The notes below the pieces were generated by a model, which was not told the origin of the DNA, ran no database searches, and saw only the letters and a list, made by a program, of their open reading frames with translations. From Tetrahymena thermophila SB210 (taxonomy: Eukaryota; Ciliophora; Oligohymenophorea; Hymenostomatida; Tetrahymenidae): a DNA stretch of 64,000 nucleotides. Position 1 is the first letter of the stretch. Each line of letters opens with the position of its first letter. This document shows positions 1 to 64,000 of this stretch, piece by piece. The DNA lies in NCBI RefSeq assembly GCF_000189635.1, contig NW_002476254.1, positions 186,001 through 250,000 of the forward strand, given 5' to 3'. Position numbers and translations under genes: made by a program.

Positions 1-633
1 AAATTAGGAATGCTTACACCTCTACCCATTCTTAAGTTTCTTGAAATATATAAACCTAATTTAAAACAAAAATTATTTTTAAATTACAAAACGCTGTAAA
101 CTAAACTATATTAATTATTATACCAAAAGCATTCCATGCCACTCTGACTTATTCATCATCTAAAATGGATGTACCAGTGAGTCTGTATATTCTGTTAAAA
201 ATTTTATTTTTATCATTGCAATTTAATATAATGCTAATTCTAAATTATAATTTATACTTGCTTTATGATTATTTGGCAACTTCTTCTAAAATTTACTAAG
301 TTCTTTGTGAAGCTCTAGATTATTCACTAAATTAACTTGCCATGACTTTATCAAAATTAAAAATTTTGCTTTAATTTATTATGGATTGTATTTATAACTA
401 TCACTATAAGAGCTTTGTAAGATATTTTTTGAAATCTTAATTTTTTTAGATGTTATTGTTAAAAAATATAATTAAAGATTTTACTTATAAAGTACAATAA
501 ACTTATATTCATGATTATAATAAAAATGATACAAAAAGAGATGGTTAAGAAATTGAGATTTTGTTTTAATTAATTATTAGATAATAATCTAAGAAGTTAG
601 TTTCAAAAAATATCCAACTTTCTAAAAATTCAT
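1..633 (-). CDS. Unidentified gene cut by the left edge of the window
   Basis: On the minus strand a frame free of TGA runs from at least 633 to the window edge. The part below about 350 looks truly coding: it has mixed composition, including KSWQVNLVNNLELHKEL and NKSEWHGML, with a few TAA/TAG codons as Gln. A plausible 68-nt intron (56-123, GTATAA...TTAG) joins it in phase 0 to a last visible exon (1-55) reading VYIFQETQEWVEVQ. The C-terminus lies outside the window. The 5' limit is unsure: ATG at 633 is in frame, but 350-633 is low-complexity and could be intron or leader, with an acceptor near 352. I recognise no family. Confidence 0.4.
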
Positions 634-841
634 AAGTGTAAATCTATAAAATGGGAAATCAACTGAATTTGCTAAAATATATTTTTCTATTAATAAGTGA
701 AAGAAAATACTAAATAAAATAAAGATGGATAAAAATTTTAAAACAATGCTCAAATATTGTAATTAATGTTTAGTTGAAGAATTAAAAATTTAGATTTTAA
801 AGTAAAAACATAAATTAAACTGAAAAGTATATTTTATAATT

Positions 842-2524
842 TCATAATTCCTATGAAACATCCAATTGTTCATTAGCTTCTTCTATATTTTTTTCTAAGT
901 TTTTAACATGGTTTTCTACAGTTCTTACAAAGCTGTTAGTGAGGGATTCGTTTTTACTAATACTAAGGGCATTTTTACTGAGTTTAAGTGCTTGCTTAAA
1001 TTATTATTTTGCTTCAAGAGCAAGTGATATGTTATGGAGAGTACCAGCGACAGTCATACTATTCTCTCCTTGTTTCTTCTTTTTAATTTCAAGTACTTTC
1101 TATAGTTTCTCAATAGCTTCATCAAATCTTTACTTTTTAATAAGCACAACTGCTATATTTTCAATTGTTTATGCTGTTTCAATATGGTTAGGTCCAAAGC
1201 GATTTTCTTTAATCTTAAGAATATTTTCATACTGATTAAGAGCAAGATCATAATTTTACTAGGAACGTAATAAAATAGCTATATTTTCAAGAATTTCTAA
1301 ACAGGCAATATGGTCTTTACCATAAAAATTTTAATATATTCTTAAAGACTTTTAAAAGTTTGTCATTGAATCATCAAATTCTTCTTATTACCTTTTAAGC
1401 AGACCAATATTATTATAGCACTTAGCTACTTCAATACTGTTTTCACCCAAATTTTAAAATCTAAATTATAAGCATCCTTTCAAGAATTATTCTGATTACT
1501 TGAAGTAGCCTCTTTCCATGAACTCAATTCCGGTTGCATTCAATATAAGACTCATTTATGCAGTTGTTAATTCAGGTTAAAGAGCCTATGTAAATTACTC
1601 TAACACGCATAATTCAGGATTTTTAATCATATAATCAAGAATTCTTTTCATACATCCATAAAGCTCTTTTCCAAAAGGATTTTTTAGCTCTAAGTCACAA
1701 TATATTAAAATATCATTAACAAAAGTATCAGAGGCGATTGCTTATAACATATAAGCGTCTTCGTTTTTCTTTTTATATTTCTAATTTTTTTTAAAAGTAA
1801 CTTAAAATATTTATTTTATGCGAGATAATAAATTCAAATATTATGTCTGATAAAAAAGATTTATATTTTACTTTAAGTCTTTCACGATATTCATCTGTCA
1901 TAATCATGATAAATTGTTCCTTTACAATATATTTTTGTGCTTCATATTGAGGATATCTCTCAAGAAATTCTTTAACACTATATTCAACACCTACTAAACC
2001 AAGAGCTGTAGATATTTTTAAAATATTTAATTTAATAAACCATTTATTTTATATTTTAAAAAAATTAAAAATAAAAAATATCAACAGAATTAATTACCTT
2101 ATACAAGCATAGTATAAGGCACTTTATTTTCTTAAAAAAAGTCATAATTCAAAAATATTGCCTCAATATCTTATTTAGTAATGTAATAATTATCTCCTTG
2201 CAACTTGATTTATAACTCAAGTTATTCTCTTAAAAACTTTTTTACATCCTTTGGTCTATTCTAAATTACTTATGCTAACAATTCCTATTAATTTTAACAT
2301 AGTTATTTAAATTTTCTATTTCTAAATCAAATTTTTAGACATATGATGCAAGATCATTTTAATAACTTCTGAAAACTGATAATTTGTTTTACATTAAACA
2401 TTTCTTCAATCTTGTTTTCTGCTAAATATTTCTCAGCTTCTACAATTGAAGTTTTTTGACTACGAGTAACATTCCTTTCTCCTAACTTTTAAAGGTTTTG
2501 TAAAACTGGACTTCTATGATTCAT
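842..2524 (-). CDS. RIIa/EFCAB10-like domain fused to kinesin-light-chain-type TPR repeats
   Basis: Four exons (2393-2524, 2098-2284, 1872-2005, 842-1780) give 463 residues. Residues 27-65 form an RIIa/DPY-30-like helical pair (YLAENKIEEMFN, then ELLAQVIQNRPKDVKKFL across the first splice). This is followed by a degenerate EF-hand-like stretch (residues about 70-125) arranged as in the small ciliary protein EFCAB10. From about residue 220 to the end there are tandem 42-residue TPRs of kinesin light chain type, for example AKCYNNIGLLKRQQEEFDDS and AQTIENIAVVLIKKQRFDEA. Introns are 108, 92 and 91 nt. RIIa folds dock on amphipathic helices of AKAP-like and radial-spoke proteins and KLC TPRs bind cargo peptides, so a scaffold or adaptor role is inferred, possibly ciliary. 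Exon 4 alone could be a separate TPR gene, but splicing preserves frame throughout. Confidence 0.8.
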
Positions 2525-3859
2525 TTTTGTGATAAAATGTGAGCAATATTTTTTACTTTAGCTTGTAAATTTAATTTGAGTTAAACCTTTGAATCTTAAT
2601 TGAATAATCAAAAATTATTAATAATAATTCAATAAAAGAAACTGCTTAATAAATATAATAAATATGTTTGTTAGTAGTTATTTACTTTTATTAACTAAAT
2701 TCAAAGATATTTAGAAATATTAAATAAATAATATTTTAGTATATTTTTATCTATCATAAAGATTTATCAAAATAATTATTTCAAAATATTTTTTAAATTA
2801 AATTGATATTTTTTTATTTTTTTAAGATTATTAAAAATATTTTTTTTATATTTTCTAATATTTATAAATAATTTTATGATAAATTTCTAAATAAAATTTT
2901 TAATTTATTTAAAAGCTTTATATTAAGAGTTAATCTTTTTTTTTATCATTTTTTACTTTAATGATGTTTATTTTACATAAATTATTTATTTAATTTTAAC
3001 TGAATTTATAATATTAGACTAATAAATCAAAAATTTTTAAAATAAAATTTTACATCCTTTGTATATTTCTTAATTCAATAATAAAAATTATTTATATTAA
3101 ATAAATTTTTTAATTTAAAAATAAATTTTTTATTAGTTATTTTATCAGATTGATCTAATTCAAAGAAATTTTTATTAATTAAGTAGAATTCAATTATAAA
3201 AATATCAATTAACCATTGTTATTTTTTAATAATTTTAATTTATTTTATTTTAGTTTCAATAAGCAATTCTACATAGAATTAAATTACAAAATAAATAAAT
3301 TTACAAGAATAAATATTTGTTTGTCATGAAATTTTTTATTGATTATAGTTTATTTATTTCATTATAATACTAATTATAGCTTAAAATATTTAAAGGTATC
3401 AAAAAAATTGAAAGTATTTTTTAACTATAAAAATAATAATTCCTTTATAATATAAATATATATTAAAAGTAATAGTTAGCATTAATTACTATTAATTATA
3501 CAATTTTAAGCAAGTAATTCAAGTTTATTTAAAGTTAATCTTTGAATAAAAATGATTCTTGTCAAGAAAAAAGAAAAGAATTCACAATATTTAAGATATT
3601 GTAATGAATTATTTAAAATTCTATTTAAGTTTACAAAATATTATTCTTAAAATAAAATATTTCAACAATCTTAATGTTTATATTCTTTTCAAATCTTAGG
3701 CAACATACTAAAAAGTATTCTAAATAATTTGAATCGTTTCGTAAAATAAAAGTGAAAATGCAATTTGAGTTGATTTGAAAGTTATTTTTAAATTTGATTA
3801 CAATACATTTCAAATATATATTAAGTATACTATTAAAATTTATATTAATAATATCTAAA
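2525..3859. other. Intergenic spacer, AT-rich, nothing recognised
   Basis: This stretch lies between the thioredoxin stop and the start of the TPR gene and must hold the TPR gene's promoter. It is almost pure A/T, with homopolymer runs and short TTTATT/AATAAA motifs. I see no coding frame with balanced composition, no RNA gene and no repeat worth naming. Confidence 0.6.
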
Positions 3860-4266
3860 TCACTTAGCATCACTGAGTTTAGCCATTTCCCATAATTGGT
3901 CTTTTTGGTTACCAATGAATTCTATTTTTATAAATTATTTAAAAATTATTTTTTAAAATCAGTTAATAGACTTTTAAAGTCGAAAATGAAATTACATTTA
4001 ACAACAGTCTTCTTGTGGTATAAGAAAACGTGAGGAAGAGAAGAAACATTGTGAGATTCAACAATAGATTCTAAATCTTCTTCGTCAATGTTAACCTTAA
4101 CAATAGTTAGGTTCTTGTGATCTTTCTTAATAGGTTCGAATTATTCAGCTAAAATTTTGCAAGGGCCACACCAGGAAGCAAAGAAATCAACTAAAACATA
4201 TTCGTTCTTTTCGAGAATATCTTCGAATTGCTTGGTGCTTGTAATTTCTATGTAGGGATGAGACAT
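3860..4266 (-). CDS. Thioredoxin
   Basis: A small cytosolic dithiol-disulfide oxidoreductase of 110 residues, the usual thioredoxin size. The active site WCGPC lies at residues 32-36, preceded by VLVDFFAS. The cis-proline loop SSLP is present, followed by the last strand and helix (FIGNQKDQLWEMAKL). Exon 1 is 3996-4266; a 74-nt intron (3922-3995, GTAATT...AATAG) splits a TAA glutamine codon; exon 2 is 3860-3921 and ends in TGA. Without splicing the frame would run on for about 100 low-complexity codons; splicing instead restores a normal thioredoxin C-terminus, which settles the structure. No transit or signal peptide is visible. Codon use is richer in C-ending codons (TTC, AAC, AAG) than that of the neighbours, as expected for a highly expressed ciliate gene. 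Confidence 0.96.
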
Positions 4267-6440
4267 TTTAAACTTTATGAGTTGATTTTATTCTATAGTT
4301 TTTTTTCTTTAATTAACTTTAATTTTTTAGATTATTTATTTTATTTCATCTATTGTTTTTATTGATTTTTATTTAAGAGTATAATATTCTAGAAATTTTC
4401 TTTCTTTGCTAAGGTTTATTGTTTTTTTATACTACAATCATTCTTACATAAACACTGACTCTTTTTAATAAAAATAAAATCAAATTTACAGTATCACTCT
4501 ATTCTTCCAATTTAGTAATAGATACAATCACATACTTTTTTTAGAAATCTCAAAGAAATATTTCTGAAAAATAAATTATTTATTACATTATTTAAGGTCA
4601 CTCCTTAACAAAAAATGACAATACAATTAATGAAATAAAATCAAACTAAAATTTCATTTTCTTTCTAATACTAACTCATTTTACTAAACAAAAAGGCCCT
4701 AAAATATTTTGCTAAAATTATAAAAGCAATTATTTTTATTATGGATGATGTCTCGATAAGGTTTTGTGTAAAAAATTAAATATGGTTTTTCAAAATGATT
4801 GCATTCATTTAGTAAAACAAAAAAAAATATGCAATTAAAATTGGAGTAATTCTAGAAATAACCAAGCGTCATACAATAAAATAAATATTATTAAATTAGC
4901 TAATTATTTATGTAAATCAATTTATTTACATTTATTACTTATTCTATTTATAATTCTAAAAGATTACATTCATAAGTAAATTTAAAAATAAAATTGTTAA
5001 GGATAACCTATTATTCTAAAATAACAAAAAAAAAAATGAATAATGTTTATTAATGAGAACTAAAAATTTTTGGGAAATCTTCTTATCATTAAATTAATAA
5101 ATTTTTCTTAAAAAAAAAAATTAATCACAAGATTATATATACATTATATATTTAAAATAAGATCATCATTTTTACTTGAACTATACTAAACATAACATAA
5201 TTAAACGTTTAAAAAAAATATTATTTTTTAAACTTTTCTTAGATTTTTTGTATAAAATATTTTTATTTCAAATATTGGAATTTTTAATTGTATGGACATG
5301 TAAGTATTCTTTCTTTTTTTTACTAATTTTATTTTCTTTAATTGATAATATGGTGTACTATATCAAAAAGGAGCATTTTATTTACAAAAGGACTAAAATT
5401 TTCTATTAAATTTCTTTTTAAATTTTTTTTGATAATAAAAGATATTCATAATAAAGATATTTTAATTAACTACAATTCGAATTTAAAGAGAATTGAATTA
5501 TATTTCAAAAAATAAAAGTAATTTTTAATTTATACGAAAAATATTTATTTAGATTTCACATTATTATTTGAATTAATAGTTTTAAATATTATTTTGTTAA
5601 TATACAAAGCTAATTTATTTTTAAAGGAAATAAAATAATAATATATATTTTATAAATTTATTAATTTAATTACTTCTCATTTAAACTATATATTTCTATT
5701 ATATAAAGTTTGTTTAATGTTAAAATCTTTAGTTCCATATTATAAAATATTCTTAATAATTTTGATTTTTTTAATGAATTTTTAATAAGCTTTTAACTTA
5801 GAATGAAAAAAATATAAAATTTAATATTTTGGGATTCATTCATTTACTTTTAAAAATAGAAGGAGATATTTTCAAACAAAAAAACATTATGCTTATATAT
5901 ATTATTTTATGTTTTTTACAAGAATTTCCTTTTTCAGTAGATATATAGATATTAAAATTAATGAATGAAAGAATGTGATGGATAAATAAATTACTTTCTT
6001 AAAAATAAAAAACAAAACAACAGATAAAATATAGTTAACTTAATTTAATTAAAAGTTTATAATAATATATTTATTAATTTAGTTTTTCATAACTGCCTTG
6101 CATGTAATATTTTGAGTTCGAATATTCAAATCGTTAATTGTGTTGGTATTTAAGCATGTAATTATTTATTTATGTATGTATGAAGGTATATTTATATGAT
6201 CTTTCTATTCAACATAATTTACTTGTTTTGTTTATTTTAATTAGTAATTTTATTTACTTTATAAAAAAGGAGGATTATATTTACCAGAAAAGAACTGATA
6301 TTTTCAATAAATGATTTATATTAAATTGTTTTGTGATAATTAAAAGTATTTATTAATGAAAGATATTTTGAAGGATCAAAAGTTAAGTTTAAAGAAAAAT
6401 TGAAGGATTTGAATGAAGATTCAATACATAAGTGGTTTTC
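4267..6440. other. Long intergenic spacer (2.2 kb)
   Basis: The spacer lies between the PPKL stop codon and the thioredoxin start. It is AT-rich with long A and T runs. A hydrophobic Phe/Leu-rich open frame at 5176-5409 starts at TTG and is not credible. Two blocks, about 5350-5465 and about 6240-6370, resemble each other loosely (both contain AAAAAGGAG followed by a TTTAC and GATATT stretch) and may be old copies of one repeat. No gene is supported. Confidence 0.55.
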
Positions 6441-9400
6441 TCAGTCATAAGATTTTCTGATGTTATTATTATTGTTAACCCATCTAGGAGGAGTAGGTGG
6501 TCTTTTCTTTAAAGCTTCATCATCTTCAATCCAGTAATGTTGTTGAGCTGCTTCAGAAGGATAAATAAGTTTGGGAATAATTTCAAAATTATTTCTTAAA
6601 ATGAGAACGGCACCTGCATTTTTATGTCTACCACAATAGTCAGTGGCACTAAATACAGTGATCAACTTACCACCTGCAAAACGTTCAAATCCATCCATTA
6701 CACATTCATGAGCACGGATAATCATACTCAAATTGTTTGTTTACAAGAACTAGTTTACTCTATCAGGGCCAAATTTCACGATATTACCAGAACCAACAGG
6801 ATCTCTGATACTATTAGGATGAATACCAAGCTCTTAATCAGATTCAGTAGGATCTGACCATAAAATATCTACAACTAATTATTAATCAGGGGTGTTAACT
6901 TCATGAATAACTTCAAGAGGACGTTGAAGATTTTCAATTTCATGAATATAGTGTAATGAGCTACCAATACCACCATGCAAGCAAATAATTTTGTCTTCAA
7001 TAATTGTTGCAAGAGGTAGCCATTCAAAAAGTCTATTTACTCTATTAAAAACTGAATCATCATCGCTTGGATCTTCACCCAATCTATGATTACACTCATC
7101 ACTAAATCCAAATCTATTGAAATATAAAAATAAAGTTATAATATATTTTAAAATATTTAAAAAAGAATTCTACCCATTATTGATCCATTTGTCTTCATGG
7201 TTACCACGGATAAGATGTATTTAGTTGGGGTACTTTACTTTAAGAGCCAAAAGAAGACAAATAGTTTCAAGGGAATGAGAACCTCTATCTACGAAATCAC
7301 CTAAGAAAAGGTAATCAAAACTTTCTATATCACCATCCTAACCATTTTCACAAGGAGATCCCCATAAATCAAAGAATCTCATTAAATCACTATATTAACC
7401 GTGGATATCACCGAAAATTTTCAAAGGTGCTCTAACTGTTTTTATTAATTTAGTGAAAAATTGAGAACTGATTAGTCATGTTAAATATTAATAAATTACC
7501 TCTAAGAACCATTGGTTATTAACGAATTATATCTTCAGCTTTATCACATAATTCAATAATTTGTTAAGAAGTGAATCTAAAAATAACATTTTCTGGAAGG
7601 TTAATGAACATCTTAGGCTATAATAAATGCTATATGAATTAGTGATGGATAGCACTTGTATCAGTAGGGTTCTTGTAAATTCCATTATTTGAGTAGTTGA
7701 TCATATTATTGACTTTTCCTTTTTTCTTCATATCTGACATTTTGTTGGTTTCATCAGCCTGTAATGCAGGAAGGAATGTTAGTGGTTTGCTCTAAATCTA
7801 TCCGCCTCCAAGAGTAGTTTGCTTCATAGGAGCAAGGTTATTAGGTTTATTAGGATTCTATATGCCTCCCATAGTGTATGATCCACCAGGCATTTATTAT
7901 TATGCCATGAGAACTGGAGAAACAGGACCTTAGATAGAAGGGGAAGTGTTCGGAGTACTAAATCCAGACCTAATAGAGCTATTATTTGAATTAGCATTTG
8001 TGCTAGAGTCATTCAAACTAGGAGAAATAGGACTTTTATAAAAAAAATGTATAAATATGTATTTATAAATTTTGGTAAATTAATATTTACGAATGAGGCT
8101 ATGAAGGGAGAGTGCTATTATTACTGTTGTTTGTGTACTATATCACCTTGTTAGTGAGATCACTGTTCGATTAGAAAATTTTAAGTAGGTTGATACGAGT
8201 TATTTAGTCAGTGGGAATATTAGGAGACTCAAGTTCGAAACCTCCATAAACGTATACAGAATTATCAACAATCCAAGAACCGTGGCGGAAACGTTAGATT
8301 GAGTTAAAACGTAACCATTCAGAAGTTTCGGTATCATAGACTTCCATACCTAAATGCTCTCCAACATTATTAGTACGACCACCAATAATCAAAAGAAGTT
8401 TTCCTAAGAAAGCTGAAGAGTGTTGATAACGACCTGTAGGTTAATCTTTATCACCTTTAGAAGGAGCGCGTACCCAATCCCATCTGCCATCACGGTGGCG
8501 ACGTAAGCCCCATGTATCGCTTAAAGCTGATTGATCATTTGAACGACCACCAAAAATAACAACCATACCATTAGCACTTCCTTATTAACAGAGAGATGCA
8601 CTATGATAGACACGAACTCTGGGATTTTCTTGCTTACTGCCATCAATTTTAGACCAATTAAAAGGGCTTTTCTCAACATTCAAGTACCAACAATCGTTAA
8701 CAGGCTCTTAACCAGTGTTACCACCAAATACTACTAGGTATGGTTTAGTATATGTAATAGTGTGGCCATAACGTCTTCCAGGCGTTTGACCAACTACTGG
8801 AACTATTGTCCATAAACCAGTATCATCAGAGCCACGTAAATCTAGCAAGTATAAATCATCTGAAGCTAAACTTCCACCTATAATTAAAAGTTGAAGATAA
8901 ATCGAAATGAAACATAAGTGAATGATTGATTATCTAATTTGGAAAAATTGTTAAATATATTAGATAATTGATTGAAAATTCAAAAATTTTTAAGTTCATA
9001 TTGGGATGCAATTCAACAAACTATTATATTAAATTAAATTAAAAATAATAATAAAACTATTTTAGCTTCAGGATGACGATGAAGATGATGATATGAAAAA
9101 ATGATTAATATATTTTGAAATTGAAAGAATGTTTGTTAAATAAATTAAATTTAATATTTTCTTTTATATTTGTATTTTTATAATCTAATTAATTTTTTGT
9201 TTTATTTAAGTAGAAATTTACCCTTGATTTTATAATAGTTAATTAATTAATTAATTAACTTATTCTTAACCTAAATATTTTGATAATTTTTAAAATGATT
9301 TATTAATTAATTTAAATATTCATTTTTATGCTCGAAATAATTGCTTATAATTTAATAAACTATCTCATTAAATTTTTTATAAGAATTTTAATCGTTTTTA

Positions 9401-11053
9401 AAGTAAATAAAGAATGAAAGAACTGTCTCCTTCCTTAAGTGTCAACATATCCTATTAATTTTATATTTAAAAAATTTTTTCTAGAAATCATCATCTTCAT
9501 CTCCATTCGAGAGCTGATTGTATTATTGACTGATTGACTCATTCATTCATTAATTCCCTTATTCGTCGACCAATTGATCGATCGTTTCCTCATCTCACTA
9601 AGTAAGTATTCGTTTAACAGTCAATCTTTCGTTTGATGTTATTCTTTCATTTTTATCTTTTAGCTTTTTTCATTGATAATTTAATCATTTCTAAGTTCAG
9701 CTGAGGTTTAGTTTATTGCTTTAATAGTTGAAGACGATGAGGGCTAACTAACTAACTAACAAGTGGCTAATTAGTTGATTGAATGTTTATGTGAGTTGTT
9801 GAATTGCGTGTTTGAAATGTTTCAAAAGTTAAAGAATATCCATTACTGCCTAATAAAATTAAGAAAATAGTAAAATCAAAACACAGCCACAATTCTCACT
9901 CGCTTATTTGAACGGTGAAGGGCGTCTTCAAATAATAATAAATTGAAAAGAAGAAGAAACAACAAAACCTAAGAAAGAGAAGACCTTAGATGATTATTTG
10001 TATTGATAGAATAAATTAAAAAGCAAGAAAGTATATTTTAGACTAATTTTTTTTATGAGAAAGAAAAGTATTTAACTCTTGAGAAAAAATATGCGTTTCA
10101 TATTGTTTTTTATTTGTTTGTTTATTAGATTTAAACATTAGAAGTATTTGGCTTTTTAAATCTACTCTCTTTATCTATTTATCTCTCTTTCTTTAAAATA
10201 TTATCCTTGTATGTTTCTAAATTGCTTGTGATTCAATTCATATATTTAGTTTTTTTTTGATTTATTTGTTGCTATTTTTGAATTGGTATTTTTATTGCAA
10301 AAATACAAAATATTGTTTTTTATTGTTTCCTTCTTAGCATTCTAAAAAATTTTGAATTTATTATTACCTCCAGTTGCACCGCCATAGACTACAATCTAAT
10401 TTATTTCTACTGCTACTGCTGCGTGGGCTGCTCTGGGAGAAGGCTAAGCTCCAGTTGCTTATATTATTAGTTACATAAAGTTAATAGATCGTTTTATATA
10501 TTAAAAATTCCATGCATCTCATTTTTTTTTAAGTTTAACTCTTTTCATCACACAATACTTTTTAAGATTAACTTATAAAATTTAGTGATTTTTAGATAAG
10601 GATTCTAATGATACATCTCTTAAGATTTGTTACAAGCAAAAGCTAATAATTAAAATGGTATTTTCTTTCAATTTAATTTTTAGGGATATAAAATTGAAAT
10701 GAAATTCTTTCACATCACTTTTGCATGCAATATTGATTGATATTTTTCAATAGCTAGCTTAAATTTCAAAGTCCTATGCGAAGTGAGAGTTAATTCATAA
10801 AATATTCAAGTTTGTATATTAAGCATAATTAAGATGCATGGAAACAAAAAAAAAGAAGAGCATAATAATTACTATCTATCTTTTTCCAAATTCTTGTTTG
10901 CACATCAAAAGAATATGTTTCTCCAGTTATTGAGAATCTTCCAGTGTCACCTGTAGCACCTCCGAATAAAATAGCCTTTCCTTTTGTTATGAAGGTAATT
11001 GTATGCCCAAAACGAGCTTGAGGCATGGTTCCTAATGCTTCTAATTTTTCCAT
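6441..11053 (-). CDS. PPKL: PPKL: Kelch-repeat PP1-like serine/threonine phosphatase
   Basis: Six exons (10873-11053, 10368-10457, 8091-8877, 7500-8032, 7174-7435, 6441-7113) sum to 841 residues, all junctions in frame. The N-terminal half (about 1-400) is a Kelch propeller with repeated RFGHT/RYGHT, VVYGG, VVFGG and IIGG blade motifs. A low-complexity Ser/Asn/Pro/Gln linker (about 400-480) leads to a PPP catalytic domain with all metal and phosphate motifs: GDIHG 539-543, GDFVDRG 576-582, RGNHE 607-611, then LHGGIG, IRAHE and FSATDYCG. This is the architecture of plant BSU1/BSL and apicomplexan PPKL, absent from animals and fungi. In apicomplexans the family acts in polarity and apical cytoskeleton; a comparable role here is inference. 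ATG 11053 is chosen because the first blade follows at once, though the frame stays open upstream without another ATG. Confidence 0.95.
8878..10367 (-). other. Exceptionally long intron 2 of PPKL (1,490 nt)
   Basis: The donor GTAATAAT lies after a split glycine codon and the acceptor ends TTATAG; flanking exons join in frame as part of a Kelch glycine-rich motif. Most introns here are 50-110 nt. The middle part (about 9480-9990) is less AT-biased than any spacer and has varied sequence, tetranucleotide runs (TAAC at about 9744-9760, ATTC near 9540-9555), and a 15-nt arm at 9487-9501 that is the exact reverse complement of 9078-9092. I see no coding frame or known RNA motif in it. Confidence 0.75.
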
Positions 11054-12655
11054 ATCTGCTAATCTTAAAATTTGTTGAGGTTAGAGTTGTTTCTTTATTT
11101 AATATTTATGAGCCTTTTTCTTTTGTCTCTATGTACTTCTATTTGTTTTCTTAAAATGTTCTATATTTTTTTATTTGGCTATATAATTCAATCAAATTTT
11201 TTTTTTCTATCTAATTTATCTTTATTATTTCAATTAATATCAAGAGAAAAATAAGACGATTGATTTCAATTTTGATTATCTTTTACTAATTTATTAAGTT
11301 CTTATTTATATTGATTATTATTATATTAGTAGTCAAAGTTAATTAGATTATTAATTACTGCTTGTTTCTTATTTTTTTATTTTTAATTAAATAATTATTA
11401 TTAAATTTTTGATTTTATTTTTAAATTTCAATTGACTTGATTGAATTTAATTAAAAAACCAATCTTCCCACACTTTTCCCTACAACTTTTTTTGAACTTT
11501 TAAATTTTCATAATAAGTAAATCTCTTGGCTTCATTATAAATTTCAAATTTAAGTCTTTTTAGTTAAAAATTCAATTTAATTTAAATGCATATCATTCCT
11601 ACTTATCTATTAAATTTTTGATTTGATTAAATTCATTTTGTTAATCTAAGAACATACATTTAAAGCATTAAAATAATTTTTAGTTTTTTATAAAAAAGTT
11701 CATATCTAAATAAAAGAATTTTTTACGAAATATTATTCATGCATGAATTTATTGATTATTTGTTTATTTGGCAATTAATTTCAAAATTAAAATTTTTTGT
11801 ATTTTTTATACATTTTGAATTTACAAATAAAATGCATTACATTTCTAATTTTACATGTTCAATTACAAAAAATAAATGTAATCTACGATTAACAAGTAGA
11901 ACGTAGGAAACATTTTTTAAAGTACAAGGAGTATAACATATTATATTTTGTTTGAACTATGGCTATTAAATAAATGAAATATATGATAAATTATTCAAAT
12001 CAATACTCATTATTTGAATCATCTATCAAGCAAATTCAAATATTAAATTCTTACCAGAATTAATAGATTAAAAGTACAAAAATAATTTTTTGAATCTATT
12101 TTAAAATAAATTTGACTGATTTCATTTTTCTATTTTAATTTATTTTAATTTCATAATTTGATAATGATAATAATAAAGTTTGAATAAACTATTTAATTTT
12201 TATGATTCATAGTATCTTTTTAAATACTAAAAAATTTTTAAAACTATTTTTATTGACTTATTCAAATATTTTGTGGCTTCTGTTGATTAAAATGATTAAA
12301 TATTTGGATAAGAATATTTTTTATTTATAAAAATTACTTAATATAATAATAAATATTCAAATGATTAAATAGTAATATGTTTGATTTATTTTTCTATATC
12401 AAATAAATTCTGATAAGAATATATAAACTAATATTAAAATAGAAAATAAATAATTAATTTGTTTCTAAATTTAACATCAGAAGTTAATTTTTTTGTAAAA
12501 TGGTTAATATTGTACCAACATATTTTTGGTTTTGATTTTATTTGAATTTCATTAATTTAATAATCTATTTCTTACCAAATAAAAAGAACATAGATTCTAT
12601 AAAATTCAAATGATTAAAATTTTGAATTATTTATAATCATTCTATTTTATTTATG
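11054..12655. other. Intergenic spacer (1.6 kb) upstream of PPKL
   Basis: The region is AT-rich throughout. Short hydrophobic frames such as 11072-11254 are chance products of T-rich DNA. It presumably carries the PPKL promoter next to 11053. I recognise no gene, RNA or strong repeat. Confidence 0.6.
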
Positions 12656-14518
12656 TCATTTTAATTTGTTGCTAACTTAATAATTTTGTTTAGTGACTTA
12701 TTTAAAATCTAGGTTAGGAAGAATTTTAAGATTAAGACCTTCATTTTCTTCACATTTTAAATCAGGATTTATTAAATATTTTACATTATCTTTTAAGGCA
12801 GGACGATTATAATATTAAGGACTCTTTTAATTATTTCTGTCTATGTTTTAAGGAGAATTGCTTCTAACACGAATATTTTTCATCTTTTTTAACATTATCT
12901 CTTCTAGTTTGTTAGGATTTTATGCTTTTGCTATTTTTTCTTCAAGCAACTAAAGATTGTCTTTCTTAAATTTTTATTTAATAATAGCTAAAGGTACATC
13001 TACAAGTTGAGGAATTGGAGCCTTAGGAAAATTATGTCTTAAATTCAAAGGTTTAACTGAATTAGGGGATAGAGCCTTAATTGTACTGAAATAAGCTTTG
13101 GTAACCTTATTCTGTTCTTCTTGCTAAACTTAAGTTGCAAAAAAATCAGTAAATTCTATTTATTTTTAATTTAAAATATCATCTTTCATATTTTATTCTT
13201 CCTATTCTAGCATACCACTATATTGAGAAATATCAGTTAAATTTAGAAGATCTTTACTATCTCCAGCTCTAAAAACTTTTATGTTACTTTTAAATATCTT
13301 TCCAAATAAATTTTCACTTTCTTAAGGTATTATCTATCTCTCTTTTTCTTCTTTTTCTGCCTTTTCAGTAGCTCTTTTGATAGCTTCTTTAGATAATATT
13401 TTCCGAATAAAAAATTTAGATCTATCTTATTAATTTTACTCCTAAAATAATATTTTAAATGATAATTAATATAAAATTATTTCTAATTTCAATTACAATT
13501 AATTCTCATAACATTTTGGAAATTCATTTTTAGTTTTTGAAAATATATTTGATAGAAATTTAGCTAGGATTTAGAATTATTAATTCTAAAATTTTCCAAA
13601 CCAAAAAATATAAAAAAGATTTTGAATTAAATGGTTTTAAAATATGTTTATATTTTAAAGTTTATGCATACATTATTTAGGCAAATCAATAATTTAGAGT
13701 TTTTTTATCTATTTTAAAATATATCAATTAACACTAAAGATTTAAAAAGCAACTGAATCTAAATATTTATTCATTAATCAATAGCTAGCTACAAAAATAT
13801 TTTGCAAAATGATATGGTAATAAATTTAATATTTTACCTCTTGAATTTTATTCTCATTCTATTTTATCATTTACATGAATGGTTTTTATCTTGAATTGAA
13901 ATGAGCATATGATAATTCCCATGGTTTGAATTACTCTAAACTAAATTTTGATTAGCTTTGCAGATCACGAGATGGAGACTTACTACCCTTTGTAATAAAA
14001 TTTAGTTAAGAATATTTCTCAATGTACTCTCTTTGTAATCTTTTTTTTTCTTCTTACAATTCCTTTGTCAAAATAGTATTTATATCGACTGATAATTTAA
14101 TTTTTTAAGCAGGTACATTAATTTATTTATCATTATCAACCTTTATTTACTTCTACTTTGTAGGAACTCTAAATGCTTGCATAGAATCGATTTTATTAGG
14201 TATCTTTATATAATAATTTTGTCAAATACAATTTGAAATATGTGATAATTAAAAGGTATTAATTATATTTATTATATTACCTACAGGTTCAATATCTTCA
14301 CTCCAATTTAAGGCATAATTGTATTCGCAATCACAAATCGAAATATATTACTGTGCAATATATTAAACTAGTGTTAATGTATGAAGACTATTTGTTTTCA
14401 GAAAGTATTCTTAATTTTCTCTTTTTTCTATTAATGATAGAGTATTTTTTAGTATTTTTCTTAGGACTGTGTCTACTTGTTAATATCCATCTCCAATTTA
14501 AATACTTAATAAATCCAT
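12656..14518 (-). CDS. Hypothetical charged protein, 461 residues
   Basis: Three exons (14285-14518, 13838-14203, 12656-13441) with introns of 81 nt and 396 nt give 461 residues ending in TGA. The N-terminus (MDLLSIQIGDGYQQVDTVL) is folded-looking and contains a Cys pair, CDCEYNYALNW. The middle is Lys/Glu/Gln-rich with helical blocks (LTKELQEEKKRLQREYIEKY, AIKRATEKAEKEEKE). The C-terminal 150 residues are basic, rich in Asn, Pro and Ser and probably disordered. No catalytic motif, signal peptide or membrane segment is seen. The first intron uses donor GTAGGT; this choice keeps frame with the downstream exon. The long 396-nt intron may hide a small exon I did not see. Family unknown. Confidence 0.75.
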
Positions 14519-14883
14519 TTATATTTGAAATTTATTTAAACTTCTTTGAAATAAATAAAATCAAAATAATATTTGAATAGATAAATTGATCAATTATCAC
14601 AATATTTTATGTAAATGTAGAATTTTAATTAATTTTACAGATTAAATTTCTAGATAGAATAATTAAGCAAACAATTTTCAATGAATAATTCAAACACTAT
14701 TAGTAAATGAAATAAAATAATACAAACAATAACACAAGCTGATGGTTATTTTAAGAAAAAAATATATAGATAGATAGGTAGAGTATTGGTTTCATTTTTT
14801 ATATCTAAAAATAATTGATTTTTATGAGAAAAAAATAAAAAGATGCTTTCGCTAAGCAGTAAAGCATCTCATTAATTTTCACT
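14519..14883. other. Short intergenic gap
   Basis: This 365-nt gap holds the promoter of the 461-residue gene on one side and the 3' end of the PKA regulatory subunit gene on the other. It contains a short GATA-type simple repeat (about 14766-14782). Nothing else is recognised. Confidence 0.5.
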
Positions 14884-17474
14884 TCATTGTGTAAGGTTGA
14901 CTATATTTTCAGGATTGTATTTAGCATAACGAGTTTCATTTCTCTTAAGGATACCTTCAATAGGACCTAAAAGACGCTTAAATGTATCGTGATCAAGATA
15001 CATAAGTTTTACATCGGTCTTTATCATAAATATTAATAAATTATTTAATAAAACCCTAAATAAGTAGATAAAAAGATAAATAAATTTATTACGGTAGCAA
15101 TAACGTTTGCTTGTCTAGGAATGTTTTTAACCAAAGCAAGTTCACCGAAATAATCACCCTCTTTGTACTCATAAACTTAAACTTCGTGTCCATTTTCTTT
15201 TTAAAAATTTTTAAAATATCATTAAATTTCGAATAAAAAAAATGTAAAGCAAACCTGTTTTGGTGGCTTTTAATTGACCTTCTTCAATCATATAGAAATA
15301 CTTTCCTTCCTCGCCCTTTTTTAATTCATAAATTTATTTTAATATTTTAAAAAACTGTGTTTCATACTTCTCTGATAACATATTCACCAGCTTTATGCTT
15401 AATATCCCTTATACCATCTGCAAGATGAACACGTTCATAAGGATCCATAGAGTCAAGCAATTCTACTTTTTGAAGAGTTTATTCGAATCTTTCTCTTCTT
15501 TTTATGGCAGACTCTTTAACAATATTATTGAAGCATTCTCTATCTAAAGAAAATAGAATGCTATCAGTCTTAGCTTTAATAGAAGCAGCTCTAGGAGCAT
15601 TATATAATAATGCAAGTTCACCAAAAGCTTCACCTGGCATATAGGTCTTAAGGTAGGTATCTTCTGCATCTTTTGAGAATTTTTTATAACAGTCTAACTC
15701 ACCTTAATCTACAACATATAAATTATCACCATCTTCTCCCTATTTAATAATCCAATCTCCAGGGCTAGTTATAATTTTAAAGAAAATTTATAGATGGGAA
15801 AATTATTAAAAATATTTGTTTAAATTATGAAGTTTTATAGTCAAATAAATAAATTTTTTATTTTTAAAAAAATAAACTAAGTTTATTTATTTATTTAGTT
15901 TGCTTGTAAATATAATTTGCAAATTATTTTGATTATCAAAAAGTTTAGCTATTTATTTTTTGAATAAAAAATACTCTTATTTAAACTCCTAATTTCGATA
16001 GAAAGTTTTTTTTAATGTTCAAAGCTTATTTAAAAAGAATAAGAATTATTTAAATAATAATTATGCGTTATTGTTACAATCATGCAAGCATCTTAATTTT
16101 ATATGATTATTTATTTTCTTTGTTAAAAAAATAATGAAATCGAAATAAATTTTATTTTTTTTATATTTAAAATTTCATAAATGAATTTTATACCTGAATT
16201 TAACTTCTGTCATTGCATTAACTACTATTTCTCTTTCTTTTTCGTCAAGAGCTTAAAACATAAAAGCTTACATTAAACGATGTTCAATTCTTTTCTTTTA
16301 TTCTTCCTCCTTGTGAACTACTTTTGGAACATAAGATCCCTTTTTATTGAATGATCCATAAGCTTCAGCACTAACTGAAGCGCGCATTCCTTTGCCTTTA
16401 TTTTTTTACTACTATTAAATGATATGATGTTCAACTGAGTCATGATCTTCATCCTCGTCATCTTCTTCGCTGTCAAGATTAGGATGTTCATAATTATCAG
16501 GAATTTTAGCTGGCAAAAAATCAAAGTCTTATTAAGATTCTCCTACTTAGATGTTTGTTTTCTAATTAATATTTATTGTATTTTTTTAAGTTATTAAAAA
16601 AAGATGTTTTATTAATAAATAGGCTGATAGAAAATCAACTGAACCAGTTATTTAACAAAAAAAACTCAAATTATTTTAAATTCGTTCTCAATTATTTCAA
16701 TATTGATTGCACATTTATGAATGAATGAAAAATGATGCTTCTAATTTCAGTATTGATTCTAGTTATTAATTCTTTGAATATTTATAAATGGCTTTTTAAG
16801 ATTTATCATTGTTATTAAAAAACATAACACTTTTTGCATGCTAAAAGCTTTGACAAAATATTTGTTAAATAAATAGTCTGTCTCATCGTTTCATTATTTA
16901 AAAATCCTTACTAAGTTGGAAGAAGAAGGAATATCTTCTCCTTATGCTAATCTTGAACCTTTCTCTTAGAACCAGTTTACTGAGTACTATACCTATTAAA
17001 TTAAAATTTTTACTTTATGATTTGCTATTTTATAAAAATTCACCCATAAGTGTTTTTAAAATTATTAACACAAATATTTTTTTTTATGATTATTTAATTA
17101 TAGTTCTTTCGTTCTGCCTTTTATAAATACTTTCATATTGAACTTGATACTTTTGTATGCACTTTCGATGCAAAATATTTTTTGATAGGTAATTGGATAT
17201 ATTTTTAAATGTAGCTGTTCCCTTGAACGTATTACTGCATTAAAAACTGAAATTCTTAAATTTGTAACTTAAGACTTATGATAGATGAAAAGTATGTTCT
17301 GCTTTGAAATAACCAATTTTATTATCAATACTTAGGGTTCCATAAAATATAAAATAATTATTGATGGATGGATACATAGTTTTCTGGCATATCAACTAGC
17401 AAATCGATAATTAAGCGCTCGATGACAGGGTTGATACGAGCTAAGTAATCACGCATTTAGTTTTCTTTGCTCAT
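14884..17474 (-). CDS. cAMP-dependent protein kinase regulatory subunit
   Basis: Seven exons (17376-17474, 16912-16992, 16194-16561, 15368-15764, 15255-15315, 15093-15196, 14884-15018) give 414 residues. The order is canonical: an N-terminal RIIa dimerisation/docking fold (residues about 7-45, LARINPVIERLIIDLLVDMP), an acidic linker, an inhibitor sequence at 116-126 (GKGMRASVSAE), and two cyclic-nucleotide-binding domains. Phosphate-binding cassettes are complete: FGELALLYNAPRAAS (E232, R241) and FGELALVKNIPRQAN (E354, R363). The inhibitor site has Ser at the P0 position, RII-like and phosphorylatable rather than pseudosubstrate, but only one basic residue upstream (M-R-A-S) instead of RR. 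It should hold the catalytic subunit inactive until cyclic nucleotide binds. The introns of exons 1-4 are long (350-419 nt), later ones 52-74 nt. ATG 17474 gives the expected N-terminus. Confidence 0.96.
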
Positions 17475-18400
17475 TTCTACTTCGATAAATAATTAATGTA
17501 CCTTTTTAAATAAAGTATTGAATTTTTTATTTGTTTATAATAATTTTCTTTTCTTTAAGATTATTTATTGTTTTGCAAAATTTTAATAACTTTTACTGTT
17601 TTCGTTTTTAGTTATTTTTCTTATTTATTAGATAGTAAAAAATTTATTTTTATTTAAGCATCCAAACAAATATAATTACTTAATCATCAAAGTATTGTTA
17701 TTATTTATTTATTAAAATTTTTTTAAAGAAAAACTGAGCTTTATTTATCATTGATATAATTACCTCTTTATTGTATTTAGGATAAGTAAAAGCTCATATG
17801 TTTTATAATCAAATTGAGCCAAATTCTAAAATGTATTTATTATCAAAAAAAAAAGTTGAATATTTTTTTTTCTTATTCTAAATAAATTCATTTTTTTAGA
17901 ATACTTATTTAAAATGGTTGTGAGAGTATATTTTTATTAAAAACTCAATTTTTTATGTATATTTCTTATGATATAAATAATTGATTGATAAAAGTTTTGA
18001 TAGTAATTTAGTCTTAATATGCTTTTCAAGGTATTTTGTTGGTATTTTTCTTTAGATTATTTAATTTAAAGCATAGCAATTTATTATTTTATTTTTATTA
18101 GTATAATTAATATGATTTAACTGGTTAAATTATTTTTCAAACAATTTTATATATGAGTATATATATAAGTAAATATTTAAATTTTGATAGTTGTATTTAT
18201 TATTTATAAATTAAAAGTAAAATAAATAAATATATTGAAAGATAGATATAGAATAGAAAGATAATTTATGTTATAAATACAAATAATTATAATGAGAGCT
18301 TTAGTAATTTGAAATTAAAGGTTCTTTCATTTATTTAAATGATCTTATTAAAAATAATTAATTAGGAAGTAATTAGAATTTATTTAAAAATATTAAAATG
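17475..18400. other. Intergenic spacer (0.9 kb)
   Basis: AT-rich DNA between the start of the PKA regulatory subunit gene and the stop of the coiled-coil gene, with many T- and A-tracts. No gene, RNA or repeat is recognised. Confidence 0.6.
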
Positions 18401-19296
18401 TCAAAGATCTTTTTACTATTATTATCCAGAGTTGCTCTAAATTAGCTTCAGAGGCTCTAAATCTAAATTTATAGTCTCTAGAACGTTTATAAGATTTTAT
18501 AAATCTTAATTTTCTTAAAATTTTTCATTTTTATTTTTTATATTATTTAAGACATCTTATAATTATTCTTTATCTTTTTATAATTTACTAATAACCTATT
18601 CATAATTTTTTTTTTCATTTTAAAATGATTCTTGTAACCATTCTAATTACTGTTTCCAAAAATTTGGATCTTTTTCTTGCTTTAAGCTAATTTGATTTTG
18701 GTTATATTAATCTAGATTTTATAATAAATATTGTTATAATAAAAAAGAGGAGTATTATGTTTACCTGATTCTAAAGAGAAGTGTTCTTTTTATTCGAATT
18801 CCTTTTACACATTTTCTATTATATTTTAATTTTCTTTTTCTTCTTAATAAGCTTCCAATTCCTCTAAAGAATTGAGTCTAAATTAAAAATGTTTTTGATA
18901 TAGTTTCATTTATTCCTACTGCTCATTAAAATAACTCTCTTCATTTTAAATTTAATCAGTTTTGTTATTAAGAGACTCTTCTATCATTTATTATAAATTC
19001 CCTTAACTTTTTTATTTAAATTATCCTTTATTTACTTAATGAAATTCCTCAATTTGTCTGATTTGATTTAAAAAACTAATTTCATTCAGATTATTGCCTA
19101 AAATCATTTAATCTTTTGTTAAATCTTAGATTGGCTTTATTTATTCAACTAATTGAAGAATTTCACTAATATTATTTAATTCTATCTTCTAATTATTCAT
19201 CTTTAGCTAACTAGTTATTATATTCTATAGTATTTTCTATTTATTCTTTTAATTTTATTCTTGGCATATGTTCTCTCGCATAATAAATTCTGCCAT
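18401..19296 (-). CDS. Hypothetical Gln/Glu-rich coiled-coil protein, 280 residues
   Basis: Two exons (18765-19296, 18401-18711) with a 53-nt intron ending in CTAG give 280 residues, TGA stop. The product is dominated by Gln, Asn, Glu and Lys in heptad-like order (for example YFNEQQEQMKLYQKHFQF and SKLQKDKEQLQDVLNNIKN), predicting long coiled coils. No catalytic or metal-binding motif is visible. About one residue in six is Gln, much of it encoded by TAA/TAG. It lies 433 bp downstream of the CEP44 gene on the same strand; a cytoskeletal or basal-body role would be guesswork. ATG 19296 is the first in the frame that supports the whole length. Confidence 0.75.
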
Positions 19297-19729
19297 TATT
19301 TTCTTGGCACAATCTTAAATCACATGATAGCTTATATACTATTAAGTAATTATATTTTATGAGCTGCTAGTTTACTTTAAAAATAGCAACATAAATAATA
19401 TAATTAACAATTACTTAAATAATAAATGCATTTCAAGCAGACTTAAACTGATGCTATTTTTCTAATATTTCTACTGCTTATTTTAAATTAATATTAATTT
19501 TCACTAAAAATTATGCCAAAAAAATTTTTTTTGATTTTTCAACACTTATATTTCAATAATAGCAATAATTTATTGATATTTATGTAAATTAAATACAGAG
19601 ATATAATAATAATTTAAATGAAATCATAGAATTTTGATGAAAACAAAAATTTTAATTATTTAGTACAATAATGATTAAAAGAGATATTTTGAATAAATTT
19701 AAATGTAATTTTTTATAATAGTTTGATTA
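19297..19729. other. Intergenic gap between the coiled-coil and CEP44 genes
   Basis: This 433-bp AT-rich gap between two same-strand genes holds the 3' end of CEP44 and the promoter of the coiled-coil gene. No feature is recognised. Confidence 0.5.
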
Positions 19730-20845
19730 TCATTTATTTTCTTGAATAGCTCTAACTAGCTTTATTTCTCCTTCCAACAGCATAAGTTGGGCACTGATAT
19801 TTTAAAATTTTATATTTGAAGCTGTTTAATATTAGTCTAGCTTATGGATAGTTTCTTACATAGTTTAGCTTAAACTCATAATCAATTTCATTACTTCATT
19901 TAATTCCCTAGCACTTACAGGGCGATCTGCTTTATTTCCTTTTAGTTGATTATATTATTCTTCAGTATTTTAGTGGTTTTTATTAGAAAATTCTTCAGAT
20001 TCTTAATTTGAAAATTGTAAATTCTACATTTTATTAGTTATTTAGCTAAATTAAGAACACATTTCTTGCTTTTACTTTTCTATTTAAATACTTTGCTAAG
20101 GTATCTCTTAAATATCATGCTTTATTAATTCTAGTTTATTTTAAAGATTTTAGCCATTAACATTATTTAACTTTTAGTTTATCTATTTCTAATTAAAAGC
20201 TTGGTTTTAATCTTATTTCTAATTTAAGTATTTATTTTAAAGATTTTCTTATCCATCTTTTGATTGCATTAGTTATTAGTTAAATTATCTAGGCATTTCT
20301 TCATAATTATCTTCATCATTTTGATATGACTAGTAATTCTTCTATATATTTTACTAAATAGGTATATTTTCTTTCACTACCTTAACTTAAATTCTCTCTT
20401 CTTCATTTTCTTAATTTATTTTTAAATTCTTTTAAGATGTGTTTTTATCTTGTTTCTGCTTCTTTTACTTTTCAATTGTATTCTTAATCACTATTTCTAA
20501 TATATCGTTGCATATTATTAGCTTTTTTTCTAAATAAATATTTGTAAAAAACTATTCTAATGATATGGGAGGTTTGTACTCATACTCCTTTTATAAAAAT
20601 TTGTATACACTTTGCATAAAATTTTAATCACTTTTGGAAAAAAGCTCATATCCTTTATCTATAAGATTCTTGTAGAATTCTACATTATAATTAATTATTG
20701 CATAATGCAAAATTTACAAAAAAATTATGGGATTTTTATCTTAAAATACCTAAAATGAAACATTCTACTAATAATTTATTTTCTGCAAGTTCCTTTTTAA
20801 AATTTCACTTTAATTCTATAATCCATTTCCACTAATCAAACTCAT
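19730..20845 (-). CDS. CEP44: CEP44 homologue (centriole/basal body protein)
   Basis: A single exon of 371 codons ending in TGA. Residues about 1-120 match the CEP44 domain order: a first helix (SEILKRNLQKINYQ), a short strand-turn, then FLQILHYAIINYN, SKSDQNFMQSVYKFL, EYKPPISLEQFF and KLIICNDILEIV. In animal CEP44 the equivalent segments read like SFTSYSPYV, AKNDLRFIDAVYKLL and NYKPILTKKQFI. The rest is Gln/Asn-rich with a coiled-coil C-terminus (about 300-371, ELNEVMKLIMSLSQ). In animals CEP44 sits in the proximal centriole lumen and supports centriole-to-centrosome conversion; a basal-body role here is inferred. The call rests on the N-terminal domain; the tail is unconserved. The spacing to the divergent neighbour is 1.2 kb. 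Confidence 0.8.
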
Positions 20846-22051
20846 TTTTATTGACTTTTTTATCTTCTTACTATATTTAAAATCTAATGAATTTTAATTA
20901 TCTTAGTATTTAATATTTAAAACATTTGAAAATTTAAAAAATTGATATCAAAAATAATTAAAATTAAAAAAATAGATAAAATCTTTCCAAATCAAAAGCG
21001 CCAAGTTACTGCTAATATATTAAAAATTATCTTGTCTTTACCAAAAAATTTCATTACACAAAGCGAGCTGTTTATATTATTAAAAATTAACTTTAAAAGT
21101 TAAAGTAATTAGGATAATAAAAATCTAGCTAAAATATTTTTCAATTTTTTAATTTTTATTTAAATAGTTGAAATAAACATTAATGGAATACTATCAAGGT
21201 AATATAATTAACAAATTTATTTAAAAAACAAAAAAAATAACTATTTTATTTATACTAGAAAAAACAATTTTTAGATTTTAAATTAAAAATTTTTTAAATA
21301 TTAAATGTTTATATTAAAATAGATTTTATAATTTTTTAGCTTTTTTAACTAAGATTTATACATTGTAAAATCAAAATAAAATTTAATAAATCTCTACAAT
21401 AAACTCCACCTTAGAATCATAATTTTAGAAAGAAGAAAAGTTAAGCCACTATGTTTATTTATTTACTTAAATAAAATGTGTGAATTGGATTCACTCTATT
21501 TTTAGAGGTAAAATTCATCATTTCAATAATTAAAATTTTTTTTTACAGTGTTAAATTATGTATTTTTATTATGTTTAACTATATTTTAAATTAGAATTTT
21601 ATTCTTCAATTAAAAAATATAAAAAGCTTACATAAAAGTCGTTGGAATTTGGTTAGTGAATAATTTTCCAATCAAAAAAAAAATAGCCAGCTAAAAAAGA
21701 AGGGTAATTTTTAAAAATTCATTATTCTTATATTGAATTTTTTAAAGTGTAAAAGAAAAATAATTAATTGTTCTTTTATAAAGAAGAATCTTTTTTTATT
21801 GACTATATTGTAAATCAATAATGCTTGCTTATTAGGTAATTGTCCTGACTATTATTCAAAGAAAAGGGTACATTTAGCTTTTAAGTTTTGATGTTTTTGA
21901 TCATTAATAAAAAAATGTGTAATCTTAAGATCAATATACTATCTATGTATTTTTTATAAAAATTAAACTAACTATTTGATTATATTAAATACAATTTACC
22001 ATAAAAAATTAAGGAAGATAAAAAATAAATATAAGACTAGCTAATATAGAT
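20846..22051. other. Divergent intergenic region (1.2 kb)
   Basis: It separates the divergently transcribed CEP44 (minus) and seven-helix protein (plus) genes, so both promoters lie inside. It is AT-rich with scattered G/C, for example around 21400-21500. No gene or RNA is recognised. Confidence 0.5.
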
Positions 22052-23743
22052 ATGGATATTTTTGCATCTAACAATTACAATGATTAGCCAGATTTAAGCA
22101 TTTATGACTAATCTTATGGATTAAGCACTTGTGTTGATCAGACATTCCTGCTTACACAATGCATTCCGTAAAATTTTAAAGCTTTTTTATTGCATATTTT
22201 TCTTTTAGATTACATTTTTTTCAGAAATAAATTATTGAATATTATTAATTATTAAGGTTGATATTCTATCTTTTAGCTGCAATAATTATACAGTTCTATT
22301 TAAGTAAATGCTTATATGAGAGCTATAAATATAAAGGGCATGTTTTAAAAAAGAAGAACATTATCTTATGGTGTTTATTTATTTGCAACTTAGGTAATTA
22401 ATGATTCTTCCGAATTACATAATCTAATTGATTAATAACATTTAAATGAAAATATTTTTTATGATAATAAAAATTTTAGCTTTTATTTCTTACAATTGCA
22501 GCACTGGTTAGTAGTACTTATATTTTTTTTAAAACTTCTTCATGAGCATGCAGCTAGCTATCATAATTTACTATTTTGCATCTAAGGCTTTTAAGTTGAT
22601 AGAGAATGAAAATGTAAAAGTATTTATAAAGGGTATTTTTGCTGTGATAGTTCTATATAATTTTGGCATACTAATATTGAATTTTGTTGAGTAATATGTA
22701 AAAAAATCAGGTAGAGTTTGTAAATGTAAGCTGAATTCATTTATTTCTAAAATTTTAACAAATTTTCTCATTTTAACTTTCTTCATATGAAGTTAAATCT
22801 CAATATTAAGCTTTATTTTTTTATAAGAAAATATGTGGACGTACATAAGGGCCATAGAATTACTTTTTTCCTTAGTATTTGCAGGAGTTGGTAATTAATA
22901 TTGATTGATACAAATGAAAATTTATCATTCAAAATGTATATTTTAAAATAAAGGCAAATATGTTATTAACAGAATGGAGGAGCAAATAAGCCGCATCGGA
23001 ATCTAATAAAATACAGCTGAAACTTTTGATACTTAAAATCTACCAGCTCCTCTCTTAGAAAATATTTATTAGTACAATAATAAAGTTGCTCAAAAAAAAA
23101 AGATTTGGTAATTTTTTCACTTTAAATTTCTAATCAAAGCTAATTTTTTGATTATTTAATAATTTTTATTCAAAAAGGATGCTTATTATTGTCAATATTA
23201 TATCAGGCATAACTGTGAATGTAAAAAATTTCTTAATATTATATAATGGAAGAAGTGATTGTAGATATATTAGCCATGTAATTTATTCAAAAAATTATTA
23301 CTGAGTTACAATTTTTATTATTTTATTTTTAGGGAGACGATGATTATAATAATGGTAGAGATGTTGCTGACGCCAGCATAGTGTTTGTTACTAAGATTCT
23401 TGTTTATTATTTACCTATAGTAGCTTGTATCTATGTATTTAAATTAAAGAAAGAATAAAAATAAACTTTTGAGAAAGAATATTTTTATGAAGAAGGAGTG
23501 TATACTACTGCTTTAGGTATGAAACCAAGAAGAGCTAATTCTGATGAATGGGCTGAGCGTGATTATAGCAGTAAATTAATAAACAGGCCTAAAAAAGATT
23601 CTGAAATACCTTAAACACCTACAAGCTAAATAATTAATAAAAGTAAAAAAACTTCTTAGATTCAAAGTAATAAAATATCAAGTCAAGATATGCATAAAAC
23701 AAAATCTATAAATGCAATTACTCCCAACAGTTTAGACTTATGA
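22052..23743 (+). CDS. Polytopic membrane protein, about seven helices (GPCR-like topology)
   Basis: Seven exons (22052-22167, 22209-22393, 22480-22719, 22828-22890, 22954-23107, 23178-23220, 23333-23743) give about 403 residues. Hydrophobic segments: LLRLIFYLLAAIIIQFYL, IILWCLFICNLAFISY, FFMSMQLAIIIYYFASKAF, VFIKGIFAVIVLYNFGIL, IRAIELLFSLVFAGVGKYV, WMLIIVNIISGITV and ILVYYLPIVACIYVFKL. A short N-terminus with two Cys and a 120-residue polar Ser/Lys/Thr-rich tail follow receptor-like topology, but no diagnostic motif of a known GPCR class is seen, so a transporter or other seven-helix protein is possible. The third intron donor is ambiguous (22720 or 22726, a two-residue difference). The 41-nt first intron is among the shortest here. 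Confidence 0.7.
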
Positions 23744-25467
23744 AAAGTATTTTTTATAGAATAAAGTGATTGATTAAAATGGCTTTTATGATTAAATTTG
23801 AAAAATATTTTAGTGTGAAAATAATAATAAATTATAATATGTAATAAAATTAATTATCAATTAATAAAAATTATTCCCTTAAAAAATTTAACTATCACCA
23901 AAAATAAAAATTTATTAAAATCTCCTAATTGATAAAGCTTACACAAAACTTAATGAATTTGAACATGTATAAAAATTCAAACAATAATACGAATCACCTT
24001 TAAAAAGCATATCTTATGATTAATAAACTAAATTTATTTTTTTTAATGTTATCTTTATCTTTATAAAATGTAATAAATTATTATTATGTCAAATAATTTC
24101 ATATTGATTACACATTTCTGAATAAATTAAGCATATTTAAATTTGTATTATTGATTAATATTTTCTTGTATTAAATACTAATTCGTTTATGTAATTAAAC
24201 AAAAAGGTATTAAATAATAAAAATTGCAATTTTATCCCTTTTTTTATTTTTATACATATTTAATATTTTATTTTACAATTTTAAATATTAATTTTTATTT
24301 GTTTACATTTTTTCTTTTTATATAAAATTTAAATTATTTTTCTTATTTTAGTTTTAATTTATTATATTTTTTTTTTGCAAGTTTTTATTTAGAAAATTAT
24401 TTTTAAATTATCTTTCATTTTATCAAATAATATGATTTATCTTTATTTTGGTTTTTTTTTTCATTAAATATCTATTTAATTTCAAATTTTTGATAATAAA
24501 TTTTCTTTCTTTTTTTGATGATTGATTATTTTTATTTTCTTTTGATTGAAAAATAAATCAAAAATATGATCTGAAATTTTTATTTTTATATTTAATTCAA
24601 ATTAGTAAATTAAGAGTAGCTTTTCTATAAATCTTGAATAGATTAATTAAAATGATTTAATAATGATATTACTTAAAAAAGATAAATTTGACAATATTAA
24701 TTAATTTTAGATCTTGAATTTATAAAAAATTTAACTGCTTTTTTACATCCTCTTAGTGATGCTCTGAGATTATTATTTTTTTAAAGATGTAAAATTTAAA
24801 AAATATTTCTACTTTATTTTACATAAATTAGAATTTGAAGTCTATCTAGATAATTAATTAAAATAAAAATATAATCCTTGAAAATAAACACTTTCATTTG
24901 ATTAAACTAATTTTTTTTATTTAAGATTTATTTTTTGAATTAGAAAAATTTTAAATATTTAGGTTTTCTATTAAATTTAATTAGGAGTTATTTAAGCCGG
25001 AATGATATAATAAAATTAATTATGCCTTTAATTAATTTTAAACAGGAAAATTATGATATACTTATTTTATAATTTAATGCGTATTACTGATGGGAATTCA
25101 TCTATTATTTAATTAACAAAAACTAAAATTAGTAAACGATTAATTAACTTTTAAAGTAATTCGTAAATTTTAAAAGTCTTTGAAGAGCTAAACTATAAAT
25201 ACATTAAATCCAAAAAATTTTTATAACAATAATTAGTAGTTTTAAACAAAAAATATAAAAGCTTAATATAATAATTAATTATCCATTTTATTATTGAAGT
25301 TAGATAGAATAATATATCGATAATTCAAGGAAGGATTTAAACAAAATTAATAGAAGTCACACATATATTAGTTAGATGTAAAAAGGATTCTTTTTTATAT
25401 TTTATAAAAGAGTATTTTGTTATATAAACTAGTAAGTAATACTCAACCATATAAGATTTAAAAAGCA
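23744..25467. other. Intergenic spacer (1.7 kb)
   Basis: An AT-rich region between two plus-strand genes; it must contain the promoter of the M16 peptidase gene. T-tracts dominate 24230-24560. No coding frame, RNA or clear repeat is recognised. Confidence 0.6.
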
Positions 25468-28400
25468 ATGAAGTAGAATACGATAGTCTAAATTGATAAA
25501 AGTCCTAATGACGATAGATAATATTTAGGTTTTGAACTTCAAAATGGTATTAAAGTTATGGTAATAAGTGATAGTCATGCAGAAAAATCAGCTGCTTCAC
25601 TTGATGTTTAAGTTGGTTAATTACAAGATCCAGAAGAATATTAAGGATTAGCACATTTTTGTGAACACATGCTTTTTATGGGCACAGCAAAATATCCTTT
25701 ATAAAACGAATATAGCTAATATTTAAGCTAAAATGGAGGAAGTGACAACGCCTATACTGATATATTGAATACCAATTACTACTTTGATGTTAAATCAGAT
25801 GCATTTGAAGAAGCTTTAGATAGATTTAGCTAGTTTTTTATCAGTCCTCTATTCGATGAGACTTGTGTAGAAAAAGAGATTAATGCAATTGAAAATGAAC
25901 ACTAAATGAATGTTAGTGAAGATTCCAGTCGTTTATGGGGAATATTTAAAGCTCTAGCAAAGGAAGGAACAAAATTTCGTTAATATGGAGGAGGATGCTT
26001 ACAAACTCTTCAAAAAGAAAATATTAGAGAAGAACTGCTTAAATTTTATGAAAAATACTATAGCGCTCATAAAATGAATTTAGTAATATATGGTCAGGAA
26101 TCAATAGAAGTACTAAAAAATCTGGCAATAAAATATTTTTCTACAATACAAAACAAAGAAAAAGAATAAATTAGGTAATACTCTATCCATAAATGCACTT
26201 ACTTCTTAATTTTACAACATTTTAATTTATAATTCTTTGATTGAAGTCATAAATTTATTTATTTTTTACTTGATTATTTTAATTAAAGAGTTTTTAAGGC
26301 AATATCTATCTATTTTGTAGATAAATTTTTAGATTTTTTTGTATTTCTACTAGCATTTTGAATATAAAAAACAAAACATTTTTTTAAATCCAACAAAATT
26401 ATTAAACATTTTATATTTTACAAAATGATTTAAATTAGTGATGAACAGATGAAAGAAATGGAGTTAGAGAAAATTCACCCATTCCCTAGAGAGTAGCTTT
26501 GCAAATTAGTTAAAATCATTCCCATAAAAGATGAAGATATTATTGAGTTCTGTTGGGTAGTTGAGGATTAATAATAGTACTGTAATATAAAGCCAGATGA
26601 TTATTTAACGCATATTTTTGGCCACGAAGGAAAAAATTCTTTGCTTTCTTTACTTCTTGATGAAGGATTAGCAGTAGAATTGACTTCTTATTCAGAAAAT
26701 TGCATGAATTTATTTACTATAATTGGCTTTAATATCACATTAACTCAAAGAGGATTCTTTGAATATAAAAGGGTCTGTCATGCTGTTTTTAATTATATAT
26801 AAGTCCTTAAAAAAGAAGTTGCCAACAAAGAAGCATATGAAGAGGTAAAAGATATTGAGGCTATAAATTTTCGCTTTTTAGAGAGAATAGCAATAAGTGA
26901 ATATGTAACTAAAATTGCAGATGGACTTCATTGGATCCCTATGACCAAAATCTTAAAAATGAGATATGATTTCTAAAAGTACGATGAAATTATAATATAA
27001 AAGCTAATAGATTCTCTAACTTTAGATAATATCATAATTTATTTAAGCTCAAAGAGTTTTGATTCACAGTTTTCTAAATCCTTTAACACCTCTCAATAAG
27101 ATTTAGACACTGTCATTGATTCTAGCCAGGTGCTAACAAAAAAAGCTTAAGAGTTAATAGAAACTCACTGCCATAATCATTCAATAACACATCCACATGT
27201 AATTAATTTATTTATTTATTTGATCTAACTAAGCTTGGGTAAAATTTTCATCAATCTAAATTAAAAAATTCAATTTATATAAATTCTTCATTAATTTGAC
27301 AGTTGCTTCTCTCACTACCTTACTTATTTTTCAATATTCTTATAAATTATTGATATTAGCATTAGCTATCAATAAACTATTCAAAATTAACTCTTTAAAC
27401 CCTTGTTGAATTATTAATTTATTTAATAGTAATTATTCTTTTTATTTTTAATAATTAGGGTTCAGCTGCTGCTTAAAAAGTTAAAAAAGATAAAGAATTA
27501 ACTTAAGAAGACTAAGCTTCTAGTTATGATACAGATCAAAATTAATTGGATTCTCATGGAGGAGAATCTCCAAAACTTAAAAGCCCATAAATATCAGCAA
27601 GAAAATATAGTAAGTCTGTTGCTAAAAAATCTTATACAATTGAAGAAGAGTTTGAAGATTTTGACGATGAAAATCATATTTATAGTATGCTAAACAGAAA
27701 ATTTAGCTATTTATCATAAAAATCTGAAACAAATGATGGAGATGAGGAATACTAAGATAATCGTAGCGATGAAAATTTTAATTATGCTAATGCAAAATAG
27801 AATAACAGCAAGAGTGACGATGATTCATTCATAACTGAAAAATATTTAGGAGCTAGATATCTTGTAAGTGAAATTCCTGAAGATATTAAATCTTCTTATA
27901 ATACAGAATATAAGCCTCTTTATAGCAAAAAAAAACTTGGTTTACCTGTTAAAAATTTATTCATTCCTAAAAATTTTGATATACTTCCTAAGACAGATGA
28001 TACAAGTAGTGCCAGTAAGTACCCAATAAAGATTTTTGAAAGTGAAATGAGCGAACTTTATTATAAATAAGACGATACGTTCTTTATCTGCAAAACTTAT
28101 TGTGACTTATTTATCTTTACGAATGATTGCAATCAATCTAAAACAGCTAAATCATTTGTATTGCAAGAAATTTGGTTAATACTTTTTGAAAACTATGTTA
28201 ATGAAACTAAATATTTAGCTCAAATGGCTAATATAGATTTAAAATTTGAGTAGCACTACACTTCTTTTAAAGTAAGAATAAAAGGATATAGTGATAAAAT
28301 CGGTGTCTTGTTTGAAGAGTTTTTAAAGCTCTTTAAGTCATTTAATCCAGCTGATGAAGGTTAAAGATTATTTTCAACTTTTTATGAAAGATAAATGTCT

Positions 28401-29613
28401 GATTATGATAATTACTATCGTGATGCTCCTCACTCAATTGTAATTTTTTACTGCCAATTATTTAATTAAATATAAATTTTTATTTTAACTCTAGATAACT
28501 GATTTGAGTAAGAACTGTCTACTTTCAACAGGAAAATTTACTATTAAGTAAAAAATAATGGCACTAAAAGAAATAAGACTTTATGACATCGTTGAATTTC
28601 ATAAATAGTGGTTATCCCATACTCGTCTTGAAAGCTTGATTATGGGAAATATTAGTAAAGAAGAGGCAATATCTTGGATATAAAAAGCTGAAAACACAAT
28701 GAAAACTTTGAGAAACATTTTTGGAATACTACAAAAATCCGACATACCTTTGATTAAACCTAACAAAATTCTTCCAAACACCACAAATAAACTTGATTTT
28801 CTAATCAACGAAAAAGAATTTAATCCTGAAGAAACCAACTCATGTAAATATTATATTTATTATTGACTGACCTAATTTTTTATTTGACATGAAAAGGCTT
28901 ATAATCACACTACTAAAGAGGTCCAGAATCAGTAGAATCTCGTGTTATGATGAAGCTTATATAAAATTATTTAAGTGAACCTCTCTTTAATTAATTGCGT
29001 ACTAATGAAAAACTAGGTTATATAGTCTGGTGCTGGGATGAGACATTTAGAGGAGTGAGTGGATTTTCATTCTTAGTTCAATCCTCCGTTTGCTCACCTA
29101 TGCATATCTAAAATAGACTTGAAGAGTTTTTAGTAAATATGAGAAAAGAATTAAGATAACTTTCCCAAGAAAAATTTGAAAATATGAAACATTCCATTCT
29201 AATCAAACTCACAGAAAAGCCTAAAACCTTACATAGAGAATTTCTATCAATGTCTGAAGAGATTTTGTTGCATAAATTTGTATTTGATAGAAGTAATTAA
29301 TCTTTTATGTGAAATTTAAAAAACTAATAAAAATATTTAAAATATAGAGGAAAGAATACCACATATTTTAGAAGCAATCACTATTAATGATCTTATTAAT
29401 GATTTTGATAACTTATTTTTTGAGTAAAAGAAAAAATTAGAAATTCACATAATAACAAATGATCATAAAGAAGAACAAGAATAATTAGAACAAGAACGTC
29501 TAAAATAAGAAGACATCTTTATTTTATAGGATGACACTCACCTGAAATAGTTCTGCTAGTAAATTGATAGTCTTTATTATGATTATTCAAGTCCAGTATA
29601 GTTGCAATTTTGA
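25468..29613 (+). CDS. Insulin-degrading-enzyme-like M16 zinc metallopeptidase
   Basis: Six exons (25468-26174, 26439-27198, 27459-28439, 28495-28843, 28897-29292, 29348-29613) give 1,152 residues. The inverted zinc motif HFCEH is at 63-67, and the third ligand Glu is in ENEH (E144), 77 residues downstream as in IDE. The second M16 repeat carries the IDE-type GHEGKNSLLSLL. The C-terminal half has the IDE-like RTNEKLGYIVW. The family cleaves peptides up to about 80 residues inside a closed chamber, usually in cytosol; no signal peptide is visible. The protein is about 130 residues longer than human IDE. The excess is an acidic, Ser/Asp/Lys-rich low-complexity insert (about 490-612) at the start of exon 3, near the linker joining the two halves. 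The first two introns are 264 and 260 nt, the rest 53-55. Confidence 0.95.
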
Positions 29614-30887
29614 TTAGTTATAGTCAATTTAAAAATACCTTATTTAGTTAGCTAGCTAACTAGATAGTTTTCTACCTTTATTGTTTAAAATTCTACCTTT
29701 CTCTACCTATTTATTACAAAAAAAAAAAACATTTTAACATCAGATTTTTAAATATCTTAATAAATTATTTTACTAAAAAAAATACCTATTTATCTATCTA
29801 TATAAAAACAATAAAAATAGTCATTAATATATAATATATGTTATTGTCTCATTAAAATACTCTAAATGATATTCGTTTTTTAATCTACATCTCTAATTCA
29901 TAAACCATTTACTTGCTAAAAATATATATCAAAAATTTTCTTTCAATATCAGTTTTGAAACTTAAAAGTTTTTTGAAAAAATAGAACTAACTACAAATAA
30001 ATATCTTTATCAAAATTGCTTTAATTAAAATAAATCTTTTTTAATTTATGTGGTCAGTAAAAAAAAATTTGTTTGATCTTTGTATCATTAAATTTATTCA
30101 TAATATTTTTTGTTATGTTTAGCTTTTACAATATTATTTCATAATTATAAAGCCAACTAAAAAAGTAAATTAATATTTTGATATTTTGAAAATCTATTTT
30201 GTTTCAAATTGTATGAAAATTCCTTTTAAAATAATAAAAATATTTTTTTATAGTTTTAATAACAGTAGATATATTTTTAGTTTGATTAAAAAAAAAAATA
30301 AATTAATTACCTCAATTAAATAATTTGCTCAACTCATTATCTTCCAAATAAATTAAAAATTTACTACCTATAAACTTAAATCATATTTATTACATCCAAA
30401 CTTTATTGAATATAATTTTTTATAATAATTAGTTTGAGTAACTTTAAATAAAAGTGTTTATAAATTTAAACTTTTTACTTTTTTAGGCATATATTTAAAA
30501 TAATATTTTAAATACCTATTTTAATATTAACTCTTTGAGTTTATTTAATCAATTCATGATAATTATTTCATAAAAATATACTTTTATTTAATAATTTTGT
30601 TGGAATGTTTTAAATGTTTAAAGCAAAAATAAAAAGATATGTATTTTATAATTTTTTTGTTTTTATACTTGCTAAAATAAAAGTCTTACACTTCATTAAT
30701 ATTTTGACATGACTAATTTTTAAGAGAATAATAAATGGAGCTACTTTTTTATATCTTCTATTTTATTTAGAGTAAATATTTGGAATTTTAATGACTTCAC
30801 TTTAAGTGCTTAAATTAAATATTTTCTCTACTTATAAAAATTATATTTTTTAATCAAAAGTATAAACATAGTAAACTTCTATTTTTT
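29614..30887. other. Intergenic spacer (1.3 kb) with a perfect palindrome
   Basis: AT-rich spacer between two plus-strand genes. Just 32 bp after the peptidase stop is an 18-bp perfect palindrome (29645-29662, centred on GCTAGC). Otherwise only A/T tracts are seen. Confidence 0.55.
29645..29662. repeat. 18-bp perfect palindrome
   Basis: The sequence TAGTTAGCTAGCTAACTA equals its own reverse complement. It lies in the 3' flank of the M16 peptidase gene. It could form a small hairpin in RNA but has no loop, and no regulatory role can be read from sequence. Confidence 0.7.
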
Positions 30888-33800
30888 ATGGGAAATTGTG
30901 TGTAAACAAGTTAGCACAATTAGTTGCAGCAGGAAGTAAAATAATTCCTCCTAGAAAAAGGATTCACTATATCAGGATAGATAGTAGCAAAAATGAAGGA
31001 TATAAATAGGGTTATAATAGCAACAAAAGATTCTAGATAAGTGGCTTTCAAAGTAAGACATTTTCAGAGTAAACTATAATTAAAAGAGTATCAAGACCAA
31101 GCAAATATTCTTTAAAGAGTTGTTCATCCAAATGTAGTCCAATTCGAAGAACATTTTAATTCTAGCCATGTCTTTTTTATGTAAATGGAATACTGCCCAA
31201 GTAAGTTACTTAATAATTTTCTCCTATTTGATAGAAATTCTAATTTTTTTTTACATTTCATCACTATTGATAAATAGTACTTACATTCAATATGAAACTC
31301 CTTAAGACTACTTATGATTTCATTTTTTTAAAATAAAGATAATCTAAGATAACTTTTGAAAGAAAAGAGTCTCAGCTAGTAGGAATAGTTTCATTATGCT
31401 ATGTAAGTTATTAGAGGTGTTCAAGCTATACACAGTGTAAATCACTCTCATAAGGAATTAAAAACACAAAATATATTAGTAAATTAGCAAGGAAATTTGG
31501 TAATAGGTAGAATATTTATTTTCTATTAGTGTTAAAAAAGCAATTTTGATAAAAATAATAGGTGATTTTGGATTGGATAGAGAAGATGATATCTTTTATC
31601 AAAAATGCTAATCTTAAGATGATTTAGTTGTAAATTTTAAAGCTTTAATATTTTTACTCATATACTCTTTTTTATTTATTTATTATTATTAATCAGAATT
31701 CATAAAGATGGTATGTTGCACCAGAAATTTAGATGGGATAGCCAGGAATATTGCAAAATATTAATTAACCAGTAATTAATTAAAATATTCTTCCTTTTAT
31801 TTAAACTTTAGAATTAATTCACATAAATCTTAACTCATTATTAAAATTTTGATTTTTTTTCTTTACCTAAAATTAAAAAATTAGGCTGATATCTGGTCAT
31901 TAGGAATCATTATTTTAGAAATCTTTGGCTTGAAATATGTTAGCAACTTTTAGAGCATAGAATAGCTATAATTAACACTTGATTTACTCTATAACTAAGA
32001 CTTTAGTTTTATAAATTTTATTGATAAATTCTTAACTGATATAATAAAATAACTACTAAATTCTGAGCCTTCAAAAAGACCTATCATAGATGATGTTAAA
32101 AAAATGATTCAAAAAGAAATTGATGTAAGATTTGTTGTGAGCAGGTCTTAGACAGATTCTTCAGGTGACTTCCCAACAGATTCTTCACTTTATAAGCATA
32201 AAATGTGAATATTTTGAGAAAATAAAATTACTTTGATATTTAATATAATTTTATTATGATAAAGATTTGAAGTAAATCCATAAGAAGTACAATTTTTTTT
32301 AAACGGACAAAGAAAAGGAGATGACTCTATAAAGAGATTACACATTTCATTTGAGTAATTGAATTCTAAATTAATTAAATTAAAGAATTTAATATCATTT
32401 ATATTTATATTAGGTAGCATCATTAAGCTGAAATATACTAATTAATATAATGTTTGATAAACATGCCATAGGAAATATCAGAACTAAATTTATCCTTTTA
32501 GTAAATAAATAAATTTTATTTTTTGAAATTATTTTAATTTAAAGAAATATTTTTTAATTAAAAAATTTAATCTTAAAAAAAGTTTTATATTAAAATAACA
32601 AAAATAAACATTTATTTAAAAGAGATATTTAAATAGACGCAATTTCAGTTAGAGAATTAATACTACAAACAAAAAGCCTACCTGTAACTCTTTAGAATCT
32701 AACATTTTGGTTTAGGTATGTTTAAAATAATTTGTCATTCTGTTATTGTATATAATTTTTAAATAGAAATGTAACAACAACATGCGACTAATCTGATTTT
32801 TACTAAAACTTGATTACTAAAATACCTGATAAAATTAAATACATAGGCCTATATATAGAGTAATTTAGTTTCAATAAAATATGAAATTAAATTAAATTAA
32901 AAAATAATTTAAAAGGAAACAGTCATTAAATAAAAGAATGCTGAAAGACTTAGCATCTTCCTTAAAATTTCTACCACCGAAAATAAAATCATTAACTTTA
33001 GGATTTTAGTAATAATAAATAAATGCTATAGAATTTGTTTTTAATTATCAATTTTATTAAATAAAATAGCTAAAATATATTCACAAATGATTCATTTAAA
33101 TACTTTAGCTTAATTTTAGATTTACTACCATAAAATTTAAAATCTTTAGAACTTGATATTGAGTAAGTTAATTTTCTTCAAAAATTTAATTTAAATCATT
33201 TAAATATTTATCAATTAATTAAGAAATAATCCTGATATCTCAACTAAAGGATATATGACTATGTTCCAGAATATAGGATCTCTGCCAGTGTAAATAAACA
33301 CTCTTTACCTGAGTTTAAAGTGATTAAATTAATATTTTAATAATTTTGAATTTTTAATAGTCAATTGACTTTCAAAAATTAAAATTTATGTTAAAATTTT
33401 GTATTAAATTTTAATTTTATAAAATAATTTAGAAGTAACAGTTTAAATGAAGAGTCGATTGAAGTGTTATGTTTGTCTTTAAAAAAATTACATAATTAAA
33501 TAAATTAACTGAAAATAGACCTCTCGTAATTTAAATTTAAATTTTTTATAGGAAAATTCAATTAACTTAATTTTAAAGAAAAAGCATCAGTGATAGTATT
33601 TCTTTCACTAGGTTTTGTTTCCATTTACCATAAATTGTTGGATCACATGTAGAAAAGCTATGCTTGTCATTTGAGTAATTTATTTATATTTAATTAAAAG
33701 TTTATCTGAAAATATTTACCACAAAAAATTCAGAAAATGCAATTTAGGAGATGAGGATATAAGTAAATTATGCGACTCTTTACTAAAATCTTAAAACCAC

Positions 33801-34225
33801 CTAATTCAAGTAGAAATTGGATTATAACAAAATTAAATCTCAAATGTTGGCTTTCATAAATTGATTCAATTTATTAATGCAAATAAAAAAGCTAAATTTA
33901 CAGATTTATATCTAGGGTAAATATTATTTCAAACTAATTTTTTTAAATTAATATAAAATTATTTTAAAGTAATAATAAGAAAATAACTGAAAAAGAAGCA
34001 ATATAAGTGTTGTTAAAAATAAAAGATTAAATTCCTCATAATTACACTAGAGTTGGATTTAATTTTGGGTAAAAAAATCTATTTTGATATTTATAAATGA
34101 CTGATTTTTTATATTTTAATAGGGAAAATTATCTTATAAGACAAGGTTTAATTGAGGGAGAAAATTACTAGGAACTGGAAAACGAAATAATAAAGATTAA
34201 TAGCATTCTTAATATAATTGCTTGA
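30888..34225 (+). CDS. Protein kinase fused to leucine-rich repeats, one repeat per exon
   Basis: Seventeen exons give 720 residues. Residues 1-8 (MGNCVQTS) fit an N-myristoylation signal. The kinase domain (about 25-300) has VAFK55, a catalytic loop HKELKTQN (142-149; HKE in place of HRD), DFG at 162-164, and an activation segment ending RWYVAPE (187-193), then DIWSLG. The glycine loop is degenerate. From 315 on, exons at 32265-32354, 32414-32500, 32623-32715, 32767-32859, 32916-33008, 33070-33162, 33224-33319, 33433-33525 and 33579-33674 are 87-96 nt long, all bounded by phase-2 introns, and each ends in a repeat such as KSLTLGF, KSLELDIE, NTLYLSL or EKLCLSFE. Exon 33734-33916 carries about two ribonuclease-inhibitor-like repeats; 33970-34068 and 34123-34225 finish the protein. 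Kinase exons: 30888-31200, 31339-31506, 31562-31629, 31697-31771, 31885-32204. Confidence 0.85.
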
Positions 34226-35508
34226 TATATTTTTTTTGATTACGGAGAAATTATTAATGATCTTAACAACAAAATTCTTTTGAATTTATTTAGATCAAGA
34301 TTGATATGAAATATATCTATCACTCATCCATTTTAATTTTACTTGGAATTTTTAATTTTGCTCAAATGACAAATAAAAATTCTTAAATATAATTGATAAT
34401 AAATAAATAAATTTGTAAATATTACTTTTTAATAGAAGATAAATAAATGTATTTAATTTTTAAGTTTCAAGCCAAATTATATAATTATAATTAAATTTGT
34501 TAGCTTAAAATTATGTTTTAATTGATATGGAAAAAATTATTTCTTTAAAAAAATAGCTTTACATTTTTTATTTACTCAAATAAAAATTTTGAAATATTTT
34601 TAATAATAAATAAATTTGTAGAATATACTTATTTACTAAAAATTAAAATAAAATTTTTTAATTTTTATACATAGGAGAAACATAAATATAATTAAAATTT
34701 ATTTGGATGCATTTAGGTTTTAATTTTAAAGAATGAATTAATTTTAAATAATAATTATAAATGAGAGATATATTGATATTGATGAAATGTTTAAATTGTA
34801 AGATAAGTAGCATAAATAAAGCTACCATTTTTAAGCTTAATTTAGATTTTAATTTGTATTAATTTAATAAAAATAAACCTAAACTCTTTTATTTCTTCAA
34901 ATAAAAAACAAAAGTTTTTAAATGATTTTGATTATAAATTTTTAATAATACTTAAATATGAGATAAAATATGAAATTTTAAAATTTTAAGATTAATAGTA
35001 TAATAAGATGCATTTATGTTTTAATTAATATTTATTTATTATAAATAAATTTAAAATTTTTATTTACTCAAATAAAAATATATATAACTTTTGAAATATT
35101 TTTGATTAAAAATTAATTGTAAATATTAATTTTTAAAGAGAAGATAAATATTTAATTATTATGCTGTAAGATAAATGAAAAAAAATATAATTAATAAGTA
35201 AATAAAATTTACTATTTTGGTTATTAAGGAAAAATATTATTTTCATTACTTTTGACTAACAATTTTTAGGAAAGAATAATATTAAAAATATATGTGGTTA
35301 TTTTTGTTTTTATTAATATTCGATTAATGGATAGGTTTGGATTTTATAAATTTAATAGATCTTAATTGATTTTCTATTTGATTGATTCTTTTAATTAATA
35401 TTAACTTTTCATATAATACATACATCTTATTTATTAAAAACAAAGTAGGAACTACACGAATATAAAAATTAACAAAAAACAGAGTTTCCTCTAATTATAT
35501 AATAGAAT
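34226..35508. repeat. Intergenic spacer with a degenerate tandem repeat
   Basis: The spacer carries three to four diverged copies of a block containing CTCAAATAAAAAT followed by GAAATATTTTTAATAATAAA and AAATTTGTA. They begin near 34350, 34570, 34890 and 35060. Spacing varies between roughly 170 and 320 bp, so the array is decayed. No gene is seen. Confidence 0.45.
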
Positions 35509-37125
35509 ATGTTTCCCACTGCAATTGATATCTAACAAATTCCATAAGATAGTCACAGGTCAGCATTATCAACTATATAATAAAAATATGAAAAAATTAT
35601 TTCAAACCGAACTCCTAGTAAGAGATTAGATAATGATTCCCCAGCTGCAATATCAAGCACATCAGCTTCTAAAAGTACATTCAGTGTGATGCACAATTAA
35701 AATTAATTGCATTCGTAAAGACCGAAAGTTATATTTCATCACATACATGAGACAGATTACACTTTAGAAAGCCATTTAAAAAATATTATAAAACCAAAGC
35801 CTGAAAATACTGAAAAAATCAGAGAAGCTTAGATTAAAAAAGAAATGGTTTAATACTTATAAAATACTAAATTGGAATCTCCTTTAAAAAGTAAATCAGT
35901 AAAAGACAAATTCTTTTCAAAATAATCAAGACAGAAAAGATCTGAAGAGCGTTAAGAGACATATTAAAAGACATTATAAAGATTGTTTAGATCTTAAATG
36001 AACACAAGCTGTTCTACAAAATACTCTAAAAGTGCAAATACTTATACCACATTAAAAAGTGACTCAGTTATGGTTCCAGATGACTAGCAAACATAATTAC
36101 ATCTTTCCTAATTTAGCTGTATAACACCAAAAAAGACATTATTTAATGAACATGTTGATTATTGGGATTATGATGGATTCTATGATTAATTTTAATACAA
36201 TTAATCAAGTATGAAAAGAAGTATTTTAAGATAAAGATAAAACCCTTCAGATAGTTAAATGAATAACACATCATATTTGAAAGATAAAAAGATTAGAAAT
36301 GGTAGTGTAATAGCCTAAAAGCAACAATAAATAAATGTTCTAAAGTTAGCAAGACCAGTATCTAATGAAGCTTAAATTTTAAGATAACACATCATGCACC
36401 CTAAAATAGACCACATATTAGAGAAATATAATTTTAGTAAAGCTGCTCCTTCTAAAAAAGGAGCTTTAAATGAGTCACAACTAGCAAAAAATATAGATTT
36501 AAATGATCTCTCATAAAAATTTTTGAAAAGTTAATTAAGTTAGCAAGAATAAAGCGAATACAGGGGAAGATTAAAAAGTAAAGTACACAAACTAGTCAGA
36601 AAAGAGAATGATATTTATTCACCTCATAAAGTTCCAGATTATTAAAATTTCAAGTAGGATTTCTATGAGCTAAACTGCAATAATATAAAAAAGGCATTTA
36701 ATAACTTTAAAGAATACTAAACCAAAGAATTTGATACTTTCTACAACGTTAAAGCTAAGAACCCTTATTTAAAAGTGTATTGTGATGGGCAGTAAAAGTT
36801 AGTCAATATGTATTTAGAATAGACTGATTTGGAAGAGAGAATTTTCTATTAATATGACCACGATCCATTTATAAATGATCCTAAAACATACGAAATCTTT
36901 GATATAGTAGGTCGTTCTTATATGAAATAAGTTCCACCACATCCTTTCTAGCATAAAAGAAGATATGCTAAAAACGAATAGCAGTTGGAAAGGGAATTAA
37001 ATAAAACACAGTAAGTGTATCAGCAGATTATTAAAGAAAATACTGATAAAAGTGATTAAACAATAGAATTAAGTAGTCCTTAATCACCACTCTCACTTCG
37101 AGCTTATAGTAGCTTTGTAAATTGA
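35509..37125 (+). CDS. Hypothetical Gln/Ser/Lys-rich protein, 538 residues
   Basis: A single exon of 539 codons from ATG 35509 to TGA 37123. The composition is basic and polar, with many Ser, Thr, Lys and Gln residues and little hydrophobic content before about residue 370, suggesting disorder. A more folded-looking part (about 370-480) includes FYELNCNNIKKAFNNFKEY, NPYLKVYCDGQ and FEIFDIVGRSY-like segments with several aromatic residues. No known domain, signal peptide or membrane helix is recognised. Real coding is supported by an unbroken TGA-free frame of 1.6 kb with balanced codons. It faces the zinc-finger/LRR gene tail to tail with a 464-bp gap. Confidence 0.75.
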
Positions 37126-37589
37126 TTAATAAAAATAAAAATAAACATAATTATACTTGCTAAAATTACAATATTTATTAAATGATCTCATTAAATTATT
37201 TTAAAATTAAAATAAGCAAACATGCCTATCATAATTTTTTTCTTTCATATTAAATCATATATATCATCAAGTAAATTTTTTATTAAAAAAAAACACTTCG
37301 CCATTTTTTAAAAACTGTTTTTAAATAAAAAAATTTGGATTTTAATTATTTAAATTTTATTTCAAATTATTTTTGAATAACAGCTCGTTTTTTATAATTT
37401 ACCTTTGATTTGAAATTAAGCTTTTATTTTTAACAGCATAAATTAAATTAAAAAAAAAACATAAAATATATAAAATACTAAATTTATCATTTTAGAATAG
37501 CAAATTAATATTTTATTTAGCTCGCTTTTGATATTTTAATTAGAAAATACAATTTATTCTACAAAAATTTAAATAAATTATAATAAAAT
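37126..37589. other. Convergent intergenic gap
   Basis: This 464-bp gap sits between two genes whose 3' ends face each other. Both 3' UTRs and poly(A) sites must lie here. It is AT-rich with no other feature. Confidence 0.5.
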
Positions 37590-39907
37590 TCAAAACATAT
37601 TTAAGGCTCTATTTTTTACAGGGGTCTTTTTTTCTCTTAAACTTAAAAAAATTGGCTCTTCAAGAAAAGAAAATGTTTCTTTTACTATTTCTTTACGATA
37701 ATTCCTCATCCTAAATTGAAGATACGTTATAACTTTAAGTGCTTTTTTCTTAACTTCAAAGAAGTTAATTAACTTTTAGTCAAAGTTATGTAACTTTAGA
37801 GATATCAAGTTAGGGTTATTTTCTAAGATAGTTTTGCATTTCTATAACTCTTACAGCTAATTATTTAAATTTAAGAATGAAAGCCCTTTATGAGCAGGCT
37901 TGGCATCTATATCTAGAATCTTTAGATTAGGATTTTAATGTACTTGCAAAATATTGTGGATTTCTTTGTAATATTCACATCTATTAACATATTTTTAATA
38001 TAATATAAATATCAAAAATGCAAAAATGTTTAATTTACTCTATATTTTAACCTATAATAAACATTTAAATTTCTTTATTGTTAGCAAAGAAGTCATTTAT
38101 TTGTTCTAATGTGTCTTAAGAGATATAAGGTGGGTTATTAATGCAACTAAAATTTAGCTTAAGTTTCTTTAAAATTTAATTATGAGATATCGCAGTCAAG
38201 TAATCCTTTATCTTTTATCTATTTATATCATGCATACTTAGATTCAAATTGATATCCTCAAGCCAATGATTTTCTGATATTAATTTTAATAATTCTTTAT
38301 GCATTTATGGCTTTAAGAAAGTAATATCTAATTTTAACTTCCTTAATGATGTTAATTTCAATGTTTCTAACATCTTTCTAGTATATTACTCCTAATATGA
38401 TCCACTTTCTTGCAAAATTTCAAAATTTTCTAGCTTTTACTAATATTCATTTAAGACTTCTGTTAAAGAACCATCCTCAAACGGCTAAAAACTATAATAT
38501 AATATTTGATTTTAGATTATAAAAAGAATATATATTTAAAGAAATAATATTGTTTCCTAAATTAATACCCTAATTCCTCAATTAGGCTATTAATGTTAAA
38601 ATTTTATATTATGGTAATCAGTTTTTAAAGTAAGCCTCATTAGAGTACATACAATATTAAACGAATTAAGGAGCGAGAAATTGAGCAATTAAGATATTTT
38701 ATGATAATAATAATCAATAATTAGTTTTATTTTGAGAATTGAGTTTTAATATAATTGCTGAAGTAATTTAAAAAAATTTGTTTGTAGAGAATTTATTATA
38801 TAGTAAAATCCTCTATTACAAAATCTATCTAATTAAAATTTTAGTTATAAAAATTAGTTACTGTTTTAAATTGATTCTAAAACTTTTGAGTTTCTTATTA
38901 TTTTTCAGTAAAGAAATAACCTATTCTTTCTGATGAGCTTTGACAGAAAGATCTATATTTTTTGATAAAAAAATTAAATAGGTTTTTAAAAAATTTGATA
39001 CTAAATGAATGCTTATTTATTTATTTTAAACAAATTAATATTTACCTATTGTCAAATCAATTTATGGCATAGCCTAAAGAAATTCTGAGCTTGCTGTATC
39101 TATAATATGTTAAACTTCATTCCATTATTTTGAGGCTAACTCTTTAATTTCAATTTTATCCGATTCATCTACATAACTTCCTTCCTAAATTTACTTGTTT
39201 AGAAAAGAGAAATCTTATTTTGAAGTTAATAAAATTCTAGCCTAATTCTTCAAGAGCTCTGCTGAACCATTTAAACTCTTCAAATTCATTATCATTCCTT
39301 CCTATCTTAGCTAATCTCCAAATATTTTATTGGTATTTATGCTTTACTCATTAAAGTAGGCTAAAAACTGCTTTGCATGAAGCTAAAATTGATAACTTTT
39401 ATTAATATCTTTAAAACTGCAGTAAAATGATGATTTTTCAATATATTAATCTAAGAACTACTGTGTATCATCATATGAAAAATTATTTCTTTTTATATTT
39501 GATAAAACTCCTTCAACTGCTTCAATTTCATCTTCAAATAATCTAAACTCAGCTTTAAATGATTAAATAGAGTTTTTAAGCAGGTCTCTTGCCTATGAAA
39601 TATTATTTATTGCCCTATTAAAATCTTTATCTATATTTTCATAAGATTCAATAAGTTTTTATATTTAATTATCTAATCCATGAAAGTATTTCTCTCTCTC
39701 ATTATTGTATACTTCAAAAAACTTTGAGAGAGATAGTAGACTATGATTAACATGTCTTTCTTCTTAGCACTTTATGCAGCATAGCTCATACCTTTTTTAA
39801 CAAATTTTTTCCATGCAAATACAAAGAAAAGTTTCCTCTTGGTGATATTTGCAAGTAATGCTACAATTAAATGAAGGTTTTACTGATGCTGTCTCCATAA
39901 TTTCCAT
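37590..39907 (-). CDS. B-box-like zinc finger, coiled-coil and LRR protein
   Basis: Five exons (39046-39907, 38862-38952, 38653-38824, 38039-38484, 37590-37980) give 653 residues. Residues 15-55 hold a Cys/His cluster spaced like a divergent B-box: C15, C19, H22, C29, C31, C36, C43, C44, C47, H52, H55. Residues about 60-290 are helical and Gln/Glu-rich, like the coiled coil that follows B-boxes in TRIM proteins. The C-terminal half has leucine-rich repeat strands (LRKLKLDITFL, LEDINLNLSMHD, LKKLKLNFS, LKILDIDAK, LISLKLHNF). There is no RING before the B-box, so ubiquitin-ligase activity is not supported. The second intron is only 37 nt, the third 168 nt. The start is 395 bp from the divergent phosphatase gene. 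Confidence 0.75.
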
Positions 39908-40302
39908 AAATTACTTTACTTTTTTTTTTAATTTTTGTTAATTTAAATTTTTCACAAAATTTTTGCGAAATTTACAATTTTTGATATTATTTTTTGATTT
40001 ATTTGATGAAGCAATTTTTAACAAAAATACAAAACATTAGTGTTGATTGATTGATTGCTTGAAATTATTCTATTATATGTAATTAAATGTTTAAAAAGAT
40101 AACTCTTAAATTTAATTTGATATTCTGTTTTTTTATAAAATAATTTATTTTTATTTAAAAATCTAAATTAAATTAAATTTAATTATGTTATTTTTTATTA
40201 TTTCAAGTTTAATGTGATACGCATTTAAAATTATTACAGATGTTTAAATAATAATAATAATTATTTTTATTAATTTGATTTATTTTAAGTTTTTTAGTTG
40301 GA
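39908..40302. promoter_or_regulatory. Compact divergent promoter region
   Basis: Only 395 bp separate the start codons of the zinc-finger/LRR gene (minus) and the dual-specificity phosphatase gene (plus), so both 5' UTRs and promoters fit here. It is the shortest divergent gap in the window. The DNA is AT-rich with T-tracts on both strands; no specific factor site can be named. Confidence 0.45.
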
Positions 40303-41049
40303 ATGAGTAGCAGTAATTAGTAGATAGATGTTAAATCTCCTGCTAACTCAAATAGGGCCAAGGAAAAGGAAAATTAGGACAACTAAGACAAATAAAAAGT
40401 ATTAAATAAGAAGCTTGATATGATATTTTAGCAAGTTAAGATATTATATGCTCTTTAATATACTAAAACTGATAAGTATCCTAATTAGATTATCCCAAAC
40501 TTGTATTTAGGATCTGTAGGAGCGGCACTAAGTAAAGATGTGCTAGTTGAATTAAATATTAAATATGTATTAACAGCAATGGAAGAATTTAAGCATCCCT
40601 TTTAAGATATCATAACAGAATATAAAATAATCAGGATTAAAGACTCTAAAAATGAAAATATTATTAATTATTTTGAAGAATCTAATGAATTTATGCATAA
40701 AGCTATATCAAGCAATTAAAATGTTTTAGTCCATTGTTTTGCTGGTGTTTCAAGATCTACTTCACTTGTCTTAGCTTACTTAATGAAATACCAAAATAAA
40801 ACATTAGATGAAGCTTTAAATATTACAAAATAAGCAAGACCAGTAATTTAGCCAAATTAAAACTTTCTTGCTTAGCTTAAAAAGTATGAAGAATTATTAA
40901 AAAAAGAAAATACAGAATAGCAGCCTGAAGACTAAAAGGAAAAAGATCAAAATGTTAATGAAAATTAGTAGCAATAACAAAATGATTTAGTTGAATAATA
41001 AGTTGAAGAAAATAAATAAGAAACTGAATAGGAAAATAAATAAAATTGA
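40303..41049 (+). CDS. Dual-specificity protein phosphatase
   Basis: A single exon, 248 residues. The catalytic signature HCFAGVSRS is at 144-152 with nucleophile C145 and R151. Upstream motifs fit the DUSP fold: IIPNLYLGSVGAAL (about 63-76), IKYVLTAMEEF, and the general-acid Asp is probably in IRIKDSKNENI. After the P-loop comes LVLAYLMKY and ARPVIQPNQNFLAQL, typical of DUSPs (A-R-P-x-I-x-P-N-x-x-F-x-x-Q-L). A short Asn/Gln/Lys-rich leader and a Gln/Glu-rich acidic tail (about 210-248) look disordered. It should remove phosphate from Tyr and Ser/Thr, possibly on MAP kinases, but no kinase-interaction motif is evident. No signal or membrane segment. Confidence 0.95.
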
Positions 41050-41570
41050 TATTAACTCGATCGATATATTTAAAATTTCAATTATTGTGTATGAGTTAAA
41101 ATATGTTTGTATTTGTGTATAATATTCAAAATATTCTTTGATTTTTACAATATTTAGTTTAAATTTTATCATATACTTAATCTTATTATAAGCATTTATG
41201 CTTAAGATTTCTATGAAAATAAATATTTTCAATTTAAGTAAGAAGTATACATTGATCAACAAATGTATTGTCTTAAATAATAAGAACTTTCTGTTCAAAA
41301 AAATTTCTTATCAGATTATATGCATCTCTGTCATATATTTAAAAATTTATAAGCTTTACTTTTTTTATTTTTGCAATTATTTGGTTGAGATAGTATTATA
41401 TCATTCTTGATATTTTTGCATGTATCTATCACTAATCTATATCAAATTTGGTGATAAAAAAAAAAATATTCTAAGCAATCGTAATTCATTTTAATAAACA
41501 AACTTATTGAAATTCAAAAGCAAAAGAATTAAAAATAATAATTAAATTAGTAATAAAAGAAAAGTAATAA
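41050..41570. other. Intergenic gap
   Basis: A 521-bp AT-rich gap between two plus-strand genes, presumably containing the promoter of the RING-PX gene. Frames on either strand here are low-complexity and not credible. Confidence 0.55.
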
Positions 41571-43184
41571 ATGGGAGATATTTGTTACTCTTAATTTCCT
41601 TTATTGAAGGAAGAGTGGAAAAAGGAAGAGTGTTAGATTGAATTAGATTAAGGGATACCAACTCAATTATTTTATGACTCCTCTGAAGCTAAACAACTAT
41701 CTAAATAATATCAATGCGATATATGCACAGATATTTTATGGGAGCCTGATGAATGCTCTGTTTGTAAAAAGAATTACTGCAGGAAATGTATCAGATCATG
41801 TATTCAAGTATGTGAAAATTGTCCTAATTGTAGTTAGATATTTAAATCAAGCAAAACACATCCAATAGTCTATTCAACATTATGTAGCAGTAGGTTTAAA
41901 TGCCTATTTTCAAAGGACTATGGTTGTAAAGAAATAGTAGAATATGAAAAATTTTTAAAGCATGCAAACAATTGTTTGTATCGTAAATAAAATAGGTTCG
42001 ATATAAAGCAAATAGAAATACAGAATTATAAAATTGTATAAGAAAAATATCAAAAGTAGTATATCAGATATCAAATCCAGATCACTTATTATTGCAATGA
42101 ATCTTATATCATTTCTAAAAGGTACAGTGAATTCGCATAATTGCATTAAGATCTATATTCTGATCAGGAAATTTTGGGTAAGATCATACCCCATTTGCCA
42201 GATAAAATGTTTGACTTTTACAGTCTAGTTGGCTATTCCCCAAGAAATGAATAGGATATAATCTATAGAAAAATATTACTAGAATCTTATCTGAATCTCC
42301 TCAATTAAAATCCACATTTTAGTAAAAGAGATTGTTTTAAATAGTTTCTTTCTAAAGAAGGTCAAAGCAATGAAGAGTTGTAGATAGGGAGTGAGTCAAA
42401 AATAAATAAATTTATTGAAAATATTAAAGATGTAATTAAAAAAAATAAAGATACTACACTGTAGCTTTTAGAATAGTAAATGAATACCTTAACTATAAGA
42501 GATATCAATTTAGATTCTAAAAATTTAGAAGAAAATGAATAGGAGTGTAAATAGTTTGAAAAAAGTGTTTAAGAAATATTTTAATTGCTAGCTAAAACTA
42601 TTTGCTAATGTAATGATGCAATTAGCTAAATTGCTGAGAAGAGTAATAAAAGTGATGATTAAGAGAAAGATGCAATCTAAAATAAAAAAAGGTCTATGAT
42701 GGACACTTCTGAATAGATTTAAGCAGACTTTAATGACATTATATAGGAAGAAGTAAAAGTAATATAGGAGTATAATACTAAAGTGTATAAGTTAATTATG
42801 AAAATAGGGCTATGTCTTTGCAGGCTTAAAGGATTTTAGGATGCCTTGGTTAAATTAAAAGAATATATATAAAAATATATTTCAGTTTTAAAGTAAAAAT
42901 TTTAGTGCTCTGAAGAAAAATAAAAGGAATTACTAGATAACTAAATAAATGAATTAAAGTAAATAATTGAAATATCTTAAAAAAACTTAGATGAAGACTC
43001 CAACATCCTAAAATAAGATATTATATCTAGTATTCCTGACCTAGTTAGTGAGTACCATTCACTAAATTAAAGCTATTTCGTACCTTCAATATAAGTATAT
43101 GAAGATATCAACAATAAAAATCAACCAAATAACGATAAGCTATTTTACTAAATATAAAACCTTATCTTTAACAACAATAATTGA
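41571..43184 (+). CDS. RING + TRAF-type zinc finger + PX domain protein
   Basis: A single exon of 537 residues. The RING-like finger spans about 49-85 (CDIC, CSVC, CRKC, CPNC pairs; Cys replaces the usual His). A TRAF-type finger follows (CSSRFKCLF to HANNC, about 98-130). Residues about 140-260 match a phosphoinositide-binding PX domain: YQIQITYYCNESYIISKRY, with the conserved RYSEF at 184-188, then LGKIIPHLPDK and LLESYLNLLNQNPHF. The last 260 residues are helical and Glu/Lys/Gln-rich and could be a BAR-like coiled coil as in sorting nexins. Such a protein would be a ubiquitin ligase or adaptor on endosomal membranes (inference). Continuous frame and three domains in order make the structure firm. 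Confidence 0.85.
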
Positions 43185-44227
43185 AATAATCAAAAGTTTC
43201 TCAAAAAATGATTATTTGCTAATTAATTTTACAGATGTTAAATTTATTTTGATATTATAAAAATATAAATTAAAATTTATTTTTAATTTATAAAATTAAC
43301 TATTTAATTTTTAAAATTGCATATTTTTAATAAACTTTAAAATTAAAACTGATAAAATAAAAATAATTTTTTCAATTTAATCATTCATTTTTTGTAAAAA
43401 TCTTGAAAATTAACTTTAAATTGAACAGTGAGTTTTTAAATTTAAGAATATTAAATAAAAATATTTTTTAATATTAATTTTGCACATTAAAATTATTTTT
43501 ATATTATTCATTAAAATAAGATGTGTAAAAAGCATGAAAAACAATAAATTTGTTAAAATTTAAAAAATTAACAAACAAAAAAAACATATATAATTCCTTT
43601 AAAAAAATTAATTTTCCTAATATCACAAAATGATTTCTTTAACATTAAAAACCTTAATTTTCTTAATAAATTATTAAGAAATAAAATTGTAGAAGATGGA
43701 CTTTCATTTATATTAACTGATGATGAAATGAAGAATTTTTTTTGTTTAAATTAACAAAGATTTGTAATTTTTTGCTCAACTAATTAGCTATTGATATTAG
43801 GCTATAATATGAATATATAAAAATTATCTGCTATTTTAACTTTGTTACCTTTAAACAACTGAGGTAATTCCTTTTTCTATTTTTTTTTTCTTTTAGAAAA
43901 TCAATACTTTGCTTTAGATCTTCATTTTGCTAAAGAATCAATGAATGAATATAAACAAATATAAAACAATATTTACAAAATAAAGTTTTTTCTTGCTTTA
44001 AAAATTTCTTCCTTATAAATAAATAAGGAAATGGTTAGACTCTTTTTGGTTTTTTGTTTGTTTGCTTTTTTCATTTGAAAATGAATAAAGAAAATTTTAA
44101 TAAATTTAATCATCAATAAGAAGTAGGTTGATTGACTAAATGATTTAAGTATACATTCAATATAATTAAGTAAAGAAACAAAAGAAAAGAAATTAAAATA
44201 TAAAAAAATAGCTTTATTAATAATAAA
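43185..44227. other. Intergenic spacer (1.0 kb)
   Basis: An AT-rich stretch with poly-A and poly-T runs between two plus-strand genes. It includes the promoter of the aspartic protease gene. No RNA gene or repeat is recognised. Confidence 0.6.
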
Positions 44228-45846
44228 ATGTTGAAAATAAATAACTTAATATATTTATCTTTGGTAGTACTTCCATTGCTTGCTTATGGGCAGAATTCTG
44301 AGAGTAATTAAAATGAGAAGATATTCGAAATTTAACTCCACCATGATAGTAAAATAATTACTTATTTCGATCGTTATTTTAAAGAGAGTTTGCATCATTA
44401 ACCAAAATGGCGAATTGATATATTTAAATGAGCAGTTAGTATATTTTTGTAATTAGGCTTAAACAAAATATCAAAATAGTTTAAAAGATAATAATAATTT
44501 AATTAATCTATCTTCATTTTTGTGTATTAATTGACTGAAAATATTATCTCATTAAAGATGAAAGAAATGTTTGAATTTTATTTTTATTTTTTAAAAAAGG
44601 TATTGAAAATTTATTTTATGTTCATACTAGTATGGGTAAGGAGGTATAAGAATCAAATTTTAAGTTCTTAGTTGATACTGGCTCAAAAAAAACCTGGGTT
44701 TAAAATGAAAAATGTAAAAAATGCGTTGAAAGAAATAATAAAAAAATAACCAGAAAATGTGAGGAAGACATTTGCAAAAATAAAGATATACTTGATGAAA
44801 TTAAATATGGAACTGGTTAAGTCACTTATTATGACACCTATGATTATTTAGTACTTGATGATTTATAAAATACTGGGACTCTTACTCTTAAAGTAGATAT
44901 GGGTCATGTTGTAGATATTAGTGATGATTTGTTAGAAATGACATATAATGGATTAATAGGATTAGAATATGAATAATATGAAAATTATATAAATCCCTTT
45001 GTTTATCAATTTAAGTAATAAAATAAAATTGACAATGATTAAGTTTTCTCAATAAATTTTCGTAAACATGATGCTTCTTTAATTCTTGGAGGAATTAAAT
45101 AAAGTCTAATTCCATAAAATAAAACTGATATTCAATATATATCAATAGATACAGACTTAAAAAAATGGTAAATTTAACTTTAAGATTTTAAAGTAGGAAA
45201 TTATTCGATTCTAAATGAAAATCAAAGATTAAATTCAAAAATTCCAGCAATTCTTGAAGAAATAGAATAAAAGAATATTATTGAGAAAGAAGATTAGTTT
45301 AAGGCAAATATTGACTCTGGTACTAACTATATAGTTCTTGATCAGAATTTAAATGAGAAAGTTAGGGATGTCTTAATAAACAATTATAATTTTTAGTGCA
45401 AGCTTGAATGTGGAATTTAATCGAAATTTTGCCAACTAAAATGTAAAAATCCAGATGGAAGAGTAGATAATTTCCCACCTTTGAGCTTTACATTTATTGA
45501 CCAGAATAATTAAGAGTTAGTTATTTCTATACCTCCTAAATAATATGTTGAAGAGAAAATAGTTAAGAATCACCAAAATTTAATGTTAATTAATTTTTTA
45601 ACTTAAAATAATACTAAAGAAGGCGATAAAAATAATATTCCTAATGAACTCATTTTAGGGTACCCATTCCTTTAAAACTAATACGTTATATTTGATATAA
45701 ATCACAACTAAATCGGGTTTGTTTAATTAGACCCTTTAGATTATCAAATATGCTAAACCAAAGTAATTTTATATATCTTAATTGGCTTCATGATTATGTC
45801 TATTGGATATTCAGCAGCCAAAAGTATCATCAAAAAGATATTTTGA
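44228..45846 (+). CDS. Membrane-anchored pepsin-family aspartic protease
   Basis: Two exons (44228-44387, 44600-45846) give 468 residues. An N-terminal signal peptide (NLIYLSLVVLPLLAYG) is followed by a short propeptide-like part. Both catalytic signatures are present: DTGS at 79-82 (FKFLVDTGSKKTW) and DSGT at 292-295 (ANIDSGTNYIVLD). The flap region contains YGTGQVTYYD, and several Cys pairs suggest an extracytosolic fold. A C-terminal transmembrane helix (VILYILIGFMIMSIGYSAA) ends in a short basic tail, so the enzyme is probably type I, lumenal in the secretory or digestive pathway. The splice donor is the weak point: an in-frame TGA at 44429 forces an earlier donor; 44388 (GTTTGC) keeps frame, but 44347 (GTAAAA) is possible. 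Confidence 0.88.
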
Positions 45847-47185
45847 AAATATAAAAATAAGTATAGTTATACTTAACATTATAATAAACAAATACAAAAC
45901 CCTTATGCAGTAGTTAGTTAGAATTTTTGCTAGCTATTTTTTCATAATTACTAAAAATATAAATAAATATTCATAATAACCAACTAAAAAATATTAAATA
46001 AAAATTATTTCATTTCTAATAATTTAAACAAAATAAAAATTAAAAATCAACAACTAACTTATTTCATCCAAATTTAATTATCATATAAATAAATGAATGA
46101 AAAAAGCTTTAATGTTCAAAATTATATATTTGAGCTTAGCAAATTATTATTTCTCCATCAAAGTTATTTTTAAAGGTATTTATTTTCTTATTAATTTGAT
46201 TAATAACAATAAATTTTTCTTTCCTTTATTACCCATAAAACTTTAAGTAAATAAATAAATAAAAAATTCATTAAAAAAAATTGCTTATCTATTTTATTAA
46301 TTATATATATTCCACACTTTGTATTTCTTTTGCATTTATTGAAAATTAAAAATTTACTTTCAGATTAATTTCTTATTTTCTTCAAAGTTATTTTGTTTCA
46401 TAATTAATTAAAAGAGGAAAAAAATTAATTAAGAGTTTTTAAAAAAGAAAATTCCAAATAAATAAAATTGCTTGGTGCATGCTTAAAATAAATGCACTAG
46501 TTTCTCGACAAATTTATAAAATGATTTAATCGCAGTTTTTCGTGGATAAGTTTTTTAAACAAGCTTAATGGTAGTGTAGAAATTAGAAAGCCCCATAGCG
46601 ATTAGATTAATAATGTTAAATTTGACTGTAGAGAAATTCTTTGTCAATAAAAAAATCACAAAAAAGATGAAATTATCATCAAATTCTCTCTTAGATAAAA
46701 CAAATATATAAAAGTATTTTTTATAGGTACCTTGCTTAAGTCATCTGATCTCATGCAACTCTCACTCTCCTTGCTTTTGAAACATAGATAAAATTATTTT
46801 AAAATGAAAATAAAAATAAAAAAATATAAAAATAAATAATAAGAAAAAAATGAAAGATATTATTTAATAAAAGAATTAAACAAAAACAAATTAAATAAAA
46901 CTAAATTAAAGAATAAATAATAAATAAATAAATAATAAAGTAAATAAATAAATTGAAAAAGACAACATAAGCGCATATCTAAGGAAGATATGTAATTACA
47001 TAAATTAAATTAATATTAAAAAATAAATAAAATTTTTAAATTTTAAAAATAATCAAACTAACATTTTACTTTAAATTTTAAATAATTTAAATTTCCTAAA
47101 TATATAAAAAATAATTTGAAAAAAGTAAAAGTTACAAATGTTGCCATTCACACTCAGTATAAAAATACAAACAAACATATGCTAC
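45847..47185. other. Convergent intergenic region with two low-AT islands
   Basis: This is 1.3 kb between the protease and the acetyltransferase, whose 3' ends face each other. Two islands differ from the surrounding AT-rich DNA: about 46475-46650 (includes GCAGTTTTTCGTGGATAAG and AAAGCCCCATAGCGATTAG) and about 46725-46795 (includes CCTTGCTT twice). They could be small RNA genes, but neither strand matched a tRNA, spliceosomal RNA or telomerase RNA I could recall. Confidence 0.45.
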
Positions 47186-47965
47186 TCATTTTGATTTAGT
47201 AGAGTTAAATTATTTTACCATAAATGATACTTCTAAATTAAGAATATTATGAATAGAGTCGAAAGGAATTATTTATTTTATTTAAAACCCTAATTTCTCG
47301 TATAATTTAGTTGCTGCTTTATTAAATTTATATGTTGTCAAAAAAGCATACTCAAATCCCTTACTTTCAGCATATTAGATAAATCTCTCAGTTAAAGCTT
47401 TTCCTATACCTTTTCCAGCTGCCTTTGGAGAAACAGACATTCTTTTTAATTCACACACTTGAGTTTTATGTTTTTATTTTTAATTTTCATCTGATAAGAC
47501 TGTATCCCATAAGTTTAAATCGTCAAGTAATGAGGTACTTTCATCTAAAGCTGCTACTCCTAAAACATCGTCTTATTCCTCATCTATTGCAAGCCATAAT
47601 TTATTGTTTTTACTACCATAGTATTAATCAATATTTCTAAAATCATGAATAAAGACATTAAAGCAGTAGTAGTAAATTAGAATTTTTACTAATACAATAA
47701 CATAACCTTGTTGAAAGAATACTAACAAAATTAGTACAGTAAAAATTACAGCCATTATTTGATTTATTAGCAATTAAAGCAAAATATAGAGGAGCAAACC
47801 AAAAATAAAATAGCATATAAACATTTTCAAATATCCATATTTTTCAAATAACTAGCTCTAGTAAATTTAACCATCCGGAGTAGCAGTTCTTGTTATATTA
47901 TTTAAGTACAACTTTTTAAGCTAAAAATCATATTTTTTGTTGTATTCTATTATTTTAAACTTCAT
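47186..47965 (-). CDS. Membrane-bound GNAT N-acetyltransferase (NAT8-like)
   Basis: A single exon, 259 residues, TGA stop. A hydrophobic hairpin at about 48-100 (FICYFIFGLLLYILLQLLI, then VIFTVLILLVFFQQGYVIV) lies inside the N-terminal part of the acetyltransferase fold, the arrangement of NAT8/ER-membrane enzymes. GNAT motifs follow: KLWLAIDEEQDDVLGVAAL, then motif A with ELKRMSVSPKAAGKGIGKAL (acetyl-CoA pyrophosphate loop), and motif B with TTYKFNKAATKLYEKLGF. Substrates in animals are cysteine S-conjugates or ER protein lysines; the substrate here cannot be read. The ATG at 47965 is the first in frame after noncoding AT-rich DNA. Confidence 0.88.
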
Positions 47966-49697
47966 TTTATAAGATATTCTTTAATTAATACTTTTACAAA
48001 TTAATTTATTAAAATTATAAATAAATTAAAAAATAAATCAAATATTTGTCTGATTTGAAATATGAGCATATAAATATCATTTTAAATAGAAAATACCTGA
48101 TTTATGTTTTTTTTTATTTAGGATACTGGCATAATAATTATATATTTTTACTAGATTTTTAGAAACTTAGAAATTTTTTCTCCCTTAAATTTGCAAAGAG
48201 AAAAATATTTATTATAATAGTTTAATATAAATATAATATATATCATTCCTAGTTGATAGGTTTCAAGATAAAAATTGTGACATTTTAATATTATTCCTAA
48301 TAAATATAAATTGTAAAAAATGAATAGCTGTATTAAGAATTTAAATTTGAGGTTTAATACATTTATCTTAATTTTTTAATGATAATGTATTAATGAAGTT
48401 TATTTATTGATCATAGATCTTATATCTAAAATAAAAACCAAAGCTTGCTTTTTATAACAATTACAATCTGAAGTTTAATCTAATTATCTTATTTAATGTT
48501 GATTTAATTATTAACAATTAAGATCTAATATAAAATTAATAGATAATTTCTTATCATAGTTGCAATAAAGAGATTAAGTTTTTTAAAGGAAGTTTACATT
48601 TTTCAAAAACAATATTTGTTTGTATAAAAATTTATAAAGTTAATATTTAAAATAAAACAAAAATATTTTTAAATGAATGAATTTAGTGATTTAAAAATTA
48701 TTCTTTGTTTTTTTTAAAAAATGATTCCTAAAAATAATTAAAAAATATTTAACAGAATACATATTTTAAAATGGTTTTTGCTTTTTCGTTAAGTTGTTTC
48801 CTTTTCCCCCATCAAATATATTTGAAGTAAAAAATATATTTTTAAATAGTGAATTTATAATTTTATAGATTTATTTGTTTTGATTTTTATTTTTCAAAAT
48901 TAATGGTTAACAAGTTAATTTTTATTTGAATACTTATTTAGGAAATGATTCGAACAAGACTAAGTAAAAAAAAATTAAAACATGAACAAAAGCTAATTTG
49001 TAAATTTATAAAATATTAAGGAATTGTATTTATTGTAAAACAAATAAAAATATAATTCGCTTATTTATATATTGAGTGGTGATTCTTTATTTTAGTTTTT
49101 TATTTTAATAGCTAAAAAGCCTTATTAAACTTAATATCATTCATCATTTCCAACAATTAATTTATTATTAACTTTTACTAATTTGGCATATAAAAGATAA
49201 TAATAAATTGTGTTAAATATTCAATAATAACAGATATATTATGATAAAAGGTTAAAAAGATAGTAACTTTTACTCTTTAAATTAAAGGGCGAATATTTCT
49301 AACCAAACGTAAATTGCATAAAGCTTTTTAAATAATAATTTTATTTGCTTAGTCCTTTATTGACAAATTCTTAAAGGCATATTAATATATATTTAGGCGC
49401 TAGACTATCATAAAAAGTAGTTAAGAGAGGAATAGAAATAGGAATTCAAGGACTGAGAGCAATCACATGAGATAGTAAAATTCAATATAGCAAATTTAAG
49501 ATTGGAAAAGTAAATTATTTTTTTTAGTTCTAATTGTTACCAAATAAAATTAATCTATTAATAGACCATCCAATAGGCCGTCTTTATATTGGTAAAGCAT
49601 TTATACTATTTGCTTTATAAGAGATTACTAAATTTGATATAAAAATATGAATTAGCAATTTTAATCAATTCTTTTTGTAAATAAATAAATAGAAGGA
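47966..49697. other. Divergent intergenic region (1.7 kb)
   Basis: The region lies between the acetyltransferase start (minus) and the TTLL start (plus). Most is featureless AT-rich DNA. Two stretches, about 49395-49520 and about 49555-49620, have more G/C (for example AATAGGCCGTC) and could be 5' UTR or promoter of the TTLL gene. No coding frame is supported. Confidence 0.5.
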
Positions 49698-52600
49698 ATG
49701 ACAAGTAATTTAGTAAATCATTAAAGTGCCAATAAAGTATTAGATTTAGTAATTAATACATTTTAATTTACTAGTTCGCCTAGCTAATTAACTAATTAAA
49801 TAACTTATCATTTTATTTATTTAAAAAATAGAATGGAAATGCTGATAACTATACTTTAAATGTTTAAAAGATAGAAAATGATATAAATAGCATGATTAAG
49901 AGTGCGAATAATGATTATATTGATGGATAAAGTAAAATTTCTTTTTAAAAAGTAAAATCTTCAATTGATTTTTTTTGTTTTATAGACGATGGAAAGTAAT
50001 TTAATGATTCTAACTAAATAAATACTAATGAATAGAGAATACTATAATAGCAATAAAATGTTTAGAATGTTTAAGGGAATCCTATGGTTTATAATAAAAA
50101 TGTTCTCTAAGGAGGAATATCATATAGGATTAAAAAGAAAAATGATAACCAGATTCGAGGTAATTTAAAAATAGAACTTTTATATAAAAATTGTTAATTT
50201 TTCAATGTTCATAAGAACATAAAATTAGGAAAAAGTATTAAATTTATTTTTCATGAAAAACTAACAATTTAAATGTAAACTTATGATTAAAATTTTGAAA
50301 ATATTTTGTTTATTATATTAGCAGTGACAAATAGTAGTCTCGATTAAAGAAACTTAAATTATACTTAGAATATGATTTAGTAATTATAAAGTTCATTAAT
50401 ATAAGGTAAATTTATTTTAAACCATCCTTTTTATGATTTTGAAATATAAAAAAATAATTTATACTTTTATTTTTTACTAAAAAAGACTAAATTACTTAAA
50501 GGGATAATTCATTACAAAAGAGCAGTAATCCAGATATTATTTAAAGCTAAATAATTAGTAGTCCTGAAAAAATGCCATATCCTTACAGAAAAAGAGAATA
50601 CTCAGCAGATAGTAGAAATCAGTACTAATAATAATTTAATGAAGCAAAAAACTTCTTTTAAAATTAACAAGCAGCTTAATAGTTAAGCAATTATAATGCT
50701 CTAAATAATAGCTTAAATTAGTAAACTTATCATCCAAATCTCTTAACTATTGGAGCTTAGAAAATTAACTATCAGTAAAATTAATCATAACTCCATAACA
50801 ATGGATCAACTAAAAGCTTTAACTAATCACCTCCAGTCCATGGTATTAAAAATTTAGATAAATCTTATATGTCAGCTTCTCCTGAGTGGTAAAATTAACA
50901 GTAGTAATACTAGCAGAATTAGTAAGGAGCAAATCCATATTAAATTCCTTAAAATAAAATGCAAAATATTATTAAAGAAATGAGATTTCCTTAGAGTCCT
51001 ATTAATTCAATACACAATTAGCACAGTCGACTTTACGATTACAACTAAGGTTATAGCTAAAATTTAAATGGGTACACAACTTAAGAAGATCGAAATAAAA
51101 TACTTAAAAAAATATTAGCTCACTTTAATGTTAAAGTGCAGTAAATGGAAAGAAAATAATTCATGAATATTTTTGGTTTGGAAATTAAATAGATACCACC
51201 TTAAGATATTAGTAAATCTCATAGATTGAATGCTAATCAAGCTTATTACAATAGTTTGAACACCAAAAGATAGTAAAAAATAAATAATCTTTCAGAAATG
51301 ATAAATAGCAATTTAGCTGAGAATAGGCAAAATGTTAATTTAAGAAATAATAAACAGATGGCTGCAGGTTCTAATAAGCTTAATCAGACAATGAATAATG
51401 GACAACAGGGTTTAGTTGATAAAAGATAAGCGTATAGAAGCAATAGCTCAGATCAATAGTTAATTTTAAGTGGTATTGCTGAAATGAATGAGTAAGCTAG
51501 CTCTCCTATGGGAAAAGACAAATTATTTGGATTTAATGAAAACAATAATTAGCAAGAAAGATATGATCAAAATGGAAATTTGATATAACAATCTCTGACT
51601 CCAGGAAATAATCCAAACGAATAACAAAATGATTACTATGAACAAAAAAATAGCTAACCTTCAAGCGAATCTGAGTCTACCAAAGAATCAAATGGTTAAG
51701 TGAATGGATTATCTAACAACAATCAAAGTAACTTATAAGGATTAAATTAATAAGATAGGGTAAATACTCCTTCAGGAGGAGGTTAAAATAGAAAAAGAAT
51801 TAACTAATCCTTGAATTCTCGTCCAAGTAATTAGGCGATGATGATGGTAAGAAGATTACCAAAAAATAATGGAAATAAAAACTTTTAATTCTCTATGAAC
51901 GATAACAATCTTTAACGTGAAGAAATATTCTTTAAAAAGTTTAACACCTATAAAGATTTTATATTTAAAATTAATTTTGGCAGTCATTACTTTGTTACAA
52001 TGCCACAAGAAAATCCAATTTATAAAATCTGTGTTGGGCGTGGAAATAACAGTAAATTGATAAAAAATTGCATCAAAAATAGATGGTGGTGGCAAGTCTT
52101 AGATTATGATTAGCACCTCGAGTGCAACTTCCTTTGGACCTAATGTAAAGTATAACCATTCTTCGATAAATAGGAAAACTTAGATCCTCCACACACTGAA
52201 GAGGATATCAATAAAGATGATTACATATCTCCTGAATTTCAAATTAGTAGAGCAAAAGTTGTGTTTCAAGAAGTTGATGGTAAAGATTCTCCTGATGATA
52301 TGAATTAAACAAGTAGAGTTTTCAACAAGCTACAAAGTTCCCCTGATAAAAGATTCAATTAAAAGCAAAATCAAAACAACAATAGCAGTAATTAAGGAAA
52401 TGGTAGTAATACTGCTGCTTTTAAAGGAGGAGTAAATGATGCTAAGTAAAATGGTAGCTCTATTAATAAGTAAGCCAACCCCTTCCCACAATATTCTGAT
52501 CACAACTTAAAAATATTCTCATAGTAAGACTATCAGATGTATTATAAATATATGAATAGCTAGCCAGGCTAAAGAGATTATTATATTTAAAATTGGGATG

Positions 52601-54081
52601 ATTTAAGTTTTCGTCTTAAAAATTTAAAAAGAACAAATATTGATAAGCCCTATAAAATTCTTGAAAATAGTTAAAAATAAATTACTCATAATCATTTGTA
52701 ATTTAATTACATGTTAGGAAATAAAAAGGCATTATTCTATAACATGAGACAATATTATCAACTCATGAAAGATGATGTTTTTAATTATCTCCCTTTAACT
52801 TACCATTTAACTAGAGGAACAGAAGATAAAGAATTCAGAAATTTCTTAAAGAAATTTAAAGAGATAGAGAACTCTAATAATGATAATGATGAGTCTAAGA
52901 AGTCTTAGAAAAAGATGAAAAATGTCTGGATTGTTAAGCCAGGAGAAATCACTAATAGAGGTAATTTTTTACTATATTTTTTTTTAAGTTAAATCATTTT
53001 GTTATAAAATTATAGGAAATGGTATACAAGTCTGTGATAATTTAAATGATATAAAGCGTATATTAACAAGTAAAGAAAAGCATAATAATGGAAAAGATAA
53101 AACATATATAGTCTAGAAATATATTGAAAGACCTTTCCTCTATAACAGAAGAAAGTTCGATATTAGAGCATACATGCTTATTACTTGCATTAATGGAGTT
53201 CTCAGAGGTTATTGGTATTAAGAAGGTTACATCAGAACTAGTGGAAGAGAATTTGACCTTTCAGATGTTTCTGACGTATTCATTCATCTAACAAATGATG
53301 CTATATAAAAAGATTGTGAAGAATATAATAAGTTTGAACCAGGAAATAAATTATCATATTTTGAATTTTAGAGATATTTGGATATATGGTATTCTGATTA
53401 AAAGTATAACCTTTACTCTTAAATTTTACCGAAAATGAAAGCAATAGCTACCGATTCTATCAGAGCTACTTTTCTAAAGTTAGACCCACAAAGAAAGCAG
53501 AATAATTTTGAAGTAATAAATAAATTTATACTTTATTAGAGTTTAGAATTTTATTTTTATTTTTAAAATAGGTTTTTGGTTTAGATTTTATGATTGACGA
53601 TAAATTTAAACCCTATTTGATAGAAATAAATACTAACCCAGCTATAGAAACAACATGTCCAATATGCTTAAGAGTTATACCTGGAATGATTGAAAATGCT
53701 TTTAGGTAATTAATTGTAAATATTATATTAATTTTAATTAAAAAATTATCAAAATAGAATTGGTCTTGACCCTTTATTCCCTCCTCCACAAAATTGGCCA
53801 GGATAAAAAAAGCATTTAGCCCCAGATTCATTAACTGAGCATAATAGATTTGAAATTATATTTGATGAATAATACGATGGAATAGAATTAAAAAGACTCT
53901 ATAAAAACCAAGAAAATTGTCGTAAATAAATATATTTAATTAATTTTTTGAATAATAATCATTCTTACTTAATTTAATACAAATAGTTGAAGGAATGAAT
54001 GATCTTGATGAAGATGAGGAAATTGACGATGAAAAGAGTAACAAGGATAAGGATGAAGATAAAGAAATTGAATATGACTGA
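49698..54081 (+). CDS. Tubulin tyrosine ligase-like (TTLL) enzyme with long Gln/Asn-rich N-terminus
   Basis: Nine exons (49698-49748, 49832-49931, 49986-50159, 50322-50405, 50486-52960, 53016-53512, 53572-53705, 53758-53921, 53987-54081) give 1,257 residues. The first 600 residues are low-complexity Gln/Asn/Ser. The catalytic TTL fold occupies about 640-1210: FKINFGSHYFVT, RWWWQVLDYD, FNYMLGNKKALFYNMRQYY, NVWIVKPGEITNRGNGIQ (ATP grasp), YIVQKYIERPFLYNRRKFD, IRAYMLITCINGVLRGYWY, IHLTNDAIQ and FMIDDKFKPYLIEINTNPA with metal-binding E and N. TTLLs add Glu or Gly to tubulin tails in cilia and cortex. The subfamily is unclear; the W-rich region before the fold recalls TTLL3-type glycylases. The C-terminus is acidic. 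An in-frame ATG at 49647 is an alternative start. Confidence 0.92.
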
Positions 54082-54515
54082 TAAACAAAATGATTTAACT
54101 GAATAATTTTGAAAGACCTAAACTAAATCAATCCCAAAAAATGATTTGACAATTTTGACTAATTACTATGTTTGTAAATAACAATTATAATTATAATAAA
54201 ATCTACCAATAATTTTAAAATAATTATCATGTATACTATCTATATACCTATCTATATATTTATATTAATTTATATTTTATAATAAAAAATTATGGTGTTG
54301 TTTTGTTTATTTTTAATCACTTAAACTTAAAATATTTTAAACTTATAATTTGATTTTCTAAATTTAGTTTTATTTATTGAATAATTAAATATTAATCACT
54401 ATATAAACTGATTTTCTTACTTTTTTTTAGTTTGAAATTTTTTAAATATGGCAATTTTTATTAAATAATTATGCAAATAATAATAAATAGGGATATATAT
54501 TAGATATAATTCTAT
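54082..54515. other. Convergent intergenic gap
   Basis: A 434-bp AT-rich gap between the facing 3' ends of the TTLL and UBR-box genes. Nothing else is recognised. Confidence 0.5.
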
Positions 54516-57500
54516 TCAGCATTAGTTGTTCTGTGTATTAATTAAATTGCTATCTGAAAAAGATATTAGAAATTACTCATTTACAAGAGCATTTTCTGAA
54601 TGTTTTGAATCTTAAATATTTTCTGTTGAGTGTTCGTTTGAATTTTATTTTGGCTGAGCAGATTCCTCTATGGTTTAACTTTGCTTATTAAATTAATTTT
54701 GGTAGTTATTTAGAGTTTAAGTAATTTGTTATATTTATTACTTATTATCCTCTTCTTTGCTTAGATCTAATAAAACTTTTTGCATAGCTTTTATAATCAT
54801 ATCAAAATTATCCTTATTATAAAGTATTTATTAAATTGTTTATACTTCTTCTAGCTATTTTTTGTTAAATAATTTAGAGTTTTTTCCACTTAAGCTTATG
54901 ATATAATCAAATACTAAAACATAAGAATGGAGATATGGTATTATGCTACTAAAACTATCATTATTTGCTTCTAATTCAATTCTTTGAATAAATTATTTTA
55001 GTAACCATGAGTCTGAAAAAAATTTGATAAGTAGTTGCTATTAGAATTCAAATAAATTGTCTAATAATTCATGTCGAATAGAACCCTAAAAAATAACTAA
55101 TTAATCTGATTAAATGTTGCTCATATTACAAAAAGATCTTCCTAAATTAAAGTAGTTAGTTTAGTTTTAGTTATTGATTTTTAGACAAAATTTATCTGTT
55201 TCTTTATTGATTGAAAGCACATTTTCTAAATATTTCTCTAAATTTTACTCATCAACCTAAATGTATCTTCTAACATAATTTTTTAATTCACTAAAGTAAT
55301 TAATTTCTTCTTTGTAGAAAAGTAATATCTATTTAATTGTATTTTCGACAGCAAAATCAATTGTGGTTTGTTCACTTTCATTTAAACTTAAAATTGTTTT
55401 GGATTAATTGAATTATTTAATGATATTTAAAATAGGAGTTTAATCAAACAGACACTAATTCGAAAATATTTAAAGGTAATAGCTTTCTGTAAATCCAAAT
55501 TCTGTCTCTGATTCTTCAATGTATTTTGGTTTTTCAGCAAACTTCTAAATTAGAGGATATAATAGATTTTATTCTTAGTCTTCCACTAATAAATAGAGTA
55601 TTTAATATGTTAACATAAAGTGATCATAGAGCTTATTTTCTGAAGCCATCGTTTTATTAATTGAATTAAGAATGACTTAGCAGTCTTCATTTTGTTAAAA
55701 AATAACTTCTAAGTACCATCTCCAATAGGTATTAGGATATTCAAAGCACTAAAGTATATTATTTTTCATAAGAGCAAGCATAATTTAAATTAAGTTATTC
55801 AATTAACTTTTTTCCAAATAGGAGAATGAATCTGAAAGAGCTTATTTAATTGTTTCTAACGAAAAATCTAATGAATTGGATTTTAACAAAATTATATAAA
55901 TAATTATTGGGAAAAGACAAACAGAAGTATGGAGTAACTCTTCATCCTTTTCTTCTTTAAAGTTATTACTTATTTCGTATATCCTATATATTTATTATTC
56001 GAACTAAAAGCAGATTGAGTGAATTAATAAATCAATTTATTTTTTTGTATTCTTTTATAATGCATTTGTAACAAGCAATTTAAAGTAATTTAACAGAATT
56101 TTTTATATCTCAAAAAATCCAAAGATTAGAGGATATTTCTACAAAAATTAACTAGAATAATCTTCATTTGTATCTAAATCTTTAAGAGTTTATCTATCAA
56201 AAATCAATGAATGCAGTTTTACTAATTCAACTGAGTATTCTATGACTACTTAAAAGTTGTTTTAAAAAATGGAAACAATTTAAACTACTTAAGATAATAT
56301 CACTGAAACTGTGTATATCAATCGATATTCAGAAGCCTTTATAAAGCTAATATTTTTTATTATATGATAAACATACTTAAGAGATTGCATATAAGCATTA
56401 GTATTATTTTAAATAATCTTTTATGAAATACTTAGCGTCTACAAACCTTAAAGACACAATTAAAATATTTAAGCCTAATGTATGTGTTTATTATTTCCCT
56501 CTTATTTGAGATACAATTAAAATTTTATCAGCTTAAGTAGCTTTTCAGTAGTAAACTCATTAAATTATTAACTTGTAACTACTAAATCACTCAATAAACT
56601 AAAAATTAGATCATCATTTTTTTCATTAACATAAGAGTATAACATAACTAAATACTCAAAAATAGATGTTTTTTCATCAATTTCCTTATTTTACAAAAAG
56701 CATAGATTTTAAGTTTTAGAAGTATCTATCTTAATAGCTTTTCCAAGAGGAGAACATAGTAATTCACATACTACTTCAATCAACAAGCTACTCTCTGAAA
56801 CTAACTGTTATATTTTTTCTATAAGAATAGTTAGTAAGTAATTAAAATGGTTTTATTTATTTTTATCAAAATTTCCCTGATGTGATTCATAGATAAAATC
56901 AGATTGCTTGTCTATCAAAAAATAAAATACCTCTTTAAATAAGTCAATAAATTTTTTTTTCATATCTTAATAATCTTAAGTTTATTTTTTCGCTTCTTGC
57001 AATTTTAACCCATCATGATTTTTACAAAAGCTTTCTTTAGGAATCCTATTTTGATTTCCACAATCACAATTTAAATTTCCATTATATTATCTTTTTCTAA
57101 ATTAATGATCTTTATGAAAAGTTCTATCGAAGCAATCAGAACAATATTAATTTACTGAAAATATATGATTTGCTTCAATATTAGAATACGAAGTACCATT
57201 ATTATTGCTATTGCATGTGAGGCATTCATAGAAACCTTCAATTTAAATTTTATTTTTGCAATAAGACAAATGTGATGCTTCCTCGCCCTCTTCATTTATT
57301 TTCAAAATATGGCTTCCAATAAAAAAGTCAATTATTTTATTAAATCTTTTGCTCATATTTATAAATTAATTTTAAGGGGAGCAATAGAACCTATTCATGC
57401 ATGTTCTTAAAATATAAATTGGATCATTTATTTCATGCCTCTTCTTTCTATAAAGATAAACCAAAGCACCTATAGATGCAGCAAGACCCCCTACTGTCCA

Positions 57501-57530
57501 AAATAATTTAGTCTTATTAAAATCTCTCAT
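54516..57530 (-). CDS. Membrane-anchored UBR-box (N-recognin-like) protein
   Basis: A single exon, 1,004 residues, no TGA in 3 kb. An N-terminal hydrophobic helix (LFWTVGGLAASIGALVYLY) followed by RKKR is a signal anchor. Residues 91-172 form a UBR-type zinc finger: SYCKNK, FYECLTC, YCSDCFD, FHKDHQF, LNCDCGN and SFCKNHDG, the Cys/His order seen in UBR1-UBR7, which binds destabilising N-terminal residues (type 1 N-degrons). The remaining 830 residues are helical with no RING, HECT or F-box I can see, so the E3 activity, if any, must come from a partner. It starts 526 bp from the divergent pseudokinase-TPR gene. Assignment of the finger is strong; N-degron binding is inference from family. Confidence 0.85.
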
Positions 57531-58056
57531 AGTATTTTATAAAAACTTGTTTTATTAAAAATTATTCATAAATCTTTCTTAATATCTATTTATTATTGAT
57601 AGATTCTAATCTGATTAAATTTCTGATGAAAATATCAAATAAAATATTTTTAATCAAATAGACATTTTTTTTATAAGATTTTACTCAGTTATTAAATTGA
57701 ATTAAATAAAACATAAAAATAATTTCAATAATAAAATTAAAAAGAATAATAATTATATTTACATTTCATTCTTAAAGGATTTTAGTAAACATTTTTGTTG
57801 TGGATAAGTAATTTGAATCTTTCTTTAAATAAAGAAATAATGTCAAAAATTAATATATAAAAAAGACTATTATCACTACCCTTTTATTAAAAATATTAAA
57901 TGAATATTAGATGCTTTAATAACATCAAAAATTATAAATTTTAATTATTATTTATAAAAAATTTGATTAAAAAAGATCTTAAATTCTAATTGAAAAAACT
58001 TTTACAAAATTGAAAGTTTGAATCAAAAACTATTTAAACAAATTATATAAAATTTA
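57531..58056. promoter_or_regulatory. Divergent promoter region
   Basis: 526 bp of AT-rich DNA between the start codons of the UBR-box gene (minus) and the pseudokinase-TPR gene (plus). Both promoters must lie here; no specific element is recognised. Confidence 0.4.
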
Positions 58057-60606
58057 ATGCTGGATAATATTGCTGAGCTACTTATTTAAGAAGGTTTCTA
58101 AGCAAATATAGATTTAAATAGCATTAATTGCTAATTTACAAAACCATATTTGATTAATTAAATCACATTTGATGGAGTTTAATTAAGTGATGGCCAATAG
58201 GTTAAAATATAAATTACAATTTGTGATGAATAATTGTTCGAAAAAAAGAAGAGAATTTATTTTGTAAACTAAACTATAAATAATTTTGAGTTTTGTATAA
58301 AAATCTTGAAGCAAATTCTGATTGATCAAGAAAAAATCTGCATTTTCATATTTGAAAATTATGAAGAAACTTTGGAGGAAGAGCTTTGTGAAATGAAAAA
58401 ATAAAATATTAATTTTAGTGAAAAACAAATAGTTTAAATGTATATGAATATGATTTATTCTCTTATAGAGATGTGTTCGCTTAATATAGTCCATGGAGAA
58501 ATTAATCCATCAAATATATTTAGAAAATCTAATGGAAAGTACAAGCTTTTAAATGGATAGAATTTAAGTTTTTAAGAATTTCAAGAATTATATAGTGAAG
58601 AAAATTTATATAATATATTTGTAGCACCTGAGGTAAAGTAGAAGTTAAGTTTGATGCAAACAAATGAATTCTAAAAGAGTCATGCAAAGTGGTAATAAGA
58701 TGTATACAGTATGGGGTTGTGTTTTTTAAATATATTACAGGTTGAAATTAATGAGAAAGTAATACAATATATAAAAAATTCTGAATTTTCTGCTATAAGA
58801 TAGAATATTGATCCTTTGTATAAAAGTTTTTGCACCTTTATATTTGATTTTATGCTTTAATATGATGGATATAAACGAGACTTACCTTATAGATTAAGAA
58901 GAAGTTTAATTTATTTCTATTCAGATTTACATATTTCTGTTGAGGAAGAATATTAAAGGATTGAAAATCATATTAATCACTATAATTCTTCAGTTAAAGT
59001 TGATGACTTGTATTTGGCTAGCTAATATTTGGTACTGTCTTAAACTTACTTAGAAAATAGATGTGAAGATCATATTCTTAAATGCATGGATATTCTAAAT
59101 AAATTAAATAAAAATAACACATTTGAAGAGGCATTGGCTTATCTTGAGCTAGGAATAATTAAAGTTAATACACAAAAGTATTCAGATTCTCTAGAAGCTT
59201 ATCAGAAGAGCTTAGAAATACAAAAAAGAATTCTTGGCGATTCACATATTTTAGTATCATACACTCATAATAAGTTAGCATTTGTATATTTTTTCTTACA
59301 AAACTAAGAGATGTCTTTTATTGAAGATGAAATATCTTTAAATTTCAGGTAGATTAATTTTTAGAACAATCATACAGATATTGCTGACTCTCTTAGTTGT
59401 GTTGGATTTAGCTATTTATAAAAAAATGATTTACAAAAAGCTTTGGAATACTCTTAAAAATCTTTCGAAATGAGAAAAGAACTTTTTGCTGAAAATCACC
59501 CAGATATTGCAGGGTCTTTAGAAGAAATAGGAATAGTATTTACTCATATGAAAGATCACATAACTGCTCATACTTATTATGAAAGAGCTCTATAGATAAG
59601 ATAATAGATTTATAGTTCATTTCATAATGAAATAGCAAAGTCTTATGATAGCTTAGCTGTTTCTTTTTCTAAGTTAGGTTAAGAAGAAACATCATTAGAA
59701 TTTGATTTAAAGGCTCTTAATATTAGGTAATAAATATACCCAAAGCTACATCCCAAAGTAGCAAGGTCAATAAATAATATTTCAATATCATATTTAAAGC
59801 TTAGTGATTACACAAAAGCTCTTGAGTATGCTTAGGAGTCTTATGGTATTAGAAAATAAATACTGCCCTATTATTTTCCAGATATCGCTGAATCCCTCTC
59901 CACTCTTGGTTCAATATACTACAGATTAGAAAATTATGAAGAAGCCATAAAATGTTATTAATAGACGATAAAAATATTTAGTTAAATTTACTAAATTCTA
60001 CATGAATATACTGTCGATTCATATCTTAGCTTAAGTCAGTGTTATAAAAAATAAGGAGACATAAAATCTGCTCTGGCTTATGAATTAAAGCTACTTAAGC
60101 TTAGAGAAAAATTATACACAAGATATCATCCAGATGTAGCACTTTCTTGCGATAATGTAGCTATGCTATACTCTTATTTACATGAATATCATTTAGAATA
60201 AAAATATTATTTGGACTCATTTACAATCAGAAAAAGACTTTTAGATACATAAGATGAATTAAAAAATGAAGAATATTTGAATTCTATTAAAAATATAGCC
60301 TTATCTTATCTAAATCAAGGTAAATTTGAAAAATCTAGATAATACTTTTCAATAGTATTTGAATCAATCCTACATCAAACATCATGTTCGTAGCATTTTA
60401 TTTCCTTTTTAAACAGTTTAACAAATCTACATTACTAAATGAAAAACTACTCTTAAATCTATACATAATCTAAAACATGTGTTAAATTAGCAAGATAGTG
60501 CTCTCCTTAAAGTGGAATAAATACCAATCTCATAGTTATGAATCATGCTATCATCTCTCGTAAATAATAAAGCTCATCATCTCAATTAATCTAATTTAAT
60601 AGCTGA
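58057..60606 (+). CDS. Pseudokinase domain fused to kinesin-light-chain-type TPRs
   Basis: A single exon, 849 residues. Residues about 60-330 have the order of a kinase domain but with broken catalytic motifs: the catalytic loop is HGEINPSN (146-153) in place of HRDLKPxN, the DFG position reads NGQNL, while VAPE (189-192) and QDVYSMGLCFLNIL (D215) are kept. From about 344 onward there are many 42-residue TPRs of KLC type, for example YLELGIIKVNTQKYSDSLEA, DIAGSLEEIGIVFTHMKDH and AESLSTLGSIYYRLENYEEA. A catalytically dead kinase fold used as a binding module, followed by a cargo- or partner-binding TPR superhelix, is the likely design. The last 60 residues are Ser/Gln/Asn-rich. The start is the first ATG in a continuous frame. 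Confidence 0.83.
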
Positions 60607-61787
60607 TATTAATAACAATTGAATTGAATAAACCAAAAATTTAGCTTGTAAGTTGTAATTAAATTCCATAGAATAAAAATAAATATAGATTGCATTAAAT
60701 TAATGCCATTATGACTAACTATAAAATTTATAAAATCATTTAAAGAATCAATTTAATTTTTCTGTTAGACAAACTACAATTTATATCAAATCAAAATTAA
60801 GTCTTTTTAGATTTTAGCATTTAATTATTTAAATAGTATTTTCTTTGAGAAATAAAAACAATTTAATAAATAAGTTTTGATGAGAAAAAGTAAAACTATG
60901 AAAAATATATATAATTTAATTTACCATGAATATTTTACAAGGATTCATTAGTTTTAATTAATCTTCTATGCAATGATTAGCATTTATTTTTCTCATTATT
61001 TATTTTCTATAGAAAAATCATTTATTTTAATGTAAATTTCTGATTAAATAGGATAAAGTGAGACTAAATTATTGTGAAAACAAACTAATATTGCATAATA
61101 TCATAGAAAAAGTAGCGCATTTATTAATTAAAGAAAATTTTTATCAATACATACCTTTTAGCTGTATTTAAATAATCAAAAACTTAAAAAAGTGCAAAAT
61201 TTTACTCTACCTAAAAGATATCAAATCTTTAATTACTTGATTTGACCTAAATAACCATATTTTTTAACATGAATAAATAAAATATAATATTGAGATTTAG
61301 ATATAAATTTTATGTTTTATTACTTTAATTTTTATTAAATTAGTAAAATTTTCTTAAGGTTTTTATTTAAATAGTTTTCGATAAAAAACTACCTTCACTC
61401 AAAAAATATGTTATTTAATGGAAAACTTTAAAAAAGTAGAGATTTTTTACTTGATTCAGATAAAGCATTTTCTTATCTACAAGAATATAAATTTTTGTTT
61501 AAAAATTTATTATGAAATCTTTTATTTTGTTTTTTGGAAAATGATAAGCAATATTTAATCTTCTAGATGATTTTCGTTTGTGTTAGGTTTTTATCATATA
61601 TCTTTTTAAGAGCTACAATTAATAGTACTTTTTCGTTTTGCCTTATCAAAATTTAGGAATTCATAATAGTCAAAGAAATAATCCAATCAATTAATGATTA
61701 ATGATTAACTTTACAAAAAATAAATATTTTCTTGTTAAAAAATTAAATAATTAAATTTTAATAAAAATATTAATAAAAAAATTAAAA
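60607..61787. other. Intergenic spacer (1.2 kb)
   Basis: AT-rich DNA between two plus-strand genes, containing the lipase promoter. No RNA gene, coding frame or clear repeat is recognised. Confidence 0.6.
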
Positions 61788-62732
61788 ATGAGCATTTCTA
61801 AATTAAAAATTGCGCTTTTCTCAGGGTCTCTTTTATTAATACTTTTTTCATCCGTCTTATTATATAAGAGAAACTTTTTAGAATATGATGAGTTAACTGA
61901 AAAATTTTTAGATGCCTATCACTATTCCAAAGCTAGCTATTGTGAAGCTAGCCAAATACATACATGGAACTGCGGAGGGTCTTGCTCTTATCACTAAGAT
62001 TTAAGAAGTGCTTAAGTTTTCAATAATAAAGAATTTCAATCTCAAGCTTATTGTGGTTATGATATAAAAGCTTAATCTGTGATTGTAGCTTTTAGAGGAA
62101 CAGACTAAGTTTAAAATTGGTTGAGCAACATAAATTTTGTTCCAGTTAAATACTTGAATGATTAGTGCAAAGATTGTAAAATTCATTAAGGGTTTATGAA
62201 TATATTAGACAGCATTTAATTTGAATTGAATTAGTGTGTTATCAATTTAAAAAAGTAATATAATAGTACTTCTATCTTAGTTACAGGACATTCATTAGGA
62301 GGTGCTATGGCTACTCTTTTTGCTGTGCAACTTAAGAAACTTTTAATGAATAAATTTTAGTCCTTTGAACTGATAACATTTGGCTCTCCTAGGGTTGGAA
62401 ATTTGGAATTTGTAAATTATGCCAATTCACTATTTGGCAACAACTCCTTTAGATTGGTTAATAAATAAGATATTGTTCCTCATCTTCCATATAATAATCT
62501 TGGATTTCAGCACATAGGAACTGAATATTGGTTATTTGATGAGAAAGATCCTTTTTCTTTTTTCATTTGCAGTTCTTCTGAGAAAGGAGAAAGCTCTTTA
62601 TGTGCCAATTCTAAGTTATTAAATTTTTCAGTGAAAGATCATTTACATTATTTTGGAATCTATTCTGGTTGTGCTGCTGAAACATAACAAGATAAAGAGG
62701 CTGAAAAATAAGATTAAAAAAATCATCAATGA
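61788..62732 (+). CDS. Class 3 lipase (alpha/beta hydrolase)
   Basis: A single exon, 314 residues. An N-terminal hydrophobic segment (IALFSGSLLLILFSSVLLY) is a signal anchor or signal peptide, so the enzyme is probably secreted or lumenal. The nucleophile elbow GHSLGG is at 167-172 (S169), preceded by SILVT. The oxyanion-side motif VIVAFRGTD lies upstream. The catalytic Asp is likely in NKQDIVPHLP and the His in DHLHYFGIYSG, in the right order for lipase_3. Cys pairs (CGGSC, CKDC) suggest disulfides. The class hydrolyses triacyl- or diacylglycerols; ciliates carry many secreted copies. A short Lys/Glu/Gln tail follows the domain. The TAA/TAG codons inside the domain, for example within NKQDIV, must encode Gln. 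Confidence 0.93.
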
Positions 62733-63456
62733 AATAAATATGAATACATTTATTATATTTAGAAAATTTTAAATATATGTCATTCATTATAAAAAAATAT
62801 TGTTAATCATTTTTCTACCATTTTTATTTATAAAATATTAATAATTTAAATGTATAAATTCACCTAAAAGTTGGCTTCATATTATATTTTTAAGTGTTTG
62901 ACAAATAAGCATCTTTTAACTGTTTGATCTAAATTTATACTTGGTTTAATGATGTAATACACTAATTTTGTTACATTAATTTACATAATTATTTAATAAC
63001 TCCAAAAGGCTTAAAAACAAATTTTTTCCTTTAGTTTTACCTATATAGAGTAAAGATTATTTTTGATTACACTGTAAACCAAAACCTTCAAGCAGATAAA
63101 TATGTTTAAAAATCTACCCTGAAACATAAATATAATTTTTTCAAAAGAATTAAAATTTTTAGAATCATATTTTTTTAAATAAGTTAGTTTTATAAAATAC
63201 TATTTATTTTTACAAAATTATTTGTAATTCAAAATTGTAATTATTATGTGCTACAATAAAAATAAATTTAAATTTATCCTTTTGTGGTAACTCAATTTAA
63301 TCTATATTATTGAAATAGGTACCTGCAATTAAAGGGTAATTATTTGATTTTACCAATCAATATTGTTCTAGAGAGACAATCTATAAAACATATTCAAATA
63401 TACCAAATATATATCATACATATTATAAAATTAGATATTTACCATACATAAAAATA
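62733..63456. other. Intergenic sequence, AT-rich
   Basis: The 3' flank of the lipase gene. No gene, RNA or repeat is recognised before the tandem duplication that follows. Confidence 0.55.
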
Positions 63457-63855
63457 CAAATTTACTTATCATCAAATTAACTTTAATAAATACAAATTAT
63501 AAAAATTAAATATTTTATCTTAAAACAAACAATTTTAATTACTTAAATCTATCTATAAATTGTTAAAAATAGGTAATAAACATAATTGCTATTTTATTTA
63601 AAACAATAATTTAAACATATCTAATATTATTTGTGGTTGAGTATTTATATTTTTTTAAATTTACTTACCATCAAATTAACATTAATAAATACCAATTATA
63701 AAAATTAAATATTTTATGTTAAAACAAACATTTTAAATTAATTAAATATATCTATAAATTGCTTATTATAGGTAATAAACTTAATTGCTATTTTATTTAA
63801 AACAATAATTTAAACATATCTAATTATTTGTGGTTGAATATTCATATTTTTACAA
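63457..63855. repeat. Tandem duplication, two copies of about 199 bp
   Basis: Copy 1 (about 63457-63655) and copy 2 (about 63656-63855) align with a constant shift of 199 bp. Landmarks in both: TTACTTA(T/C)CATCAAATTAAC at 63462 and 63661, GGTAATAAAC at 63572 and 63771, and ATTTGTGGTTGA near the end. The copies differ at a modest number of positions (visually about one in ten), so the duplication is not very recent. No coding content. Confidence 0.85.
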
Positions 63856-64000
63856 TAAATTTATTAATATATTAAATAAATTAGCCAATAATTTATATTA
63901 TAATTTATTTTAATTTAAATTCTATTATCATTTAATATTTTCAAAAATAGATTATAATATACAGTTAATTATTATTATTAAATTTAGTATTTTTAAAAAT
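63856..64000. other. AT-rich right end of window
   Basis: Only A/T-rich sequence up to the window edge; nothing recognised. Confidence 0.5.

What the first reader, a model, noticed from the sequence alone, without database searches (positions are those of the whole stretch)
32265..33674. LRR array built from near-identical 87-96-nt exons, all in phase 2
In the kinase-LRR gene nine consecutive exons measure 90, 87, 93, 93, 93, 93, 96, 93 and 96 nt. Each is flanked by phase-2 introns of 51-122 nt and each encodes one repeat ending in a motif like KSLTLGF or EKLCLSFE. Exons of one phase and one length can be duplicated, lost or skipped without frame change. The array therefore looks like repeat growth by exon duplication, and could allow isoforms with different repeat numbers.
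Basis: seen in the sequence. Interest (0 to 1): 0.72.

Follow-up and report, generated by a model that had tools for sequence, protein, structure and literature searches.

The report
Old LRR exon array on pseudokinase
A ciliate gene joins a probably inactive protein kinase to a string of leucine-rich repeats, most of them one to an exon; this looks like an old, length-shifted relative of the 90-base repeat-exon genes already known from Tetrahymena, and nothing seen here shows that exons are skipped.

Summary
Under the ciliate code with GT-AG introns, 32265-33674 resolves into nine exons of 90, 87, 93, 93, 93, 93, 96, 93 and 96 nt with phase-2 introns of 51-122 nt. The array goes on past the finding: a 183-nt exon with two fused repeats, a 99-nt exon and a last exon. 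All 12 introns from the kinase-array junction on are phase 2; the four kinase introns are phases 1, 1, 0, 0.

Exon duplication is supported but old. Exons 2-8 resemble each other beyond their hydrophobic pattern (0 of 2000 shuffles), at only 4-35% protein identity over the nine exons; the introns show no similarity. [quoted passage not shown] In this genome 60 of 61 exons in 12 control arrays are exactly 90 nt; here 1 of 9 is. Profiles align window exons with 90-nt exons in register, one residue longer beside a proline that exons 2-7 share. So: a diverged, mainly 93-nt variant of a known array, probably fused to a pseudokinase. Isoforms by exon skipping have no support here.

The parts
30888..31200 (+). 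kinase exon 1, start codon, N-terminus MGNC (looks like a myristoylation/palmitoylation signal; recalled rule)
   Evidence: Pfam Pkinase E 3.4e-36 over residues 45-281 of the spliced kinase part
31339..31506 (+). kinase exon 2, holds HKELKTQN in place of HRDLKxxN
31562..31629 (+). kinase exon 3, DFG present
31697..31771 (+). kinase exon 4, APE present
31885..32204 (+). kinase exon 5; donor GTGAAT at 32205; without splicing the frame ends at TGA 32206-32208
32265..32354 (+). array exon 1, 90 nt, phase 2-2, likely N-terminal cap of the LRR domain
32414..32500 (+). array exon 2, 87 nt, phase 2-2, LRR with the shared proline
32623..32715 (+). array exon 3, 93 nt, phase 2-2
32767..32859 (+). array exon 4, 93 nt, phase 2-2
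32916..33008 (+). array exon 5, 93 nt, phase 2-2
33070..33162 (+). array exon 6, 93 nt, phase 2-2
33224..33319 (+). array exon 7, 96 nt, phase 2-2
33433..33525 (+). array exon 8, 93 nt, phase 2-2, His in place of the shared proline
33579..33674 (+). array exon 9, 96 nt, phase 2-2, least like the others
33734..33916 (+). array exon 10, 183 nt, phase 2-2, two repeats fused in one exon (outside the finding)
   Evidence: its first repeat outscores 200 of 200 shuffles against the 90-nt exon model
33970..34068 (+). array exon 11, 99 nt, phase 2-2 (outside the finding)
34123..34225 (+). last exon, stop TGA 34223-34225; predicted protein 720 aa

Best explanation
This is one gene (30888-34225) of a Tetrahymena-like ciliate. 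It encodes a protein of about 720 residues: an N-terminus that could carry lipid anchors (MGNC), a protein kinase fold that is probably catalytically dead, and a C-terminal leucine-rich-repeat solenoid. Exons 2-9 of the array each encode one repeat, exon 10 two, and the intron falls two bases into the codon after the strand motif LxLxF. Inferred: an ancestral repeat exon with phase-2 borders, of the stock that gave the known 90-bp exon arrays, carried one extra codon beside a conserved proline, was duplicated in tandem by unequal crossing over, and then diverged until only border position, phase and the leucine/proline pattern remain. Later changes of length are whole codons; in exons 2 and 7 they lie at the 5' (acceptor) side. 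Inferred function: the solenoid binds a ligand or partner, and the pseudokinase acts as membrane-tethered scaffold or switch.
For: Border model and phases. Exons 2-8 alike beyond hydrophobic pattern. Profile of array exons 2-9 against 20 exons of other arrays (9 of L005, 6 of L080, 4 of L086, 1 of L091): 30 columns end to end, E 1.2e-5, probability 81%, 0 of 100 column permutations reach the score, reversed profile fails. In that set a wrong letter had been added at the end of most comparison rows; repeated without any junction letter and with the 19 exons of three arrays: 27 columns, E 3.2e-5, probability 73%, 0 of 100. Same build in the same genome: 12 arrays, 61 exons, 60 of exactly 90 nt, phase 2 being required by the search. 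LRR fold by sequence: joined array to ribonuclease inhibitor E 8.3e-5; repeat profile to a solved LRR protein E 3.1e-11 and to ribonuclease inhibitor E 0.05. Pseudokinase: alignments to NEK1 and ERK1 put Glu at the catalytic Asp of HRD and Gln at the alpha-C Glu; paralogue L021 has the same two changes by eye, plus EFG for DFG. Published family: PMC6564038.
Against: A model built from 23 mostly young 90-nt exons does not recognise the array as a whole (41 of 200 shuffles score as well); of 12 repeats tested one outscores all 200 of its shuffles, exon 2 loses to 1 and exon 6 to 5, two get no score. Pfam LRR models do not hit at E <= 1; the only family listed is GvpK at E 0.015, below its cut-off. 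Exons 7 and 8 have their nearest match in array L005, not in this gene. The window exons are less alike (mean identity 20%) than those of the three diverged control arrays (31-35%). AlphaFold2 on exon 10 alone gave two helices without strands at mean pLDDT 68.5, uninformative or mildly against. The kinase-array junction uses a GTGAAT donor, and the nearest kinase paralogue is kinase only. A Glu for the catalytic Asp does not prove inactivity. No orthologue and no RNA could be examined.
Confidence: 0.75

Rival explanations
1. The array was an ordinary 90-bp exon array whose exons drifted one by one through codon insertions and losses; there was no separate 93-nt progenitor.
For: Exon 1 is 90 nt; lengths scatter 87-99. 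Exons 7 and 8 are nearest to exons of a 90-nt array. The array is more diverged (mean identity 20%) than the three control arrays that kept 90 nt (31-35%), so it may simply be older.
Against: Five of nine exons are exactly 93, and exons 2-8 keep the proline-to-end spacing that is one residue longer than in the 90-nt exons. Three moderately diverged arrays kept 90 nt in 19 of 19 exons (L005, L080, L086).
Confidence: 0.35
2. Introns were inserted in parallel into a repeat region that was once one exon; exons were never duplicated as intron-exon units.
For: Introns share no similarity. Two repeats of similar LP type lie in one exon of another gene (C148, L082). Exon 10 holds two repeats without an intron.
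Against: Twelve introns in one phase, most at the same place of the repeat, which is also the place used in the other arrays.
Confidence: 0.12
3. The kinase and the LRR array are two genes; the kinase ends at TGA 32206-32208.
For: Paralogue L021 is kinase only and ends at a similar place. The joining donor is GTG, as in 1 of 61 control exons and one other exon of this gene (33224-33319).
Against: Only 56 bases separate that TGA from exon 1; exon 1 has no ATG in frame, and the one ATG seen in the gap runs into a TGA four codons on (by eye); the joined frame is open and in phase.
Confidence: 0.18
4. The array makes isoforms with different repeat numbers by exon skipping, as reported for LRR exons of brown algal ROCO genes and human NLRP3.
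For: All 78 ordered exon pairs tested join in frame without stop. Precedents PMC11378527 and PMC6642158.
Against: Frame compatibility follows from uniform phase and is no evidence of use. Cassette exons are few in T. thermophila (139 of 1,474 events), introns involved average 279 bp, and the authors infer intron definition (PMC3274533); introns here are 51-122 nt.
Confidence: 0.07

Closest known systems
Tetrahymena LRR genes with arrays of exactly 90-bp exons (Xiong et al. 2019, PMC6564038; abstract, sections 9, 10, 11, part 1 of 15, part 2 of 20, and passages seen)
   Same: one LRR per exon, phase-2 introns, borders at the same place of the repeat (compared with arrays of this genome), fusion to kinase domains also reported, introns mostly near 56 nt as in their older groups
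   Different: exons mostly 93 nt, only one of nine exactly 90; one residue more beside a shared proline; one exon with two fused repeats, where the paper reports only one possible case of fused LRR exons in T. thermophila
Brown algal ROCO genes (PMC11378527, passages seen)
   Same: one LRR per exon, phase 2, tandem array, candidate receptors
   Different: 72-bp exons, another LRR consensus, GTPase partner, alternative splicing reported there
Human NLR genes such as NLRP3 (PMC6642158, passages seen)
   Same: exonic modularity of ribonuclease-inhibitor-like LRRs with a fixed border position
   Different: 171-bp exons with two repeats each; no kinase (recalled)
Plant LRR receptor kinases (PMC4654520, two passages seen)
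   Same: LRR plus kinase; phase 2 the commonest intron phase in the B. rapa set
   Different: opposite domain order and membrane-spanning (recalled); a common origin of the fusion was not tested

Membership tests
[quoted passage not shown]
   1 of 9 exons is 90 nt
[quoted passage not shown]
   12 of 12 introns from the kinase junction on
[quoted passage not shown]
   profile comparison E 1.2e-5, and 3.2e-5 when repeated without junction letters; but negative for the array as a whole with the model of mostly young exons
Group III (youngest) of that family | intragenic repeats detectable in DNA, introns near 257 bp | tested here: not met
   three two-copy direct repeats of 22-33 nt, no family spanning the array; introns 51-122 nt
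Group II (older) of that family | at least one 90-bp exon, no repeat masking, short introns | tested here: inconclusive
   only exon 1 is 90 nt; seven of the nine introns that follow exons 1-9 are 51-61 nt; masking by the authors' repeat set not run
Leucine-rich repeat, ribonuclease-inhibitor-like | sequence similarity to solved LRR proteins | tested here: met
Leucine-rich repeat, ribonuclease-inhibitor-like | curated Pfam LRR match | tested here: not met
   no LRR family at E <= 1
Active protein kinase | catalytic Asp of HRD | tested here: not met
   HKE in the window gene, HRE in L021 (by eye)
Active protein kinase | alpha-C Glu | tested here: not met
   Gln by alignment to NEK1 and ERK1
Active protein kinase | VAIK Lys and DFG Asp | tested here: met
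   VAFK and DFG present
Tetrahymena thermophila | species identity | tested here: inconclusive

The most novel reading that the evidence does not exclude
A second, independent clonal line of phase-2 LRR exons with a 93-nt unit and its own LP motif, amplified inside a lipid-anchored pseudokinase gene, which would make the 90-bp rule of Tetrahymena LRR genes one of several amplified units.
Probability: 0.3. Interest if true: 0.45.

Novelty: new variant of a known kind. Interest (0 to 1): 0.3.

Why it matters
The published account treats the exactly 90-bp exon as the hallmark of the family. An old array of the same build that settled on another length, next to less diverged arrays that kept 90 nt, helps to tell what is constrained (phase, donor-side border, leucine pattern) from what is not (exon length). 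It also gives a candidate receptor-like pseudokinase in a genus that includes a genetically tractable species.

Tried and rejected
Alignment query against the own genome: not accepted. Pfam LRR_6 against the genome: 2 matches at the default threshold, of 150 scored from 280 candidates; one (L040) lies in LRR-like coding sequence by eye, L039 was not resolved. Searches for further LP-type exons: one search found only this gene (10 of 10 matches), a made-up consensus, gave 14 matches, 2 of them this gene, several others ordinary LRR repeats by eye or by chain, some not resolved; one search gave five matches, three this gene, one C148 and one C291; one search gave two, this gene and C148; one search gave the same two, but its query was made from both, so that is by construction. 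The first look of that tool is coarse, so rarity is not shown. A first regular expression for control exons had a wrong spacing and found nothing, put right. The comparison rows ended in a wrong added letter in most cases; the comparison was repeated without it with a slightly lower score and the same outcome. An earlier statement of mine that the control arrays were equally diverged was wrong; the odds of the drift rival and of the novel case were moved by 0.05 for that reason. Alternative exon 33361-33453 was rejected because it lacks the strand motif. Intron folding: the 56-nt intron 32860-32915 folds better than all 200 shuffles (z -5.1) and the 122-nt intron moderately (8 of 200 as good); the other seven of nine do not stand out, so no common intron structure. 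Direct repeats: one two-copy family pairs the ends of exons 1 and 9 with their introns over 33 nt at 76%, too little to date anything. AlphaFold2 on exon 10 uninformative; no fold search was made on it. A PDB search with the TPR gene of the window did not name the species. A literature search for Tetrahymena, LRR and pseudokinase gave four papers, seen as a listing only.

Full report
What is there. The window is ciliate DNA read with TAA and TAG as glutamine; it lies in an assembly of 101,022,631 bases in 445 contigs. Splicing by GT-AG gives one gene from ATG 30888 to TGA 34223-34225: five kinase exons, then eleven exons that begin and end in phase 2, then a last exon (start and stop places read). 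The array does not stop at 33674: it continues with a 183-nt exon that holds two repeats and a 99-nt exon. The four introns inside the kinase are in phases 1, 1, 0 and 0, which serves as an internal control; all twelve from there on are in phase 2.

More than chance. An AT-rich genome with a single stop codon makes open AG..GT stretches easily, so this was tested. Under strict splice signals the longest chain in the 64-kb window is the nine exons; the rest of the plus strand gives 4, the minus strand 3, and 20 first-order Markov resamples give 2 to 6. Under loose signals the chain of 11 is less striking, since resamples reach 9. Base composition alternates with the predicted borders: nine exons 0.18-0.31 G+C, ten introns 0.07-0.16. 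The same border set does not reach that contrast at 1433 other placements in the window; within 60 bases the observed place ranks 11 of 121 and the best is one base off.

Are they leucine-rich repeats? Pfam's LRR models do not reach E = 1; the only family listed is GvpK at E 0.015, below its cut-off. The joined array matches ribonuclease inhibitor in the PDB at E 8.3e-5, and a profile of eleven repeats matches a solved LRR protein at E 3.1e-11 and ribonuclease inhibitor at E 0.05. Counted from the exon end, positions 1, 3, 5 and 8 are hydrophobic in exons 2 to 9, as in the 90-nt exons (by eye).

Are they each other's copies? Exons 2 to 8, aligned without gaps from their 3' ends, score higher than 2000 of 2000 shuffles that keep each residue class in place, and than 1998 of 2000 when the proline column is masked. 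Identity is low: 4 to 35 percent in protein (last 23 residues) and 30 to 54 percent in DNA, over all nine exons. The nine introns are no more alike than shuffled ones (41 of 100 shuffle sets have as high a mean). Compared with each other and with the nine exons of array L005, six of eight exons (2 to 9) find their best partner inside the array; exons 7 and 8 find it in L005. Three two-copy direct repeats of 22-33 nt are present, none spanning the array. So duplication is likely, and old.

What family. Xiong and colleagues (PMC6564038; [quoted passage not shown] This genome has such arrays: a consensus query gave 7577 first-look candidates, of which 150 were scored. In 12 loci with a chain of three or more such exons, 60 of 61 exons are exactly 90 nt and one is 87. 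Nineteen of the 61 come from three more diverged arrays (L005, L080, L086; mean identity 31-35 percent), and all 19 are 90 nt; the window array is more diverged still (20 percent). Profile comparison of eight window exons (2 to 9) with 20 exons of such arrays aligns them from first to last codon with E 1.2e-5; 0 of 100 column permutations reach that score. Most of those 20 rows ended in a wrong added letter; without junction letters and with 19 exons the result is E 3.2e-5 over 27 columns, again 0 of 100. The window profile is one residue longer beside the proline that exons 2 to 7 share (six of the nine exons); five of the 20 comparison exons carry a proline one place nearer the end (by eye). 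A model of 23 mostly young exons fails to recognise the array as a whole. My reading is a member of the same stock that moved to a mainly 93-nt unit. Whether that unit was amplified as such or reached by drift is open.

The kinase part. Pfam Pkinase matches at E 3.4e-36. Alignments to NEK1 and ERK1 show HKE for HRD and Gln for the alpha-C Glu, while the VAIK lysine and DFG remain. The nearest kinase paralogue in the genome, L021 (36 percent over residues 1-283), has an uninterrupted kinase frame, no LRR in the frame before its stop, starts MGTC and has HRE, Gln and EFG at these places by eye. Both are therefore probably pseudokinases; that MGxC can be lipidated is recalled knowledge. That kinase and array are one gene is inferred: an open joined frame through a GTG donor, no start codon for a separate LRR gene in the 56-base gap or exon 1, against a kinase-only paralogue.

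How it may work. Shown by sequence: gene anatomy as predicted, phase, similarity. Inferred: a solenoid for ligand or partner binding, attached to a membrane-tethered pseudokinase as scaffold or switch. Isoforms by skipping would keep the frame in all 78 tested pairs, but T. thermophila RNA-seq found cassette exons in 139 of 1,474 events with longer introns (PMC3274533; passages and section 9). Brown algal ROCO genes (72-bp phase-2 LRR exons) and human NLRP3 (171-bp exons) show that such isoforms exist elsewhere (passages).

Literature bounds. A search for Tetrahymena, LRR, 90-bp exon, 93-bp and multiple of three (at least three of five) returned only PMC6564038, with no occurrence of '93-bp'; 'phase 2 introns' with leucine-rich repeat and exon returned three papers. 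Figures are not held, and the 85-95 bp inset of Figure 4 in PMC6564038 may show 93-nt exons.

Noticed in passing
33734-33916: One exon of 183 nt holds two repeats fused in frame; the published survey reports only one possible fusion of two LRR exons in T. thermophila.
   Followed up: partly
L021:1501-2355 (C11:200681-201535): Closest kinase paralogue, single-exon kinase, MGTC start, HRE and EFG in place of HRD and DFG by eye, no LRR.
   Followed up: partly
L082 around 1400-1700 (C148:78006-78269): A gene with a B-box-like zinc finger (by eye) and two LP-type repeats in one exon, the best match outside the window gene (E 0.03 and 0.29).
   Followed up: partly
window 32414-34068 (repeat profile A1): The repeat profile matches the LRR protein of PDB entry 3goz at E 3.1e-11, which I recall as a Legionella effector; not pursued.
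   Followed up: no
32860-32915: A 56-nt intron forms a 13-pair hairpin from its second base, better than all 200 shuffles.
   Followed up: no
33331-33398: AT-rich palindrome inside the 113-nt intron; its RNA fold is not unusual.
   Followed up: no
57994-60606: Another repeat-kinase frame on the + strand: weak kinase match (E 5.9e-6, below Pfam's cut-off) before many TPRs.
   Followed up: no
54516-57653 (-), 44575-45846, 41511-43184, 26362-28050: Other frames of the window match UBR-box zinc finger, eukaryotic aspartyl protease, PX domain and M16 peptidase (10 frames scanned, 5 with a match).
   Followed up: no
L005:94-1856 (C363): A diverged LRR array of nine exons, all 90 nt, hit through similarity to an AT-rich stretch of the window.
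   Followed up: partly
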